Shown here: positions 1 to 64,000 of the stretch, piece by piece | Numbering within the stretch: the stretch's first letter is position 1 | How the letters are laid out: each line of letters opens with the position of its first letter | Source: Campylobacteraceae bacterium | GTDB taxonomy: Bacteria > Campylobacterota > Campylobacteria > Campylobacterales > Arcobacteraceae | Direction of reading: 5' to 3' | DNA: 64,000 nt | Assembly: GCA_013215945.1 (NCBI GenBank) | Contig: JABSOM010000001.1 | Location: 310,001 to 374,000 of the forward strand | The notes under the pieces: model-generated | Databases searched by the model: none | Told to the model about the DNA's origin: nothing | The model's input: only the letters and a program-made list of their open reading frames with translations | Translations under genes and position numbers: made by a program

Positions 1-1
1 T

Positions 2-37
2 TTTGCAACACAAATCGAAAAATTTGTAAAAGAATAA
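2..37 (+). CDS. Possible C-terminal end of a truncated gene
   Basis: One forward frame reads FATQIEKFVKE followed by TAA, and it stops just before the convergent rhodanese gene. The start lies outside the window. Only 11 residues are visible, so the product cannot be named. It could equally be a chance open frame. Confidence 0.25.
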   Translation, partial: FATQIEKFVKE

Positions 38-51
38 TTCAGAATATTTAT

Positions 52-468
52 TTATTTTGAATTTATTTGAACACTTTTTAAGCCCTTGTCCAACCAACCG
101 TAATTAATTCCACCTTTTAAATCATATACCTTCGTATACTTTAATTGATCAGCCAACATATTACCAACAACTTTACTTCTATTTGCATGAGCACATATTA
201 AAACAAACTTTTGATCTTTTGTTTTTACGAGTTTTTTAAATTCATTAAGCCATGCATTAATATCATAATTTCCTTTTTCATCAAAAAAAGTTATTAACTT
301 ACTGCCTTTAATAATTCCATATTTTTTCCATTCATCTGCACGTCTAATATCAATTACAACTACACCCTTAGAGATATCTTCATGTAACTGGGTTTCATTC
401 ATAGTTTGCATTTTTGCATAAGCAATATTAAACGTTAAAAGCAATGTCAAGAGTAATTTTTTTATCAT
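52..468 (-). CDS. Periplasmic single-domain rhodanese-like protein
   Basis: The 138-residue protein starts with a Sec-type signal peptide (about residues 1-18, ending AYA) and continues as one rhodanese domain. The active-site loop has Cys92 and Arg97 in CAHANR, and VVVIDIRRADEWKKYG is the usual first strand and helix. Rhodanese domains carry sulfur as a cysteine persulfide or bind oxyanions. The loop is one of the six-residue kind, which suits sulfur transfer better than phosphatase activity. It lies 75 bp downstream of an ECF sigma factor on the same strand and may be the last gene of the LysE-sigma-rhodanese operon. Exported rhodaneses occur in sulfur metabolism and in thiol/metal stress. 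The substrate is not evident from sequence. Confidence 0.85.
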   Translation of the reverse strand: MIKKLLLTLLLTFNIAYAKMQTMNETQLHEDISKGVVVIDIRRADEWKKYGIIKGSKLITFFDEKGNYDINAWLNEFKKLVKTKDQKFVLICAHANRSKVVGNMLADQLKYTKVYDLKGGINYGWLDKGLKSVQINSK

Positions 469-543
469 ATAATTTCCTTTTAAATAAATACAGAAAACTA
501 TAGCGTTTTACTGTGCAAACTTTGTGTTAAACGTGGTAAATAT

Positions 544-1119
544 TTAACTATTAGAAATCTTTTTTTCTTGAACCAAAATACAATTTTCTTCATCTTTTAC
601 ATTGAGTTCCATATTTTTTGTAACTTTATTAATTTCAAGTTCACAACAATCAAATATCATATGTTTTAAAATATCTCTTCCTCTTTGTACTCTTGATTTT
701 GCACCTGCTAAGGTAATATTCTCATAATCAGCGAGCTCTTGTTGTGTTTTACCTTCAATTTCAGATATTTGAATAGCCGTTTTATATTTCTGCGGTAGTT
801 TTCCAATTAAATAACCCAAACAAAAAGAGAGCTCTTCTTTGAGTACTTCATCGCTGTTTTGAAATTCTTCATCCACCCATAAAGGAATTTCTTCTTTGCT
901 CTTATTTTTTCTGTAATAATCAATAATAGTATTTCTTGTAATTTGATATATCCATGCACGCATTTTTGTTATATCATTTAAGGTGTGCATTTTAGAGTGT
1001 ATTTTTATAAATACCTCATGTAAAACATCTTGTGCTGTTTCTTTATTAGATATTTTTGAGCTAATAAAACCCAAGAGTTGTTTGTGGTAGATTTTCCATA
1101 TTTCTTGCGTATCTTCCAT
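544..1119 (-). CDS. SigZ-like ECF sigma factor with cysteine-bearing tail
   Basis: The 191-residue protein has the ECF layout. Sigma region 2 lies at about residues 10-75 (AQDVLHEVFIKI, RAWIYQITRNTIIDYYRKN) and region 4 at about 105-155 (LPQKYKTAIQISEIEGKTQQELA, then a helix-turn-helix ending AKSRVQRGR). After region 4 a tail of about 35 residues carries Cys158-Cys159 and Cys180. Cys100 sits in the linker. The second sigma factor at 10789-11343 has cysteines at almost the same places. The start codon follows AAGGA, which overlaps the stop region of the upstream LysE gene (8-bp gap), so the two are probably translationally coupled. No anti-sigma gene is adjacent. Members of the SigZ-type group carry such tails. 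Direct sensing of metals or oxidants by the tail is an inference. Confidence 0.88.
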   Translation of the reverse strand: MEDTQEIWKIYHKQLLGFISSKISNKETAQDVLHEVFIKIHSKMHTLNDITKMRAWIYQITRNTIIDYYRKNKSKEEIPLWVDEEFQNSDEVLKEELSFCLGYLIGKLPQKYKTAIQISEIEGKTQQELADYENITLAGAKSRVQRGRDILKHMIFDCCELEINKVTKNMELNVKDEENCILVQEKKISNS

Positions 1120-1127
1120 CTTATTCC

Positions 1128-1718
1128 TTATTTGAGATTAACTACTAATAAATACACAGCAATTATAATCAATGATAAACCCATTATAGTATTTAATACT
1201 TTTAATTTAAATTCACTGTTAAATAAAATCGTAATCTTTTGCCCAAGAAATCCCCAAAAACTCAAAGACATATAACAAATAATAAAATAGATTAATATAA
1301 AAATCATTAAATTGTAACTTGAACTTGAAAACATAGATACCCCAGATACACAAGCCATCCATGCTTTAGGATTTAACCATTGTAAAATAAAACCTTCATA
1401 AAATTTAGGTTGATTCTTGTTATTATCTATTTGCACAGCTGCTTTTGAAGAGAGTATTTTAAAACCCATATAAGCAATAAAAACAGAACCTAAAACACTA
1501 AGGTAAGAAAAAATACTCGGGAATTCTTCAATCATATTAATAAAACCAAAAGCAATAAAAGCAAGCAAACACGTAAAACCAATCGTAGCACCTGAAAGAA
1601 AAGGAAAACTTGCTTTAAAACCATTGTTGATAGAAGAAGAAACAATTATTATATTAACTGGCCCTGGACTAATAGACATAACAAATGAGAAAACCATCAT
1701 TGCAAAAATAAGTGACAT
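1128..1718 (-). CDS. LysE/RhtB-family amino-acid exporter
   Basis: This 196-residue membrane protein has about six hydrophobic segments and the family N-terminal signature SPGPVNIIIVSSSINNG at about residues 17-33. The later segment QWLNPKAWMA is also typical. LysE/RhtB proteins export amino acids (lysine, threonine, homoserine, cysteine or O-acetylserine) across the inner membrane. The substrate here is not determined. An AAGGAAG ribosome site sits 5 bases before the ATG. It is the first gene of an operon with the ECF sigma factor, behind a promoter-like site shared with the 10.7-kb sigma locus. That suggests export of a small thiol or amino acid as part of the stress response. Confidence 0.85.
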   Translation of the reverse strand: MSLIFAMMVFSFVMSISPGPVNIIIVSSSINNGFKASFPFLSGATIGFTCLLAFIAFGFINMIEEFPSIFSYLSVLGSVFIAYMGFKILSSKAAVQIDNNKNQPKFYEGFILQWLNPKAWMACVSGVSMFSSSSYNLMIFILIYFIICYMSLSFWGFLGQKITILFNSEFKLKVLNTIMGLSLIIIAVYLLVVNLK

Positions 1719-1789
1719 TTACACTTCCTTAATACTAGTATACAAGAAGAAACAAATCAATTACATTTAATTTATAACTCTCTACTTAG

Positions 1790-1817
1790 TAGACGTAAAA
1801 AAAAACAAATAGATGCA
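1790..1817 (-). promoter_or_regulatory. ECF-type promoter of the LysE-sigma-rhodanese operon
   Basis: On the minus strand TGCATC (1817-1812) and CGTCTA (1795-1790) are separated by exactly 16 T-rich bases. The two divergent sites at 10682-10709 and 10741-10768 have the same architecture (TGCAAC-N16-CGTCTT). The expected start near 1783 would leave a leader of about 65 bases before the LysE ATG. The upstream half lies just inside the end of the neighbouring acetyltransferase gene's 3' flank. Confidence 0.5.
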
Positions 1818-1826
1818 AAAAAAGAT

Positions 1827-2552
1827 TTATTCTTTAATATAATTTTTCATAATAAAATCTTCCTTGAATCCCAAGCGTTTATAAATACCTAAACCCAAAA
1901 CAGAAGCTTGCAAGGTCATATAATTAATATCTTTTCTTTTTGCTATATTAATTGCTTCTAACATTATATTATATGCTAGACCATTACCTCTATGCTCTTT
2001 AGGAACACCCACTAAATGAACACCTAAAACATTATCGTGTTCATATAATAAAGCAGTACCAACAGGAAATTTATTTTTGTAAGCTAATAAAAGTGTAGCT
2101 TTGGGATTTTTGGCTACCTCTTTAATAATTTCATCATTGATTACATATGAAAAAGAAGAAGATGCAATATTTACCCAAGCAGATATATCTTCACTTTTAT
2201 TTATAACTTGAACATCTTCTTCACTGCTTTCAAAAGACTTTTGTGCTTTTAAATCTAAAGACATTCCAATTTGTTCAAAAGAAATTTTCATCTTGTTTTT
2301 TTCAAATAACGCTATGTAATCGTCGTAGAAAGGATCTTTATTCCATAAAGGAATAGCTAATGTTCTCTCATTATTTTTAGCTTCATGTATTGCATTTAAT
2401 AAATCATTTTGTGAATAATCATATTCAAACCACAATTTATTAGGCCATGATTTAGAGAATTTCAAATTATTTTTTCTTTTATCTATGCCCATTAATGAAA
2501 ATAATGCAAGCAGATTATTGATGTTTTTTTCATTGATATTTACGGTATTCAT
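1827..2552 (-). CDS. GNAT-family N-acetyltransferase
   Basis: The 241-residue protein has a C-terminal GNAT domain at about residues 115-240, with the acetyl-CoA loop VPKEHRGNGLAYNIMLEA and the final strand region LGIYKRLGFKEDF. The N-terminal 110 residues are less recognisable and may be a degenerate second GNAT fold. The acceptor is unknown. It starts 2 bp after the DMT exporter gene stops, so it is co-transcribed with that gene and probably with the Crp-type regulator upstream. Confidence 0.8.
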   Translation of the reverse strand: MNTVNINEKNINNLLALFSLMGIDKRKNNLKFSKSWPNKLWFEYDYSQNDLLNAIHEAKNNERTLAIPLWNKDPFYDDYIALFEKNKMKISFEQIGMSLDLKAQKSFESSEEDVQVINKSEDISAWVNIASSSFSYVINDEIIKEVAKNPKATLLLAYKNKFPVGTALLYEHDNVLGVHLVGVPKEHRGNGLAYNIMLEAINIAKRKDINYMTLQASVLGLGIYKRLGFKEDFIMKNYIKE

Positions 2553-2554
2553 TA

Positions 2555-2995
2555 TTAACCTTTATTAATTAAAAAAATTGCCATTAACATTAAAACAACT
2601 CCTAATATTTTACTTGTTCCAAGTGTAGTAACAGGTAAGTCAAACCATCCAAAATGGCCACAAACAACTGAAAAAAACAGTTGTCCCGCAAGTGAGAAAG
2701 AAACCAAAGGCAAAATACCAATTTTAGGAATTAAATAATAAAATAAAGCCAAAGCACAAGCAGATAAAAAAGAACCTGAAAACCACAAGTACCAAGGGAC
2801 CTCTTTTATAAGGGCAATACTTGGATACTCTTTTACATATACATAAAAAGCCAAAGTAGTAAAAACAAAACTACCCCCAAAAGCTATCAGCGTAGCTAAT
2901 AAAGAGTTTTGTAACAATTGCCCCAAGGACGAATTAAGTGTTGCTTGTATTGCTAAAGCAATACCTGCTAAAAATGCAAAAACCATTAAAATCAT
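2555..2995 (-). CDS. DMT-superfamily (DUF606/YdcZ-type) small membrane transporter
   Basis: The 146-residue protein has about five hydrophobic helices. The opening MVFAFLAGIALAIQATLNSSLG and the later segments LPLVSFSLAGQLFFSVVCGHFGWFDLP and GVVLMLMAIFLINKG match the DUF606/YdcZ half-size family of drug/metabolite transporters, which usually work as dimers. The substrate is unknown. It lies between a Crp/Fnr-type regulator and an acetyltransferase, with tight spacing to the latter. Confidence 0.8.
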   Translation of the reverse strand: MILMVFAFLAGIALAIQATLNSSLGQLLQNSLLATLIAFGGSFVFTTLAFYVYVKEYPSIALIKEVPWYLWFSGSFLSACALALFYYLIPKIGILPLVSFSLAGQLFFSVVCGHFGWFDLPVTTLGTSKILGVVLMLMAIFLINKG

Positions 2996-3058
2996 ATTTA
3001 TCCTTTCTTAAAAGAAGTATATAATTTTTAGTTTTTTATATCATGTACATATGTTGAT

Positions 3059-3661
3059 TTATTGTTGTTTTTTTCTAATTCTACTTAATTGAGTAGGCGT
3101 AATACCTAAGTGAGATGCAATATGAAATTGAGAAAGTCTTGCTCCCAAAGAAGAATAATTCATTAAAAAATCCTCATATCTTTCCTGGGCATCGTCTTGT
3201 ACAATAGATACTTCTCTTGCATCTTTATGTATCAACCAGTTTTTTTCAAGATAATATATTTGAAATAATTTTAAATCATTTGCCTGTATTAATAATTGTC
3301 TGTACGCTTTAAAATCAATATGTATAATTAAAGAGTTTTCTAAAGCTTGGATTTCAAATAAGGAAAAAGAATTTGTAAGTAAAGCAACCATAGAACCAGG
3401 ATACGTACCCTCATCAAAAAAGTTTTTATTGTATTCTTTTCCTTTATCATCAATTATATAAGAGCGCAACAAACCCTTATATACAAAAGAAAAATACTTA
3501 GGTACATCATTAATAGAACAAATAACATCTCCTTTTTTAATTTCTTCAAAAAAAGAAATATCTAAAAGGCTTTTCCATGTTTCAGGGGAAAGAGGAAAAT
3601 AACTGTTCATGCTCTCTTGCAGCATATTAAAGGCTAGTTTTGCAGTGGGATTATCGTTCAT
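3059..3661 (-). CDS. Crp/Fnr-family transcriptional regulator
   Basis: The 200-residue protein has an N-terminal cyclic-nucleotide-binding-like barrel at about residues 25-140 (FFEEIKKGDVICSINDVPKYFSFVYKGLLRSYIID). A helix-turn-helix at the very end (LSQFHIASHLGITPTQLSRIRKK) is the type seen in small Crp-like proteins. The canonical cAMP pocket residues are not obvious and there are no Fnr-type cysteines. It is the first gene of a probable three-gene unit with the DMT exporter and GNAT genes, and so is a likely local regulator. Confidence 0.85.
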   Translation of the reverse strand: MNDNPTAKLAFNMLQESMNSYFPLSPETWKSLLDISFFEEIKKGDVICSINDVPKYFSFVYKGLLRSYIIDDKGKEYNKNFFDEGTYPGSMVALLTNSFSLFEIQALENSLIIHIDFKAYRQLLIQANDLKLFQIYYLEKNWLIHKDAREVSIVQDDAQERYEDFLMNYSSLGARLSQFHIASHLGITPTQLSRIRKKQQ

Positions 3662-3694
3662 TATAATCCTTACTTAAGTAAAAAATCAATGGAT

Positions 3695-4339
3695 TTATAC
3701 GTAAAACGAAGTTGGAGTATAGTTGTTAGTATCGTTTAAAATCTGACTTAAAGAATTTTGTACTACTTTTTGTACATTTTCTTTTGATAAATCATTTTCA
3801 TTTTCATTGTATTTTTCAAAAAGTTCTAAAACTTTGTCTTTAGAATTTTCATTTAAGGCTACAATTTTGCTGCTTAGGTCTAAGATTTCTTCAAAAGACG
3901 TATTTTCGGATCTTGAAGATAGAGGTTCTTCTTCCTCTTTATTTTCTTTTTCATTTGCATCTAATAAATCCAATAAAATTTGAGTAAGTTCTTCTTCCTC
4001 TTCTACTGTATCAGCAGGAGGAGGAGGTGGTGGAGCACCTGCACCTCTTGAATCAAAAGAATTAGCAGATATTCCAGTAACTGCTGCTAGTTCCCCAATT
4101 TGGGAAGCAGAAAAACCCGCATCAGATATTGCATTGGCTAAATCCCGTGAAGGAGTGATTCCTGCTTGTGAAAAGTTTGCTACTATTTCAAGTGCATCAG
4201 CATCACTTAAAGCAGATGAATCATAGTCTTCTAGAACAGATGATACATACGCTAATTGATCTTCTTTTAATTCTTGTTTCGGTTGTACAGTAGATGCACT
4301 TTGAATCAGAGAAGCACTTGAAGATATCGCAGAAATCAT
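3695..4339 (-). CDS. Unknown acidic low-complexity protein with poly-proline stretch
   Basis: I do not recognise this 214-residue protein. It begins with a Ser/Ala-rich segment (MISAISSSASLIQSAST). Residues 30-95 could form small helical repeats (DADALEIVANFSQAGI, RDLANAISDAGFSASQIGELAAVTGI). A run of six prolines at about 102-107 follows, then long acidic stretches (VEEEEELTQ, NEKENKEEEEP). There is no signal peptide or membrane helix. The gene is monocistronic, with a ribosome site AAGGACAAC before the ATG. Composition suggests a flexible, possibly secreted or surface-associated protein, but no function can be assigned. Confidence 0.7.
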   Translation of the reverse strand: MISAISSSASLIQSASTVQPKQELKEDQLAYVSSVLEDYDSSALSDADALEIVANFSQAGITPSRDLANAISDAGFSASQIGELAAVTGISANSFDSRGAGAPPPPPPADTVEEEEELTQILLDLLDANEKENKEEEEPLSSRSENTSFEEILDLSSKIVALNENSKDKVLELFEKYNENENDLSKENVQKVVQNSLSQILNDTNNYTPTSFYV

Positions 4340-4758
4340 AGTTGTCCTTTTTGTTTATATAGTATACAACAAAAAACGTATAAAAGATAATCTAATTTGT
4401 AATAAGTCCCCCTATTTCAAGCTTTTCAATAAAAGCAAGAGCATATACTAAAACAATAGTATTTTTTATTCTTACTTGTAAAGAGATGCAACATTTTTCA
4501 TTCTTATTTTTAGAAAAAAATAAATATTATTTTATTAGAATTAAAAGCAATAAAGAAGCAAACATTTTAAATTATTTTTACTTTTTTTATGAGATAAAAT
4601 TAAAAATAATATTAATTTTTCTAAAAAACTATGATATAATCGTAGTTAAAATTATAATATTAAAATAAATAATATTAATTGCATATTTTATTTATTAACA
4701 TATATATAAAATATAAATATTATTTTTTAATGTATTTGTCTTAAAAAGAGAGATTTTC
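4340..4758. other. Very AT-rich intergenic region
   Basis: This stretch of about 420 bp between divergent genes is extremely AT-rich, especially 4500-4740. I see no convincing gene, RNA or repeat. It must hold the promoters of both flanking genes, but the composition makes -10-like sequences uninformative. Confidence 0.5.
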
Positions 4759-5220
4759 ATGTACCAAGAGAAGAATAAAAAACAGTTAAATATATGTTTT
4801 GGGTCAAAGATAATACCTTCTACATTAAAAGAAATATTTGATGAGGAATTTAACAGTATCATAACTTATTCACAAAAAAGTGCTTTAAAGGATTTTATAA
4901 AGTTTAGTCATATTGACATAGTATTATTTAATAAAGATCAAAGTCCTAATCTTTATGAAGAGTTAATAAAACTTAGGAAATCTTATCCTGATTTATTGAT
5001 TTTTATATGTGCAGAAACATTTACACCGGATGATTTAGTACAATGTATAGATTTAAAAATTGATGGACGTTTATTGAATAACTATAAAAAAGAGATTCTT
5101 AAAGAGATTGTATTGTTGCGTTCAATAAAATACCTTCAACAACAAAAACATATAAGAAAATATCTTGAGAAACAAAGTATTTTGTCGAAAAAAAAAAGAA
5201 GTTTTTTTTCTACAAAATGA
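4759..5220 (+). CDS. Response-regulator-like receiver protein with degenerate acidic pocket
   Basis: The 153-residue protein has the alternating strand/helix pattern of a receiver domain (LNICFGSK, DIVLFNKDQSPNLYEELIKLRKSYPDLLIFICAETFTPDDLVQCIDLKIDGRLL). At the position of the phospho-acceptor aspartate the strand reads DIVLFNKD, and the usual paired acidic residues after strand 1 are absent. It is therefore probably not phosphorylated in the usual way. The C-terminal 35 residues are basic and helical. It stands alone, after a GAGAG ribosome site, and no output domain is attached. Confidence 0.6.
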   Translation: MYQEKNKKQLNICFGSKIIPSTLKEIFDEEFNSIITYSQKSALKDFIKFSHIDIVLFNKDQSPNLYEELIKLRKSYPDLLIFICAETFTPDDLVQCIDLKIDGRLLNNYKKEILKEIVLLRSIKYLQQQKHIRKYLEKQSILSKKKRSFFSTK

Positions 5221-5228
5221 AAGACCTA

Positions 5229-5525
5229 TTAAATGTTTATTTTAACCAGTCTTTTTACTTCTAATAATTCAAGTTTTTCAGCCGCTTTTCTAACAAAGTC
5301 TAAAAAATGCTCTGTTTGCATATGTGCATCCAAGGCTTCTTGACTTTCCCATGTTTCTACAAATACAAAAGAATATTTATCGTCTTCATCACTGTGTAAA
5401 TCATATTGAATACACCCCTCATCATTTGCCTGGGTATATTTATATACTTTTAAAAGTTCCTCATACACATCTAAATAAAACTCTTCTTTAATTTTTACTT
5501 TTGCTACAACTACTACTTGGCTCAT
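5229..5525 (-). CDS. ABM-type (antibiotic biosynthesis monooxygenase) domain protein
   Basis: The 98-residue protein is a single dimeric alpha/beta-barrel domain of the ABM/YgiN type. Signature parts are VVVVAKVKIKEE, NDEGCIQYDLHSDEDDKYSFVFVETWESQEALDAHMQTEHF and a final strand. YgiN-like members act as quinol monooxygenases, but many have no known substrate. The gene is 11 bp downstream of the M32 carboxypeptidase gene and probably shares its transcript. Confidence 0.85.
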   Translation of the reverse strand: MSQVVVVAKVKIKEEFYLDVYEELLKVYKYTQANDEGCIQYDLHSDEDDKYSFVFVETWESQEALDAHMQTEHFLDFVRKAAEKLELLEVKRLVKINI

Positions 5526-5536
5526 ATTATTCCTTT

Positions 5537-7027
5537 TTATTGATTGTTATATAAATATCTGTTTTCTAAGTGTTTTTTAAAATATTTTGGATTTAACACT
5601 TCCCCTGTTGCTTCTTTGATTAAATCATTTGTTTCTAAAGAACTTGCTTTTTGCCAAATGTTTTGTCTTAACCAAGCCTGTACTTGTGAAAAATCCCCTT
5701 TTGCTATTTCTTCATTGATATTAGGATGTATTTTTTTAACACTTGCAAATTCTTGTGCGGCATACATAGCTCCTAGCGTATAAGAAGGAAAGTATCCAAT
5801 TAAACCTTCTGTCCAATGAACATCTTGCATACAACCATTTTTAAAATTATCTTTTGTGCTTAATCCCAAAGAAGCTTGCATTTTTTCATTCCACATATCA
5901 GGAATATCACTTGCTTGCGCTTCATTATTCATCAACGCTCTCTCAATTTCATAACGAAGAATTACATGAGAAGCATAAGTAACCTCATCTGCATCTACTC
6001 TAATATAAGCAGGTTTAACGCGAGAATATATTTTACATAAATTATCTAACTCTAGGGCTTTGTTATTTCCAAAAGCTTCTATAATAAAAGGCTGAATAGA
6101 TTTTAAAAAAGCAGAGCTTCGTCCCATTTGCATTTCAAAAAATAAACTTTGGCTTTCATGTATTCCCATTGACCTTGCATGGGCGATGGGAAGGCCTAAG
6201 AGTTCTTTTGGTAAAGCTTGTTCATAAGAAGCATGTCCTGTTTCATGAATAGTCCCCATCAAACTTTGAATAAAATCATCTTCACTATACCTTGTAGTCA
6301 TTCTTACATCTTCTGGAACTCCCCCACAAAAAGGATGAGTTGAAATATCTATTCTTCCTTTATTAAAATCAAAGCCCAAGTGTTTCATAACTTTAATACC
6401 CAGCTCTTTTTGAGCTTCAATGACATAAAGTCCTTCGGGTTTTATATAGTTTTGTGATTTTTGTTTTTCGACAATATTTTCAATCAAACTTGGTAACCAC
6501 GTTTTAACTTCAGAAAAAATACCATCTAAGGTTTCACTTCTCATTCCTGGTTCAAATAAATCCATTAAAGAATCATAAGGACTTAAACCTGTAGCTTCAC
6601 TCCTAATATTGGCTTCTTCACGTGAGAGTTTAATAACTTCTTCTAAGTTAGGTAAAAAACCTTTCCAATCATTATTAATTCTTTGTTCTCTCCAGGCATG
6701 TCCACATTTAGAATGGGCCAGACTTTGTGCTTTTTGTAAATCACTTGGTAGCGTTGTTTCCAGTGTATAACTTCGCTTCATTTCACGTAAAGATGCTTTT
6801 TCCAAAGTACTTAAGTTTTCACCTTGTGCATCGTTTAATAAAAGCCCAATGTCCCTATCTGTACTAATATCATGCAAAAGTACTCCAAACTCAGCCATAG
6901 CTTTAGCACGTGCTTCATTTGAGCCACTTGGCATCATAGCTTGTTGATCCCAGCCTACAATAGAAGCCATATGGGATAAATGATGAATTCGTTCATATTT
7001 AGAAACTAATTTTTGATATGCACTCAT
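5537..7027 (-). CDS. M32-family metallocarboxypeptidase (Taq-type)
   Basis: The 496-residue length is normal for the family. The zinc motif HETGH at residues 261-265 is followed by the second-ligand helix (ARSMGIHESQSLFFEMQMGR), and the family motif YIRVDADEVTYASHVILRYEIE lies at about 340-360. It is cytosolic, with no signal peptide. It removes C-terminal residues from peptides and probably serves peptide turnover. The gene is followed immediately by the ABM-domain gene. Confidence 0.95.
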   Translation of the reverse strand: MSAYQKLVSKYERIHHLSHMASIVGWDQQAMMPSGSNEARAKAMAEFGVLLHDISTDRDIGLLLNDAQGENLSTLEKASLREMKRSYTLETTLPSDLQKAQSLAHSKCGHAWREQRINNDWKGFLPNLEEVIKLSREEANIRSEATGLSPYDSLMDLFEPGMRSETLDGIFSEVKTWLPSLIENIVEKQKSQNYIKPEGLYVIEAQKELGIKVMKHLGFDFNKGRIDISTHPFCGGVPEDVRMTTRYSEDDFIQSLMGTIHETGHASYEQALPKELLGLPIAHARSMGIHESQSLFFEMQMGRSSAFLKSIQPFIIEAFGNNKALELDNLCKIYSRVKPAYIRVDADEVTYASHVILRYEIERALMNNEAQASDIPDMWNEKMQASLGLSTKDNFKNGCMQDVHWTEGLIGYFPSYTLGAMYAAQEFASVKKIHPNINEEIAKGDFSQVQAWLRQNIWQKASSLETNDLIKEATGEVLNPKYFKKHLENRYLYNNQ

Positions 7028-7090
7028 GTATTTTCCTAAGTAAGTTTTAAAGGAATTTTATCATATCAAGCTTCATTTTTAAATTAAATT

Positions 7091-8047
7091 CTAAGTATTT
7101 AAATAACAATTTTTTTCATTGTCTTTACAACTTAAGGTATCGCTTTGAATAAGTATATGATTAAAACCCAAATCTTTTAGTTTGGCTCTAATTTTATTGT
7201 TTATTTTTTCAACTTCTTCCAGAGATAGTTCTTTGTTTTTTAAAACCAAATGAAAAGAAATAAAAGAATATTTTGAGCTTGGTTTTATTATATGCAAATC
7301 ATGATACTCTTCTATGTTTTCATGGCATAAAATCAACTTATCTAAATCTTCTTCTTTTATATTAGTAGTATTCACATCCATTAAAGATAAAAAACTTTTT
7401 TTCAATAAAGAATAAGAATGAAAAAGAATATAAACAGAAAAAACAATGGTTAAAACAGAATCAATATAATAAATCTCATAAAAATAAATAAAAATCCCAG
7501 CAATAACAACACCTAAAGAGATTAAAGCATCACTTAACATATGCAAATAAGCTGATTTAATATTCGCATCTTCATGGTGATGCTCATGTTTATGTCCATG
7601 TGTTTCTGCTTGTGTTGCTTCATCTGAATGATCATGTGAAGAACAAGAAGATACACCCATTCCATTTAAGATATAAGCAGAGATTCCATTAGCAATAAAA
7701 GCAATAAAGCCAACAGTAATCATATATAAAGGCTCTATTACCAAAGGATTAAAAAAACGCTCAATTGCTACATATATCATTACAAACATAGTGATATATA
7801 AAAACAAGGTATTTACAAAAGCAGCCATCATTTCTGCTCGTATATAACCAAAAGTAAATTTATAAGAAAACTTCTTAGATCCTAGTTTTAAAGCAATATA
7901 CGTAATAATAACAGCTAAAACATCCCCTGTATTATGCAAAGCATCAGCGATTAAAGCAAAAGAGTTAGAGATAAAACCAAAGACCACTTCACAAATAATA
8001 ATAATTACATTAAAAACAATAATTAATAAAATCTTTTTTTCGTTCAT
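7091..8047 (-). CDS. Cation diffusion facilitator (zinc-type) exporter
   Basis: The 318-residue protein has six membrane helices. The metal site uses the HxxxD pairs His38/Asp42 in helix 2 and His169/Asp173 in helix 5, the arrangement of zinc/cadmium CDF proteins such as CzcD and ZitB. A histidine-rich cytosolic loop lies at about residues 138-160 (SHDHSDEATQAETHGHKHEH). The C-terminal 90 residues form the usual ferredoxin-like cytosolic domain. It exports divalent metal in exchange for protons. It stands alone on its strand. Confidence 0.93.
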   Translation of the reverse strand: MNEKKILLIIVFNVIIIICEVVFGFISNSFALIADALHNTGDVLAVIITYIALKLGSKKFSYKFTFGYIRAEMMAAFVNTLFLYITMFVMIYVAIERFFNPLVIEPLYMITVGFIAFIANGISAYILNGMGVSSCSSHDHSDEATQAETHGHKHEHHHEDANIKSAYLHMLSDALISLGVVIAGIFIYFYEIYYIDSVLTIVFSVYILFHSYSLLKKSFLSLMDVNTTNIKEEDLDKLILCHENIEEYHDLHIIKPSSKYSFISFHLVLKNKELSLEEVEKINNKIRAKLKDLGFNHILIQSDTLSCKDNEKNCYLNT

Positions 8048-8129
8048 ATTTTTTCCTTATGTATACGCTATTTTATATAATTTAGAATTAATAAAAACTT
8101 AACATATACAAAAAATATAGGAATACTAC

Positions 8130-10310
8130 TTATGCTAAATCTTCTTTACCAATAAACTCTTTTTCATTCGCACTGTTTATAATCATTTTTGCTACTTCTT
8201 GGCTTTTAATAGCAATTTCTTTTGTTTGGCTGGCTACATTAGCATTTTGCTGACTTTGGTTATCTAAGAGTGTTACGGCATTATTAATTTGTTCAATTCC
8301 ATGTTGTTGTTCTGTTGAGGCTGTTTTTATTTCATTAATTAATTCAATTGTTTTATCTGTATTTTTATTTAAATCTTCATAACCCACAATCATTTTATTT
8401 GCAATACGTTTACCTGCATCAGCTTTTATACTTGCACTTTCAACAAGGTTTTTAATTTCACTTGCAGCTTCTGCACTTCGTGAAGCCAAGTTTCTTACTT
8501 CTTGAGCAACTACTGCAAAACCTTTTCCAGCTTCGCCTGCTGTTGCGGCTTCTACGGCTGCATTTAAGGATAAAATATTCGTTTGAAAAGCAATTTGATC
8601 AATAACAGAAATAGCATCTTTAATAGCAATGACTTCTTCATTAATTTCTTCCATAGAAGAAGTTGTTTCAAGCGCTAGTTTTTTACCATCACTTAAAGAG
8701 TGAGACAATTTATTAGCAAAATCTGACATCTTAACAACATTTTGTGTATTGCTTACAATAATAGAAGTGATTTCTTCTAAGGCTGCTGATGTTTCTTCTA
8801 AAGAAGCAGCTGATTCATTAGAAGAAACACTTAGTTTTTCAACATTAGATAATAAACCTTGTGAGCTTTGATTAATAGTAAGACCATTTGTTTTATTCTC
8901 TAGTAACATTTTATTAATCGTATCGGCTAATGAATTTAAGCCCAGTTCTACATTGGCTTTAGCATTAGTAATTCTGTGTCTAAAATCGAGTTTAGAATAT
9001 TTATTAAGCGCAGTAGTAATTTTATTTATATCATCTGAGATATTAGAACTTAACTCTTTCATCATATCGTTAAATAAAAGACTTAAATCATTTAAGTTCT
9101 CATTTTTAGACTTGATTTTTACCTCATGATTTAACTGCCCAATTTTAACTAAAGAAACCACCCTTTTAACATCATCAATAACTTTAGCATCTTCTTTTAA
9201 ACTCTCTTCAATAGAGTCAAGATATTTATTAAAGTTAAGTGCAATCTTAGAAATCTCATCTTTGGATAAAACTTCTACTCGTGATGTTACATCATTAGAA
9301 TTTAATAAATTCATTATTCCATTATTAAGAGCATTTAAGCCTCTTGATATTAAAGCAGGAATAGTAATAGCACAAATAAGTACCAGGAGTAAAACAATAG
9401 CTGATACAATAAGTGTTTTGGAATGAATGTCAGCATTTAATGCTTGAACACTTAAACCTGCTTTATCTTGCTCTTTTTTAATAGAAACTTTTATATCTTG
9501 TGTTAATTCTCCAATTTTGGGCCCTAAAACATTTAATTTATTATTTATAACATCGTTTCTGCTTTCTACAATACTTACAATATCATTGGCTCCTTTTGCA
9601 TATTTTATAGCAAAAGCAATGGCTTCTTCTAATTTATCAATAATATCATCATCATCCAGTTCATCTTCAACATTTTCAATTTTTTGCTGTAAAGCATACA
9701 ATCTTTTACGTATTTGAACAGAGTCTTCATTCGAACTTGATTGTAAAAATTTAGAAGTATAAAGACGTGCTTCTAATAATATCTCTATTGTATTAGCAAC
9801 ACCTAGGGCAGGTTTTAAATCACTTAAAGCACTTGCATCGTTCAAAGCATCTTTTAAATGTTTTTCTATTTTGTTGGCATTGACTTCTAAATTATCATTA
9901 AAAATACTTGTTCTTTTATTCATTAAATTTACTACTTCATAAAAACTTTCTTTATAAATGTTTAAATTTTCTTCAAGCAGTTTTACCAGTTTTTTTCTCT
10001 TGATATTTTTAGTATTTTTCTTTGCTTTGATTATGGCTTGTTTTGTTTTATTATAATAGTGATCAAAGTGATCAATTTTTTCTTGAACAGGATTTGTTAA
10101 ATAATCTTTTACATTCATTCGTAACATTAGCATATTGCTTTGAATATTATCCGCCTCTAAACTATGCCCTGAGAGTTCTTTATATTTTGTAAAACCATCA
10201 TTGGATTTAGACAAAGCAAAGATATTATACGTACTTAAAGACAATACAAGTAAAGCAATAAGAGAAAATGCAGCAATTAGTTTTAATTTAATACTTAAAT
10301 TTTTTAACAA
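8130..10310 (-). CDS. Methyl-accepting chemotaxis protein
   Basis: The 726-residue chemoreceptor has a first membrane helix at about 11-31 and a long helical periplasmic domain at about 32-297 of the four-helix or helical-bimodular kind. A second membrane helix follows at about 298-322, then HAMP at about 323-375, and a linker and signalling domain up to the end. The hairpin tip reads [17 protein letters not shown]. It senses an unknown ligand outside and controls CheA. The gene is monocistronic. No conserved C-terminal CheR-binding pentapeptide is evident. Confidence 0.95.
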
Positions 10311-10471
10311 TAGAAATCCTTTATATTCACAGTAGATAATAATATCAGAACATCATAACATTATAATCTTTTACTTTCTTTAAATAAGTAATAAAATTTA
10401 TTTACAATAAACCCACATATTTAGCTAGATTTATTGTAAATAAATATTTAATAATATTAATTTTGAAAAAG

Positions 10472-10493
10472 AGGAAAGTATAAATACCTTCCT
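10472..10493 (-). terminator. Intrinsic terminator of the cysteine-rich gene
   Basis: On the minus strand AGGAAGGTA, loop TTTA, TACTTTCCT forms a 9-bp stem with one G-U pair. CTTTTT follows immediately. It lies 6 bp after the stop of the cysteine-rich gene and supports a separate short transcript. Confidence 0.75.
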
Positions 10494-10498
10494 TTTCT

Positions 10499-10651
10499 TT
10501 AACTACAACAAGCATCCTGCTTGCAACAAGTATTATCTTTACAACAATCTTTACATTCACACACACAAGTGTTTTCACTTGAACAAGTACATTCACACTC
10601 ACAGTTTTCACACTCACAGTTTTTTATATTTTCACAACAATTATTTTTCAT
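10499..10651 (-). CDS. Small cysteine-rich, metallothionein-like peptide
   Basis: A 50-residue frame starts at the ATG at 10651 after AAGGA with a 6-base gap. It contains 17 cysteines (34 percent), mostly as C-C, C-x-C and C-x2-C, with no aromatic residues. The start is MKNNCCENIKNCECENCECE and the end is NTCCKQDACCS. The rest is Asn, Glu, Lys, Thr and Ser, a composition typical of metallothioneins and other soft-metal-binding peptides. There is no signal peptide. The gene has a complete transcription unit: an ECF-type promoter at 10682-10709 and a terminator at 10472-10493. It is divergent from an ECF sigma gene that carries the mirror-image promoter. Homology to a named family is not claimed. 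A metal buffer or thiol reservoir is the likely role. Confidence 0.8.
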   Translation of the reverse strand: MKNNCCENIKNCECENCECECTCSSENTCVCECKDCCKDNTCCKQDACCS

Positions 10652-10681
10652 CTTTTATCCTTTATTTTTGTCTTCACTACT

Positions 10682-10709
10682 AAGACGTAAAAGAAGAAAA
10701 AAGGTTGCA
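10682..10709 (-). promoter_or_regulatory. ECF-type promoter of the cysteine-rich gene
   Basis: On the minus strand TGCAAC (10709-10704), 16 T-rich bases and CGTCTT (10687-10682) give a start about 24 bases before the ATG. With the facing copy at 10741-10768 it forms a near-perfect inverted repeat with arms of about 30 bp. Confidence 0.65.
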
Positions 10710-10740
10710 TTTTAGAAATTTCATATTTTTCTTGTAATAA

Positions 10741-10768
10741 TGCAACTTTTTATTTACTTTTTCGTCTT
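10741..10768 (+). promoter_or_regulatory. ECF-type promoter of the second sigma factor gene
   Basis: TGCAAC (10741-10746), 16 T-rich bases and CGTCTT (10763-10768) precede an AAGGAG ribosome site and the sigma ATG at 10789. Its match to the promoter of the divergent cysteine-rich gene suggests that the sigma factor activates its own gene. Confidence 0.65.
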
Positions 10769-10788
10769 ATACTATAGAAGGAGTTATT

Positions 10789-11343
10789 ATGAAAGAAAAA
10801 ATTGAAGAAGCTTATATTAAATTTTCAAAAGCACTTTTATATTTCATTTTAAAACATGTTTCAAATAAAAGCACAGCAGAAGATTTATTGCATGAAGTAT
10901 TTATAAAAGCCTATAGCAATATAGAAGATATTAAAGAAGATGAGAATATACAAGCGTGGTTGTATAAAATAGCAAGAAATACAATAATAGATTATTACAG
11001 AAAAAACCAGATGAAAACAACGCAAAACTATGAGCTGTATTTTGAAGAAGAACAAGAAGAATCAGTGTTAAGTGAATTGTCTTGTTGTTTGTCTACTTTG
11101 CTTAAAGACTTACCTTTAAAACAGCAAGAGCTATTAAATGAAGTGTATTTAAAAGAGAAGTCTTTGGTTGAATATGCCAAAGAAAAAAACTTGAATTTAT
11201 CAAGCGTAAAATCCACTTCGAAAAGAGCCAAAGAAAAACTAAAAAAGATTTTTAATGAATGTTGTAAGTTTCAAGAAAATTCAAGACATGAGATTGTTGA
11301 TTATTCTTATAATAATAAAGATTGTATATGTAAAACACAATAG
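10789..11343 (+). CDS. SigZ-like ECF sigma factor with cysteine-bearing tail
   Basis: This 184-residue ECF protein has region 2 at about residues 10-74 (AEDLLHEVFIKAYSNI, IQAWLYKIARNTIIDYYRKN) and region 4 at about 105-155 (LPLKQQELLNEVYLKEKSLVEYAKEK, then the recognition helix SSVKSTSKRAKEKLKK). Cys99-Cys100 in the linker and Cys158-Cys159, Cys179 and Cys181 in the tail match or flank the cysteines of the sigma factor at 544-1119. The tail motif CCKF...IVDY...CIC resembles SigZ-type tails. No anti-sigma gene follows. The next gene is convergent. It probably drives its own promoter and the cysteine-rich gene, and may also recognise the LysE operon promoter. Confidence 0.88.
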   Translation: MKEKIEEAYIKFSKALLYFILKHVSNKSTAEDLLHEVFIKAYSNIEDIKEDENIQAWLYKIARNTIIDYYRKNQMKTTQNYELYFEEEQEESVLSELSCCLSTLLKDLPLKQQELLNEVYLKEKSLVEYAKEKNLNLSSVKSTSKRAKEKLKKIFNECCKFQENSRHEIVDYSYNNKDCICKTQ

Positions 11344-11413
11344 ACAGTACAATCAAAAAAGATTCTAATGTTTTTTTAATTTAGAAGTGCTCGTCTGCAT
11401 ATATTCATTTATT

Positions 11414-12157
11414 CTAAGATAGCTTTAATAAATACTTTTTTTGCACTTCTTTATCTACATATTTTAAAGCATTCTTTAAACTCTCTTTGTCAAAGTATTT
11501 TAAATATTTATTCACAAAATCAAAAACAACTTTTTCATCTGCTTTATATATATCATGTAATATCCAACCCACGCAAGTTTTAGCAAACCTCTCTTCTCTT
11601 TGTATTAACACAGAACAATTTTCAAAGATATGAGAATAATACTTATCCTCTTTAGTTAAACCAATGAAAGCAACAACAGAAGCTCTTGCTTTCCATAAAT
11701 AAGGATCATTACTCCAAGATGAAATAATATTAGCAGCATCTCTTTCATATTTTTTGATTGTAGCGCTTAATACTCTTACACAAAACCAATCGCAGATATT
11801 CCAATCATAAATTAGCTCTTCTTTAAAAATCACATCATATTGTTCTATCATATAAGAAAGAGACACTTTATCAAATAAGTAGTTTTGCAATAATAAAGTT
11901 CCCGCTAGTTTATCTTCTGCTAAATCTTGTCTAAAGAATTCAAGTGTTATCTCAATTTGTTCTTTATAACTTAAGTGTTCTAAATGTTTTTTATACCACT
12001 CTGTTTGCATCTTTCTAATATCAGGAATTCCAACTCCTCTAAAGTTAATAACATTTCTCATGTATTTTTCCCACCATAATTTCTTTTTTTCAGATGCGAT
12101 TTTAAGAAAAGAAGATTGCAGTTCTTTAATAATTGTCATTTTATTTTGATGTGTCAT
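11414..12157 (-). CDS. AlkD-like DNA alkylation repair protein
   Basis: The protein is 247 residues long from the ATG at 12157. That start was chosen because AAGGA lies 7 bases before it, while an earlier in-frame ATG at 12208 has no ribosome site. The HEAT-repeat fold and the AlkD key positions are visible: IYDWNICDWF holds the tryptophan/aspartate pair, LWKARASVV is the DNA-contacting motif, and KTCVGWILHDIYK is the conserved late helix. AlkD removes N3- and N7-alkylpurines. The gene stands alone. Confidence 0.85.
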   Translation of the reverse strand: MTHQNKMTIIKELQSSFLKIASEKKKLWWEKYMRNVINFRGVGIPDIRKMQTEWYKKHLEHLSYKEQIEITLEFFRQDLAEDKLAGTLLLQNYLFDKVSLSYMIEQYDVIFKEELIYDWNICDWFCVRVLSATIKKYERDAANIISSWSNDPYLWKARASVVAFIGLTKEDKYYSHIFENCSVLIQREERFAKTCVGWILHDIYKADEKVVFDFVNKYLKYFDKESLKNALKYVDKEVQKKYLLKLS

Positions 12158-12392
12158 ATATGTCCTTGGGGATGGATATTCATTTAGGGGATATGATAGC
12201 CATATCAAGTTAATGTTTTTCTATTTTAAGGAAATAATTCAAATTTATTATGGTTTATATTTATTTATTAAAATAAGAATTCACTCGTATTAGTATAGTT
12301 TTAAAGACGAATGTTCCCTTTCCTTGTCCTCTTTATTTTTTATTCTTACTTAATAATATTTGTGATAATCTTAAATTTAAAAAGGAGAAAGC

Positions 12393-13355
12393 GTGAAAAG
12401 TATATTTACTTTTATGTATTTTTTGTCAATGTGTGTATTTTCAAGTATGGCATTTGCACAAGATGGATATAAAGTCAGTATTTATAAAAAGGACTTGGTA
12501 CAAAAAGGAAATACAATTTTTGCTGATTTACTTGATAAACCCAAAATTGTTGAAATAAACCATAATGGCGAGATTACATGGGAATATTTTGTTCCTTCAA
12601 ATATTGTATCAAAAGGACGTGCAGGAAGCGGTTTTGATGTGAAATATTTGGATAATGATAATATATTATTTGTATTACCTCATGCAGGAATTTATGAAGT
12701 TAATCGAGATAAAAAAATTGTTTGGTCCTATCAGGGAAAAGTTACCCATGATGCCAATCGCTTAAAAAATGGAAATACTCTTTTTGTTATTAGCTGGGAT
12801 AAAAAAGATGATTCTCAAGTTAAAGAAATTAATAAAAAAGGTGAACTCGTATGGCAATGGAAAGCTAAAAAGGTATTGAATCATTCCCCCTATACAGATA
12901 TAAACAAAGGTGGATGGACCCATGTGAACTCAGCAAAAAGACTTGAGAATGGGAATACTCTTATAAGTTTACGTAACTTTTCTTTAGTGGTAATTGTTTC
13001 ACCTAAGGGAGATATTATAAGGAAATTTGATTTAAAAGCCTTTGGTAAAAACCCACATGAACCTACGTTTTTACCAAATGGAAATTTATTATTTGCAGTA
13101 AGACAACCTCATAAAGCAATAGAATATAATTTTGAAACAAAAAAGATTGTTTGGCAATTTGAAAAAAATGATTTCAAAACTATTCGAGGTATTCAAAGAT
13201 TAAGGAATGGAAATACACTCATAACTAGTAGAGATGAAATAGTTGAAGTTGATAACAAGGGACTTATTGTTTGGAACTTTATTTCAGGAAATGTGGATAC
13301 TCGTTTAAATTATAAAAAAAAGTGGTTGTATAAAGCACAGAGGAAAGAAGAGTAG
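12393..13355 (+). CDS. Exported PQQ-/arylsulfotransferase-like beta-propeller protein
   Basis: The 320-residue protein has a Sec signal peptide (about residues 1-22, ending AFA). At least five repeats follow of the kind xNGNTLxxxR: DNDNILFVLP, KNGNTLFVIS, ENGNTLISLR, PNGNLLFAVR and RNGNTLITSR. Each is paired with a strand such as KKIVWSYQGK or GELVWQWKAK. This pattern is found in bacterial arylsulfotransferase-like and other propeller proteins. The catalytic histidines of true ASST enzymes are not clear and the protein is shorter than those enzymes (about 570-600 residues). A binding or scaffold role is equally likely. GTG or an internal ATG could start it, but AAGGAGAAAGC precedes a GTG at the first codon. 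Confidence 0.75.
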   Translation: MKSIFTFMYFLSMCVFSSMAFAQDGYKVSIYKKDLVQKGNTIFADLLDKPKIVEINHNGEITWEYFVPSNIVSKGRAGSGFDVKYLDNDNILFVLPHAGIYEVNRDKKIVWSYQGKVTHDANRLKNGNTLFVISWDKKDDSQVKEINKKGELVWQWKAKKVLNHSPYTDINKGGWTHVNSAKRLENGNTLISLRNFSLVVIVSPKGDIIRKFDLKAFGKNPHEPTFLPNGNLLFAVRQPHKAIEYNFETKKIVWQFEKNDFKTIRGIQRLRNGNTLITSRDEIVEVDNKGLIVWNFISGNVDTRLNYKKKWLYKAQRKEE

Positions 13356-13585
13356 TTTACAATTGATTTCAATTGCACCAAAATTTTAGGGTAATTTGTT
13401 TCATTAGCGAAATATTTGAATAAGTATACTATCCAGAAATTAGAAGAAGGAACCACAAAAAGCGTTTAAGGGTGTTTTTAATGTAAGAATGCGAATAAAG
13501 ATTCATCTATCAACTACTAGAAATACTTTGAAGATGGAGTTACTTTGAATTTTTATCTAAAGTGTCGTTATCTTAATTTATTGTT

Positions 13586-14554
13586 TTAATTGCTGAACAA
13601 ATCTTTTTCCATATTGTCAAATTTTTCAATAAATCGTTTTCTTCCAAAAAGTGTAGTTCTTTTTGCAATTGAATCTTTAACTACAGAAATATTGCTTACT
13701 GAATATTTACTATTTCCAGTTTTTTCACCATCTTCATCAAATCTTGAGCTAATATGTAAATCACAAATTATATAACTACCATTTACAAATTTGTATTTAC
13801 CATCGTTTACATCATTTTTAAATTTAGTATCCGCCATACTAAATTTTATAATATCATTATTGTATTTTCCAACCCAATCGTAAGTATCATTTGTTAAAAC
13901 TGCTGAGATTAACTCAATTTTTACATATATTTTATCTTCCTCAATTTTAGTATCTTCCATGATATATGAACTAAAGTCTTTTTTTTCAACGTAATATTCT
14001 TCACTTAAATTATTGATTTCCTGAAAACTAACCTTTGTCATTTTACTAATATTGCTAATTTGTTTATAATAATTTGAAACATTTTTTGATATTTCTTTAC
14101 TATCCAATATATTAGATAATTGAGATTCAATTTCATATTGTACTTTATTATTAAACTCTAAATTATCTAATATTCTTTCTTTCATTTCATTATCTAATTT
14201 AGCACCTTTTAATGTTTCTTCTAATATTTTATTTTTAAGTAGAATGGAAGTTTCATTTTTCGTAAAATGGAAAGTTACTATGTCATTAATAGAAGGAGCA
14301 AAATATAAGGCAGTAGTAGCAATAGTTGTAGCAATAGTTGAAAATACAAACTTTTGTATTAATCCTCCATCATCTAATGGTACTATTTCTATTTGAATAT
14401 CAATATGTGAAAGTTTTCCGATTTTTTTAATTACTTCTAAAAAACTTTTTTCAGCCTTGTTTTGAATTACAGCATCCATAGTATGACTACTATCATTAAA
14501 ATAATAATGTATTTGATATTGAGAAATGATTTTCTTTTCGAAAGAGTCCAACAT
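13586..14554 (-). CDS. Unknown protein with one internal hydrophobic segment
   Basis: I do not recognise this 322-residue protein. A hydrophobic stretch at about residues 68-90 (QKFVFSTIATTIATTALYFA) could be one membrane helix. It is followed by a Lys/Glu-rich coiled-coil-like part (about 105-185) and a beta-rich C-terminal domain (IYVKIELISAVLTNDTYDWVGKYNNDIIKFSMADTKF) with a basic end. There is no signal peptide. It stands alone beside the repeat-rich zone, and its composition and position suggest an accessory gene. Confidence 0.6.
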   Translation of the reverse strand: MLDSFEKKIISQYQIHYYFNDSSHTMDAVIQNKAEKSFLEVIKKIGKLSHIDIQIEIVPLDDGGLIQKFVFSTIATTIATTALYFAPSINDIVTFHFTKNETSILLKNKILEETLKGAKLDNEMKERILDNLEFNNKVQYEIESQLSNILDSKEISKNVSNYYKQISNISKMTKVSFQEINNLSEEYYVEKKDFSSYIMEDTKIEEDKIYVKIELISAVLTNDTYDWVGKYNNDIIKFSMADTKFKNDVNDGKYKFVNGSYIICDLHISSRFDEDGEKTGNSKYSVSNISVVKDSIAKRTTLFGRKRFIEKFDNMEKDLFSN

Positions 14555-14749
14555 TAATTAATCCTAATATAAATTATTTAATAATGTTATCTAAATTATA
14601 CAAAAACTATTAAAATTACTTTAATATTTTATCTCGTTATTCAGTCTTTATTCTCCGAATTAAGGGGATAGATTCCAACTTAAAAAACTTTTCTTATACT
14701 CAAGAGGTTAATCTCTACTTTTTATAAATAGCGTTGAATCATAATTTCA

Positions 14750-15311
14750 AAGAGCTCATACAAAGTACCTTTGCGCTTTTTTCTTTTTCTTAATTGTCAG
14801 AAAAAGAAACAAAAAGAAGCAACTGACGAAATGATAAAGCCCTTCGGGTGCCTAAATATTTTTATTTGTTAGCTAGGCTCAAAAACTCACTAAAACGTGC
14901 TAAAGAGCACATTTCTTACGTTCAGACAGTTTTCACCTTTTTCCGCTAAAAAATAAAAAAATTTAGCTTTATCAAAGTCAGGAAAAGAGCCGTAGGGAAT
15001 GGAGCTTTAATTGGATTTATTTATTTCTTATATTTTTACTTTTCAAAAGAAAAACATTATAAGAGAAACGTGGAGCGGGGTTCTGCCTTTGTTGAAGCCG
15101 AGCGTTTATTTTTTGTTTCGAAACAGCCTGAAACTGTCTGAGTGTAAAGAAATATGCTCTTTAGCATATTTTAACGAGTTTTGCAGGGCAGAAACACAAA
15201 ATAATAAGTGAGGGAAGCTGCAAGCCTTCAACAACTTGGCAGTTGCTTTCTTGTTTCTTCTTTTCAAGAAAAGAAGAAAAAAAACGAATGCGCTAGCTTT
15301 TACGAGCTCTT
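14750..15311. repeat. Long palindromic intergenic repeat, copy A
   Basis: This 562-bp element begins AAGAGCTC and ends GAGCTCTT. Its two halves are imperfect inverted copies of about 230 bp each. Examples are the left GTGCTAAAGAGCAC-region against the right ATGCTCTTTAGCAT-region, and left CAGACAGTTTTCA against right GAAACTGTCTG. A non-coding centre separates them. Copy C at 21423-21977 matches it in the same orientation along its whole length with scattered changes. About 60 bp of left flank (GAG...AATCTC...GAATcAtAATTT) is also shared. No transposase is encoded. A forward open frame of 66 codons inside it is not conserved. Confidence 0.85.
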
Positions 15312-15347
15312 AATAGAAGAAGTTATTTTATTAGTATATTTTATCTC

Positions 15348-15466
15348 AAAAAATCATTCACTATAATTTTTATTTCTCCATGAATATCCACCCTCTTCCT
15401 ATCCTTTCCATCAATACAAACAAACTGCGCATTCTTGCATAAACGAAACACATGTGGCATCTTTTA
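15348..15466 (-). pseudogene. Remnant of the alpha/beta hydrolase 3' end (copy after repeat A)
   Basis: This stretch matches the last about 150 bp of the hydrolase gene at 22008-22988, including TGAATATCCACCCTCTT and ATCAATACAAACAAACT. It lacks 38 bp that in the intact gene lie between two CATTCT direct repeats (22097-22102 and 22135-22140). Only the C-terminal part is present, so it is non-functional. Confidence 0.75.
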
Positions 15467-15468
15467 TT

Positions 15469-16299
15469 TTAATCTATATTCATTTGCTTTAAGTATAAGC
15501 TTTGTTTTGGATTATAATCCTTTCTACAAACTAAACAAGTAGGGATTGAGACAACTTTGCTATCAATAGCAGTGAGTTTTAGTTTACCTAAAAATCCAAA
15601 CTTTTCAACTATAGATTTGGGCAACAGTGTTTTTCCCATACCTAATTCTACGCAAGACAGAATTACACCAAAGTCTGCTATTTCTATAGTTTCATAATCA
15701 AAATTTTCAATATAATCACAATATTTTTTCATTCCTAGGTAAAAAGCACAGTTTTTTTCATGAGCTAAAATTGCATTCTTATTACATTTAATTTTAGGTT
15801 CTACAAATAAAAGTTCATTTTCGAACTTCTGTAAAACCATTAAATCATTATTGATTGGTTCATGATTAATAAAGCCAATATCAACTTTATATTCTAAAAG
15901 CATTTTTGTTATTGGATTAGTATTATCTGTTATTAATTCTAGTTTTAGTTCTGGGTAATCCTTGTTAATACTTTTTAAAAAAGGAAATAAGCGCATAGAA
16001 GCATTTGAAAAAGTAGAAGCAATAATAAGTGAATTTTGCACTTTTATATTCTGCATCTGAATACTTAATTCATCTAGTTTATTAATAATTTCTATTGCTT
16101 TTGGAAGAAGGTTCTCTCCTTCTTTAGTTAAAACTACACCTTTAGGAATACGGTGAAATAATTTAAACTCAATATTTTTCTCTAATTGTTTTATACGAAG
16201 AGTAACATTCGTTTGACTTACTTGCAGTTTTTTTGAAGCCTTTGTAAAACTTTTATTGCGTGCTACAACAACAAATATTCGTAAAAGATGTGCATCCAT
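15469..16299 (-). CDS. LysR-family transcriptional regulator
   Basis: The protein is 276 residues long from the ATG at 16299. That start was chosen because AAGGAAG lies 5 bases before it; an in-frame ATG 24 bases upstream lacks one. The N-terminal winged helix-turn-helix (LLRIFVVVARNKSFTKASKKLQVSQTNVTLRIKQLEK) is followed by a periplasmic-binding-like effector domain. It is divergent from the diaminopropionate lyase fusion gene, with a 97-bp shared promoter region, so it probably controls that catabolic locus in response to a substrate. Confidence 0.92.
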   Translation of the reverse strand: MDAHLLRIFVVVARNKSFTKASKKLQVSQTNVTLRIKQLEKNIEFKLFHRIPKGVVLTKEGENLLPKAIEIINKLDELSIQMQNIKVQNSLIIASTFSNASMRLFPFLKSINKDYPELKLELITDNTNPITKMLLEYKVDIGFINHEPINNDLMVLQKFENELLFVEPKIKCNKNAILAHEKNCAFYLGMKKYCDYIENFDYETIEIADFGVILSCVELGMGKTLLPKSIVEKFGFLGKLKLTAIDSKVVSIPTCLVCRKDYNPKQSLYLKQMNID

Positions 16300-16321
16300 A
16301 TAACTTCCTTTAAGATAATCC

Positions 16322-16366
16322 ATAATTATCGATTATTTGACATGTCATAACTAATTGTAATAGAAT
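16322..16366 (+). promoter_or_regulatory. Promoter and LysR-type operator of the lyase fusion gene
   Basis: TTGACA (16337-16342), an 18-base spacer and TAGAAT (16361-16366) make a sigma-70-like promoter. ATAAT-N5-ATTAT (16322-16336) is a T-N11-A type LysR box, and the palindrome TGACATGTCA (16338-16347) overlaps the -35 element. The arrangement suits activation by the divergent LysR protein. Confidence 0.5.
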
Positions 16367-16396
16367 AATACTTAATTTTAAAAATAGGACATTACC

Positions 16397-18829
16397 ATGT
16401 ATAACTTTAATCAACATACATCTACTACAAACATATACAACAATGTTAAAAACTTAAAAATAGAAGAATATAAAAATCATGATCTTCTTAGTTTAAAAAA
16501 CTTTGAAAAAGCGCAAAAAGAGATATCTTCTTGGCATGGATATAAAAAAACTTCTTTAATTAACTTAGAACATATTGCTAAAGAAACAAATGTAGCTAAA
16601 ATTTATTACAAAGATGAAAGTACTAGATTTGGTTTAAAAAGCTTTAAGGCACTAGGGGGTGCTTATGCTGTTGCTAATTTATTACTTGCGCAACTAAAAC
16701 TACAAGGTATTAATGCAAACTCAAAAGACCTTCTTGCTCAAACATATAAAGATATAACAAGTGAAATTACTGTTTCTTGTGCAACAGATGGTAATCATGG
16801 AAGATCTGTTGCTTGGGCTGCACAAATGTTTTCTTGTAAGTGTGAAATTTTCATTCACTCACATGTAAGTAAAAACAGAGAAGATGCAATTGCAAAATAT
16901 GGAGCTGTTGTTAATAGAATAAAAGGTAATTATGATGACTCTGTAATATTAGCTTCAAAAGTAGCAAAAGAAAAAGGATATTTTACAATATCAGATACTT
17001 CTTATGTGGGCTATACAGAAGTTCCAAAAGATGTTATGCAAGGTTATACCATTATGGTTGATGAAGCAATAAAACAAATCAATAATGAAATTACACATGT
17101 ATTTTTACAAGGAGGAGTTGGAGGAATGGCTGCTGCTGTTGTTTCGTTTTTTCATGAAACCTATGGGAAAAAATCACCAATTTTCGTAATTGTTGAGCCT
17201 AAAAATGCTGCTTGTTTATTAGAAAGTGCAAAAAATGGAAAAGCAATTACAATTCAAGGTGAGCTTGAAACAATAATGGCAGGACTTTCTTGTGGCGAAA
17301 TTTCAACTGTTGCTTGGGAAATATTAAAAAATACTGTTTCTTCTTTTATTAGTATTAGTGATGAAACAATACCTGAAACCATGAAACTTTTAGCTAATAA
17401 CTCTAGACCAATAATTGCAGGAGAATCAGCTGTTGCTGGTTTAGCTGGATTTTTAATAAGTCAAAGCGATGAAAAACTAAGAAAAGAATTAAACATTACT
17501 GAAACTTCTAAAATATTATTCTTTGGAACAGAAGGAGATACAGATGAAGAAATGTATGAAAAGTTAGTTGGGAAAAAAGCTTCTGAAATAATAAACCCAA
17601 GTTCTAATGAAATAACAATAGATGAAAAAACACTGCTTAAACAAATTGAAGTATTAGGAAATATAGGAAAAGAAGAAAAGAACAAAGGAAGAACAAGAAT
17701 TGCTCTAAGCCCTGATGAAAAACTAGGACGTGACCAAGTAGTTACGTGGATGAAAGAACTTGAGCTAGATATAAAAATTGATAAAATTGGAAATATTTTT
17801 GCTACTCTTGCATCAAATACAAATGAAAAACCTTTAATGATTGGTTCTCATATAGATACTGTTAAAAATGCAGGCGCATTAGATGGTTGTTATGGAGTAT
17901 TGGCAGGTCTTGCAGTTATAAGATCTTTTAGAAATGCTAAAATAACTCCTTTGCGTCCAATTACAGTTGCCGCTTTTACAAATGAAGAAGGAGTAAGATA
18001 CCAGCCAGATATGATGGGATCTTTAGTTTTTGCAAAAGGACTAGATTTACAAGTTGCTCTAAATACAAAAGGAATAGATGGAACAATACTAAAAGATGAA
18101 TTAAAAAAGATTAATTATTATGGAGACTTTGATTCCTCAAAACTAGTACCTTATAAATATCTTGAAGTACACATAGAACAAGGTCCTATTTTAGATACAC
18201 ATAAAAAAGATATTGGTGTTGTTATTAACTTACAAGGAATATCATGGCAGAAAATAACAATTGAAGGAAAAGCAAATCATGCAGGAACTACACCAACGAA
18301 CTTAAGACATGATGCAGGTTTAGTATCCTCTTTAATAAATGTATTTTTAAGAACCTTAGCTTTAGAAAACAAAGCAACATTAGCAACCATTGGCTCAATA
18401 GAGATGCAACCAAATGTTATTAATGTAATTCCTAGAAAAGCTGTTATTAGCGTTGATTTAAGAAATCCAAATGAAAAAGAACTTTTAGAAGCAGAAGAGA
18501 AATTAACAAATTATCTAAAAAAACTAGAAAAACAAGAAAACGTAAAAATATCAACTTCTATTCTTGCTCGTTTTGAACCCGTGCAATTTGATAAACAATT
18601 AGCACAAGAGATTGAAGAATCAGCTTATAAACTTGGATTTTCTAATCAAACAATAACCTCAGGAGCAGGACATGATGCACAAATGGTTTCAAGAATTGCA
18701 CCTTCTGCCATGATATTTGTTCCAAGCCGTGATGGTATTAGCCATAATCCACTAGAATATACAAGTGATGAGCACTTGATAAAAGGTGCACAAGTATTAT
18801 TAGATGTAACGTTAAAAAATATAAAATAA
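16397..18829 (+). CDS. Fusion of diaminopropionate ammonia-lyase and M20 amidohydrolase
   Basis: The protein has 810 residues. Residues 1-395 form a fold-type II PLP enzyme of the diaminopropionate ammonia-lyase (YgeX/DpaL) kind, with Lys84 in LKSFKALGGAYAV as the PLP lysine, CATDGNHGRSVAWAA as the substrate loop, and GGVGGMAAA as the phosphate loop. Residues about 405-810 form a zinc amidohydrolase of the allantoate amidohydrolase/N-carbamoylase type, with GSHIDTVKNAGALDGCYGV, TNEEGVRY, HIEQGPIL, NHAGTTP and GAGHDAQM supplying the metal and substrate residues. In enterobacteria ygeX and an M20 gene are separate neighbours, so the fusion is coherent. Both halves look intact. The next gene, 9 bp on, is another M20 amidohydrolase. 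The pathway probably breaks down 2,3-diaminopropionate or related ureido/acylamino acids. Confidence 0.9.
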   Translation: MYNFNQHTSTTNIYNNVKNLKIEEYKNHDLLSLKNFEKAQKEISSWHGYKKTSLINLEHIAKETNVAKIYYKDESTRFGLKSFKALGGAYAVANLLLAQLKLQGINANSKDLLAQTYKDITSEITVSCATDGNHGRSVAWAAQMFSCKCEIFIHSHVSKNREDAIAKYGAVVNRIKGNYDDSVILASKVAKEKGYFTISDTSYVGYTEVPKDVMQGYTIMVDEAIKQINNEITHVFLQGGVGGMAAAVVSFFHETYGKKSPIFVIVEPKNAACLLESAKNGKAITIQGELETIMAGLSCGEISTVAWEILKNTVSSFISISDETIPETMKLLANNSRPIIAGESAVAGLAGFLISQSDEKLRKELNITETSKILFFGTEGDTDEEMYEKLVGKKASEIINPSSNEITIDEKTLLKQIEVLGNIGKEEKNKGRTRIALSPDEKLGRDQVVTWMKELELDIKIDKIGNIFATLASNTNEKPLMIGSHIDTVKNAGALDGCYGVLAGLAVIRSFRNAKITPLRPITVAAFTNEEGVRYQPDMMGSLVFAKGLDLQVALNTKGIDGTILKDELKKINYYGDFDSSKLVPYKYLEVHIEQGPILDTHKKDIGVVINLQGISWQKITIEGKANHAGTTPTNLRHDAGLVSSLINVFLRTLALENKATLATIGSIEMQPNVINVIPRKAVISVDLRNPNEKELLEAEEKLTNYLKKLEKQENVKISTSILARFEPVQFDKQLAQEIEESAYKLGFSNQTITSGAGHDAQMVSRIAPSAMIFVPSRDGISHNPLEYTSDEHLIKGAQVLLDVTLKNIK

Positions 18830-18838
18830 AGGCTAGCC

Positions 18839-20008
18839 ATGAAAATTGAAACAAACTTTACCAAAGATTTACAAAAACAAATGCAAGAGTGGAGACATGC
18901 AATACATCAAAAACCTGAATTAGATTTTAATCTTGATAATACCTCTTCCATGGTAGCTAGTTTGTTAAAAGAATTTGGATTAGAAGTACATGAGAGAATT
19001 GGGAAAAGTGGAATTGTTGCTATTTTAAAAAAAGGAAAAGGAACAGATAGTATTGGCCTTCGGGCAGATATGGATGCTTTAAAAATACAAGAAGAAAATA
19101 CCTTTGCTCACTGTTCAAAAGAAAAAGGGAAAATGCATGCCTGTGGTCATGATGGACATACTGCTATGTTGTTAGGAGCTGCTAAATATCTAGCTTTACA
19201 TGGCACTTTTAATGGTAGTGTTTATTTCATTTTTCAACCAGCAGAAGAACACGGACTTGGTGCCAAAGCTATGATAAATGATGGATTATTTGATAAGTTT
19301 AATATAAATAGCATATATGCTATTCATAATTTTCCCTCCCTTCAAACAGGACATTTTGCAATAAAAGAAGGTGCTGTCATGGCAGCAGAAGATAATTTTG
19401 AAATAACAATTAATGCCATAGGTCATCATGCAGCTATGCCACATCTTGGAAAAGATGCTATTGTTATAGCCTCTCAAATAGTAGGTGCCATTCAAAATAT
19501 TGTTTCAAGAAATATAGACCCTATGCAAAATGCTGTTATTTCTTTTACTGAATTTATTACAAATGGAACAGTAAATGTCGTGCCTGGTCAAGTTATTCTA
19601 AAAGGAGATACACGCTCACTAAGCTTAGAAGTTCAAAAACAAATTGAAGAATCGATGCATCGTGTTGTAAAAGGAATTTGCTTATCACATGAAGTAAGTT
19701 ATGAATTTTCCTACATCAAGAACTTCTGCCCTACAATAAATACAAGAATAGAAGCTAACATTGCGGCTAAAATAGCTGGTGAAATTGTAGGTGAGCATAA
19801 AGTAATTACAAATAGTAAAGAAGTTATGACCTCGGAAGATTTTGGCTGGATGTTAAAAGAAAAAAAAGGTGCTTATATCTTACTTGGAAATGGGAAAGGT
19901 GAAACAGAAGGAATATCTTTACATAATCCAAAATATGATTTTAATGACAAAATTCTAAATGATGGTGCGGATTTTTGGGTGCACTTAGTTCAGAGCTGTT
20001 TAAAATAA
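18839..20008 (+). CDS. M20D-family amidohydrolase (hippurate hydrolase-like)
   Basis: The 389-residue protein has the M20D layout: HAIHQKPELDF near the start, the metal-site segment RADMDALKIQEEN, MHACGHDGHTAMLLGAAK with the metal histidine, IFQPAEEHGLGAKAMI with the metal glutamates, and the dimerisation-domain motif HHAAMPHLGKDA. It hydrolyses N-acyl amino acids or similar amides. It follows the lyase fusion gene by 9 bp and is clearly in its operon, so it probably releases the amino acid that the fusion protein degrades. Confidence 0.92.
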   Translation: MKIETNFTKDLQKQMQEWRHAIHQKPELDFNLDNTSSMVASLLKEFGLEVHERIGKSGIVAILKKGKGTDSIGLRADMDALKIQEENTFAHCSKEKGKMHACGHDGHTAMLLGAAKYLALHGTFNGSVYFIFQPAEEHGLGAKAMINDGLFDKFNINSIYAIHNFPSLQTGHFAIKEGAVMAAEDNFEITINAIGHHAAMPHLGKDAIVIASQIVGAIQNIVSRNIDPMQNAVISFTEFITNGTVNVVPGQVILKGDTRSLSLEVQKQIEESMHRVVKGICLSHEVSYEFSYIKNFCPTINTRIEANIAAKIAGEIVGEHKVITNSKEVMTSEDFGWMLKEKKGAYILLGNGKGETEGISLHNPKYDFNDKILNDGADFWVHLVQSCLK

Positions 20009-20061
20009 CAGTAATTCATGCTAATATTTAAAGTTTTAGAATGAAGGTAGCTTATCCCTAC

Positions 20062-20190
20062 ACTAAGCATCTCATTGATTTCAAAAAACAATAAAGAGTA
20101 TCTTGTATTTTTAGCTTTAAATTCAAATAATATTGAAGAAAATCTAGAAATACAATTTGATGAAAATATTTTTTTATAATACTCTCAAAC
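20062..20190 (+). pseudogene. Internally deleted remnant of the histidine kinase gene
   Basis: 20062-20140 closely matches kinase gene bases 24739-24812, and 20133-20190 matches 25366-25428. The junction lies at ATTGAAGA, an octamer present at both ends of the missing segment in the intact gene (24805-24812 and 25366-25373). The deleted segment is 561 bp, exactly 187 codons. Both ends of the kinase gene are missing, so the copy is dead. Confidence 0.75.
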
Positions 20191-20466
20191 TTTGGTCAAA
20201 ATTGGGTTTTACCTATTTTGTGGATGATAGGGTTTACTTTATTATTTTATAGATTTGCTAATTTTGAACTACTCTCAATGGATGGTTTTAGAGTAAATCA
20301 AATTACCTGAATGATGAATGATATTTTAAAGTTCTCCAATCCTTTTAGCAAAACATCAACAATATATTATGGGGCTTTTTATTGGGCATGGATTGTCCAT
20401 AAGCTTTTAATGACAGCGTTTATATATCATTTTTTTGTTGCAATTAAAAGAACGACAAAAAGATAA
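20185..20466 (+). pseudogene. C-terminal fragment of an unknown membrane protein, with in-frame TGA
   Basis: One forward frame ending at TAA 20464-20466 reads hydrophobic and plausible protein sequence (NWVLPILWMIGFTLLFYRF, then YWAWIVHKLLMTAFIYHFFV and the basic end AIKRTTKR). It is interrupted by TGA at 20308-20310 and has no start. It joins directly onto the kinase remnant. It looks like the decayed 3' end of an inner-membrane protein gene; the family is not recognised. Confidence 0.45.
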
Positions 20467-20533
20467 TTTAGTTTATACCCATGAGAAGGAATCTCCACTT
20501 TCATATTTTAAGATTGAATAATAAATATTATTT

Positions 20534-20624
20534 AAGAGCTCTTTCAAAGCGGCCTTTGCGCTTTTGTTTCTTCTTTTCAAGAAAAGAAGAAACAAAACGA
20601 ATGTGCTAGCTTTCACAAGCTCTT
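20534..20624. repeat. Short internally deleted copy (B) of the palindromic repeat
   Basis: This 91-bp piece starts AAGAGCTC and ends AAGCTCTT. It joins the left end of copies A/C (CCTTTGCGCTTTT) to their right end (TTCAAGAAAAGAAG, then CGAATGTGCTAGCTTT). The result is one simple hairpin. Left flank (TGAG...AATCTCC...GAATAATAAATATTATT) and right flank (TTATTTTA...CAAAAAATCATT) match the full copies. Confidence 0.75.
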
Positions 20625-20675
20625 AAAAGAAAAGATTATTTTAACAATATTTTTTACACAAAAAATCATTGGACA

Positions 20676-20711
20676 GTACTTATTGACATAACGTACGATA
20701 TTCAGTACAAT
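20676..20711 (+). promoter_or_regulatory. Toxin-antitoxin promoter with three GTAC half-sites
   Basis: TTGACA (20683-20688), 17 bases and TACAAT (20706-20711) make a near-consensus sigma-70 promoter for the antitoxin gene. GTAC occurs at 20676-20679, 20693-20696 and 20705-20708, around and inside the promoter. YefM-type antitoxins bind operators built on TGTACA-like cores, so these are likely autorepression sites. Confidence 0.6.
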
Positions 20712-20739
20712 ATAGAAAAGAGCAAACAAAAGGGTTTTT

Positions 20740-20985
20740 ATGACAAAAACTATGTCAGTAAGTCAAGTTAGAGCAGATATTTATAATGTTATGGATGAAA
20801 CGGCAAAAACACATGAACCCGTACTTATTACTGGAAAAAGAAATAATGTTGTGATGCTTTGTGAAGAAGACTGGAAAGCAATAGAAGAAACTTTATATTT
20901 AAACGCTGTACCTAATATGGCATCTTCTATACAAGATTCAATGAATGCAGAAGATAGTGAGTTTAGTGAAGATATTGAATGGTAG
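20740..20985 (+). CDS. yefM: YefM/Phd-family antitoxin
   Basis: The 81-residue protein has the Phd/YefM N-terminal DNA-binding and dimer domain (MSVSQVRADIYNVMDETAKTHEPVLITGKRNNVVMLCEEDWKAIEETLYL). Its acidic C-terminal tail (SMNAEDSEFSEDIEW) is expected to wrap the toxin. It overlaps the toxin gene by 7 bp (ATGGTAG), the usual coupled arrangement. The pair sits between repeat copies B and C in the remodelled region, which suggests it arrived by transfer. Confidence 0.93.
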   Translation: MTKTMSVSQVRADIYNVMDETAKTHEPVLITGKRNNVVMLCEEDWKAIEETLYLNAVPNMASSIQDSMNAEDSEFSEDIEW

Positions 20986-21248
20986 AATACAAAATACTAT
21001 ATAGTAAGTTTGCACTAAAAGATGCTAAAAAATTGTCAGCTGCTAATTTGGCAAATAAAGCCAAAAAACTCATTGGAATTATTAAAAAAAATCCATTTCA
21101 AAATCCACCTCCTTATGAAAAACTAGTAGGAAATCTTAGTGGCTCATATTCTCGAAGAATTAATATTAAACATAGAATTGTTTATGAAGTAAGAGAAAGT
21201 GATAAAGTTATTAGAATATCAAGAATGTGGACGCATTACGGACAGTAA
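20979..21248 (+). CDS. yoeB: YoeB-family mRNA-cleaving toxin
   Basis: The 89-residue protein matches YoeB along its whole length: NPFQNPPPYEKLVGNLSGSYSRRINIKHRIVYEV and the C-terminus RISRMWTHYGQ. By position, Glu47, Arg66 and His86 correspond to the catalytic Glu46/Arg65/His83 set of E. coli YoeB, and Tyr87 to its Tyr84. It cleaves mRNA in the ribosomal A site. It is held inactive by the antitoxin encoded upstream. Confidence 0.94.
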   Translation: MVEYKILYSKFALKDAKKLSAANLANKAKKLIGIIKKNPFQNPPPYEKLVGNLSGSYSRRINIKHRIVYEVRESDKVIRISRMWTHYGQ

Positions 21249-21287
21249 AAATCACTGATTTCATGTCCCTACTCTAAATTTCTATTA

Positions 21288-21362
21288 TCTCAAAAAATCA
21301 TTCGCCCTATTTCTATCTTTCCCATCAATACAAACAAACTGAGCATTCTCTTCTTTTAAAAT
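21288..21362 (-). pseudogene. Second remnant of the alpha/beta hydrolase 3' end
   Basis: This piece matches the 3' end of the hydrolase gene (TTTCTATCTTTCCCATCAAT, CAAACAAACT, GCATTCTC) with about 36 bp missing between the end of the gene and CCCT. It stops where the left flank of repeat copy C begins (ACACCCTGAGAATC). It shares TATCTCAAAAAATCATTC with the remnant at 15348, so those two are closer to each other than to the intact gene. Confidence 0.7.
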
Positions 21363-21422
21363 TTACACCCTGAGAATCAATCTCCTCTTTTACATTTCAG
21401 GATCGAATACTAAATATTATTC

Positions 21423-21977
21423 AAGAGCTCATACAAAGTGACCTTTGCGCTTTTTTCTTTTTCTTAATTGTCAGAAAAAGAAACAAAAAGAAGCAACTGA
21501 CGAGTTGATAAAGCCCTTCGGGTTCCTAAATATTTTTATTTGTTAGCTAGCACTAAAACGTGCTAAAGAGCACATTTCTTTACGTTCAATCAGTTTTCAC
21601 CTTTTTTCGCTAAAAAATAAAAAGATTTAGCTTTCTCAAAGTCAGGGAAAGAGCCGTTGGGAATGTATTTTTTTTCTTTGATTTATTTATTTCTTGTATT
21701 CTTACTTTAAAAAGAGAAATCATTTATTTGGAAAACGTGGAGCGTGGTTCTGCCTTTGTTGAAGCCGAGCGTTTATTTTTTGTTTCGAAACAGCCCGAAA
21801 CTGTCTGAGTGTGAAGAAATATGCTCTTTAGCATATTTTAACGAGTTTTGCAGGGCAGAAATACAAAATAATAAGTGAGGGAAGCTGTAAGCCTTCAACA
21901 ACACAGCTTTGCTTCTTTGTTTCTTTCTTGCAATCAAGAAAGAAAAAGAACGAATGCGCTAGCTTTCAAGAGCTCTT
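21423..21977. repeat. Long palindromic intergenic repeat, copy C
   Basis: This 555-bp element runs from AAGAGCTC to GAGCTCTT and is a direct-orientation full-length match to copy A. It has the same arm pairing and a few small indels, for example the loss of CTCAAAAACT after GCTAG. It ends about 30 bp before the 3' end of the intact hydrolase gene, in the same relation as copy A to its hydrolase remnant. Confidence 0.85.
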
Positions 21978-22007
21978 AAAAAAGAACTTATTTTATATCA
22001 AGATTTT

Positions 22008-22988
22008 TTACTTCAAAAAATCTTTAACCAATATTTTTATTTCTTCATGAATATCCACCCTCTTTCTATCTTTCCCATCAATACAAACAAACTCCGCATT
22101 CTCCTCTTTCAAAATAGGAAGAGCATTTACTGTACATTCTTGCATAAAAGAAAAGTGCGTGGCATCTTTTAGTTCTTTGTATATCATTGTCTTAGAAAAG
22201 GACGTAAATTTTGTTTTTATTACTGTTTCTACAGGAACATTATGATCATATTGTGCGCCTATGATTAAAGTAGGAATGCTGATATTTTTTAAAGATTCAT
22301 TAGTAAGGGATTGCATTAGTCCAGGGGCAAAAGCAATTATTTTTTTGATTCTTTTATCCCTTAAATCTTGACTTGATTCTTTTAGATACTCTTTATTTAT
22401 AATAGAAGTCGCCTCTTTAAAATATTCACAGGCTTTATCATTGAATTTTGCACAAAAATCTTTGTAAGTACTCATATCTAATTTTGCACCACTTAAAGCA
22501 AGGGAGGTATATCCCCCTAAAGAAAAGCCTAAAACATATATTTTATCTTTATCAATATTGTTTTTAAATTTGGAATTTAGTGCTTGTGTGATTAAAGAAC
22601 TCACATCTTTTGCTTGTTTCCAAACTCTTAAAACACTTTTAGGATTTGAATCTCTTGAAGTATAACCTGGATGATTAGCAGCCATTACGATATTGTTTTT
22701 TGATAAATCATTGGCTAACCAAGATAAGTTTCTCCAATTGCCACTTGTACCATGTGCAAAAATAATAAGAGGAAACTTTTCATCTTTTATTGCAGAGTTA
22801 CTACTTGCTTCAAAACCTTTAAAAACAGCATTGGAAGCAAATACTTCTTTTTTTGTCTCAAAAGTAGGATACCAAATAGCAGTTTTTAATACTCTGTTCC
22901 CAAAAGTATAAATCTCTTTTTCAAAAGCAGTAGTAGCAAACAGACTCACACACAAAAGACTTTGAAGTAGAATCATTTTTATTAACAT
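22008..22988 (-). CDS. Exported alpha/beta hydrolase (dienelactone/PAF-acetylhydrolase-like)
   Basis: The protein is 326 residues long from the ATG at 22988, chosen because AAGGAGAG lies 5 bases upstream. A longer frame to 23045 has no ribosome site. A signal peptide (MLIKMILLQSLLCVSLFA) is followed by an alpha/beta hydrolase fold. The oxyanion region is FAHGTSGNW and the nucleophile elbow is GFSLGGYTS. Acid and histidine are expected near GAQYDHNVP and DATHFSF. It hydrolyses an unknown ester or amide in the periplasm. Two broken copies of its 3' end lie upstream at 15348 and 21288. Confidence 0.88.
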   Translation of the reverse strand: MLIKMILLQSLLCVSLFATTAFEKEIYTFGNRVLKTAIWYPTFETKKEVFASNAVFKGFEASSNSAIKDEKFPLIIFAHGTSGNWRNLSWLANDLSKNNIVMAANHPGYTSRDSNPKSVLRVWKQAKDVSSLITQALNSKFKNNIDKDKIYVLGFSLGGYTSLALSGAKLDMSTYKDFCAKFNDKACEYFKEATSIINKEYLKESSQDLRDKRIKKIIAFAPGLMQSLTNESLKNISIPTLIIGAQYDHNVPVETVIKTKFTSFSKTMIYKELKDATHFSFMQECTVNALPILKEENAEFVCIDGKDRKRVDIHEEIKILVKDFLK

Positions 22989-23030
22989 TTTACTCTCCTT
23001 ATTTTCTAATAAAGATATTGTATCACATTT

Positions 23031-23049
23031 TACTTTGTAATACAAAGTA
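23031..23049. promoter_or_regulatory. Perfect inverted repeat, operator-like
   Basis: TACTTTGTA, one base, TACAAAGTA lies 43 bp upstream of the hydrolase start in the region shared with the divergent exported-protein gene. It is compact and perfectly symmetric, as expected of a dimeric regulator site. The regulator is unknown. Confidence 0.4.
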
Positions 23050-23076
23050 TATTATTATATATTAAAGGTCTTTTCT

Positions 23077-23098
23077 AAAATGAATAAAAATTCATTTT
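23077..23098. promoter_or_regulatory. Perfect inverted repeat AAAATGAAT-N4-ATTCATTTT
   Basis: A 9-bp perfect inverted repeat with an AAAA spacer lies 65 bp before the ATG at 23163. It is AT-rich and could be an operator, possibly for the OmpR-type regulator encoded just downstream, or a hairpin in a transcript. Confidence 0.3.
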
Positions 23099-23162
23099 GT
23101 ATACACTTTGAATTTACTCTTGTCCTATAAAATACTCTTAGCAAAACAAAAAAGGATAGAAA

Positions 23163-23498
23163 ATGAAGAAAACAACAAAAATCACTCTAGGAACACTGGC
23201 GGTATTATTACCCTTTGCATTATTTGCAGGAGAAAAACATAAAACATATTTCGAAGATTTTTCAGATGAAAACAGAGTCTTTATGCAAAAAGGTATTAAC
23301 TATAGTTTTGAAGGTAACTTAGAAAAAAAACCACTTGGCAAAATAAATGGAACATGGATTATAGATGGGAAAGAAGTAATCGTAAATGATGATACTTTTA
23401 TCATACAAGATAATAAATTTAAAGTAGGAGATGAAATAGAAGTCTTAGCAAAAAGAGACAAGGGAAAAATATTTGTAATTCAACTGGAACAAGATTAA
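23163..23498 (+). CDS. Small exported beta-rich protein (DUF5666/OB-like)
   Basis: The 111-residue protein has a signal peptide (about 1-22, ALFAG). It continues as one small beta domain: GTWIIDGKEVIVNDDTFI, KFKVGDEIEVLAKRDKGKIFVIQLEQ. This pattern resembles DUF5666 and OB-fold periplasmic proteins. It ends 150 bp before an OmpR-type regulator and sensor kinase on the same strand, so it may be a target or accessory of that system. Function unknown. Confidence 0.7.
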   Translation: MKKTTKITLGTLAVLLPFALFAGEKHKTYFEDFSDENRVFMQKGINYSFEGNLEKKPLGKINGTWIIDGKEVIVNDDTFIIQDNKFKVGDEIEVLAKRDKGKIFVIQLEQD

Positions 23499-23650
23499 AA
23501 AATAAAGCAGAAACATCCCTTTAAAAGAAAAAACTCCTAATAATGTGCGCGAACACATATACAAAAGAACAAAGTAAATTTTTCTAATTTTTACTTTGTT
23601 TGCTAAACTTAGCTACACTAAAATCACAAATAGCCTAAAAATGAGAGAAT

Positions 23651-24313
23651 ATGAAAATACTATTAGTCGAAGATAATCCCAGCATTGTCGCTTTTTTAAA
23701 AAAAGGTTTACAAGAAGAAGCCCATGCAGTTGATATTGCAAGTGATGGAAAAGAAGGCTTTTATTTAGCGACCAATAATACCTATGATTTAATGATTTTT
23801 GATATTATGATTCCTTTTATAAATGGTATTGAATTATGTAAAGAAGTTAGAAAACATAAAATCAACAGCCCTATTATTATCTTAACAGCTAAAAGTGAAG
23901 AAGAAGATGTTATTGCAGGTCTTGATGCAGGTGCGGATGATTATATAAAAAAACCTTTCTCACTACACGAACTCTTAGCTAGAATTCGTGCTTTAAGCAG
24001 AAGAGGTACATCAAATACTTCTGTTCTTACTTTTAAGGAACTAAGCTTAGACAGTTTAAAGAAAGTAGTAAAAAGAAAAGATAAAGTCATTGATTTAACG
24101 GCAAAAGAATTTGCCATACTTGAGTGTTTAATGAAAAATCAAAATCAAACGCTTAGTGAAAGTATGATTATTGATTATGTTTGGGATATGAATTATAACA
24201 ATGCAAGTAATTTAGTAAAAGTATATATTTATAGACTTAGAAATAAAATTGATAAAATGTATGATGAAAACTATATTCACAATATTAAAAACATAGGATA
24301 TATTTTAAAATGA
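23651..24313 (+). CDS. OmpR-family response regulator
   Basis: The 220-residue protein has a receiver domain (residues 1-115) with phospho-acceptor Asp51 in DLMIFDIMIPFINGIEL, the conserved Thr/Lys positions (ILTAKSEEED, DDYIKKPFS), and a C-terminal winged helix (about 125-220; LTAKEFAILECLMKNQNQTLSESMI, VYIYRLRNKI). Its end overlaps the kinase start by 4 bp (ATGA), so the two form a pair. Confidence 0.95.
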   Translation: MKILLVEDNPSIVAFLKKGLQEEAHAVDIASDGKEGFYLATNNTYDLMIFDIMIPFINGIELCKEVRKHKINSPIIILTAKSEEEDVIAGLDAGADDYIKKPFSLHELLARIRALSRRGTSNTSVLTFKELSLDSLKKVVKRKDKVIDLTAKEFAILECLMKNQNQTLSESMIIDYVWDMNYNNASNLVKVYIYRLRNKIDKMYDENYIHNIKNIGYILK

Positions 24314-25725
24314 AATCTATCAAAAACAAACTCTTTTTTTCGTATTTATTAATTCTATTTATTGCATTAAGTGTTTTATCTTTTCTAACAGTCAGTGTAT
24401 TTAAAGAAAATCAAGAAAGAAAAAGTCTTCAAAACTTAGAAACTAATACTTTAAAAGTAATAGAAAATATAAAAAAATCAAAAAATCAAAATTTTGATAA
24501 TATTGATAAAAACATAGATTTAAAGTCTAACATTCTACTTATCTTTGAAAATAATAGCCTTGTTTTTACGAATACATCCGCGTATAAAACACAAAGAATA
24601 TTTTATGAATTAGAAGAAGAAGACGATTATGAAGCAGATGAAGATGAAATTCTAAGTAAAATATCACAAGAACGTGTAGTTGAGTTATATGAGGAATATC
24701 AAGATCATACACATATTGAAATAGATAATTATATTTTAACTATGTCATTGATTTCTAAAAATAATAAAGAGTATCTTGTATTTTTAGCTTTAAATTCAAA
24801 TAACATTGAAGAGAGTTTTGAGGATTTTTTTACTTTACTTATTGTATTAAATATTGTTTTGTATCTCATACTTGGTTTTTTTGCTTATTTTCTAATTTCT
24901 AAAACACTTTTTCCTCTAAAATTAATCTTAGAAGAATTAAAAGTATTACAAAAAAAAGCGGACCTAACTTTGCGTTTAAAATTACATGGAGGAAAAGATG
25001 AATTTGATGATTTAAGCAGGTCATTTAATGTATTACTTGAAAATATACAACACAGTGTAGAGAATATTAAACAATTTACAGCAGATGCTTCTCATGAATT
25101 AAAAACACCACTTACTATTATTCAAGGTGAAATTGACTTAGCAAAAAAAGAGGATATTTCAAAAAAAGAATTAGAAAAAACACTACAAATAATTGATAAA
25201 GAACAAAAAAACTTACAAGACATAATTGAAAACTTTTTATTATTAGCAAAATTAGATAAAGAAGTATTTCACAATAAAAAAGCCTTTTTAGATAAGGTAG
25301 TTTTTGATGTCATTGAGCAAAATTTAAGTCATTTAGAAAAAAAGAATCTGGAATTAAAACTTGATATTGAAGAAAACCTAGAAATTAAATTTGATGAAAA
25401 ATATCTTTTTATAGTACTCTCAAACTTATTAAGCAATGCAATAAAATATACCCAAAGTGGGTATATCAAACTCTTGGCAAAAAAAATGAATAATGAGATT
25501 GTTTTTATGATTGAAGACAGTGGTCAAGGAATAAAAAAAGATGACATCAACAAAATCTTTGAACGCTTTTTCAGGGTTGAGAAAGTAAGGACTTCATCAA
25601 TGAATGGTCTTGGTTTAGGATTATCAATAGTTAAAAAAATATGTGACAGATTTAACTATGAAATTACTGTTAAAAGTATAGAAAACAAGGGTTCTACTTT
25701 TATTCTAAAAAAGAAAGAGAAATAA
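24310..25725 (+). CDS. Sensor histidine kinase
   Basis: The 471-residue protein has membrane helices at about 10-30 and 173-197 around a periplasmic domain of about 140 residues that is very acidic at 100-115 (LEEEDDYEADEDE). HAMP lies at about 198-250. HisKA has His262 in ADASHELKTPLTI, and the HATPase domain has LSNLLSNAIKYT, EDSGQGIKKDD and GLGLGLSIVKK. The acidic periplasmic stretch could bind cations. A decayed, internally deleted copy of this gene is present at 20062-20190. Confidence 0.95.
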   Translation: MKSIKNKLFFSYLLILFIALSVLSFLTVSVFKENQERKSLQNLETNTLKVIENIKKSKNQNFDNIDKNIDLKSNILLIFENNSLVFTNTSAYKTQRIFYELEEEDDYEADEDEILSKISQERVVELYEEYQDHTHIEIDNYILTMSLISKNNKEYLVFLALNSNNIEESFEDFFTLLIVLNIVLYLILGFFAYFLISKTLFPLKLILEELKVLQKKADLTLRLKLHGGKDEFDDLSRSFNVLLENIQHSVENIKQFTADASHELKTPLTIIQGEIDLAKKEDISKKELEKTLQIIDKEQKNLQDIIENFLLLAKLDKEVFHNKKAFLDKVVFDVIEQNLSHLEKKNLELKLDIEENLEIKFDEKYLFIVLSNLLSNAIKYTQSGYIKLLAKKMNNEIVFMIEDSGQGIKKDDINKIFERFFRVEKVRTSSMNGLGLGLSIVKKICDRFNYEITVKSIENKGSTFILKKKEK

Positions 25726-25736
25726 AAACTGTCTTT

Positions 25737-26594
25737 TTAGTCCTTAGGAAGAATCCATAACTTTTCATTATTAATATCACTGTCTTTGGGTAAATAGGGA
25801 TTTTTTAATTTGAAAATTTTTACATTCATCCACTTATCCAAAGGAAAAAGGTTTTTTGTATTTTTTGATGTTTTAAGATATGTGTCAAAAGAACCATTTT
25901 CTATCATTATTCTTAAACCTTTTTCTATTCTATCTTTTAACTCATGGTTATTTTTATTAAAAAAGAAATACATTGGGAAAGGATAATATAATATTATTTT
26001 TTTGTATACTATTAAATCATTATAAATTTGTTTTCGCACTTCTACTTCTCTATACGCTTCGCCTACACCTCTTGGGAAATAATCACATCTTCCTTTAAGT
26101 ACTTGTAAAAACATTCGTTCATAATTAGTATTTTTAAGGACATTTAAACCAGCAAATTCTAAAATATCAGTATCCGGCCAATGAGCAGCTTGACAGGCTT
26201 TTAATTTTTTCAAATCCTTTATGTTTTCAATAGCATCAAAAAGTTTACTGTTTTTTTTATTAATTATAAATAATCTATAACCAAGTAAACCTTTAGTAAG
26301 TGGTATTTTAACACTAAGAAAGTCTCTGTCTCTTTCTAAAGAAACCCCTGCCCAAACAAGATTTATATTTATATCTTTTTTTAAGTTGATAAACATTCTT
26401 CGTTGTTCATATACACGATTATATTGTAGATATGATTTTCCGTACTCTTTTTCTGTTATATTTAATATTTTCTGAATTAAATTATAATAGTATTTATGAT
26501 TGGTATCATATTTTGATTTGGGAGCTTCTATATTAATATTATTGGCAAAAATGTAATATTGAAGTAAAATACAAACTATTATAAGTATTCTCAT
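25737..26594 (-). CDS. Periplasmic solute-binding-like protein (SBP family 3 type)
   Basis: The 285-residue protein has a signal peptide (about 1-17) and then a family 3-type solute-binding fold. Visible parts are INLVWAGVSLERDRDFLSVKIPLTKGLLGYRLFII, a hinge-crossing region (KACQAAHWPDTDIL) and the C-terminal helix RIEKGLRIMIENGSFDTYL. There are no permease or ATPase genes beside it. It is divergent from a sensor kinase, so it may deliver a ligand signal to that kinase rather than serve transport. Confidence 0.8.
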   Translation of the reverse strand: MRILIIVCILLQYYIFANNINIEAPKSKYDTNHKYYYNLIQKILNITEKEYGKSYLQYNRVYEQRRMFINLKKDININLVWAGVSLERDRDFLSVKIPLTKGLLGYRLFIINKKNSKLFDAIENIKDLKKLKACQAAHWPDTDILEFAGLNVLKNTNYERMFLQVLKGRCDYFPRGVGEAYREVEVRKQIYNDLIVYKKIILYYPFPMYFFFNKNNHELKDRIEKGLRIMIENGSFDTYLKTSKNTKNLFPLDKWMNVKIFKLKNPYLPKDSDINNEKLWILPKD

Positions 26595-26711
26595 GAATCA
26601 CCTTTATTAAAAGTATATAACTTATATAATTATACTTAGTTTATAACGTTAAACTAATGATAATTATATAATTATATGTTTAGTTTAAATAGGTCAATAT
26701 TAGGAGAGAGA

Positions 26712-28601
26712 ATGAGTGTTTTTGTAAAACTATTTTTAACTATTTTAATAACATTTTCATTATTATTTTCATTTTTTCTTAATCATATTCTAGAATCTAA
26801 TGAAAAAAATTCAATCAATTCTTTAAAGAATAAAATTTCTTATAATTCCAAAATATATAAAGTTAATATGTCACAACTACTTTATGATTTTAATAAAGAA
26901 ATTATAGAATCAACCCTAAACTCTTTGTATACAGATAAAGATATAGTGAAAATAATTTTTAAAGATCACACGAATACAATTAATATCACATTAGATAATA
27001 AAAATACAAAAGATATTAATGCAATAACAAGTGAAATAGCCCTTGTTATAAATAATGAAGAAATTGGAAAACTTCATATTTTTTATACTCAGGAAATAAT
27101 TCATAAACAAATTCAAGAATACAAAAAAGAAACAATACAATTCTCTTTAGCACTAATATTTCTTTTAATTTTAATACTTTCATATTTTGTTCATATGTTT
27201 ACAAAAGAGATTAAAGAACTTGAAACTGCTGCCAATGAAATCATTTCTGGAAATTTAGACTATGAAATAAAAATCAATACAAGTGATGAAATAGGACAAT
27301 TGGCTAAAAAAATAAAAATAATGAAGAATTATTTAAGAGATAAAATTGATGAAATACAAGAACAAGTATCTTTTCAGCAATCTTTAATAGATTCAATCAA
27401 TATTCCTATTTACGTAAAAGACAATAATTTTAAGTTTTTAACGTGTAATCAGTCTTTTGCAGATTTTATAGGTATTGATAAAAAAGACATTCTAAATAAA
27501 ACTATGAAAGAGTTGCAAAACAATGATTTTATCGAAGTTTATGAAAAAACCGATAAAGAAATTTTTGATAAAAAGATTTCAAAAAATTATTATACAAAAG
27601 CCTTTAATGGGAAAAAAGAACTAAGAGATATTATTTCTCACAAAAATATTTTTATAAATTCAGATAAGAATATTCTTAGTCTTATTGGAACAATTGTTGA
27701 TATTACAGAACTCAATAAAGCAAAAGAAAAAATTGAAAACTTAAACCATAATTTGCAAAATAAAGTAAATCAAAGAACAAAAGCCTTAGAACTAAGTAAT
27801 GAAGAATTAGAGGATTCAAATGAAGAGTTACAAACAACAATAAGTTACTTAAAAGAAACACAAGATAAATTAATTGAATCAGAAAAAATGGCTTCGTTAG
27901 GTGGCCTTGTTGCTGGAGTTGCACATGAAATTAATACTCCTGTAGGTATTGCTTTAACTGGAATAACACACCTAGAAGATTTAAATTTTGATATTTTTAA
28001 AAAATATCAAAAAGAAGAAATGACACAATCAGAGTTTGAAGAATATTTATCTACATCAAAAGAGTTAAATTCATTAATTCGTAAGAATTTAAACAAAGCT
28101 GCTTCTTTAGTCAGATCGTTTAAACAAGTTGCCGTTGATCAAAGCAGTGAAGAAAAAAGAACGTTTAATTTAAATAAGTATCTTCATGAAATTTTAGAAA
28201 GTATTCATTCTATTACAAAAAAAACAAAGATAAAGATAAATATTTTTTGTGATGAAAATATTAAAATAAATTCTTATCCTGGGGCTTTTTCACAAATTAT
28301 TACCAATTTGATTACCAACTCACTTATTCATGGTTTTGAAAAAAATGAACAAGGAAATATTTCTATTAGAATTTCAAAAGAAGAAAATAAAATTAAACTC
28401 TTGTATAAAGACAATGGTAAAGGTATAAAAGAAGAAAATCAACATAAAATATTTGACCCATTTTTTACAACAAACAGAGAGAATGGAGGTTCGGGTTTGG
28501 GTTTAAATATCATTTATACTCTTATTACATCAAAATTAAATGGAAGTATTTCATGTACGAGTACAGAAAATGAAGGTGTAGAGTTTATTATAATTTTTTA
28601 A
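26712..28601 (+). CDS. Sensor histidine kinase with HAMP and PAS domains
   Basis: The protein is 629 residues long from the ATG at 26712, chosen because TTAGGAGAG precedes it by 3-4 bases. An ATG 36 bp upstream lacks a ribosome site. Membrane helices at about 6-25 and 143-162 flank a small periplasmic domain. HAMP (about 163-215), PAS (about 225-335, DSINIPIYVKDNNFKFLTCNQSF) and a coiled coil (335-390) follow. His405 lies in GVAHEINTPVG, and the ATPase domain has NLITNSLIHGF, DNGKGIKEEN and GSGLGLNII. No response regulator is adjacent. The divergent binding protein is a likely partner. Confidence 0.93.
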   Translation: MSVFVKLFLTILITFSLLFSFFLNHILESNEKNSINSLKNKISYNSKIYKVNMSQLLYDFNKEIIESTLNSLYTDKDIVKIIFKDHTNTINITLDNKNTKDINAITSEIALVINNEEIGKLHIFYTQEIIHKQIQEYKKETIQFSLALIFLLILILSYFVHMFTKEIKELETAANEIISGNLDYEIKINTSDEIGQLAKKIKIMKNYLRDKIDEIQEQVSFQQSLIDSINIPIYVKDNNFKFLTCNQSFADFIGIDKKDILNKTMKELQNNDFIEVYEKTDKEIFDKKISKNYYTKAFNGKKELRDIISHKNIFINSDKNILSLIGTIVDITELNKAKEKIENLNHNLQNKVNQRTKALELSNEELEDSNEELQTTISYLKETQDKLIESEKMASLGGLVAGVAHEINTPVGIALTGITHLEDLNFDIFKKYQKEEMTQSEFEEYLSTSKELNSLIRKNLNKAASLVRSFKQVAVDQSSEEKRTFNLNKYLHEILESIHSITKKTKIKINIFCDENIKINSYPGAFSQIITNLITNSLIHGFEKNEQGNISIRISKEENKIKLLYKDNGKGIKEENQHKIFDPFFTTNRENGGSGLGLNIIYTLITSKLNGSISCTSTENEGVEFIIIF

Positions 28602-28865
28602 ATAAAAGGAATTTTGCGGACTGCAACAATTAAGTACCTTGATTAATATCAGTGATATTTTCATACTCTTTTATTAAACACTTCTTTTGAATACAATATA
28701 CTAAAGGCAGATTAATTTCAAACACAAGAGAGGCAGGCTAAATTCATTCTGTTGATAATTTTGAAAAACTCAAATAATACTCACTCAAATTCAAAGTATC
28801 CTATCTTTTTGTATTTACTGGTTATTAGATATAATCATGTTAATCAAAGAAAAAAAGAGTAAAGC

Positions 28866-29993
28866 ATGATTAATAGAAGAAAGTTTATTTACGCAACATC
28901 AATCTTATCAATTTCAGTGGCATTAAATGCGAATAGCAACTTTATAAAAACTAAAAATACAGATTTTTTGACATTTTTCATGCCTGAAGAAGCAGAAAAA
29001 CATGAAAGAACGTGGATGTCTTTTGTTGCCAATGATTACATATGGGAAGAAAAACAAATTCCTGAAGTAAAAAGAAATTTAGCGTTAATTGCACAAACAA
29101 TTGCAAAATATGAACCCGTATCCATTCTTGTAAGTAAAAATGATAAAAATGAAGCTATTGAATTATTAGCTGAACTGCCTACACCTAAATATCCTATTAC
29201 ACTGTTTGAAACAGAGATTGATGATTTGTGGCTTAGAGATACAGCCCCTACTTTCGTATATAATCAAGATCATAAAAAATTTGGTATTGATTTTAATTTC
29301 AATGGCTGGGGAGAAGATCAAGAACATGAACTTGATTCCAAAGTGACTTCTTTTATATGTAAAAAAAATAACATACCTATTTTAAATACAGCACTGATAT
29401 TAGAAGGTGGTAGTTTTGAAATAGATGGAGAAGGAATCGCAATATTAACAGAGAGTTCTGTTTTAAACGATAATAGAAATCCAAATTGGACTAAAACAGA
29501 AGTGGAAGAAGAGTTGAAGTATTTGTTAGGTTTAGAAAAAATTATCTGGTTAAAAGGCATCAAAGGAAAAGACATAACAGATGGACATGTAGATTTTTAT
29601 GCTAGATTTACTAGTCCTGGTGAAATCGTAGTTGCTTTTGATCCAGATGAAACATCTTATGACCATCAAGTTACAAAAGAGAATATAAATATTTTAAAAG
29701 AAGCAAGAGATTTAAATGATAAAGCGTTTAAATTAAATATTTTAGAAGCTCCCATTAAAATTAATGAAGAATTTGGCTATAAAGATTTTGCTGCTGGATA
29801 TATTGGATATTATGTTTGTAATGGTGCCGTTATCATGCAAAGCTTTGGAGATGAAAATGCTGATAGAAAAGCAAAAAAAACACTAGAAAATGCTTTTCCC
29901 AATAAAAAAATTGAACAAATTAGAATTGATGGAATTGCTTCTGGTGGCGGTAGTATTCATTGTGCCACGCAACAAGAACCAATTAATTTATAA
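28866..29993 (+). CDS. Exported agmatine deiminase / PAD-family enzyme
   Basis: The 375-residue protein starts with a twin-arginine-like leader (NRRKFIYATSILSISVALNANS), so it is probably exported. The rest follows bacterial agmatine deiminase: MPEEAEKHERTWMSF, DDLWLRDTAPTFV with substrate residues, LEGGSFEIDGEG, ITDGHVDFYARF, and the catalytic Cys366 in GGGSIHCATQQEP. Agmatine deiminase makes N-carbamoylputrescine and ammonia in the cytosol. A periplasmic member may act on peptidyl- or free arginine derivatives. No carbamoylputrescine amidase gene is nearby. Confidence 0.9.
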   Translation: MINRRKFIYATSILSISVALNANSNFIKTKNTDFLTFFMPEEAEKHERTWMSFVANDYIWEEKQIPEVKRNLALIAQTIAKYEPVSILVSKNDKNEAIELLAELPTPKYPITLFETEIDDLWLRDTAPTFVYNQDHKKFGIDFNFNGWGEDQEHELDSKVTSFICKKNNIPILNTALILEGGSFEIDGEGIAILTESSVLNDNRNPNWTKTEVEEELKYLLGLEKIIWLKGIKGKDITDGHVDFYARFTSPGEIVVAFDPDETSYDHQVTKENINILKEARDLNDKAFKLNILEAPIKINEEFGYKDFAAGYIGYYVCNGAVIMQSFGDENADRKAKKTLENAFPNKKIEQIRIDGIASGGGSIHCATQQEPINL

Positions 29994-30010
29994 TTGGAAG
30001 ATAGAAATGT

Positions 30011-30136
30011 TTTTTATCTTTAACACAGAGATTAAAAAAGTCATATTTTAGGAAAGATCAAGGCGAAGATGCAAATTCACGATTGAGCAGACTCTAGTCT
30101 GTGATTGATTGAATTTTTATCTTTAACGCAGAGATT
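30011..30136. repeat. Pair of 23-bp direct repeats
   Basis: TTTTTATCTTTAACaCAGAG plus ATT (30011-30033) recurs with one change at 30114-30136, 103 bp apart. A perfect short hairpin, CAGACT-CT-AGTCTG (30088-30101), lies between them. The gap separates convergent genes. The hairpin may help terminate transcription. Confidence 0.45.
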
Positions 30137-30138
30137 TT

Positions 30139-31215
30139 CTAAAAGATGACTTTTTTTGGGATGAAGTAGAGGACAGTTTCGTATATACCTTCCATATAAT
30201 GTCTTAGATACACATCATACTTAGGTTCAATCTCCAAGACTAAAGATGGTATTTTATACCAATCACTGGCTTTATGATAAATACAAATAGCTAAAATCGG
30301 ATGATTTTTTACTATAGTATTTTTGGCACCTTCTATAGTATCAAGTTCTGCACCTTCAATATCAAGTTTGATAAAATCTACCTCAGCGCTTAATAAATTA
30401 TCCAAAGAATTAATATTTAGAGCTTGATAATCATGAGCACAGTTATTCTGATCAGCATTATCATCAAGGTTTTCACTCTTTTCTTTTCCTAAACCACAAT
30501 TGATGAACTCTATATTCTTCAAAGTTCCAAAATCTCTTTTAGCAATATTAATATGCAAAGTATTAGGCTCAATACAATAGATTTTTTTATAAGTAGGAAA
30601 GTTCTTTATAATTTGAGGAAGGGTATCTCCTACATAAGAACCCCCATCTACAAAGCTAATATTAGGAATTTTAGGAATAAGTTCTTTGTCAAAATATTGT
30701 TCTTCATGATTGTTAGTAAAACCTTTCATGAAATCATAATCAAAAGATATTTTAAAGTTTATTACTTTTTCAAATATTTCTTTTGATTTTTTATCTGCTA
30801 AAAGGGAATAAGTGTTTTCGTACTTTTTTTTATTGTTTGTATAATCTTCTTTAAAATCCATTATAAAAGGAGGTTCTGCTAAGTCAAAATCGCTGTATTT
30901 TACAAAAGAGAGATAATTAAAGTGAGTGTGTCCCAGTTCATCTAGTTTGTTTATTACTTCCAAGGGTGAGCCATTAACAGCACATAATATTAATGAGCCT
31001 ATTTCTATGTCTTCAATTTGAAAGATGGTTTTTTTTCTTGATTTTTGAACTCTTGAAAAATCATCAATTATTCCATCTACTTCTACAAACTTTTGTACTG
31101 ATTTTCCCAGTTTATTAATACCTAAGATGTATTTTTTGATATTTGTATCTTCGATAAAACTTTTCACTAAAGCTTTATCTTTTAGATTTTCATATGAAGT
31201 GGAGATTAAATCCAT
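30139..31215 (-). CDS. FkbM-family methyltransferase
   Basis: The 358-residue protein has a C-terminal FkbM-type SAM methyltransferase domain at about 185-345. It shows ISFVDGGSYVGDTLPQII (SAM loop), IYCIEPN, VDFIKLDIEGAELDTIEGA and LAICIYHKASDW. The N-terminal 180 residues include a Rossmann-like dinucleotide-type fold (IDDFSRVQKS, LILCAVNGSPLEVINKLDELG), as in some glycan-modifying proteins. It probably methylates a sugar hydroxyl on a surface glycan. The start overlaps the stop of the DUF234 gene (TAATG), so the two are coupled. Confidence 0.85.
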   Translation of the reverse strand: MDLISTSYENLKDKALVKSFIEDTNIKKYILGINKLGKSVQKFVEVDGIIDDFSRVQKSRKKTIFQIEDIEIGSLILCAVNGSPLEVINKLDELGHTHFNYLSFVKYSDFDLAEPPFIMDFKEDYTNNKKKYENTYSLLADKKSKEIFEKVINFKISFDYDFMKGFTNNHEEQYFDKELIPKIPNISFVDGGSYVGDTLPQIIKNFPTYKKIYCIEPNTLHINIAKRDFGTLKNIEFINCGLGKEKSENLDDNADQNNCAHDYQALNINSLDNLLSAEVDFIKLDIEGAELDTIEGAKNTIVKNHPILAICIYHKASDWYKIPSLVLEIEPKYDVYLRHYMEGIYETVLYFIPKKVIF

Positions 31216-32024
31216 TAAAGAATAAGGGCTTTTAAACTCTTTGATGTATATAACTTAAGCTCAGGGCCTTTCATATTTTTAAGCTCAGTGGTATATCCTT
31301 TGTTTGAGAACAATACATAAATATCTGCTTCTACTTCTATATTTTTACATGTTTCTTTTAGTTTTGTAAGCAGAGTTTTTTTCACTTTTGAAGATGAGAA
31401 TTTACAAGAACCAGCAATGATTTTTCCTGATTTTGTTTTGGCAATAATATCTAAATCATTGTTATCATCCCAATACCGCCCTATTTGTTTAATAGGGTCA
31501 TCTTCAATCATGGTTTGTAAAAACACATGAGAAAGTTGTTCAAATACTAAAGCGGTATATTCATCTTTTCTGCTTTCATATCGTTTGAAAAACTCATCAT
31601 AGTTCCTTTCTTTAATTCCTTTAAAAATAGGAGAAACAAATGCGAACCAGAAACGTAAAAAAGGTGCATTAAAAAGAAGTTTTTCAGATACTGTTTCGCT
31701 TCTGTATTGATTTGTTAGATGTTTTTGTGAACGCTCTAGGGTTACTACATTTAAATCACATAAAGCATCAATATCATCAATTCCATTATCAAAAGATATT
31801 TTAGCTCTCTTAAATGCTGAATTTGTTCGTCTGTCCCCTAAAGCAAGTCCCGTTAGAATAGTATGGTATATATTATCCCCATTTGTAAGTACACTTACAT
31901 CATTTCTTAAAAACCTATATTCTTTTAAGATGTGTTTTTGTATCAATTCAAGAATAGGTCTGTCCAGATTAATATCTGTATCCAAACCTCCAAAAATAGC
32001 AAAATACTCTATTGCTTTTTCCAT
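31215..32024 (-). CDS. DUF234 protein, nuclease-like C-terminal domain, no ATPase domain
   Basis: The 269-residue protein corresponds to the C-terminal part of archaeal-type AAA ATPases that carry DUF234. It has a winged-helix-like region at about 50-110 and then YWDDNNDLDIIAKTKSGKIIAGSCKF at about 185-210, which has the D-x(n)-(E/S)xK pattern of PD-(D/E)XK nucleases. The ATPase part is absent and no fragment of it lies upstream, so this appears to be a stand-alone protein. It is translationally coupled to the FkbM gene. Its function is unknown. Confidence 0.7.
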   Translation of the reverse strand: MEKAIEYFAIFGGLDTDINLDRPILELIQKHILKEYRFLRNDVSVLTNGDNIYHTILTGLALGDRRTNSAFKRAKISFDNGIDDIDALCDLNVVTLERSQKHLTNQYRSETVSEKLLFNAPFLRFWFAFVSPIFKGIKERNYDEFFKRYESRKDEYTALVFEQLSHVFLQTMIEDDPIKQIGRYWDDNNDLDIIAKTKSGKIIAGSCKFSSSKVKKTLLTKLKETCKNIEVEADIYVLFSNKGYTTELKNMKGPELKLYTSKSLKALIL

Positions 32025-32165
32025 ATCACTGGCTTTGTTTCTTGTACAGAAGTTTTTGAATTGTTCTTGTATTGATTGTTTAAATAATATGATGGTCTAT
32101 CCTTTTGAAAGTCTTTATTTTTTAAACTTTCATTTCTTTATATGCGCAATTATAACATAAAGATT

Positions 32166-32861
32166 TTACTTTAAGCTCTCCTGCACTGCTTTTAATGCAT
32201 GAATTTTCGTGGTATCGTATAATGCCATTTCAGTGTCATTTTCTTGAATTAACATAGTGATTTCTGTACAGCCTAAAATGACATCATTTATTTCATGCTC
32301 ATCTTTAATTTGCTTCATTATACTTAAGTATTGTTTTCTTGAATCTTCTTTTATTATTCCTTGGCATAATTCTTCATAAATAATACGGTGAATAATATCT
32401 TGTTCCTCTGCCTTTGGTACAACTACTTCTATATTATAATCATGAATAAGTATGTTTTTATAAAAGTCTTCACTCATAGTAAACTTAGTGCCTAAAAGAA
32501 GTACTTTTTTTATATTGTTTTTTTGTAAGTTTTGTGCGGTGGCATCTGCTATATGTAAAATAGGAATATTTATGTTTTTTTGTATTTGTGGAACTAGTTT
32601 ATGCATAGTATTGGTACAAATAATAATAAAATCTGCTTTTGCATTTTGTAAACACAAGGCTTCTTCACTTAAAATATCTGCCATTTCCCTCCATTTGTTT
32701 TGATGTTGCAGTTCTTCAATAACTTTAAAATCAAGTGAGCTTAAAATAATCCTTGCTGAATGCAAAGAACCCAATTCTTTTTTAACAGCTTCATTGATTT
32801 CTTTATAATATAAAGCCGTAGATTCCCAAGACATTCCACCTATCATTCCAATCTTTTTCAT
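32166..32861 (-). CDS. Aspartate/glutamate racemase-family protein
   Basis: The protein is 231 residues long from the ATG at 32861, chosen because AAGGA lies 6 bases upstream. A frame extending to 32891 adds ten residues without a site. Both catalytic cysteines are present, in FIIICTNTMHKL and VILGCTEITML, and the N-terminus KKIGMIGGMSWESTALYYKEIN is typical of the aspartate racemase subgroup. It interconverts L- and D-amino acids, probably aspartate. It is monocistronic. Confidence 0.92.
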   Translation of the reverse strand: MKKIGMIGGMSWESTALYYKEINEAVKKELGSLHSARIILSSLDFKVIEELQHQNKWREMADILSEEALCLQNAKADFIIICTNTMHKLVPQIQKNINIPILHIADATAQNLQKNNIKKVLLLGTKFTMSEDFYKNILIHDYNIEVVVPKAEEQDIIHRIIYEELCQGIIKEDSRKQYLSIMKQIKDEHEINDVILGCTEITMLIQENDTEMALYDTTKIHALKAVQESLK

Positions 32862-32947
32862 AACATTCCTTTTGTACTTAAGTTTACTCAATAAAAGTTA
32901 ATCGTTTATTTATATAGGGTATAATTGCAAAAAACAAAAGAGTAACT

Positions 32948-33832
32948 TTGCCTTATATACAAGAACAATATGAAATCAAAGAAAAATGTTTAATTGAAGA
33001 CTATTTAATCAAAGAACTTAATTTCTCTTCTTCTTTTGCTACATCTTTATTAGCAAAAGGTAAAATACTCGACCAAAATAATAATCGTTTGCGTAAAAAA
33101 CAAGTGATAAAAGATGGTTATATTAAAGTCTATATTTTTAAAGCCATTACAAAAGGTCTTAAACCACTTTTTGATTCTTTTCATTTTGCCATTTTTGATA
33201 AACCAAGTGGAGTAAAAGTTCACCCTTCTTCGATAAGTTCGCAGTATACCCTCTTAGATGAAATACAATACCATTTTGGTGCACAAGCCAATTTAGTACA
33301 CCGTATTGATGCTGAAACTTCTGGTTTGGTTTTGGTATCTAAAAATGCTTATTCTGAGATGATGTTAAAACAAATGTTTGAAGATAAAAAATACAAAAAA
33401 AAGTATTATGCTTGGGTGGAAAAAGAAATAAAAGAAGAGTGTGAAATCACTGCAAAAATCAAAAATGCTTCTTCTTTTATAAAATTAAAAATGTTAGCAG
33501 GAGAAGAGGGAAAAGATTCCACTACTTTAATTAAACCTCTTGCCTATAAAAACAATGCTACTTTAGTTCAAGCTATACCAATAACTGGACGACAACATCA
33601 AATAAGAGTACATTTAGACTCTATGGGTCACAGAATCATTGGAGACCCTATTTATGGAATAAATGAAAATGATTGTAATGATATTTTAAACAGAAAAATG
33701 TCAGAAGAAAAACGCTTGGAAATAACAGGAGCTCCTAGGCTTTTATTGCATGCTGTTTACTTAGAATTCACTTTTTTAAATACACATTATAAGTTTTATT
33801 CAAAACAAGATTTTTTAAAAGAAAGGGCCTAA
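32948..33832 (+). CDS. RluA-family pseudouridine synthase
   Basis: The 294-residue protein starts at a TTG; no nearby in-frame ATG fits the family's N-terminus. A short S4-like N-terminal region (SSSFATSLLAKGKILDQNNN) precedes the catalytic domain, with FAIFDKPSGVKVHP and the catalytic Asp121 in HRIDAETSGLVLVSKN. GRQHQIRVHLDSMGHRIIGDPIYG is the late conserved block. It isomerises uridine in rRNA or tRNA; the site is not predictable. It abuts the next gene with no gap. Confidence 0.93.
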   Translation: MPYIQEQYEIKEKCLIEDYLIKELNFSSSFATSLLAKGKILDQNNNRLRKKQVIKDGYIKVYIFKAITKGLKPLFDSFHFAIFDKPSGVKVHPSSISSQYTLLDEIQYHFGAQANLVHRIDAETSGLVLVSKNAYSEMMLKQMFEDKKYKKKYYAWVEKEIKEECEITAKIKNASSFIKLKMLAGEEGKDSTTLIKPLAYKNNATLVQAIPITGRQHQIRVHLDSMGHRIIGDPIYGINENDCNDILNRKMSEEKRLEITGAPRLLLHAVYLEFTFLNTHYKFYSKQDFLKERA

Positions 33833-34807
33833 ATGAAACTAAGACTAGCAACTTTTAATTTATTTCAGTTTGTTGAACCACCTTATTCATGGTATATAAA
33901 AAAAGATAGGTTTACTGCTGCTAAATGGGAAGAAAAAACCACTTGGATAAAAGAACAAATTATAAAAATGGACTGTGATATTATTGCTTTTCAAGAAGTA
34001 TTCTCACAAGAGGCTTTAAAAGATTTATGCAAAGAATTGGGTTTTGAATATTTTGTTTGTGTAGATAAAGCAAAAACAAGAGATGCATCTTCTAAAACAT
34101 TTATCTCAACTACTCTTGCTTTAGCTTCAAAATACCCAATAAAAAAAGTACATGAAATAAAACAAAAAGACAAAAGTTTTTCTTTTTCTAGAAAAGTAAT
34201 TAAAGCACAAATACAAGTCACGCCTTCGCAAGATATTCTTGTTTATGTAGCCCATTTAAAATCCAATCGTGACAATGAATTTGAATATATTTATACAAAA
34301 GAAGAAAGTCTTGAATATAAAAAAGAGCAAAGAGACAAATCTCTTGCAGAAGGATTTTCACCTTCTTTTGAGTTAAGACTAAAAGAAGCCTCAGCCCTTT
34401 TTGAAGATGTAAAAGAATCTTTGGACTTGCCTGTAGTATTAATGTGTGATTTAAACGACAAAGAGTACTCTTTAAGCATCGATGCTTTAAGTAACAAAGC
34501 TTATCATTCTAAAAGAAAACACAATGCTTATGTCTTATATGACGCGTATTATCATTTTACACCTCAAATTAAGAATCCACACCCTGAAAAAAAAGAAATT
34601 AAAAGAAGCTCTACGTCGTATTATCAAGGAAAAGGAAATGTATTGGATTATATTTTTGTTTCAAAACATTTTAATGCCAATAATAAAAATTATTTAGCAC
34701 GTATATCTTCTTATGAAGTACATGATGCACATTTGAAAACAAACCAAAATGGAAGTATTTTACAAAGTGACCATGCTCAAGTAGTGTGTGAGTTAAATTT
34801 TAGGTAA
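33833..34807 (+). CDS. Endonuclease/exonuclease/phosphatase-family protein
   Basis: The 324-residue protein has the EEP fold: RLATFNLFQF, DIIAFQEVFSQ (metal glutamate), VYVAHLKSN, VVLMCDLNDKEYS (metal site) and LQSDHAQVVCEL (catalytic histidine). No signal peptide is present. It could cleave DNA/RNA or phosphoesters; the substrate is unknown. It follows the RluA gene directly and ends at a terminator shared with the convergent DUF1641 gene. Confidence 0.88.
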   Translation: MKLRLATFNLFQFVEPPYSWYIKKDRFTAAKWEEKTTWIKEQIIKMDCDIIAFQEVFSQEALKDLCKELGFEYFVCVDKAKTRDASSKTFISTTLALASKYPIKKVHEIKQKDKSFSFSRKVIKAQIQVTPSQDILVYVAHLKSNRDNEFEYIYTKEESLEYKKEQRDKSLAEGFSPSFELRLKEASALFEDVKESLDLPVVLMCDLNDKEYSLSIDALSNKAYHSKRKHNAYVLYDAYYHFTPQIKNPHPEKKEIKRSSTSYYQGKGNVLDYIFVSKHFNANNKNYLARISSYEVHDAHLKTNQNGSILQSDHAQVVCELNFR

Positions 34808-34830
34808 AAAAGACCCAAAAGAGTCTTTTT
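34807..34830. terminator. Bidirectional intrinsic terminator between convergent genes
   Basis: AAAAAGAC, an 8-base loop, GTCTTTTT forms an 8-bp stem with A and T tracts on both sides. It overlaps the stop codon of the EEP gene and lies just before the end of the DUF1641 gene. Confidence 0.7.
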
Positions 34831-35179
34831 ATATTTGTTTCCCTATACCTTTTGTTAAATTTAACATAAAAGCTAAACCTTTTCGTGTTTCTTTATCTTT
34901 CATTAATTTTAAAAGTCCAAATAAGGAAGGTACTTCATTTTTCTCATTTTCTCTTTTTGCAAACCTTACTGCATTTTCAGTAATAAAAGAAGCACTTGCC
35001 ATTTTATCAATTGAGCTTACCATTTTATCAACCATAGGAGTTGTTGTCATTTCAATCTGATCAGAAACAACAGCCATTAAATCAATTAAATTTTCAAAAC
35101 GGCCTGTTTGTACCAACATTGTCATTTGATCTTCAATTTTTTGCATTTCTGCACTTTTTTCTATTTTTATTTCATTCAT
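34829..35179 (-). CDS. DUF1641-domain protein linked to sulfide:quinone oxidoreductase
   Basis: The 116-residue protein carries the DUF1641 repeat-like helix (ENLIDLMAVVSDQIEMTTTPMVDKMVSSID, then LFGLLKLMKDKETRKGLAFMLNLTKGIG). DUF1641 proteins are regularly found beside sulfide:quinone oxidoreductases and formate-dehydrogenase accessory genes. It lies 9 bp after the SQR gene, so it is in its operon. There is no signal peptide. The role in sulfide oxidation is inferred from context. Confidence 0.85.
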   Translation of the reverse strand: MNEIKIEKSAEMQKIEDQMTMLVQTGRFENLIDLMAVVSDQIEMTTTPMVDKMVSSIDKMASASFITENAVRFAKRENEKNEVPSLFGLLKLMKDKETRKGLAFMLNLTKGIGKQI

Positions 35180-35188
35180 AATTATCTC

Positions 35189-36379
35189 CTATATCATTCC
35201 ACGAGCTGCTGCCCAATATAAACCTTTATTAAAGCCAAGTCTTACAAAACTTCCCAATTTAGAACAAGGAGTTGGTTGTACATCTTCCTCATAGTCATAC
35301 CATAAAGGCATTCCACACGTTAAACCCATTTGAGCAACGGCAATTACTTTTCCATCATAGGATTCAGTTGGATAACCATATCTGAGTTCAGCTGCAATAT
35401 TATCAGCAACAATATCTGTTTGATTATGAATAGTACCTCCTGCTTTAGAAACAGATAAATCAACTGTATCTCCCAGTGTATAAATATTCTCTTGTCCTAT
35501 TACTTTTAAAGTATGTTTATCTGTTGGTAACCAACCTTCATCATCTTTTGCCATAGATAAACCAGAATCTCTAATTACCTTAGCTGCAATAAAAGGAGGA
35601 GTAGCCATTAAAATATCAAATTCTATTTCTTCCCCTTCTTGTGAATATGCAATTTTTTTCTTGGGATCTACTTTGTTAAGTGTAAAACTTTTTTTATACT
35701 TAACATTAATACCATCAAAAATACTAGGCAATACTTTTGAGGTGGGAGCTTGAAGGAAAAGACCATCTACCATGCTTTGAGCATTTTTAGGGTAAGTGTA
35801 TATGATTTCAATATCATCTCTTACTCCTCTCTCCGTAAGGTAATCATGTAACATAATGGTAGTCTCTACAGGAGCAATTCCACACTGATGAGGAATATTG
35901 TCACTCTTGGGAAAACTAACTGTAATTAGGACTCGTCCTTTTTTAATGTCTTTGAACTTCTTTGCAATCTTTTTTGCACCCTCTAAAGAGTAAAACCAAT
36001 CGCCTCCCTCTTCTAAACCAGGAATTCTATTTGGTGCAAGTTCACAACCTGTTGCTAAAACCAAATAATCATATTCATATTTTTTTCCACTTTTGGTATT
36101 AACACAATTTTGATCTGCTTTAATTTCTACTACTTCATCAACAATGAAATCAATTTCCAGCATAAGCAAGGATCTCTGATCTCTAACAAATTCATTTCCA
36201 TGTGATTTATGAAAAGCAACATACATAGCCCCTGGTCTATAAATATGTTTACTTGAGTTAGATAACATCAAAATTTCAATTTCATCCCTATTAATTTCAT
36301 CCATTAGTTTTTTTGCTAAATTATTTGCAGTCATTGTGCCAGCTGTACCACCACCAACAATTAGAATTCTTTTCTTCAT
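35189..36379 (-). CDS. sqr: Sulfide:quinone oxidoreductase-like flavoprotein
   Basis: The 396-residue protein has the FAD loop ILIVGGGTAGTMTANNLA at the start, LVLATGCELAPNRIPGL in the middle, and NIYTLGDTVDLSVSKAGGTIHNQTDIVADNIA near the FAD ribityl site. Cys166 (NIPHQCGIAPVE) and Cys355 (GLTCGMPLW) fit the redox pair of SQR-type enzymes, and a further Cys372 lies nearby. It oxidises sulfide to sulfane sulfur and passes electrons to quinone at the inner membrane. It heads an operon with DUF1641 and lies downstream of a two-component system on the same strand. NADH dehydrogenase type II is the alternative, but the cysteines and the DUF1641 neighbour favour SQR. Confidence 0.85.
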   Translation of the reverse strand: MKKRILIVGGGTAGTMTANNLAKKLMDEINRDEIEILMLSNSSKHIYRPGAMYVAFHKSHGNEFVRDQRSLLMLEIDFIVDEVVEIKADQNCVNTKSGKKYEYDYLVLATGCELAPNRIPGLEEGGDWFYSLEGAKKIAKKFKDIKKGRVLITVSFPKSDNIPHQCGIAPVETTIMLHDYLTERGVRDDIEIIYTYPKNAQSMVDGLFLQAPTSKVLPSIFDGINVKYKKSFTLNKVDPKKKIAYSQEGEEIEFDILMATPPFIAAKVIRDSGLSMAKDDEGWLPTDKHTLKVIGQENIYTLGDTVDLSVSKAGGTIHNQTDIVADNIAAELRYGYPTESYDGKVIAVAQMGLTCGMPLWYDYEEDVQPTPCSKLGSFVRLGFNKGLYWAAARGMI

Positions 36380-36461
36380 TCTTGCTCCTTTAAAAGTTAT
36401 TCAAAAGTGTAGCAAAGCAGAATAAGGTTAGTATAAGTGATTCATAAGATTAGTATAAGGT

Positions 36462-37145
36462 TTATTCTAAATTAATTCTGTATCCCAAACCTTTTCGATT
36501 TTCAATTAAAGAAGAAAATAATTTTTTTCGTAAACCAAGTATTACCATTCGAATAGCGTCAGAACTGGCATCATCTTGCCAAACTACTTGCTCTAATACT
36601 TCAAAACTAACATAAGAATCTTTATTTTTTAATAACAAGGCCATTACTAATAACTCTTTTTTTGTTAAATTGATACTTTTATTATCTTTAAGAATAATAT
36701 TTTTAACTAAGTCATAAGAATAAGATTGTCCAAGAACTATAGCAGTGTCTTTCTCTTTTTCTTTCAAACAAAAAGAAGCAACACTTACTAATATTTCATC
36801 CATATCTATTGGTTTTTTCAAATACAAGGAAATACCAACTTCTACTGCTCTGTCTAAATACACTTCATTATTAAAAGCAGTCATAACGATACAATATGTA
36901 TCCTTTTTAATTCTTTTAATTTTTTCTATAAAAGACAAACCATCTATTCCTGGAACTTGAATATCACTAAGCACTATATCGTTTTCATATTTATTAAATA
37001 AAAATAGAGCATCATAGGTATTTGAAGCAGAATGAACCTCTTTAAAATAAAGACTAAGAACTTTGTGAAGACTGTTTAAAGTACTTTCATCATCTTCTAC
37101 AATTAATAATGTTTTTTCTTTTAATGAATTATATAAGCTCTGCAT
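36462..37145 (-). CDS. OmpR-type response regulator of the SQR locus
   Basis: The protein is 227 residues long from the ATG at 37145; an earlier ATG at 37175 lies inside the kinase gene. The receiver domain has IVEDDES, phospho-acceptor Asp61 in IVLSDIQVPGIDGL and YLKKPIDM. The C-terminal winged helix (INLTKKELLVMALLLKNKDSYVSFEVLEQVVW, DAIRMVILGLRKKL) fits the OmpR type. It overlaps the kinase gene by 17 bp. The 82-bp gap before the SQR gene may contain a regulated promoter. Confidence 0.9.
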   Translation of the reverse strand: MQSLYNSLKEKTLLIVEDDESTLNSLHKVLSLYFKEVHSASNTYDALFLFNKYENDIVLSDIQVPGIDGLSFIEKIKRIKKDTYCIVMTAFNNEVYLDRAVEVGISLYLKKPIDMDEILVSVASFCLKEKEKDTAIVLGQSYSYDLVKNIILKDNKSINLTKKELLVMALLLKNKDSYVSFEVLEQVVWQDDASSDAIRMVILGLRKKLFSSLIENRKGLGYRINLE

Positions 37146-38556
37146 TTTTATTATTTTCCTTATGTTTAAAAGCAATAGAAAATTTTGAACCCTTTTGGTA
37201 ATTTTCTACACTTAAGATACCGTTCATATGCTCTTCTATAATGACTTTTGACATATGTAAACCTATTCCCGTTCCATTTTCTTTTGTTGTATAATAAGGG
37301 TTAAATATTTTATTTAAGTTTTTACCTTGAATGCCCCCTCCATTATCACATATATTTATTATTGTATGGGAGGATGTAACAAGAAGCTCTATATATATTA
37401 AACCTCTTTTTCTTTTCGTATTAACAATTGCTATCATTGCATTATGAACGATATTAATAATAACTTGTCTAAATTCATTCACAAAACCCAATAGTTCATT
37501 TTTTTTATTTTGACAGTTAATAACAACTTCTATTTGATTTACTTCTAATTGAGCATTAATAAGTCCCAAAGAATCATGTATAGTATTAAATATATTAAAA
37601 TGTTTTTTTTCTTTAGAAGCTTGAAAAAAATCATTGAAATCATCTATTGTTTGGGACATATAATGTATTTTACTCATCATTTCTTGTTCAAGTTTATTAA
37701 GTGTTTCTTGACTTATTTTCTCAAAAGAACTTAAATGCCTTAAACTTTGAACAAGTAATCCAAGCGCATTTAAGGGCTGTCTCCATTGATGTGCAATAGA
37801 CTCAATCATTTCTCCCATACTTGCTAATCGCGATTGATGAGACATGAGCTTGCATTGTTTTTCATGTTTTTCAAGTTCAATTTCAATTTGTTTTTCTAAA
37901 TTAACTTGATACTTAATATCATCAGTAATATCTGAAGTAATCATTATAATCTCATTTTGAGACTTAATATACCGCAAAGACATACTTGCATTAATATGCA
38001 AACCATATTTAGTTACACAGACTTTTTTAAAATTTATAATACTGCCTTCTTGTATAACTTTTAAAATAGCTGCTTTGGATTTTTCTTTATATTCATCAGA
38101 AGATAAAGAAATACAAGATTCTTCATAGAGCTCTTCCATACTATAAGCCATCATTTTTTGAAAAAAATCATTTGCATATAAAAACATTCCATTTGAATCT
38201 AAAATAGAAATACCATTCGCTGCTAAATCAAAAGCTGCTTGAAATTCATCTGTTTTGCGCAGTGTAGTTTCTTTAACCTTAGTATTTTTGAGTGAAAAGT
38301 CTTTTTCTTCTAAAAGATGAGAAAAATAAAGAATAAAGTCAGAAGAGTCTTCAAGTTTTTCATATCTTAGTTCATATCTTTTTTTATTCCAATAAATATT
38401 TTTTTTATCTTTTTTTATTTTCATAAAAATGCTAATTTCATCATAATTATCAACAAAAACATCTTTTAAATATTTATTTTTTAACGTTAAATGATTTTGA
38501 TTTTTTCCATAAGAAACAATTATTTGTTCATTCTTATTTACAAAAAGAATCAACAT
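37129..38556 (-). CDS. Cytosolic PAS-domain histidine kinase
   Basis: The 475-residue protein lacks membrane helices. Residues 1-95 are an unrecognised N-terminal domain, and a PAS domain lies at about 103-215 (AAFDLAANGISILDSNGMFLYANDFFQKMM). The phospho-acceptor His256 lies in ESIAHQWRQPLNALG, a kinase type common in Campylobacterota. The ATPase domain shows NIVHNAMIAI, ICDNGGGIQ and GTGIGLHMSK. Being cytosolic, it probably senses an internal redox or metabolic signal. It pairs with the overlapping regulator and lies upstream of the SQR operon. Confidence 0.92.
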   Translation of the reverse strand: MLILFVNKNEQIIVSYGKNQNHLTLKNKYLKDVFVDNYDEISIFMKIKKDKKNIYWNKKRYELRYEKLEDSSDFILYFSHLLEEKDFSLKNTKVKETTLRKTDEFQAAFDLAANGISILDSNGMFLYANDFFQKMMAYSMEELYEESCISLSSDEYKEKSKAAILKVIQEGSIINFKKVCVTKYGLHINASMSLRYIKSQNEIIMITSDITDDIKYQVNLEKQIEIELEKHEKQCKLMSHQSRLASMGEMIESIAHQWRQPLNALGLLVQSLRHLSSFEKISQETLNKLEQEMMSKIHYMSQTIDDFNDFFQASKEKKHFNIFNTIHDSLGLINAQLEVNQIEVVINCQNKKNELLGFVNEFRQVIINIVHNAMIAIVNTKRKRGLIYIELLVTSSHTIINICDNGGGIQGKNLNKIFNPYYTTKENGTGIGLHMSKVIIEEHMNGILSVENYQKGSKFSIAFKHKENNKNAELI

Positions 38557-38871
38557 ATTTGGAATATTTAATAATTTTTGAAGTAGTTTATTTTCCAGAA
38601 GTTTTCCCCAATATAAGCTTTTTTATAGTCATAAACTATAACATATTATTAGGTTTAATTATTAATAATTTTTTAAAAATAAACTTAATTAAGAAAAGAT
38701 ATAAAAATAATTAAAGGTTATTACATCTTTAGAAAAATATTATTGAAGGACATGCAAAAGTCTTATGTAAATTAGTCTTTAACTAGACAAGTACATGAAC
38801 TTGTCTATACAAGATGTAATCATCATGTAATTATAAAATTTTATACTGCCTTTAGTAAAAAAAGGAAGATT
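38557..38871. other. Shared control region of the kinase gene and the phn operon
   Basis: This stretch of about 315 bp separates the divergent kinase and phnF genes. It holds the inverted repeats at 38784-38813, a direct repeat TGTAAT at 38815 and 38826 (11-bp period), a -10-like TATACT at 38842-38847, and the phnF ribosome site AAGGAAG. The half nearer the kinase is AT-rich with nothing I can name. Confidence 0.5.
38784..38813 (+). promoter_or_regulatory. Operator-like inverted repeats upstream of phnF
   Basis: TAGACAAGT (38784-38792), six bases, ACTTGTCTA (38799-38807) is a perfect 9-bp inverted repeat. Its right arm overlaps CTTGT-CTAT-ACAAG (38800-38813), which contains GTCTATAC. The reverse complement GTATAGAC is the core of the GntR/HutC-type site I recall for mycobacterial PhnF. 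The position 60-90 bp before the phnF ATG suits autoregulation by PhnF. Confidence 0.6.
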
Positions 38872-39591
38872 ATGAAAGTAAAAAAACATCTTTATATTCA
38901 AATTTTTGAAACACTCTTAGATGATATTAAAAACAAAAAATATAAAACTTCACAAAAACTTCCTTCTGAAAATATTTTAGCACAAACATATAATGTGAAT
39001 AGACATACAATTAGACAAGCCTTACAAGTATTAAAAGATAATAATTATATTTATACAATAAAAGGAAAAGGTACGTTTATTTCTAATATAAACATTCCTT
39101 ATTCTATTTCTAATAAAAGTTCTTTTTCTTCTGAAATAATTGACTTAGGATATGAACCCAATACAAAACTTCTAAGTGCTAAAATTATTGCCTGTCCTAA
39201 AGAAGTACAAAAAGAACTTAACTTAAATGAAGAAATGAAAGTAATAGAATTTATTCTTTTGCGTCATGTAAATGACATAGCTGTATCACTCTCCTATTCC
39301 TATTTTGATGCTTTTTTATACTCAAAACTACTTTTAAATATTGATGAAAACAATTTTTCTTTATATAAAACACTAGAAAAAGCCTATCCAAACTTAGAAA
39401 CAAAAAAACAAAACTGTATTTTTCACGCCCTTATTGCAAATAAACAAATTTCAGAGCTTTTATTATTATCAAATAATGTAGCCCTTTTAGCTGTTAATAC
39501 AATATCAAAAGACAAAAATGGAAATATAGTTGAATGCGGAACAAGTTATTTCAGATCAGATATCTGCAAAATTAAAGTAAATTTAAATTAA
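38872..39591 (+). CDS. phnF: GntR/HutC-family regulator PhnF
   Basis: The 239-residue protein has an N-terminal GntR winged helix (KTSQKLPSENILAQTYNVNRHTIRQALQVLKDNNYIYTIKGKGTFIS) and a HutC-type UTRA effector domain (about 85-235, ending CGTSYFRSDICKIKVN). It is the first gene of the phosphonate operon, 9 bp before phnC. In Campylobacterota it is a plausible local repressor that responds to a phosphonate or phosphate signal. An effector cannot be named. Confidence 0.9.
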   Translation: MKVKKHLYIQIFETLLDDIKNKKYKTSQKLPSENILAQTYNVNRHTIRQALQVLKDNNYIYTIKGKGTFISNINIPYSISNKSSFSSEIIDLGYEPNTKLLSAKIIACPKEVQKELNLNEEMKVIEFILLRHVNDIAVSLSYSYFDAFLYSKLLLNIDENNFSLYKTLEKAYPNLETKKQNCIFHALIANKQISELLLLSNNVALLAVNTISKDKNGNIVECGTSYFRSDICKIKVNLN

Positions 39592-39600
39592 GGAAATAAA

Positions 39601-40338
39601 TTGATAAAAATGAAAAACCTAACCTTAGGTTATAAAAAAGAAGTAATTTTAAAAGATGTAAATATCAAAATCAAAAAAGGAGAATTCATTGGAATTATTG
39701 GGCCTTCTGGTGCTGGTAAATCCACACTTCTTATGGCAATTACAGGAGGGATAAAAGTATTTGATGGAAAATTTGAAGTTTTGGATTATGATTTACACAA
39801 TATCAAAAAGAAGAACTTAAGAAAATTAAGAGAACAAATAGGTGTTATTTTTCAAGGTTACAACCTTGTAGATAGATTAAATGTACTTGATAATGTCATT
39901 AGTGGCATGTTAAAAGAAATACCTCTAACCAGAGCCATACTTAAATTTTATAAAAAAAAGGAGCTAAAAAAAGCAAAAGAATTCATGGATATTGTAGATA
40001 TGAGTAAATATTCACTTAAAAGATGTGATGAACTTTCAGGTGGACAAAGGCAGCGTGTAGCGATAGCAAGGGCTTTAGCCGCGCAACCCAAAATAATACT
40101 AGCAGATGAGCCAGTTTCTGCACTTGATCCTAAAAGTGCAAAAAAAGTTATGACGATTTTAAAAAAAGTAAATGAAACATACGGGGTTACAGTTATTGCA
40201 AATTTGCATCATATTGAATATGCAAAAGAATACTGTACTAGGGTTATAGGTGTCAATGATGGACTTATTGTTTTTGATGATAAATGCGAAAACTTAAGTG
40301 ATGAAATAATTGACAAAATTTACACTACAAATAATTAA
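39601..40338 (+). CDS. phnC: Phosphonate ABC transporter ATPase PhnC
   Basis: The 245-residue protein starts at TTG 39601, 6 bases after AAGGA; the ATG three codons on is too far from it. Walker A is GPSGAGKST, the Q-loop is GVIFQGYNLVDRLNVLDNV, the signature is LSGGQRQRVAIARAL, and Walker B is IILADEP. This matches PhnC. It powers uptake of phosphonates through PhnE with the binding protein PhnD, which follow. Confidence 0.95.
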   Translation: MIKMKNLTLGYKKEVILKDVNIKIKKGEFIGIIGPSGAGKSTLLMAITGGIKVFDGKFEVLDYDLHNIKKKNLRKLREQIGVIFQGYNLVDRLNVLDNVISGMLKEIPLTRAILKFYKKKELKKAKEFMDIVDMSKYSLKRCDELSGGQRQRVAIARALAAQPKIILADEPVSALDPKSAKKVMTILKKVNETYGVTVIANLHHIEYAKEYCTRVIGVNDGLIVFDDKCENLSDEIIDKIYTTNN

Positions 40339-40346
40339 GGAATAAC

Positions 40347-41204
40347 ATGAAATTAATACAAAAATTAACACTTAGCGCTTTGGTTTTAAGCTCAAGTCTA
40401 ATGGCACAAGAAAAATGGCCAGATCAAATTACTTTTGGAGCTATTCCAGTTGCTGGTTCTACGTCTATGAAAGAAAACTTTCAACCCTTAGCCGATTTTT
40501 TAGAAAAACAATTAGGCATTAAAGTAAAACTTCAATTAGCGGGGGATTATACAGGTGTTATTACAGGTATGAGATATAAAAGTATTGATGTTGCTTATTT
40601 AGGACCTAAGTCATATGTAGAAGCTGCAAGAAGAGCAAATGCAGAAGCCTTAGTTGTTGAAGTGGATGCTGAATCAGGACTACCAGGATATAGAGGAACT
40701 ATTATTACAAAAAAAGGTTCTGGTTTAAAAACTTTAGCCGATCTAAAAAATAAAAGATGGGCATTTACCTCATCACAATCAACATCAGGAACATTAGTTC
40801 CAAGTATTATGTTTGCAAAAAACAATATTGATCCACAAAAATATTTCTCAAAAGTATTATATTCAGGTGGTCATGAAGCTTCGATTCTTTCAATTAAAGC
40901 TGGAAAAATAGATGCTGCATCTACTAATAACTTAGATTTTAATAGAGGTTTAGGAAAACAATGGAAAAGAGATGATTTTAATATTATTTGGACTTCAGAA
41001 CTAATTCCAGGAGCTCCAATAGCTGTACGAAAAGATATGCCTCAATCACTAAAAATGGCAATCAAAGGTGCTTTTTTATCATATAACGATCCAAAAGGTT
41101 TAGAAAAACTTAAAAACAAGGGTTTCATAAAAGCTGATGATTCTTTATATGATTCTGTAAGAGCATTAATAAAATTAAAAAAAGAATTAAAAAATAAAAA
41201 ATAA
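40347..41204 (+). CDS. phnD: Phosphonate-binding periplasmic protein PhnD
   Basis: The 285-residue protein has a signal peptide (about 1-20, ending LMAQ). The domain opens TFGAIPVAGSTSMKENFQPLADFLEKQLGIKVKLQLAGDYTGVITGMRYKSIDVAYLGPKSYVEAA, the phosphate/phosphonate-binding signature. KWAFTSSQSTSGTLVPS-like (KRWAFTSSQSTSGT) is the anion-binding loop. It delivers phosphonates to PhnCE. A strong hairpin follows the stop, before phnE, which would favour high relative expression. Confidence 0.95.
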   Translation: MKLIQKLTLSALVLSSSLMAQEKWPDQITFGAIPVAGSTSMKENFQPLADFLEKQLGIKVKLQLAGDYTGVITGMRYKSIDVAYLGPKSYVEAARRANAEALVVEVDAESGLPGYRGTIITKKGSGLKTLADLKNKRWAFTSSQSTSGTLVPSIMFAKNNIDPQKYFSKVLYSGGHEASILSIKAGKIDAASTNNLDFNRGLGKQWKRDDFNIIWTSELIPGAPIAVRKDMPQSLKMAIKGAFLSYNDPKGLEKLKNKGFIKADDSLYDSVRALIKLKKELKNKK

Positions 41205-41211
41205 TATTTTA

Positions 41212-41232
41212 GGCAAAGTTTAACTTTGCCTT
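41212..41232 (+). terminator. Intercistronic hairpin between phnD and phnE
   Basis: AGGCAAAGT, loop TTA, ACTTTGCCT is a perfect 9-bp stem, 7 bp after the phnD stop and followed by only a short T-poor stretch. It is more likely a transcript-stabilising or partial-termination element than a full terminator, because phnE onwards has no other obvious promoter. Confidence 0.65.
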
Positions 41233-41247
41233 AGAACAGGAAAAGAA

Positions 41248-42105
41248 ATGAATATTGAAGAGTTAAGAGTTAGTAGCAATCCTTTTACAAAAACAAAACT
41301 AAGCGTAATTATTGTTTTTTTATTTATTCTAGCTCAAAGTTGGAATGATACTGAGATGAGTTTTTATTCATTAATCAACGGTTTTGATTATATGAGGGAT
41401 TATATTGGAGGAATAAAAGACATTGAAGGAAGTGGTTTTTTCCCACCAAATTTAAATACAGCGGATATTTATACCTATGCACTGTCTATGTTAGAAACTA
41501 TTCAAATGGCAGTTGTTGCTTTGTTTTTATCAATACTTTTAGCTGTTCCATTATCATATATGAGTTCAAAAAATATTATTAATATTCTAATACCTGGACA
41601 GACTTTTTTTCATAGAGTTTTGAAAAATGTCATTTATTCTACTGCTACATTTATAGCCAATGTTTTTAGATCCATTAATGAAATCATATGGGCTTTAATT
41701 TTTGTATCAGCAGTAGGCCTTGGCCCAATGGCTGGAATTTTAGCACTTGCAATTCATACAGCAGGCGTTTTATCAAAACTACTAAGTGAAGGCAATGAAG
41801 CTATTGATCCAGGCCCAGTAGAAGCTTTAAATACAACAGGAGCAGGTTTTATTAAAGTTTTAATTTTTGCAGTGATTCCTCAAACAATGCCTCATTTTAT
41901 ATCCATGGCTTTATATAGATTTGAATCAGATGTAAGATCCGCTTCAATCTTAGGATTTGTAGGGGCAGGTGGAATTGGTTTTTATTTATTTGACAAAATG
42001 AGATCTTTTGAGAACTCAGATGTATGTACAATTATCATAATTATAATTATTACCGTATGGACTTTAGACAAAATAAGTTCAAGTATTAGAAAAAGGTTTA
42101 TTTAA
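41248..42105 (+). CDS. phnE: Phosphonate ABC permease PhnE
   Basis: The 285-residue protein has about six membrane helices, with the permease EAA loop near NEAIDPGPVEALNTTGAGFIKVLIFAVIPQTMPHF. The N-terminus carries a hydrophobic anchor (LSVIIVFLFILAQSW). ESDVRSASILGFVGAGGIGFYL is the conserved late block. Only one permease gene is present, so it probably acts as a homodimer. Its end overlaps phnG by 1 bp (TAATG). Confidence 0.95.
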   Translation: MNIEELRVSSNPFTKTKLSVIIVFLFILAQSWNDTEMSFYSLINGFDYMRDYIGGIKDIEGSGFFPPNLNTADIYTYALSMLETIQMAVVALFLSILLAVPLSYMSSKNIINILIPGQTFFHRVLKNVIYSTATFIANVFRSINEIIWALIFVSAVGLGPMAGILALAIHTAGVLSKLLSEGNEAIDPGPVEALNTTGAGFIKVLIFAVIPQTMPHFISMALYRFESDVRSASILGFVGAGGIGFYLFDKMRSFENSDVCTIIIIIIITVWTLDKISSSIRKRFI

Positions 42106-42518
42106 TGAAAAGAGAAGATATTAATGTTTTATGCCAAGAAGTAGACATTAAAAAACTAGAAAATATATATAAAATAATTAACAAAAACCATAAGATCAGA
42201 GTTTTAACAAAAGCGAGTGAACAAACACTTTTAGTTCCAGTAAAAGACCCTATCTCAAATGGAAGTTTTTATGCAGGAGAAGTTTTAGTTACTTCTACTA
42301 TTTTGGAAGTGAACAAAACAAAAGGCTGGAGCATGGTGATGGATTCTAATTATGATTTATCATTATATACAGCTGTTGTAGATGCTTGTTTTGAAGCAGA
42401 TATTTACAAAAATGAAATTATCGAACTCTTAGAAAAAGCAAAAGAAGATAAAAATAAAAAAATAAAAATGAGAAATAAAAAAGTCAATTCAACTAAAGTC
42501 TCTTTTGATTTAATGTAA
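42105..42518 (+). CDS. phnG: C-P lyase subunit PhnG
   Basis: The 137-residue protein is the PhnG core-complex subunit, recognisable by FYAGEVLVTSTILEVNKTKGWSMVMDSNYDLSLYTAVVDACFEAD. With PhnI it attaches the phosphonate to ATP to form alkylphosphonate ribose triphosphate. The C-terminus is short and basic. It is coupled to phnE and followed by phnH after 9 bp. Confidence 0.93.
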   Translation: MKREDINVLCQEVDIKKLENIYKIINKNHKIRVLTKASEQTLLVPVKDPISNGSFYAGEVLVTSTILEVNKTKGWSMVMDSNYDLSLYTAVVDACFEADIYKNEIIELLEKAKEDKNKKIKMRNKKVNSTKVSFDLM

Positions 42519-42527
42519 GGAAAACAG

Positions 42528-43064
42528 ATGAAAAATAATGATCTTGAACAAATAAATAGAAATAACTTTAAAGTCTTAATGAATGTTTTATCACAACCTG
42601 GAAAAATCCAAAAAGTTCAAACTCTTTTTAACTCGAATATATTAGCACTTGCAAATACACTTTTGTATTCAGAAGTAAGTTTTTATTATGAAGGAGATGA
42701 AGATTTTACTTTAATTGAAGCAATAACAAATAGTACTAAAGAAGAAATCACAAATGCTGATTATATTTTTTGTGATGAAGTAAATGAAAACTTATTATTA
42801 AAAGCAAAAATAGGAAAAGATAAAGATCCCGAGTTATCAGCAACACTAATTTTTAAGTGTAAAAATTTTAAAGGTTTAAAGGTTTTATTAACAGGACCTG
42901 GAATTAATAAATCTAGAGAAGTATTTTTACCAATAAATAAATCTTTTATTGACTCTTTTAATGAAAAAAATTCTTTATATCCTTTGGGAAATGAAGTATT
43001 TTTTTTAAATGAAATAAATGAAGTCCTCGCAATATCGAGAACAACAAAACTGGAGTTAATATAA
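42528..43064 (+). CDS. phnH: C-P lyase subunit PhnH
   Basis: The 178-residue protein opens with a PhnH-type N-terminus (NNFKVLMNVLSQPGKIQKV) and contains LLTGPGINKSREVFLPINKSFID. PhnH is the least conserved core subunit and a dimer; it contributes to the PhnGHIJ complex. Its last bases overlap the phnI start by 1 bp. Confidence 0.9.
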   Translation: MKNNDLEQINRNNFKVLMNVLSQPGKIQKVQTLFNSNILALANTLLYSEVSFYYEGDEDFTLIEAITNSTKEEITNADYIFCDEVNENLLLKAKIGKDKDPELSATLIFKCKNFKGLKVLLTGPGINKSREVFLPINKSFIDSFNEKNSLYPLGNEVFFLNEINEVLAISRTTKLELI

Positions 43065-44116
43065 TGGCATTTTACGCAATAAAAGGTGGAGAAGAAGCTA
43101 TTAAAAATTCTTTATCTTATTATAATGATTATTCAAAAGAACAAAACAATATTAACGATGAAGATTTAATAAATACCTTAACATTTTCAATTGATAAAGT
43201 AATTAGTGAAGCTTCTTTATACAGTAAAAAACTAGCAGCGAAAGCGATCAAAAGATCAGCAGGAGATCTCTTAAATGCTTCATTTTTTTTAAGAGCTCAC
43301 CGGTCAACGTGTCAAAGAATTGGAATAGCAAAAGAGCTTGATGTAAATGATATGAAATTACAAAGGCGTATTTCATCAGCATTTAAAGATATAAAAGGAG
43401 GACAGTTATTAGGACCTTCAAATGATTATGAAATAAAACTTTTAAATGAAACAAAAAAAGAATACGTAAACTTAGAAAACTATTCAGATAAAAACAATGT
43501 AATTAAATCAGCACTTACTCCTTTACGTGAGCAAAACTTAATTAAAAAACTTAAACAAGATAAAACTATTTGGGATATTACAAGAAACTATCCAAATGCT
43601 CCTTATCCTAGAAGTGCAGTGTTACAAGTTATGAGCAGAGCTGAGAGTGGGAGTTTATTAGCAGTTTCTTATACAACAATGAGAGGGTATGGTGATGTGC
43701 ATCCTACTATTGGAGATTTAAGAATTGGTACATTAGATATTAAATTCACACATCCTTTTACAAAAAAAGAAGTATTAATAGGTGAAATTGAAGCAACAGC
43801 AGTTGAATGTGCGGGAACATTTAATAAAGATGAGCAAGGAGAGACAAAACTAACGACTGGTTTTGGTTTTTGTTTTGGAAAAAATGAAACAAAAACTATT
43901 TCTATGGCTATTACAGATTTAACACTTTATAACAAACCTTATTCTGTTGGTTCAGATTATATTCTAGCAGCTGATTACGAAATGATTATGCATCATTTAG
44001 ACGGTATTGAATCTTTTGGAATGACAAGTCATTTTAAGTTACCACATTATGTAACCTTCCAAACGGATTATCAGATTTTTAAATGTGCTAAAGAATATGT
44101 AAAGGAGACAAATTAA
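43064..44116 (+). CDS. phnI: C-P lyase subunit PhnI (nucleosidase/transferase)
   Basis: The 350-residue length is normal. Typical blocks are FYAIKGGEEAI, RITKLALSY-type helical region, GDVHPTIGDLRIGTLDI and AEIEATAVECAGTF-like (EIEATAVECAGTFNKDE), and GSDYILAADYEMIMHHLDGIESFGMTSHFKLPHYVTFQ. It transfers the phosphonate to ribose C1 of ATP, releasing adenine. It overlaps phnJ by 1 bp. Confidence 0.95.
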   Translation: MAFYAIKGGEEAIKNSLSYYNDYSKEQNNINDEDLINTLTFSIDKVISEASLYSKKLAAKAIKRSAGDLLNASFFLRAHRSTCQRIGIAKELDVNDMKLQRRISSAFKDIKGGQLLGPSNDYEIKLLNETKKEYVNLENYSDKNNVIKSALTPLREQNLIKKLKQDKTIWDITRNYPNAPYPRSAVLQVMSRAESGSLLAVSYTTMRGYGDVHPTIGDLRIGTLDIKFTHPFTKKEVLIGEIEATAVECAGTFNKDEQGETKLTTGFGFCFGKNETKTISMAITDLTLYNKPYSVGSDYILAADYEMIMHHLDGIESFGMTSHFKLPHYVTFQTDYQIFKCAKEYVKETN

Positions 44117-44937
44117 TGAGATATGGTTTTTTAGATGAAGACGCAAAAAAAGAGATTAGAAGATCTATTTTAAAAGCAATTGCAATTCCTGGGTATATTG
44201 TTTCTTTTGCATCAAGAGAATTACCTATTGCAAGGGGTTGGGGAACGGGAGGTTTGCAAATTACTTTGTCAATAATAAATGAAAAAGATACTTTGAAAGT
44301 CATTGATCAAGGTTGTGATGGTAGTGTAAATGCAGTAAATATTAGAAATTTCATTAAATCTGTTACCAATGTTAAAACAACAAGTCATACAAAAGATGCC
44401 ACAATTATACAAACAAGACACAGAGTTCCAGAACGGCCCTTAGAAGAGAATCAAGTTTTAGTATATCAAGTACCTACCCCTGATATTTTAGAACCAGTTG
44501 AACCAAATTCTTCTAAACAAAAGATTCTACATGCCAATGCTGATTATTCAAAACTTTGGGTTTTGTTATATGAAGATACTTCAATGTTTGGAGATAGCCG
44601 AATATCAAATAGATATCCAGTAATGGTAAATGATAGATATGCAATGGACCCAAGTCCTATTCCTAAATATGATACGCAAAAGCTAAATAATTGTAAAGCT
44701 TTACAACTTTTTGGAGCAGGAAGAGAAAAAAAGATTTATGCCATTCCTCCATATACAAAAGTCGAACCTTTAAAGTTTGAGGATAGAGAGTTTAAAGTTG
44801 AGCATTTTGATAATAAAGAATGCCAGCGATGTGGATGTTCTACTTCCTTCTTAGATGAAGTTTATGATGATAATGGAAAAGTAAATTTTTATTGTAATGA
44901 TACAGATTTTTGCGATAGTCAAAAGAGAGAGAAATAA
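44116..44937 (+). CDS. phnJ: Radical SAM C-P lyase PhnJ
   Basis: The 273-residue protein carries the cluster and radical cysteines in the known order. Cys236-x2-Cys239, Cys260 and Cys266 correspond to Cys241, Cys244, Cys266 and the thiyl Cys272 of E. coli PhnJ, with spacings 3, 21 and 6 (E. coli 3, 22 and 6). An extra Cys241 follows. AIAIPGYIVSFASRELPIARGWGTGGLQ and GAGREKKIYAIPPYTKVEPL are highly conserved. It cleaves the carbon-phosphorus bond. All key cysteines are present, so it is probably active. It overlaps phnK by 1 bp. Confidence 0.97.
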   Translation: MRYGFLDEDAKKEIRRSILKAIAIPGYIVSFASRELPIARGWGTGGLQITLSIINEKDTLKVIDQGCDGSVNAVNIRNFIKSVTNVKTTSHTKDATIIQTRHRVPERPLEENQVLVYQVPTPDILEPVEPNSSKQKILHANADYSKLWVLLYEDTSMFGDSRISNRYPVMVNDRYAMDPSPIPKYDTQKLNNCKALQLFGAGREKKIYAIPPYTKVEPLKFEDREFKVEHFDNKECQRCGCSTSFLDEVYDDNGKVNFYCNDTDFCDSQKREK

Positions 44938-45773
44938 TGGTATTAAATATAAAAAATTTATCAAAAGTATTTGGAAAATTTTGTTCACAGTGTTTAAATT
45001 CAACAGGTGCCAATGTTAATAGCTCAATTTGCCCTAGATGTAATAGTGTCGTTGGCGTTAATAATATAAACTTATCTTTAAATAAAGGCGAAGTTTTAGG
45101 AATAGTAGGAGAGAGTGGTTCTGGAAAATCAACACTCTTACAACTTATTTACCAAGACCTAGAAAAAAGTTATGGAGAAATATTTGTTAAAGATTTTGTA
45201 AATAAAAATGGCAAAAAAAAGAATATTTTAGATGCTAATTTAAATGAATTGGCTTATTTAAGAAATTCTTTAATGTCAATGATTTATCAAAATCCAAGAT
45301 TGGGTTTAAATTATAATTTTTCTTCAGGTGGTAATATTGCAGAGAAAATAATAATGAGTGGTAATAAAAAATATAAAGAGATTAGACAAAGAGCTTTATA
45401 CTTTTTAGAAAAAACAGAAATTCCAACATCGAGAATTGATGATTATCCTGAATACTTTTCAGGGGGACAGCAACAAAGAATACAAATTTCAAAAGCTTTA
45501 TCTTCAAATCCTAAGATTCTTTTATTAGATGAACCAACAACAGGACTTGATTTATCAGTGCAAGCAAAAATACTAGACTTAATTAAAGAATTACAACATG
45601 AAATTGGTTTTGCAATGATTGTTGTTTCGCATGATTTAGGGGTAATAAAACACCTTACCGATATTACTGTTGTTATGAAAAATGGGCAAATTGTAGAAAA
45701 TGGTTTAACCGATCAAATTTTAGAAGATCCTCAACATCCATATACACAATTACTTGTATCTTCAATACTTTAA
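44937..45773 (+). CDS. phnK: C-P lyase ATPase PhnK with CxxC...CxxC insertion
   Basis: The 278-residue ABC-type ATPase binds the PhnGHIJ core. Walker A is GESGSGKST at 58-66, the Q-loop region is MIYQNPRLGLNYNFSSGGNIAEKI, the signature is FSGGQQQRIQISKAL, and Walker B is ILLLDEP. Between the first strand and Walker A there is an insertion with Cys16, Cys19, Cys32 and Cys35 (CSQC and CPRC), a zinc-ribbon-like pattern that E. coli PhnK lacks. I recall similar cysteine-bearing PhnK forms in other bacteria but cannot check. The C-terminus (HPYTQLLVSSIL) is typical. Confidence 0.93.
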   Translation: MVLNIKNLSKVFGKFCSQCLNSTGANVNSSICPRCNSVVGVNNINLSLNKGEVLGIVGESGSGKSTLLQLIYQDLEKSYGEIFVKDFVNKNGKKKNILDANLNELAYLRNSLMSMIYQNPRLGLNYNFSSGGNIAEKIIMSGNKKYKEIRQRALYFLEKTEIPTSRIDDYPEYFSGGQQQRIQISKALSSNPKILLLDEPTTGLDLSVQAKILDLIKELQHEIGFAMIVVSHDLGVIKHLTDITVVMKNGQIVENGLTDQILEDPQHPYTQLLVSSIL

Positions 45774-45782
45774 GGGAAAAAA

Positions 45783-46472
45783 ATGATTAGATTAGACGTC
45801 AAAAATTTACATAAAACATTTACAATTCATACCCAAGGAGGAGTGAAAGTAAAAGCTTTTGAAAATATAAATTTAACAGTTAAAAAAGGAGAATTTTTAT
45901 CTCTTTATGGACCAAGTGGAGCAGGAAAATCTTCAATATTAAAAACCTTATACAGAACATATACCACAAGCTCTGGTGAGATTAATTTTTACACAGACAA
46001 TGGCTCTTTAATAAATTTAGCCAAAGCTACCCAGAGTGAAATTTTAAAATTAAGAAAATCTAGTATAGGCTATGTATCTCAATTTTTACAAATCTTACCC
46101 AGATTATCAGCTGTTGATGTTGTTAGTGAACAGTTAATTTTAAAAGGAGAAAGTGAAGTAATTTCGCGATTAAAAGCAAAAGAAATGCTTTCTTATTTAT
46201 CAATTAGAGAAGAGTTATTTAATCTCTCTCCTTTAAGTTTTTCAGGAGGAGAGCAGCAAAGAGTAAATATTGCAAAAGGAATAATAGCTCCTAAATCCCT
46301 CTTATTACTTGATGAACCAACTGCATCTTTAGACAAAACGAATACAATGAAAGTAATTGAAAAATTAAAAGAAATTAAAAAACAAGGTGTTGCAATGATT
46401 GGTATTTTCCATGACTTAGAAGCAATGCAAAGTATAAGTGATTCAATTTATGAACTTAAAAGAGTAGGATAA
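45783..46472 (+). CDS. phnL: C-P lyase ATPase PhnL
   Basis: The 229-residue ABC-type ATPase has the PhnL features KVKAFENINLTVKKGEFLSLYGPSGAGKSSILKTLYRTY, IGYVSQFLQILPRLSAVDVV and FSGGEQQRVNIAKGI. PhnL can stack on PhnK in the core complex and supports catalysis. It follows phnK by 9 bp and phnM follows by 3 bp. Confidence 0.95.
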   Translation: MIRLDVKNLHKTFTIHTQGGVKVKAFENINLTVKKGEFLSLYGPSGAGKSSILKTLYRTYTTSSGEINFYTDNGSLINLAKATQSEILKLRKSSIGYVSQFLQILPRLSAVDVVSEQLILKGESEVISRLKAKEMLSYLSIREELFNLSPLSFSGGEQQRVNIAKGIIAPKSLLLLDEPTASLDKTNTMKVIEKLKEIKKQGVAMIGIFHDLEAMQSISDSIYELKRVG

Positions 46473-46475
46473 AAA

Positions 46476-47615
46476 ATGCAAACAGTATTAAGAAGTAAAA
46501 ACGTATTAATAAATGAAGAGTTTATAGAGGCTGATATTGTAATACAAGGTTCAATAATAAAAAGTATTGATACTTATAAATCAAATGAGTTTGCCCTAGA
46601 TTTAGGAGACAAAAAAATTGTACCTGGAATTGTTGATTTACATTCAGATGCAATTGAAAAAGAGATTGAGCCAAGAGTGGGTGCCAATTTTCCAATAGCA
46701 TTTGCTGTAGCACAATTAGATAAAAAACTATCAATGTGTGGAATTACAACTATGTTTCACGCTATTGGCTTTGAAGACAATCCAAAAAAACAAAGAAGTA
46801 TTGACTTAGCCAAAGAGCAAATAGAAGAAATTTACGAAGCTAATAAAAAACATCTGGGAGTTGATAATTTAATTCATGCAAGATTTGAATTATCAAGCGA
46901 TGAAGCAGTTGAACCAATAAAAGAAGTAATTAAAAAAGGCATGGTAAATTTAGTTTCTTTAATGGACCATACTCCAGGACAAGGACAATTTAAATCTTTG
47001 CAAAGTTTTAAAACATACTATTCTAATTATTATGGCCTAAATGAAGAAGAAGTACAAAAAGTAGTAGATAAAAAAGCAAATAAAAATGATGCAAAAATCA
47101 ATGATTTAATAGCTTGTGTAAAAGAGCATAATTTAACACTCTTAAGTCATGATGATGATTGTATTGAAAAACTTGATGCTTTGTTTTCTTTAGGTGTTAA
47201 AATATCAGAATTCCCACTTGATTTAGAGGTTGCTAAACATGCAGTAAAAAACGGTATGGCAACTGGAATGGGAGCACCAAATATTGTACGAGGTGGCTCA
47301 CAAGGTGGGAACATATCAGCAATAACATTAGTAAAAGAAAATGTGTGTAAATATTTATGCTCTGATTACCACCCCGCTTCTATGTTACAAGCAGTATATA
47401 AAATACAAGAAGATAGCCACTTATCTCTTGCTCAAGCTTTTTCCATGATTACATGCACACCTGCTAAATATGCAAACTTAGAAGACAGAGGTGAAATAAA
47501 AGAGAATAAAATAGCAGATATTATTGTAATAGATGATTCCCATATTCCAAAAGTTATTTTAACAATTAAAGATGGCGAACCTATTTATAATGCTATGAAA
47601 AACTACAAATTATAA
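46476..47615 (+). CDS. phnM: Alpha-D-ribose 1-methylphosphonate 5-triphosphate diphosphatase PhnM
   Basis: The 379-residue amidohydrolase-fold protein has the metal motifs GIVDLHSDAIEK, FHAIGFEDNP, LMDHTPGQGQF and LSHDDDCIEK, and SDYHPASML near the end. It removes pyrophosphate from the PhnI product to give the 5-phosphate that PhnJ uses. Length and motifs are complete. Confidence 0.95.
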   Translation: MQTVLRSKNVLINEEFIEADIVIQGSIIKSIDTYKSNEFALDLGDKKIVPGIVDLHSDAIEKEIEPRVGANFPIAFAVAQLDKKLSMCGITTMFHAIGFEDNPKKQRSIDLAKEQIEEIYEANKKHLGVDNLIHARFELSSDEAVEPIKEVIKKGMVNLVSLMDHTPGQGQFKSLQSFKTYYSNYYGLNEEEVQKVVDKKANKNDAKINDLIACVKEHNLTLLSHDDDCIEKLDALFSLGVKISEFPLDLEVAKHAVKNGMATGMGAPNIVRGGSQGGNISAITLVKENVCKYLCSDYHPASMLQAVYKIQEDSHLSLAQAFSMITCTPAKYANLEDRGEIKENKIADIIVIDDSHIPKVILTIKDGEPIYNAMKNYKL

Positions 47616-47624
47616 GGAGATTAC

Positions 47625-47660
47625 ATGGTACATACATATAGATGCATTTTAGGTTTATAA
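47625..47660 (+). CDS. Eleven-codon upstream ORF before phnN
   Basis: AAGGAGA followed by ATG starts a short frame (MVHTYRCILGL, stop at 47658-47660), and phnN starts 3 bp later. The ribosome site is stronger and better placed for this ORF than for phnN itself. It may pass ribosomes to phnN by re-initiation, or be a remnant of a truncated gene end. A coding role for the peptide is not claimed. Confidence 0.35.
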   Translation: MVHTYRCILGL

Positions 47661-47663
47661 AAA

Positions 47664-48197
47664 ATGCAAAAGAAAATAGTTTTAATTGTTGGAGCTAGTG
47701 GCGTTGGCAAGGATACTTTATTAAAGAATATAAAGAAGTCTTTAAAAAACAAAGCTAATTTTATTACAAGATATATTACAAGAGAAGCGGATTTAAATGA
47801 AAAGAACTATTTTCTGGATCCTTTGGCTTTTGATCTTTTGAAAATTAACAAATTTTTCGTATCTTCTTGGGCTGCTCATAATAATTTTTATGGAATTTCA
47901 AAAAATTCCATAAAAGAGGGATTAAATATAATTTCTATTTCTCGTTCAAGTATTAAAGATTTTGAAGCTTTTTATGATAATGTTTATACAATAAATATCA
48001 CTGTACCAAAAGAAGAACTTAGAAAAAGATTAATAAAAAGAGCAAGAGAAAATAAAGATGAAATAGAAGAAAGATTAAACAGATCTTATGATTGCATAGA
48101 ATCAAATAATCTTATTCATTTTGACAACTCAGAGGATATTGGTAGAAGTAGTGAAAGTTTATTAAATTTATTATCTCAAATAAAAGAAGAAAAATGA
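47664..48197 (+). CDS. phnN: Ribose 1,5-bisphosphokinase PhnN
   Basis: The 177-residue P-loop kinase is related to guanylate kinase. It has Walker A GASGVGKDTLL near the start, TRYITREADLNEKNYFLDP and RLIKRARENKDEIEERLNRS as in PhnN. It phosphorylates ribose 1,5-bisphosphate to PRPP, which closes the route from phosphonate to PRPP. Its 3' end overlaps phnP by 4 bp. Confidence 0.93.
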   Translation: MQKKIVLIVGASGVGKDTLLKNIKKSLKNKANFITRYITREADLNEKNYFLDPLAFDLLKINKFFVSSWAAHNNFYGISKNSIKEGLNIISISRSSIKDFEAFYDNVYTINITVPKEELRKRLIKRARENKDEIEERLNRSYDCIESNNLIHFDNSEDIGRSSESLLNLLSQIKEEK

Positions 48198-48934
48198 AAA
48201 TTACATTTTTAGGAACAGCTGATAGTGCAGGAATTCCTGTACATAATTGCCTTTGTGAAGTATGTGAATTATATAGAAAAGACAAAAAAGTCAATTTATC
48301 TACTTGTGCATATGTAGAAATAGACAATTCAATTATTTTATTAGATGCTGGAATAGAAAACATAAGTAATATTTTTGATTCTAAGAAAATAGAAGCTGTA
48401 TTTTTAACGCACTTTCATGCAGATCATTGTTTAGGCCTACTACGATTAAGGCATTCGCTTGATGCTATTAAATGTTTCCACCCTAAAGATAAAAATGGTT
48501 TTTCTGATTTATTTAAACATCCACATTCGATGCAATATAATATAATTAAGGATTTCGAATCAAAAGAAATAAAAGGTATAAAATTTACAGCTATTCCTTT
48601 GGAACATTCAAAAAAAACTCTTGGTTATTTACTTGAATATAAGAATAAAAAAATAGCATATTTATCTGATTGTTTTAATATCAAAGAAAAAACTATGGAT
48701 TTTTTAAAAACAAAAAATTTAGATTATGTTTTTATAGATGCATGTTATGATGAAAACAAAACAAAAGGAAATCATTTTAATTATATTCAAGCAAGTAAAG
48801 TATTAGATATATTAAACGCTAAAAATTCATATTTAATGCACATTTCACATACAACACAAAACTATATTTTAAAAAATAATATTCAATTAAAATATAAGTA
48901 TTTGAAAGAAAATGATGAATTTAATTTATCTTAA
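48194..48934 (+). CDS. phnP: Phosphoribosyl cyclic phosphodiesterase PhnP
   Basis: The 246-residue metallo-beta-lactamase-fold protein has THFHADHCLGL as the metal motif and Cys19, Cys21 and Cys24 (CLCEVC) as the structural zinc site known in E. coli PhnP. HISHTT near the C-terminus fits the last ligands. It opens 5-phosphoribosyl 1,2-cyclic phosphate to ribose 1,5-bisphosphate, the substrate of PhnN. It is the last gene of the operon. No phnO acetyltransferase follows. Confidence 0.94.
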   Translation: MKITFLGTADSAGIPVHNCLCEVCELYRKDKKVNLSTCAYVEIDNSIILLDAGIENISNIFDSKKIEAVFLTHFHADHCLGLLRLRHSLDAIKCFHPKDKNGFSDLFKHPHSMQYNIIKDFESKEIKGIKFTAIPLEHSKKTLGYLLEYKNKKIAYLSDCFNIKEKTMDFLKTKNLDYVFIDACYDENKTKGNHFNYIQASKVLDILNAKNSYLMHISHTTQNYILKNNIQLKYKYLKENDEFNLS

Positions 48935-48951
48935 AAAAAGAAAAAAATCTT

Positions 48952-49152
48952 TTATAGTATAAATTCTTGTACACGTCCAACTTGACCATCTTCAAGCATA
49001 ACTTTTATACCTCTTGGATGATAAGCAGAAGAAGTTAAATGTTTTTTAACTTTTCCAGCTGTTAAAATGCCAGATCGTTGATCTTTTTTTAATACTACTT
49101 TAACTTTTAAACCAATAGTAATATCTTCTCTTTCTCTGTGATCTCTAATCAT
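48952..49152 (-). CDS. YwbE-family small protein
   Basis: The 66-residue protein matches the YwbE/DUF2196 family throughout: RDHREREDITIGLKVKVVLKKDQRSGILTAGKVKKHLTSS and HPRGIKVMLEDGQVGRVQ. It looks like a small RNA-binding-type beta protein, but the function is not established. It is 1 bp downstream of the following unknown gene, so the two are co-transcribed. Confidence 0.9.
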   Translation of the reverse strand: MIRDHREREDITIGLKVKVVLKKDQRSGILTAGKVKKHLTSSAYHPRGIKVMLEDGQVGRVQEFIL

Positions 49153-49153
49153 T

Positions 49154-49630
49154 TTATTTTCCTAATAATACCGTTTTTGCAAAATCAACATTATAAAAAA
49201 AGATTGTTTTAAACATTAAAGATACTTTAGTTTTTTTAGGCTCAGATGTATCAAGAATGTCTAAGTAAAACTCAGTACCATCTTTTGGAACAATAGTTAT
49301 GCTTACTGGTTTTAATGTTCTCATCATATTCATTGTAGCTTTGTATAATTTTGTTTCAATACCTTTAAGAATATCTCCGTTTCTTTCTTCATTTCTAATT
49401 GCATCAAATAAAACAGCAAGTGTATCTTTAAAAATACTCTTCGTCCATGTGATTTTTCCTTTTGAATAATGAAACGTTGCCGATTTATTCAATAATGCTT
49501 TTGGTTTTTCTTCACGTACGTCTTCAATCATTTGTAAAAAGAAGTTAACACCACCAAGCTTTGATGCAGCCTCTTCTAATTCTTTTTTGATTGTAATTTT
49601 TTGAGCTTCATCTAAAAGTTCATAATTCAT
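49154..49630 (-). CDS. Unknown cytosolic protein
   Basis: I do not recognise this 158-residue protein. It has no membrane helix or signal peptide. It begins with a helical region (LLDEAQKITIKKELEEAASKLGGVNFFLQMIEDV), and the second half is rich in strands (VSITIVPKDGTEFYLDILDTSEPKKTKVSLMFKTIFFYNV). It is followed 1 bp later by the YwbE-family gene. Confidence 0.75.
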   Translation of the reverse strand: MNYELLDEAQKITIKKELEEAASKLGGVNFFLQMIEDVREEKPKALLNKSATFHYSKGKITWTKSIFKDTLAVLFDAIRNEERNGDILKGIETKLYKATMNMMRTLKPVSITIVPKDGTEFYLDILDTSEPKKTKVSLMFKTIFFYNVDFAKTVLLGK

Positions 49631-49676
49631 AGTTTACCCTTGGTTTTTTTGCAATTATAGCCAAAATTTAAGCTTA

Positions 49677-50312
49677 TCACACATCCAATGATAATTTAAT
49701 AGCCAATCCTATGAATAATGTGCCTACAATTTTTTTAATATATTTAGTAAAAGAATCTTTATAGGTAAATTTATTACTTATATTACAAGATACATAAGCA
49801 ATTATACTATTAACAATGCTTGCAAGAGCTATAAAAATCAATCCCAATATCAATAAACCCATACTTTTTTCACTCGAATCTACATTAATAAATTGTGGTA
49901 AAAAAGTAATAAAAAACAATGCCACTTTTGGATTTAAAATATTAATTAAAATACCAGAATAGTATATTTTTTTGTACTGTGCTTTTGAGTTATCTTCTTT
50001 TTTATTCGTATTTTTCTTAGAACTTAAGAACATAGCAATACCAAGATACAATAAGTATAAAGCGCCAATATATTTAACAAGTAAAAATGCAGTAGGAGAA
50101 GCTTCAAGTAAAGCAGATAATCCAAGAACAACTAATACAAAATGAAACAAACAACCCGCACTAATGCCTAAAGATGCCACAATACCAACTTTAAATCCTT
50201 TAGCTATGCTTTTATTTAAAACATACAATAAATCAACGCCAGGTGTAATATTCAATAATAAACCTGCAAGAATAAATAAATAGATATCAGTAATAGCACT
50301 CATGTTTAACAT
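49677..50312 (-). CDS. LysE/RhtB-family amino-acid exporter
   Basis: The 211-residue protein has about six hydrophobic helices and the N-terminal signature LLLNITPGVDLLYVLNKSIAKGFKVG. GILINILNPKVALFFITFLPQF is the typical middle helix. The exact start is uncertain: ATGs at codons 1 and 4 both lack a clear ribosome site. It exports an unknown amino acid. It resembles the exporter at 1128-1718 in fold but is a separate RhtB-type member. Confidence 0.88.
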   Translation of the reverse strand: MLNMSAITDIYLFILAGLLLNITPGVDLLYVLNKSIAKGFKVGIVASLGISAGCLFHFVLVVLGLSALLEASPTAFLLVKYIGALYLLYLGIAMFLSSKKNTNKKEDNSKAQYKKIYYSGILINILNPKVALFFITFLPQFINVDSSEKSMGLLILGLIFIALASIVNSIIAYVSCNISNKFTYKDSFTKYIKKIVGTLFIGLAIKLSLDV

Positions 50313-50346
50313 TTAATTTATATGGCATACTATACAAAAAATCTAT

Positions 50347-51093
50347 TTAGACATGTATATTAAAATAATCTCTTAACACTTCATATTTATTTTCAGAAGA
50401 AATTTCCCATTTTCGTTTTAAGTCTTTTGTTTTTATGCTTAGGAAACTGTCGGTTAAAGTGACTCTGCCCTCTTTTGAAGCTTTACTTACTAACAAGGGT
50501 ACCGTAACATCTTTTCTTACATTATCAAAAATATTTTCATAATCATGTAAAGAAACTTTTGTTAAATCAAAAGAATAAGATTCATTTTCTTTATCATTTT
50601 TATAGCGTGAAAACAAAGAAAAAGTATTTTTATTTTCTTTAATATAATACTCAATATCCTCATACACGGATATATACTTATCATTGTTCGTATCTAGAGC
50701 TTCTCTAACATTTTGTCCAAAACCAACATCTACTAAATAACTTTTATTATTAAGTTTCACTATTAATGCTAAATGGGGGAAATCAGAAGAAATATAAGTT
50801 GTATCTTTTATTTTACAAAAAATCATATACACATCAAAACCAAGCTCATTTAAAAGATAAGCAAAAAGTGTATTATTTTCATAACAAATACCACCTCTAT
50901 TGTTTTCAACTATTTTTTCATAAACATTATAAAGGTGAAAAGAGGGAATTTTTTTGTGAAAAAAGTCTAAGTTTTCATAAGGGATTTCTTGTAAAAAAGC
51001 AGAAATAAGAAGATTAAGTGTTTTCAGGTTTTTCTCTTCTTCTAGTATACTATCAGAAAGATTGACCCTTTCTAAAATTTCATTTATACTCAA
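50347..51093 (-). CDS. Arylamine N-acetyltransferase
   Basis: The 248-residue protein has the complete NAT catalytic triad: Cys70 in NNRGGICYENN, His107 in FPHLALIV and Asp122 in YLVDVGFG. The N-terminus IPYENLDFFHKKIP is also typical. It transfers acetyl from acetyl-CoA to aromatic amines or hydrazines; the natural substrate in bacteria is often unclear. It is monocistronic. Confidence 0.93.
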   Translation of the reverse strand: MSINEILERVNLSDSILEEEKNLKTLNLLISAFLQEIPYENLDFFHKKIPSFHLYNVYEKIVENNRGGICYENNTLFAYLLNELGFDVYMIFCKIKDTTYISSDFPHLALIVKLNNKSYLVDVGFGQNVREALDTNNDKYISVYEDIEYYIKENKNTFSLFSRYKNDKENESYSFDLTKVSLHDYENIFDNVRKDVTVPLLVSKASKEGRVTLTDSFLSIKTKDLKRKWEISSENKYEVLRDYFNIHV

Positions 51094-51178
51094 AATAAAT
51101 CCTTTACTAATGATAGTTCTTTAGAGATAAATAAGATATTAATTTAAATATTAAAATAAATAAATAAGTATATCAAAC

Positions 51179-51200
51179 AATTTTGCCTCAAGGCAAAATT
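51179..51200 (-). terminator. Intrinsic terminator after the YciI-like gene
   Basis: AATTTTGCCT, two-base spacer, AGGCAAAATT is a perfect 10-bp stem that overlaps the stop codon of the YciI-like gene. On the minus strand it is followed by the weakly T-rich GTTTGATAT. Confidence 0.65.
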
Positions 51201-51486
51201 ATTCTTTAGGAAGTACTTTCATAGGAACTATTTGGAATTCATCCATATTCCAAACATCATTTGTAACATAAGGTTCTGTTTCTAACCATGCATTTAATTC
51301 ATCTTCATCGTCAAAATTAACAAAAAGTGTAGAACCCACCATTTGATCTTCTTCAATTAAAGCTCCAGCATTAAGAATCTTACCTTCTGCCATTAATGCT
51401 CTTGCACCTTTAACATGTTCATCTCTTACTGCTAATCTTTTCTCAAGCGCATTCTCATTATCATAAGCTATAATTAAATATTGCAT
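51199..51486 (-). CDS. YciI-like domain protein
   Basis: The 95-residue protein fits the YciI family: YLIIAYDNENALEKRLAVRDEHVKGARALMAEGKILNAGALIEED and a late LNAWLETEPYVTNDVWNMDEFQIVPM. The conserved His of RDEHV is present. The family has a ferredoxin-like dimer fold, and its enzymatic role is mostly unknown. Confidence 0.92.
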   Translation of the reverse strand: MQYLIIAYDNENALEKRLAVRDEHVKGARALMAEGKILNAGALIEEDQMVGSTLFVNFDDEDELNAWLETEPYVTNDVWNMDEFQIVPMKVLPKE

Positions 51487-51521
51487 TTATATCCTTGTAG
51501 TTTTTTGTATTATACACTAAG

Positions 51522-52229
51522 CTATTTAATTATCACTTGATTTTTAAAATAATAACCTTGAATATAATCGCAAGGAAGTTTTTGCACCAAATCAAAGTCT
51601 TCTTGTGTTTCCACACCTTCAATAATAGAGTATTGTTTGTTTAATCGAATTGTAGTTAATAAGCCTTCTAAATAAGGAATAAAATTTTTGTTTTTTTCAA
51701 TCATTCGTAAAAAAGATTTATCAATTTTTATATATTTACTTTGGTTCATAATATAAAAAGAAAACATTGACCCTTCTTGTGCAAAATCATCTAAAGCAAC
51801 TTCAATATTAAGTTCATTAAGCCAAAGCGCAAAATCACGCATCACACTGGCACTTGTTTCATCATCACTACCATTTTCTGTTATTTCTACAACTAAATTT
51901 TTGCTGTTTTTTTGTAAAAAACCACTCCAATATTTTTGTTGTTCTTTAGTAACTACAATATCTGCATCAAAATTAACAAAAAGTTTTTTATCAATATTAA
52001 AATCTTTAATTTGTTTTTCTTTATTTCTTTTTTCAAGTTCGAAAAATAAATCATTAAAATGATGTAATTCTCTAAATATTTCTTCTGTTGATATAATACT
52101 ATCACAAATGTCAAATTTACTCAAAGCTTCATAAGCAAAAATATCTAAATTGTCTTTTTTAAATATAGGCTCATATTTTGTAAAATACTTTGCTTGGGAG
52201 ATAATATCTTTAAATTCTTGTTTATTCAT
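51522..52229 (-). CDS. Stand-alone EAL-domain phosphodiesterase-like protein
   Basis: The 235-residue protein is a lone EAL domain. The residues needed for cyclic di-GMP hydrolysis can be traced: Glu of EALSKF, Asn of FVNFDAD, Glu of VVEITENG, the Asp pair in LDDFAQEGS, Lys of KIDKSFL, Glu of IEGVETQEDF and Gln of IQGYYF. The loop after LDDF (AQEGS rather than GTGYS) is unusual and may weaken dimer-coupled activity. No GGDEF or sensor domain is attached. Confidence 0.85.
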   Translation of the reverse strand: MNKQEFKDIISQAKYFTKYEPIFKKDNLDIFAYEALSKFDICDSIISTEEIFRELHHFNDLFFELEKRNKEKQIKDFNIDKKLFVNFDADIVVTKEQQKYWSGFLQKNSKNLVVEITENGSDDETSASVMRDFALWLNELNIEVALDDFAQEGSMFSFYIMNQSKYIKIDKSFLRMIEKNKNFIPYLEGLLTTIRLNKQYSIIEGVETQEDFDLVQKLPCDYIQGYYFKNQVIIK

Positions 52230-52289
52230 GTTCGAATAATAGCGGAATAAACTTAATTAGTATTGATAATAACTATTGATATATTTTAA

Positions 52290-52676
52290 TTATTGTAAAA
52301 TAGTAGTAATAATAAAAAGAAAAGGATAAATTATAACATTCATATATCTAAAGAGAAGTCCCATATTTATATTCATTGGAATAATATCACAGAGTTCATT
52401 ACCTTGAGATATTTTTTTCATAATACTTAGTTTAAATACAATATCAAAAAATTTTATAATTATAATGGAGCTCATTAAAAAAGTAAAGTTGTGCAGATAA
52501 ATACTTAAAAAGATAGAATAAAAAAAGCTTGTATGTGAAAATAAGTATAAAGGTAAATTTTGTGAAAAAAGGAAGTAGTTTTTATTTAAATAAGAATATA
52601 AGTCAGGCGATTTTTGCCAAGTGGATTCAAAAAGTTCAAGTATTATAAAAAAGATTAATAACAAATAATAATCCAT
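52290..52676 (-). CDS. Unknown small membrane protein
   Basis: This 128-residue, very hydrophobic protein has about four membrane segments (YYLLLIFFIILELFE, FFYSIFLSIYLHNFTFLMSSIIII, FFDIVFKLSI, VIIYPFLFIITTIL). It has no motif I recognise. It lies between the EAL gene and the end of rpoC with its own frame, but AT-rich sequence easily yields hydrophobic frames, so it may not be expressed. Confidence 0.5.
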   Translation of the reverse strand: MDYYLLLIFFIILELFESTWQKSPDLYSYLNKNYFLFSQNLPLYLFSHTSFFYSIFLSIYLHNFTFLMSSIIIIKFFDIVFKLSIMKKISQGNELCDIIPMNINMGLLFRYMNVIIYPFLFIITTILQ

Positions 52677-52689
52677 TATAATACTTGGA

Positions 52690-61523
<8,834 letters not shown>

Positions 61524-61545
61524 ATAATAGTAAATGTTAAAATAA

Positions 61546-61917
61546 TTATTTAACTTCTACTTTAGCTCCAGCTTCTTCTAAAGAAGTTTTTGCAGCTTCT
61601 GCATCTTCTTTAGAGATTCCTTCTTTAATTGTTGAAGGAATGTTTTCAGCAGCAGCTTTCGCTTCTTTTAATCCTAAACCAGTTAATGCTCTAATTGCTT
61701 TAATAACATTAATTTTTTTAGCACCAGTTTCAACGATAACTACGTCAAATTCAGTTTGTTCTTCAGCAGCTTCGCCACCAGCAGCAGCTCCACCAGCTAC
61801 AACAGTAGGTTGTGCAGATACTCCAAATTTTTCTTCAAATTCTTTAACTAATTCAGATAATTCTAATACTGATAAGTTAGAGATATATTCTAATACGTCT
61901 TCTCTAGAAATTGCCAT
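61546..61917 (-). CDS. rplL: 50S ribosomal protein L7/L12
   Basis: The 123-residue protein has the N-terminal dimerisation helices ([30 protein letters not shown]), an Ala/Gly hinge ([10 protein letters not shown]) and the C-terminal factor-binding domain ([29 protein letters not shown]). It follows rplJ by 43 bp. It binds L10 in multiple copies on the ribosomal stalk. Confidence 0.98.
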
Positions 61918-61960
61918 TTAAGGTCCTTTTATTTTTTTTATTTTTTTAACAGCTAGTAAA

Positions 61961-62449
61961 CTATGCTGCTTCTTCTTCTTTTTTCTTCATTAAGTTGTCT
62001 AAACCAGTTACTAAACATCTAGCAGGTGCAGTCCAAACAGATAATAACATACCAAGAAGTTCATCTTTAGTTGCAAGTTTAGCGAATTGGTTAACAGTTG
62101 CAAGAGATGCAATTTTACCTTCGATGATACCTGATTTAATTTCAAACTTATCTTTCATTGTTGCTGCAAAAGTATCAGCTACTTTACAAGCAGTAACTTG
62201 ATCTTCTGACCATACAAAAATGTTATTTCCATTTAATTCAATATCACCATAATCAGCATTTTTTACAGCAACTGTAACCAATGAGTTTTTAGCAACTTGA
62301 ACAGTAGCACCAGCTTCTTTAGCTGCTGCTCTTAATGTTTCTAACTCTTTATGTGAAACACCATTGTACCCACAAACTACTACAGCTTGAGATCCTTTGA
62401 ATTCACCAGTTAAAAAATCAATTATTTCGGATTTTCGTTGTTTGTTCAT
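61961..62449 (-). CDS. rplJ: 50S ribosomal protein L10
   Basis: The 162-residue stalk-base protein begins NKQRKSEIIDFLTGEFKGSQAVVVCGYNGVSHKELETLRAAAKEAGA and ends in the L7/L12-binding helix. It has a strong GGAGGAA ribosome site and a structured leader. L10 usually represses its own mRNA by binding the leader. Confidence 0.97.
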   Translation of the reverse strand: MNKQRKSEIIDFLTGEFKGSQAVVVCGYNGVSHKELETLRAAAKEAGATVQVAKNSLVTVAVKNADYGDIELNGNNIFVWSEDQVTACKVADTFAATMKDKFEIKSGIIEGKIASLATVNQFAKLATKDELLGMLLSVWTAPARCLVTGLDNLMKKKEEEAA

Positions 62450-62481
62450 TAATAATTCCTCCCTTCAAAACATGAAACTTC

Positions 62482-62521
62482 AAAAGGTTTTACAAAGAAT
62501 GGGAAGCATTCTTAACCTTTT
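62482..62521 (-). promoter_or_regulatory. L10-leader-like stem-loop before rplJ
   Basis: A nested hairpin reads on the minus strand AAAAGGTT, then AAGAATG-CTTCC-CATTCTT, then AACCTTTT. It sits about 33 bases before the rplJ ATG. Position and nested form fit an L10 autoregulatory leader, though I cannot align it to the known family. Confidence 0.5.
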
Positions 62522-62600
62522 TTCTCCAGTTTTATATCAGTGCTTTGTAACACTCAAAAATAAAGACCTTATCTTTACTATTGAATCTTAAAAAGAAAAC

Positions 62601-62627
62601 TTAAATAAGAGTAAAACTCTTATTTAA
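62601..62627 (-). terminator. Terminator/attenuator between rplA and rplJ
   Basis: TTAAATAAGAGT, AAA loop, ACTCTTATTTAA is a perfect 12-bp stem. On the minus strand it is followed directly by GTTTTCTTTTT. It overlaps the rplA stop and would reduce transcription into rplJL-rpoBC. Confidence 0.75.
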
Positions 62628-63318
62628 GGTCCATTAATGCTAATGGCTCTAATTGAATCGATGGACTCATAGTTAAAGATACAACTGCTCTAGTATAAAA
62701 TCTACCTTTTGCAGTTGAAGGTTTAGCTTTATTGATTGCAATTAAAAATGCTTCAATATTTTCTTTGATTGCTTCAGCAGAAAAAGATGCTTTTCCTACA
62801 GCTGCTTGCATATTCCCTTTTTTATCAACTCTATATGTAACTTGACCACCTTTAGCGTCAGAAACAGCTTTAGTTACGTCCATAGTTACAGTACCAACTT
62901 TAGGATTAGGCATTAAACCTTTTGGTCCTAAGATTCTTCCTACTTTTCCAACAATACCCATACAATCAGGAGTTGCAATTAATACATCAAAATCAATTTT
63001 ACCCGCTTGAATATCAGCTGCTAATTCATCATTACCAACAATATCAGCACCTGCTGCTTTTGCTTCGTCCATTTTAGCACCTTTAGCAAAAACTGCAACT
63101 CTAACAGTTTTACCAGTACCATTTGGAAGAACAACTGCACCTCTGATCATTTGATCAGCATGTCTTGGATCTACATTTAAATTAAGTGAAACTTCAACAC
63201 TTTCGTCAAACTTAGCAGATTTCAATTCTTTTAACATAGCTACTGCTTCTGTTAATTCGTATTGTTTACTTTCTACTTTTTCTACTAGTGCTTTAAATCT
63301 TTTTGAAACTTTTGCCAT
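62620..63318 (-). CDS. rplA: 50S ribosomal protein L1
   Basis: The 232-residue protein has the standard L1 blocks [44 protein letters not shown] and [15 protein letters not shown], and ends ALMDLK. It follows rplK and precedes rplJ in the conserved operon. Confidence 0.98.
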
Positions 63319-63367
63319 TTTTATCTCCGCAATATTTTATTTGTTATGAATGTAAAATTCATTTTGC

Positions 63368-63392
63368 TACCAGCGCTTTAAGTCAGCTGGTA
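63368..63392 (-). promoter_or_regulatory. Hairpin between rplK and rplA
   Basis: TACCAGC, 11 bases, GCTGGTA forms a 7-bp GC-containing stem in an AT-rich gap. It could be an L1-binding or RNA-processing site. The usual L1 target bulge is not recognisable. Confidence 0.4.
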
Positions 63393-63412
63393 AGACTATT
63401 GTTAAAGTAGAA

Positions 63413-63835
63413 TTATTCTACTTCAACTCCCATAGATTTAGCAGAACCAGCTACAATTTTAGCAGCTTGTTCTACATCATTTGTATTTAAATCCGAAATT
63501 TTCATTTTAACGATTTCTAATACTTGTTCTTTTGTTAATTTAGCAATTTTATTTTTTGCTGGATTTTCAGAACCTTTTTTGATTCCTGCAACTTTTTTAA
63601 TTAAATCAGTCATAGGTGGTTGTTTTAACTCAAATGTAAAACTTTTATCAGCATAAATAGTAATTACAACTGGGATTTTAAAACCTGCTTGTGATTTTGT
63701 TTTTTCATTGAATGCTTTACAGAATTCCATGATATTTACGCCTCTTTGACCTAATGCAGGTCCTACTGGTGGTGATGGGTTAGCAGCTCCAGCTGGTATT
63801 TGAAGTTTTAAAATTCCCGCTATTTTTTTTGCCAT
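63413..63835 (-). CDS. rplK: 50S ribosomal protein L11
   Basis: The 140-residue protein begins [42 protein letters not shown], as in all bacterial L11, and carries the C-terminal RNA-binding domain. It binds the GTPase-centre rRNA. Confidence 0.98.
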
Positions 63836-63878
63836 TGTGTTTCCTTTTAATTTTAAATGTATTTAAATATATTAATGA

Positions 63879-63935
63879 TTAGTCATTAGGCAAGAAAACT
63901 ATAGAAGAAGCTAAGTTTTTTTGCCTAATGACTAA
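63879..63935 (-). promoter_or_regulatory. Long inverted repeat between nusG and rplK
   Basis: TTAGTCATTAGGCAA (63879-63893) and its exact complement TTGCCTAATGACTAA (63921-63935) form a 15-bp perfect stem around a 27-base loop. It lies 8 bp after the nusG stop and 43 bp before rplK. A role in processing or attenuation is an inference. Confidence 0.6.
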
Positions 63936-63943
63936 GTATTCTC

Positions 63944-64000
63944 TTATACTACTCGTTCAACTTGAGTATAAGAGATTTCTACTGGTGTATTTCTTCCAAA
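63944..64000 (-). CDS. nusG: NusG transcription factor, C-terminal end (truncated by window)
   Basis: The minus strand at the window edge reads FGRNTPVEISYTQVERVV and then TAA, the KOW-domain end of NusG. The position directly upstream of rplK is the usual secE-nusG-rplK order. The rest of the gene lies outside the window. Confidence 0.9.
   Translation of the reverse strand, partial: FGRNTPVEISYTQVERVV

Follow-up and report, generated by a model that had tools for sequence, protein, structure and literature searches.

In the window, the stretch of 64,000 nucleotides analyzed in this study, two genes diverge from a common intergenic region. The gene sigZ1 (10789–11343, plus strand) encodes a SigZ-type ECF sigma factor of 184 aa, as assigned by Pfam, NCBIfam, and orthologues. 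The opposite ORF (10499–10651, minus strand), which has homologues beside sigZ1 in related genomes, encodes a cysteine-rich, metallothionein-like peptide of 50 aa with 17 cysteines. These ORFs and their coordinates agree with the original prediction, which placed a SigZ-like sigma gene and a 17-cysteine peptide gene divergently at an inverted repeat. A terminator-like hairpin with a T-run, detected by folding, lies 3′ of the peptide gene (10472–10493, minus strand), and its position, 10472, is the lower coordinate of the region first noted. No anti-sigma-like gene was found beside sigZ1 upon inspection of the ORFs and Pfam matches. Additionally, an A+T-rich inverted repeat (10393–10448), with 19-nt arms that are 95% complementary and an 18-nt loop, is located between the peptide gene and a chemotaxis receptor gene. 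A CDF (cation diffusion facilitator) transporter gene (7091–8047, minus strand), a possible metal link, lies ~2.4 kb from the peptide gene.

Architecture of the mirror promoters

Each strand of the sigZ1 locus carries one TGCAAC-N16-CGTCTTA element, and both elements face outwards. For sigZ1, the candidate promoter (10741–10769, plus strand; TGCAACtttttatttacttttt-CGTCTTA) comprises a −35 box TGCAAC (10741–10746), a 16-nt spacer, and a −10 box CGTCTTA (10763–10769), and it is identified from the sequence, the relatives, and the family consensus. For the peptide gene, the candidate promoter (10681–10709, minus strand; TGCAACcttttttcttctttta-CGTCTTA), identified from the sequence and the relatives, comprises TGCAAC (10704–10709), a 16-nt spacer, and CGTCTTA (10681–10687). 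The claim that each arm contains TGCAAC-N16-CGTCTT with equal spacer length is borne out on both strands. Based on the distances, the two −35 boxes are separated by an A+T-rich stretch of 31 bp (10710–10740), which measures 30–33 bp in relatives. Downstream of each −10 box come a Shine-Dalgarno-like sequence and then the start codon; as read from the sequence, this element is AGAAGGAG ahead of sigZ1 (10776–10783, plus strand) and AGGA, within AAAGGATAAAAG, ahead of the peptide ATG (10658–10661, minus strand).

The 30-nt arms share the same base at 24 of 30 positions, and the promoter region emerges as a strong inverted repeat on folding (z −6.7). The inverted repeat of the original prediction is real, but it exists because the two promoters mirror each other, and promoters elsewhere are usually in tandem. 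Similarly, the T-rich spacer is present at both sites but is not locus-specific, as it belongs to the general SigZ (and ECF) consensus. In the 3.24-Mb genome, the pattern TGCAAY-N15-17-CGTCTTA has two matches, both at the sigZ1 locus, and the reversed pattern, used as a control over the whole genome, has none. A relaxed pattern (TGCAWC...CGTC) has 12 genome sites, among which only the sigZ1 pair and one site before a LysE-type gene and sigZ2 combine a T-rich spacer with a position outside ORFs.

Conservation in Arcobacteraceae

To assess conservation, 104 genomes of the family were scanned for the mirror promoter pair. The pair occurs in exactly five of them (G000, which is the genome of the window, G087, G088, G089, and G091) and is absent from every other genome of the 104. 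These five are also the five genomes with sigZ1, and each has a divergent Cys-rich ORF of 39–55 aa, so that all sigZ1-bearing genomes keep the small ORF as well as the promoter pair, two features whose absence from relatives would have counted against the original prediction. The sigZ1 orthologues of G087 and G091 match at 94% and 63%, respectively, and the copies in G088 and G089 are cut by contig ends. The peptide homologues adjoining sigZ1 comprise 55 aa in G087, 46 in G091, and 39 in both G089 and G088. The peptide ORF is small, composition-biased, and without a family match, which would fit a spurious, untranslated ORF whose divergent promoter yields a non-coding RNA. However, its reading frame and cysteine pattern have survived in-frame indels and TGT/TGC codon changes across the five genomes, and its start and Shine-Dalgarno are likewise kept. 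Moreover, equivalents occur at SigZ loci of another phylum behind the same promoter. We therefore regard a non-coding product as barely conceivable.

In divergent relatives, only the two hexamers and the spacer length persist, and the rest of the intergenic DNA diverges. This pattern bears on a further reading, in which the strongly folding arms would serve another regulator, such as an ArsR-type repressor, as an operator or a DNA/RNA hairpin, with only an incidental likeness to promoters. We rejected such an element as the primary function, and consider it very improbable, because the relatives keep the hexamers and their spacing only and most other SigZ loci have the same elements as single, non-inverted promoters. 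Furthermore, the predicted transcripts begin outside the repeat, so neither would carry both arms.

SigZ1 and its cysteine tail

The Pfam model Sigma70_r2 matches SigZ1 above the cut-off (8.5e-15), Sigma70_r4_2 lies marginally below it (1.2e-5; 25.3 vs 25.7 bits), and the NCBIfam sigma70-ECF match is above the cut-off. SigZ1 consists of regions 2 and 4 only and has the length of about 180–190 aa that characterizes ECF (group IV) sigma-70 factors. Its best NCBIfam matches, with E values of 9e-47 and 2e-40, are the two SigZ models TIGR02959 and PRK09637, but its bit scores stay below both equivalog cut-offs (138.2 against 168.65 bits; 159.3 against 212 bits). Judged by its sequence, SigZ1 is SigZ-type but no SigZ equivalog under NCBI's rule. 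It also has the CC...C tail and the predicted autoregulatory TGCxxC/CGTCT promoter, which are features of SigZ derived here and not by NCBI.

The C-terminal cysteine tail (11260–11331, plus strand) is proposed as a metal or thiol sensor based on alignments, AlphaFold2, and comparison with the PDB. It contains four cysteines, Cys158–Cys159 (codons 11260–11265, plus strand), located by alignment, and Cys179 and Cys181 (11323–11331, plus strand), read from the tail sequence. Another cysteine, Cys100 (11086–11088, plus strand), is positioned in the first helix of region 4. The tails were compared in 108 retrieved sigma ORFs. Among 64 SigZ proteins, Cys158 is invariant and Cys159 is present in at least 90%, and both are invariant in an alignment of 30 proteins. 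In two alignments, one of them of 30 SigZ proteins, Cys100 is nearly invariant. The AlphaFold2 model places a β-hairpin after region 4 (residues 159–174; E159–163/E169–174) with a block pLDDT of about 78–89; its domain placement is of low confidence (pTM 0.48), and it gives no metal site. Foldseek with SigZ1 returned ordinary ECF and other sigma factors only, with PDB ECFs as the best matches in both sequence and fold. The sequence matches to these PDB ECFs end ahead of the tail, which is absent from the solved ECFs compared.

The cysteine-rich peptide

The peptide consists of 34% Cys, arranged in CxC and CC motifs, and has no aromatic residues and no His. By sequence it has the composition of a metallothionein, namely, a small, Cys-rich protein with CxC/CC motifs and few aromatics. 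The peptide has no match in Pfam or NCBIfam at E up to 1, the known metallothionein families of these libraries included, and no match in the PDB at E up to 10 or in a plasmid search.

A second SigZ module in the window

Another SigZ module lies on the minus strand of the window. A SigZ-type promoter, TGCATC-N16-CGTCTAC (1789–1817), identified by the pattern scan and in relatives, precedes an operon that begins with a gene for a LysE-type exporter (PF01810 by Pfam; 1128–1718) and continues with sigZ2 (544–1119). The latter encodes a second SigZ-type sigma factor, assigned by alignment and tree, of 191 aa with a CC...C tail. Downstream of sigZ2, a gene encodes a rhodanese-domain protein (52–468, domain match). 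The promoter of this operon is found at the equivalent place in loci L028, L006, L007, L009, and L038, and as TGCGTC in L008 and L011; several Campylobacterota keep the LysE-sigZ2 pair together with its promoter. The LysE-linked sigZ2 clade groups in the SigZ tree with SigZ proteins from Pseudomonadota that are linked to ArsM. A recent local duplication giving rise to sigZ1 and sigZ2 was rejected, as the two fall into separate clades.

Gene neighborhoods of the SigZ family

Scanning a single genome per species with a profile yielded 80 named SigZ loci, and two further genome searches added more. The loci span Campylobacterota, Bacteroidota, Bacillota, Chloroflexota, Nitrospirota, Pseudomonadota, and others. 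Adjacency was analyzed at 125 SigZ loci, a set that was not fully de-duplicated and retained a few near-duplicates. A short Cys-rich ORF adjoins sigZ at three of three scored sigZ1 loci of Arcobacteraceae, at 26 of 53 loci of Bacteroidota, where the ORFs comprise 21–49 aa, and at 1 of the 69 other SigZ loci. As controls, no such ORF was present in 125 windows 600–900 nt away or in 20 loci of non-SigZ ECFs from the same class, and shuffling gave a mean of 0.2 in 125 loci. The trait changes at least seven times on the SigZ tree, and the ORFs are downstream, upstream, convergent, or divergent relative to sigZ. These peptides are too cysteine-biased to argue homology between phyla.

Peptide and sigma thus closely co-occur and adjoin, and together with the co-regulation from the mirror promoters, this would also suit a circuit in which the Cys-rich peptide is itself the sensor. 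The peptide would then act as a small anti-sigma or a redox/metal switch that holds SigZ1 and frees it on metal loading, with SigZ1 driving both genes; zinc anti-sigma factors release bound sigma upon metal loading. However, most SigZ loci have no peptide, and ArsM, ArsI, and other enzymes occupy that promoter slot. In addition, the peptides have no common fold or length (21–55 aa), and the sigma has a conserved cysteine tail of its own. Based on these observations, a sensing peptide is unlikely, and we favor the tail of SigZ1 as the sensor.

Among 98 loci, ArsM is found beside sigZ at 24, and the other neighbors are ArsP-like permeases (11), DUF2703 proteins (10), ArsI/CadI (8), ArsR (7), CopZ-like proteins (3), and ArsC (3); LysE-type exporters (10) occur in the SigZ2 group of Campylobacterota. 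The ArsM, ArsI, ArsP, ArsR, and ArsC neighbors, together with the conserved cysteine tail, indirectly support a metal or thiol role, as suggested by these sequence associations. Arsenic is the most frequent genomic theme of SigZ loci, and any soft metal is possible for the sigZ1 locus. The signal might instead be thiol/disulfide stress or reactive electrophiles, in which case the circuit would be real, the cysteines would be redox switches, and the peptide would be a thiol buffer. This alternative agrees with a sensor and a target that are both cysteine-only, with the rhodanese gene adjoining sigZ2, and with a glutathione S-transferase gene near Vibrio SigZ. In contrast, the neighbors and targets are dominated by arsenic and metal genes (ArsM, ArsI, ArsP, ArsR, ArsC, and CopZ-like) over thioredoxin/peroxide genes, and thiol stress is accordingly a possible but rather doubtful signal compared with a metal(loid).

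The predicted SigZ promoter across phyla

A PWM trained on TGCA-type sites was applied to sigZ upstream regions. The PWM scored 48 of 120 regions above the 99% null, where 1.2 were expected, and recovered TGCGTC-type sites that had not been supplied in training; about 60% of the upstream regions have no strong SigZ promoter site. The resulting consensus is TGC(A/G)(T/A)C-(C/T)TTTT...CGTCT. Across 620,930 bases of SigZ loci, the derived pattern TGC[AG][AT]CN[AT]TT-N11-13-CGTC[AT] matches 121 times, whereas its reversed form has no match in the same bases and the pattern itself has none in non-SigZ ECF loci (69.5 kb + 51.4 kb). With near-duplicates removed, 33 sites precede sigZ, a count that is partly circular because the pattern was drawn after viewing the PWM output before sigZ. 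The sites before partner genes were uninspected at that time and are the stronger, less circular test; they precede Cys-rich peptides (19), ArsM (19), DUF2703 (8), ArsI/CadI (7), LysE-type (6), ArsP-like (5), and CopZ-like (1) genes. At 15 loci, one site lies before sigZ and another, separate site before a Cys-rich peptide. Moreover, the −35 element of Bacillus subtilis SigZ has a C at −34 (PMC6713349), which ties SigZ independently to TGC-type −35 boxes.

Taking the pattern counts in the genome, the 104 genomes, the SigZ loci, and the non-SigZ ECF loci with their controls, we rejected a chance resemblance of the promoters. The earlier proposal that one sigma drives both genes gains support from the same predicted promoter class before sigZ and its partner across the family. 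Collectively, the architecture, the promoter conservation, the family-wide linkage of promoter and target, and the cysteine conservation can be read directly from the DNA and its translations, and at this level the circuit is strongly supported.

Proposed mechanism of the SigZ1 circuit

We consider it likely that SigZ1 is a self-activating and probably anti-sigma-free factor whose tail senses thiophilic metal(loid)s and which induces a metal-binding peptide. From the above data, we infer that SigZ recognizes these promoters, that the tail senses a signal, and that the peptide binds metal and resets the switch. SigZ1, probably without an anti-sigma partner, would bind TGCAAC-N16-CGTCTTA and direct outward transcription both ways, into sigZ1 as positive feedback and into the peptide gene. 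Cys100, Cys158–159, and Cys179/181, carried by region 4 and the appended β-hairpin, form the proposed sensor site. Candidate signals that would switch SigZ1 on are thiophilic metal(loid)s such as As(III), Sb(III), Cd, Cu(I), or Hg, or else thiol oxidation. The peptide might then chelate the metal, which would lower the signal and reset the switch. Outside this phylum, ArsM, ArsI, ArsP, DUF2703, CopZ-like, and LysE-type genes would be the targets of the same sigma and promoter class.

With somewhat less confidence, we think it probable that the SigZ family as a whole comprises phylum-crossing one-component sensors of arsenic or other thiophilic metal(loid)s that use one conserved promoter, TGC(R)(W)C-N15/16-CGTCT. 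Different detoxification genes would have been recruited to this promoter time and again, and in Bacteroidota and Arcobacteraceae these would include undescribed families of metallothionein-like peptides.

Comparison with known systems

SigZ was named in 1997. B. subtilis yrpE/ZinT, taken as a neighbor of sigZ, was rejected as support, since yrpE is transcribed from a sigma-A promoter under the control of Zur and the source is silent on sigZ. The role of B. subtilis SigZ is listed as "Not yet determined" (PMC7522486). SigZ1 resembles the family of B. subtilis SigZ, TIGR02959, and PRK09637 as its best-scoring family and in the C at −34 of the −35 box, as in TGCR/TGCA, but differs in a score under the equivalog cut-offs. 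No regulon or sensor role for SigZ was found in the open-access literature searched. Furthermore, the searches of an open-access library yielded no paper in which SigZ is paired with metallothioneins, cysteine-rich peptides, or arsenic genes, although ECF group descriptions may already list ArsM next to SigZ-like sigmas.

The closest likeness in action is to CorE and CorE2 of Myxococcus xanthus, formerly ECF44 and now ECF238, in which the cysteine extension of CorE senses metal without an anti-sigma (PMC8999054). We propose metal(loid) switching of SigZ by analogy with this extension. Both systems involve an ECF sigma that acts, or in the case of SigZ1 probably acts, without an anti-sigma, a cysteine-containing C-terminal extension that is a proposed or demonstrated metal sensor, and metal-resistance targets, which for SigZ1 are predicted. 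In contrast, CorE has a CXC in the linker between regions 2 and 4 and a longer Cys-rich C-terminal domain, whereas SigZ1 has no such CXC between residues 72 and 88 and carries a cysteine in helix 1 of region 4 plus a tail that is short and of the form CC-hairpin-C. The two also differ in family, promoter class, and targets (ArsM and Cys-rich peptides for SigZ), and the review covering CorE does not mention SigZ (PMC8999054). As SigZ1 is CorE-like in its proposed action but no member of CorE, being without the linker CXC, and scores below the SigZ cut-offs, we describe it as an ECF switch of the SigZ type that bears a cysteine tail and has a metallothionein-like target.

The peptide is similar to the bacterial metallothioneins SmtA/BmtA and MymT in being very small, very cysteine-rich, and a proposed soft-metal chelator. 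However, it has no Pfam or NCBIfam match, and it would be under sigma-factor control instead of a repressor; MymT belongs to the regulon of the copper-responsive RicR (PMC10141476). Compared with ArsR-controlled ars operons, SigZ would share the targets ArsM, ArsI, ArsP, and ArsC but would activate them as an ECF sigma through a promoter class of its own, and at some loci it adjoins ArsR. If this is true, ars genes have a second kind of control, by activation, alongside ArsR, and self-contained sensor modules would be available for arsenic or metal biosensing. The common promoter, the cysteine tail, and the arsenic/metal and Cys-rich targets lead to a specific proposal, namely, that SigZ is an anti-sigma-free metal(loid) switch. 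In addition, the SigZ promoter motif allows regulons to be read from genomes and exposes short Cys-rich peptides missed by curated family libraries and, probably, by annotation pipelines.

Further SigZ loci

At L049, L051, L055, L056, L058, and L065, sigZ is followed by a gene for a DUF2703 protein (PF10865) that has a SigZ-type promoter ahead of it, and this placement suggests a metal(loid)-related role for the uncharacterized family. ArsI/CadI-type enzymes are encoded upstream of sigZ behind SigZ-type promoters at L098, L100, L105, L106, and L108, in relatives of Nitrospira and Nitrospinota, and the Nitrospira loci also have a gene for an aldo/keto reductase next to the ArsI/CadI-type genes. 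At L041 (G379, from the order of the window genome), a gene for a CopZ-like zinc/2Fe-2S protein, itself preceded by TGCAAC-N17-CGTCTTA, diverges from sigZ, and the sigma of this locus belongs to the SigZ lineage closest to sigZ1. Finally, L103 (Stygiobacter electus) has back-to-back SigZ promoters ~1.1 kb upstream of sigZ. They are placed between two divergent genes for methyltransferases, of which one is ArsM-like, and indicate that mirror layouts recur with different targets.
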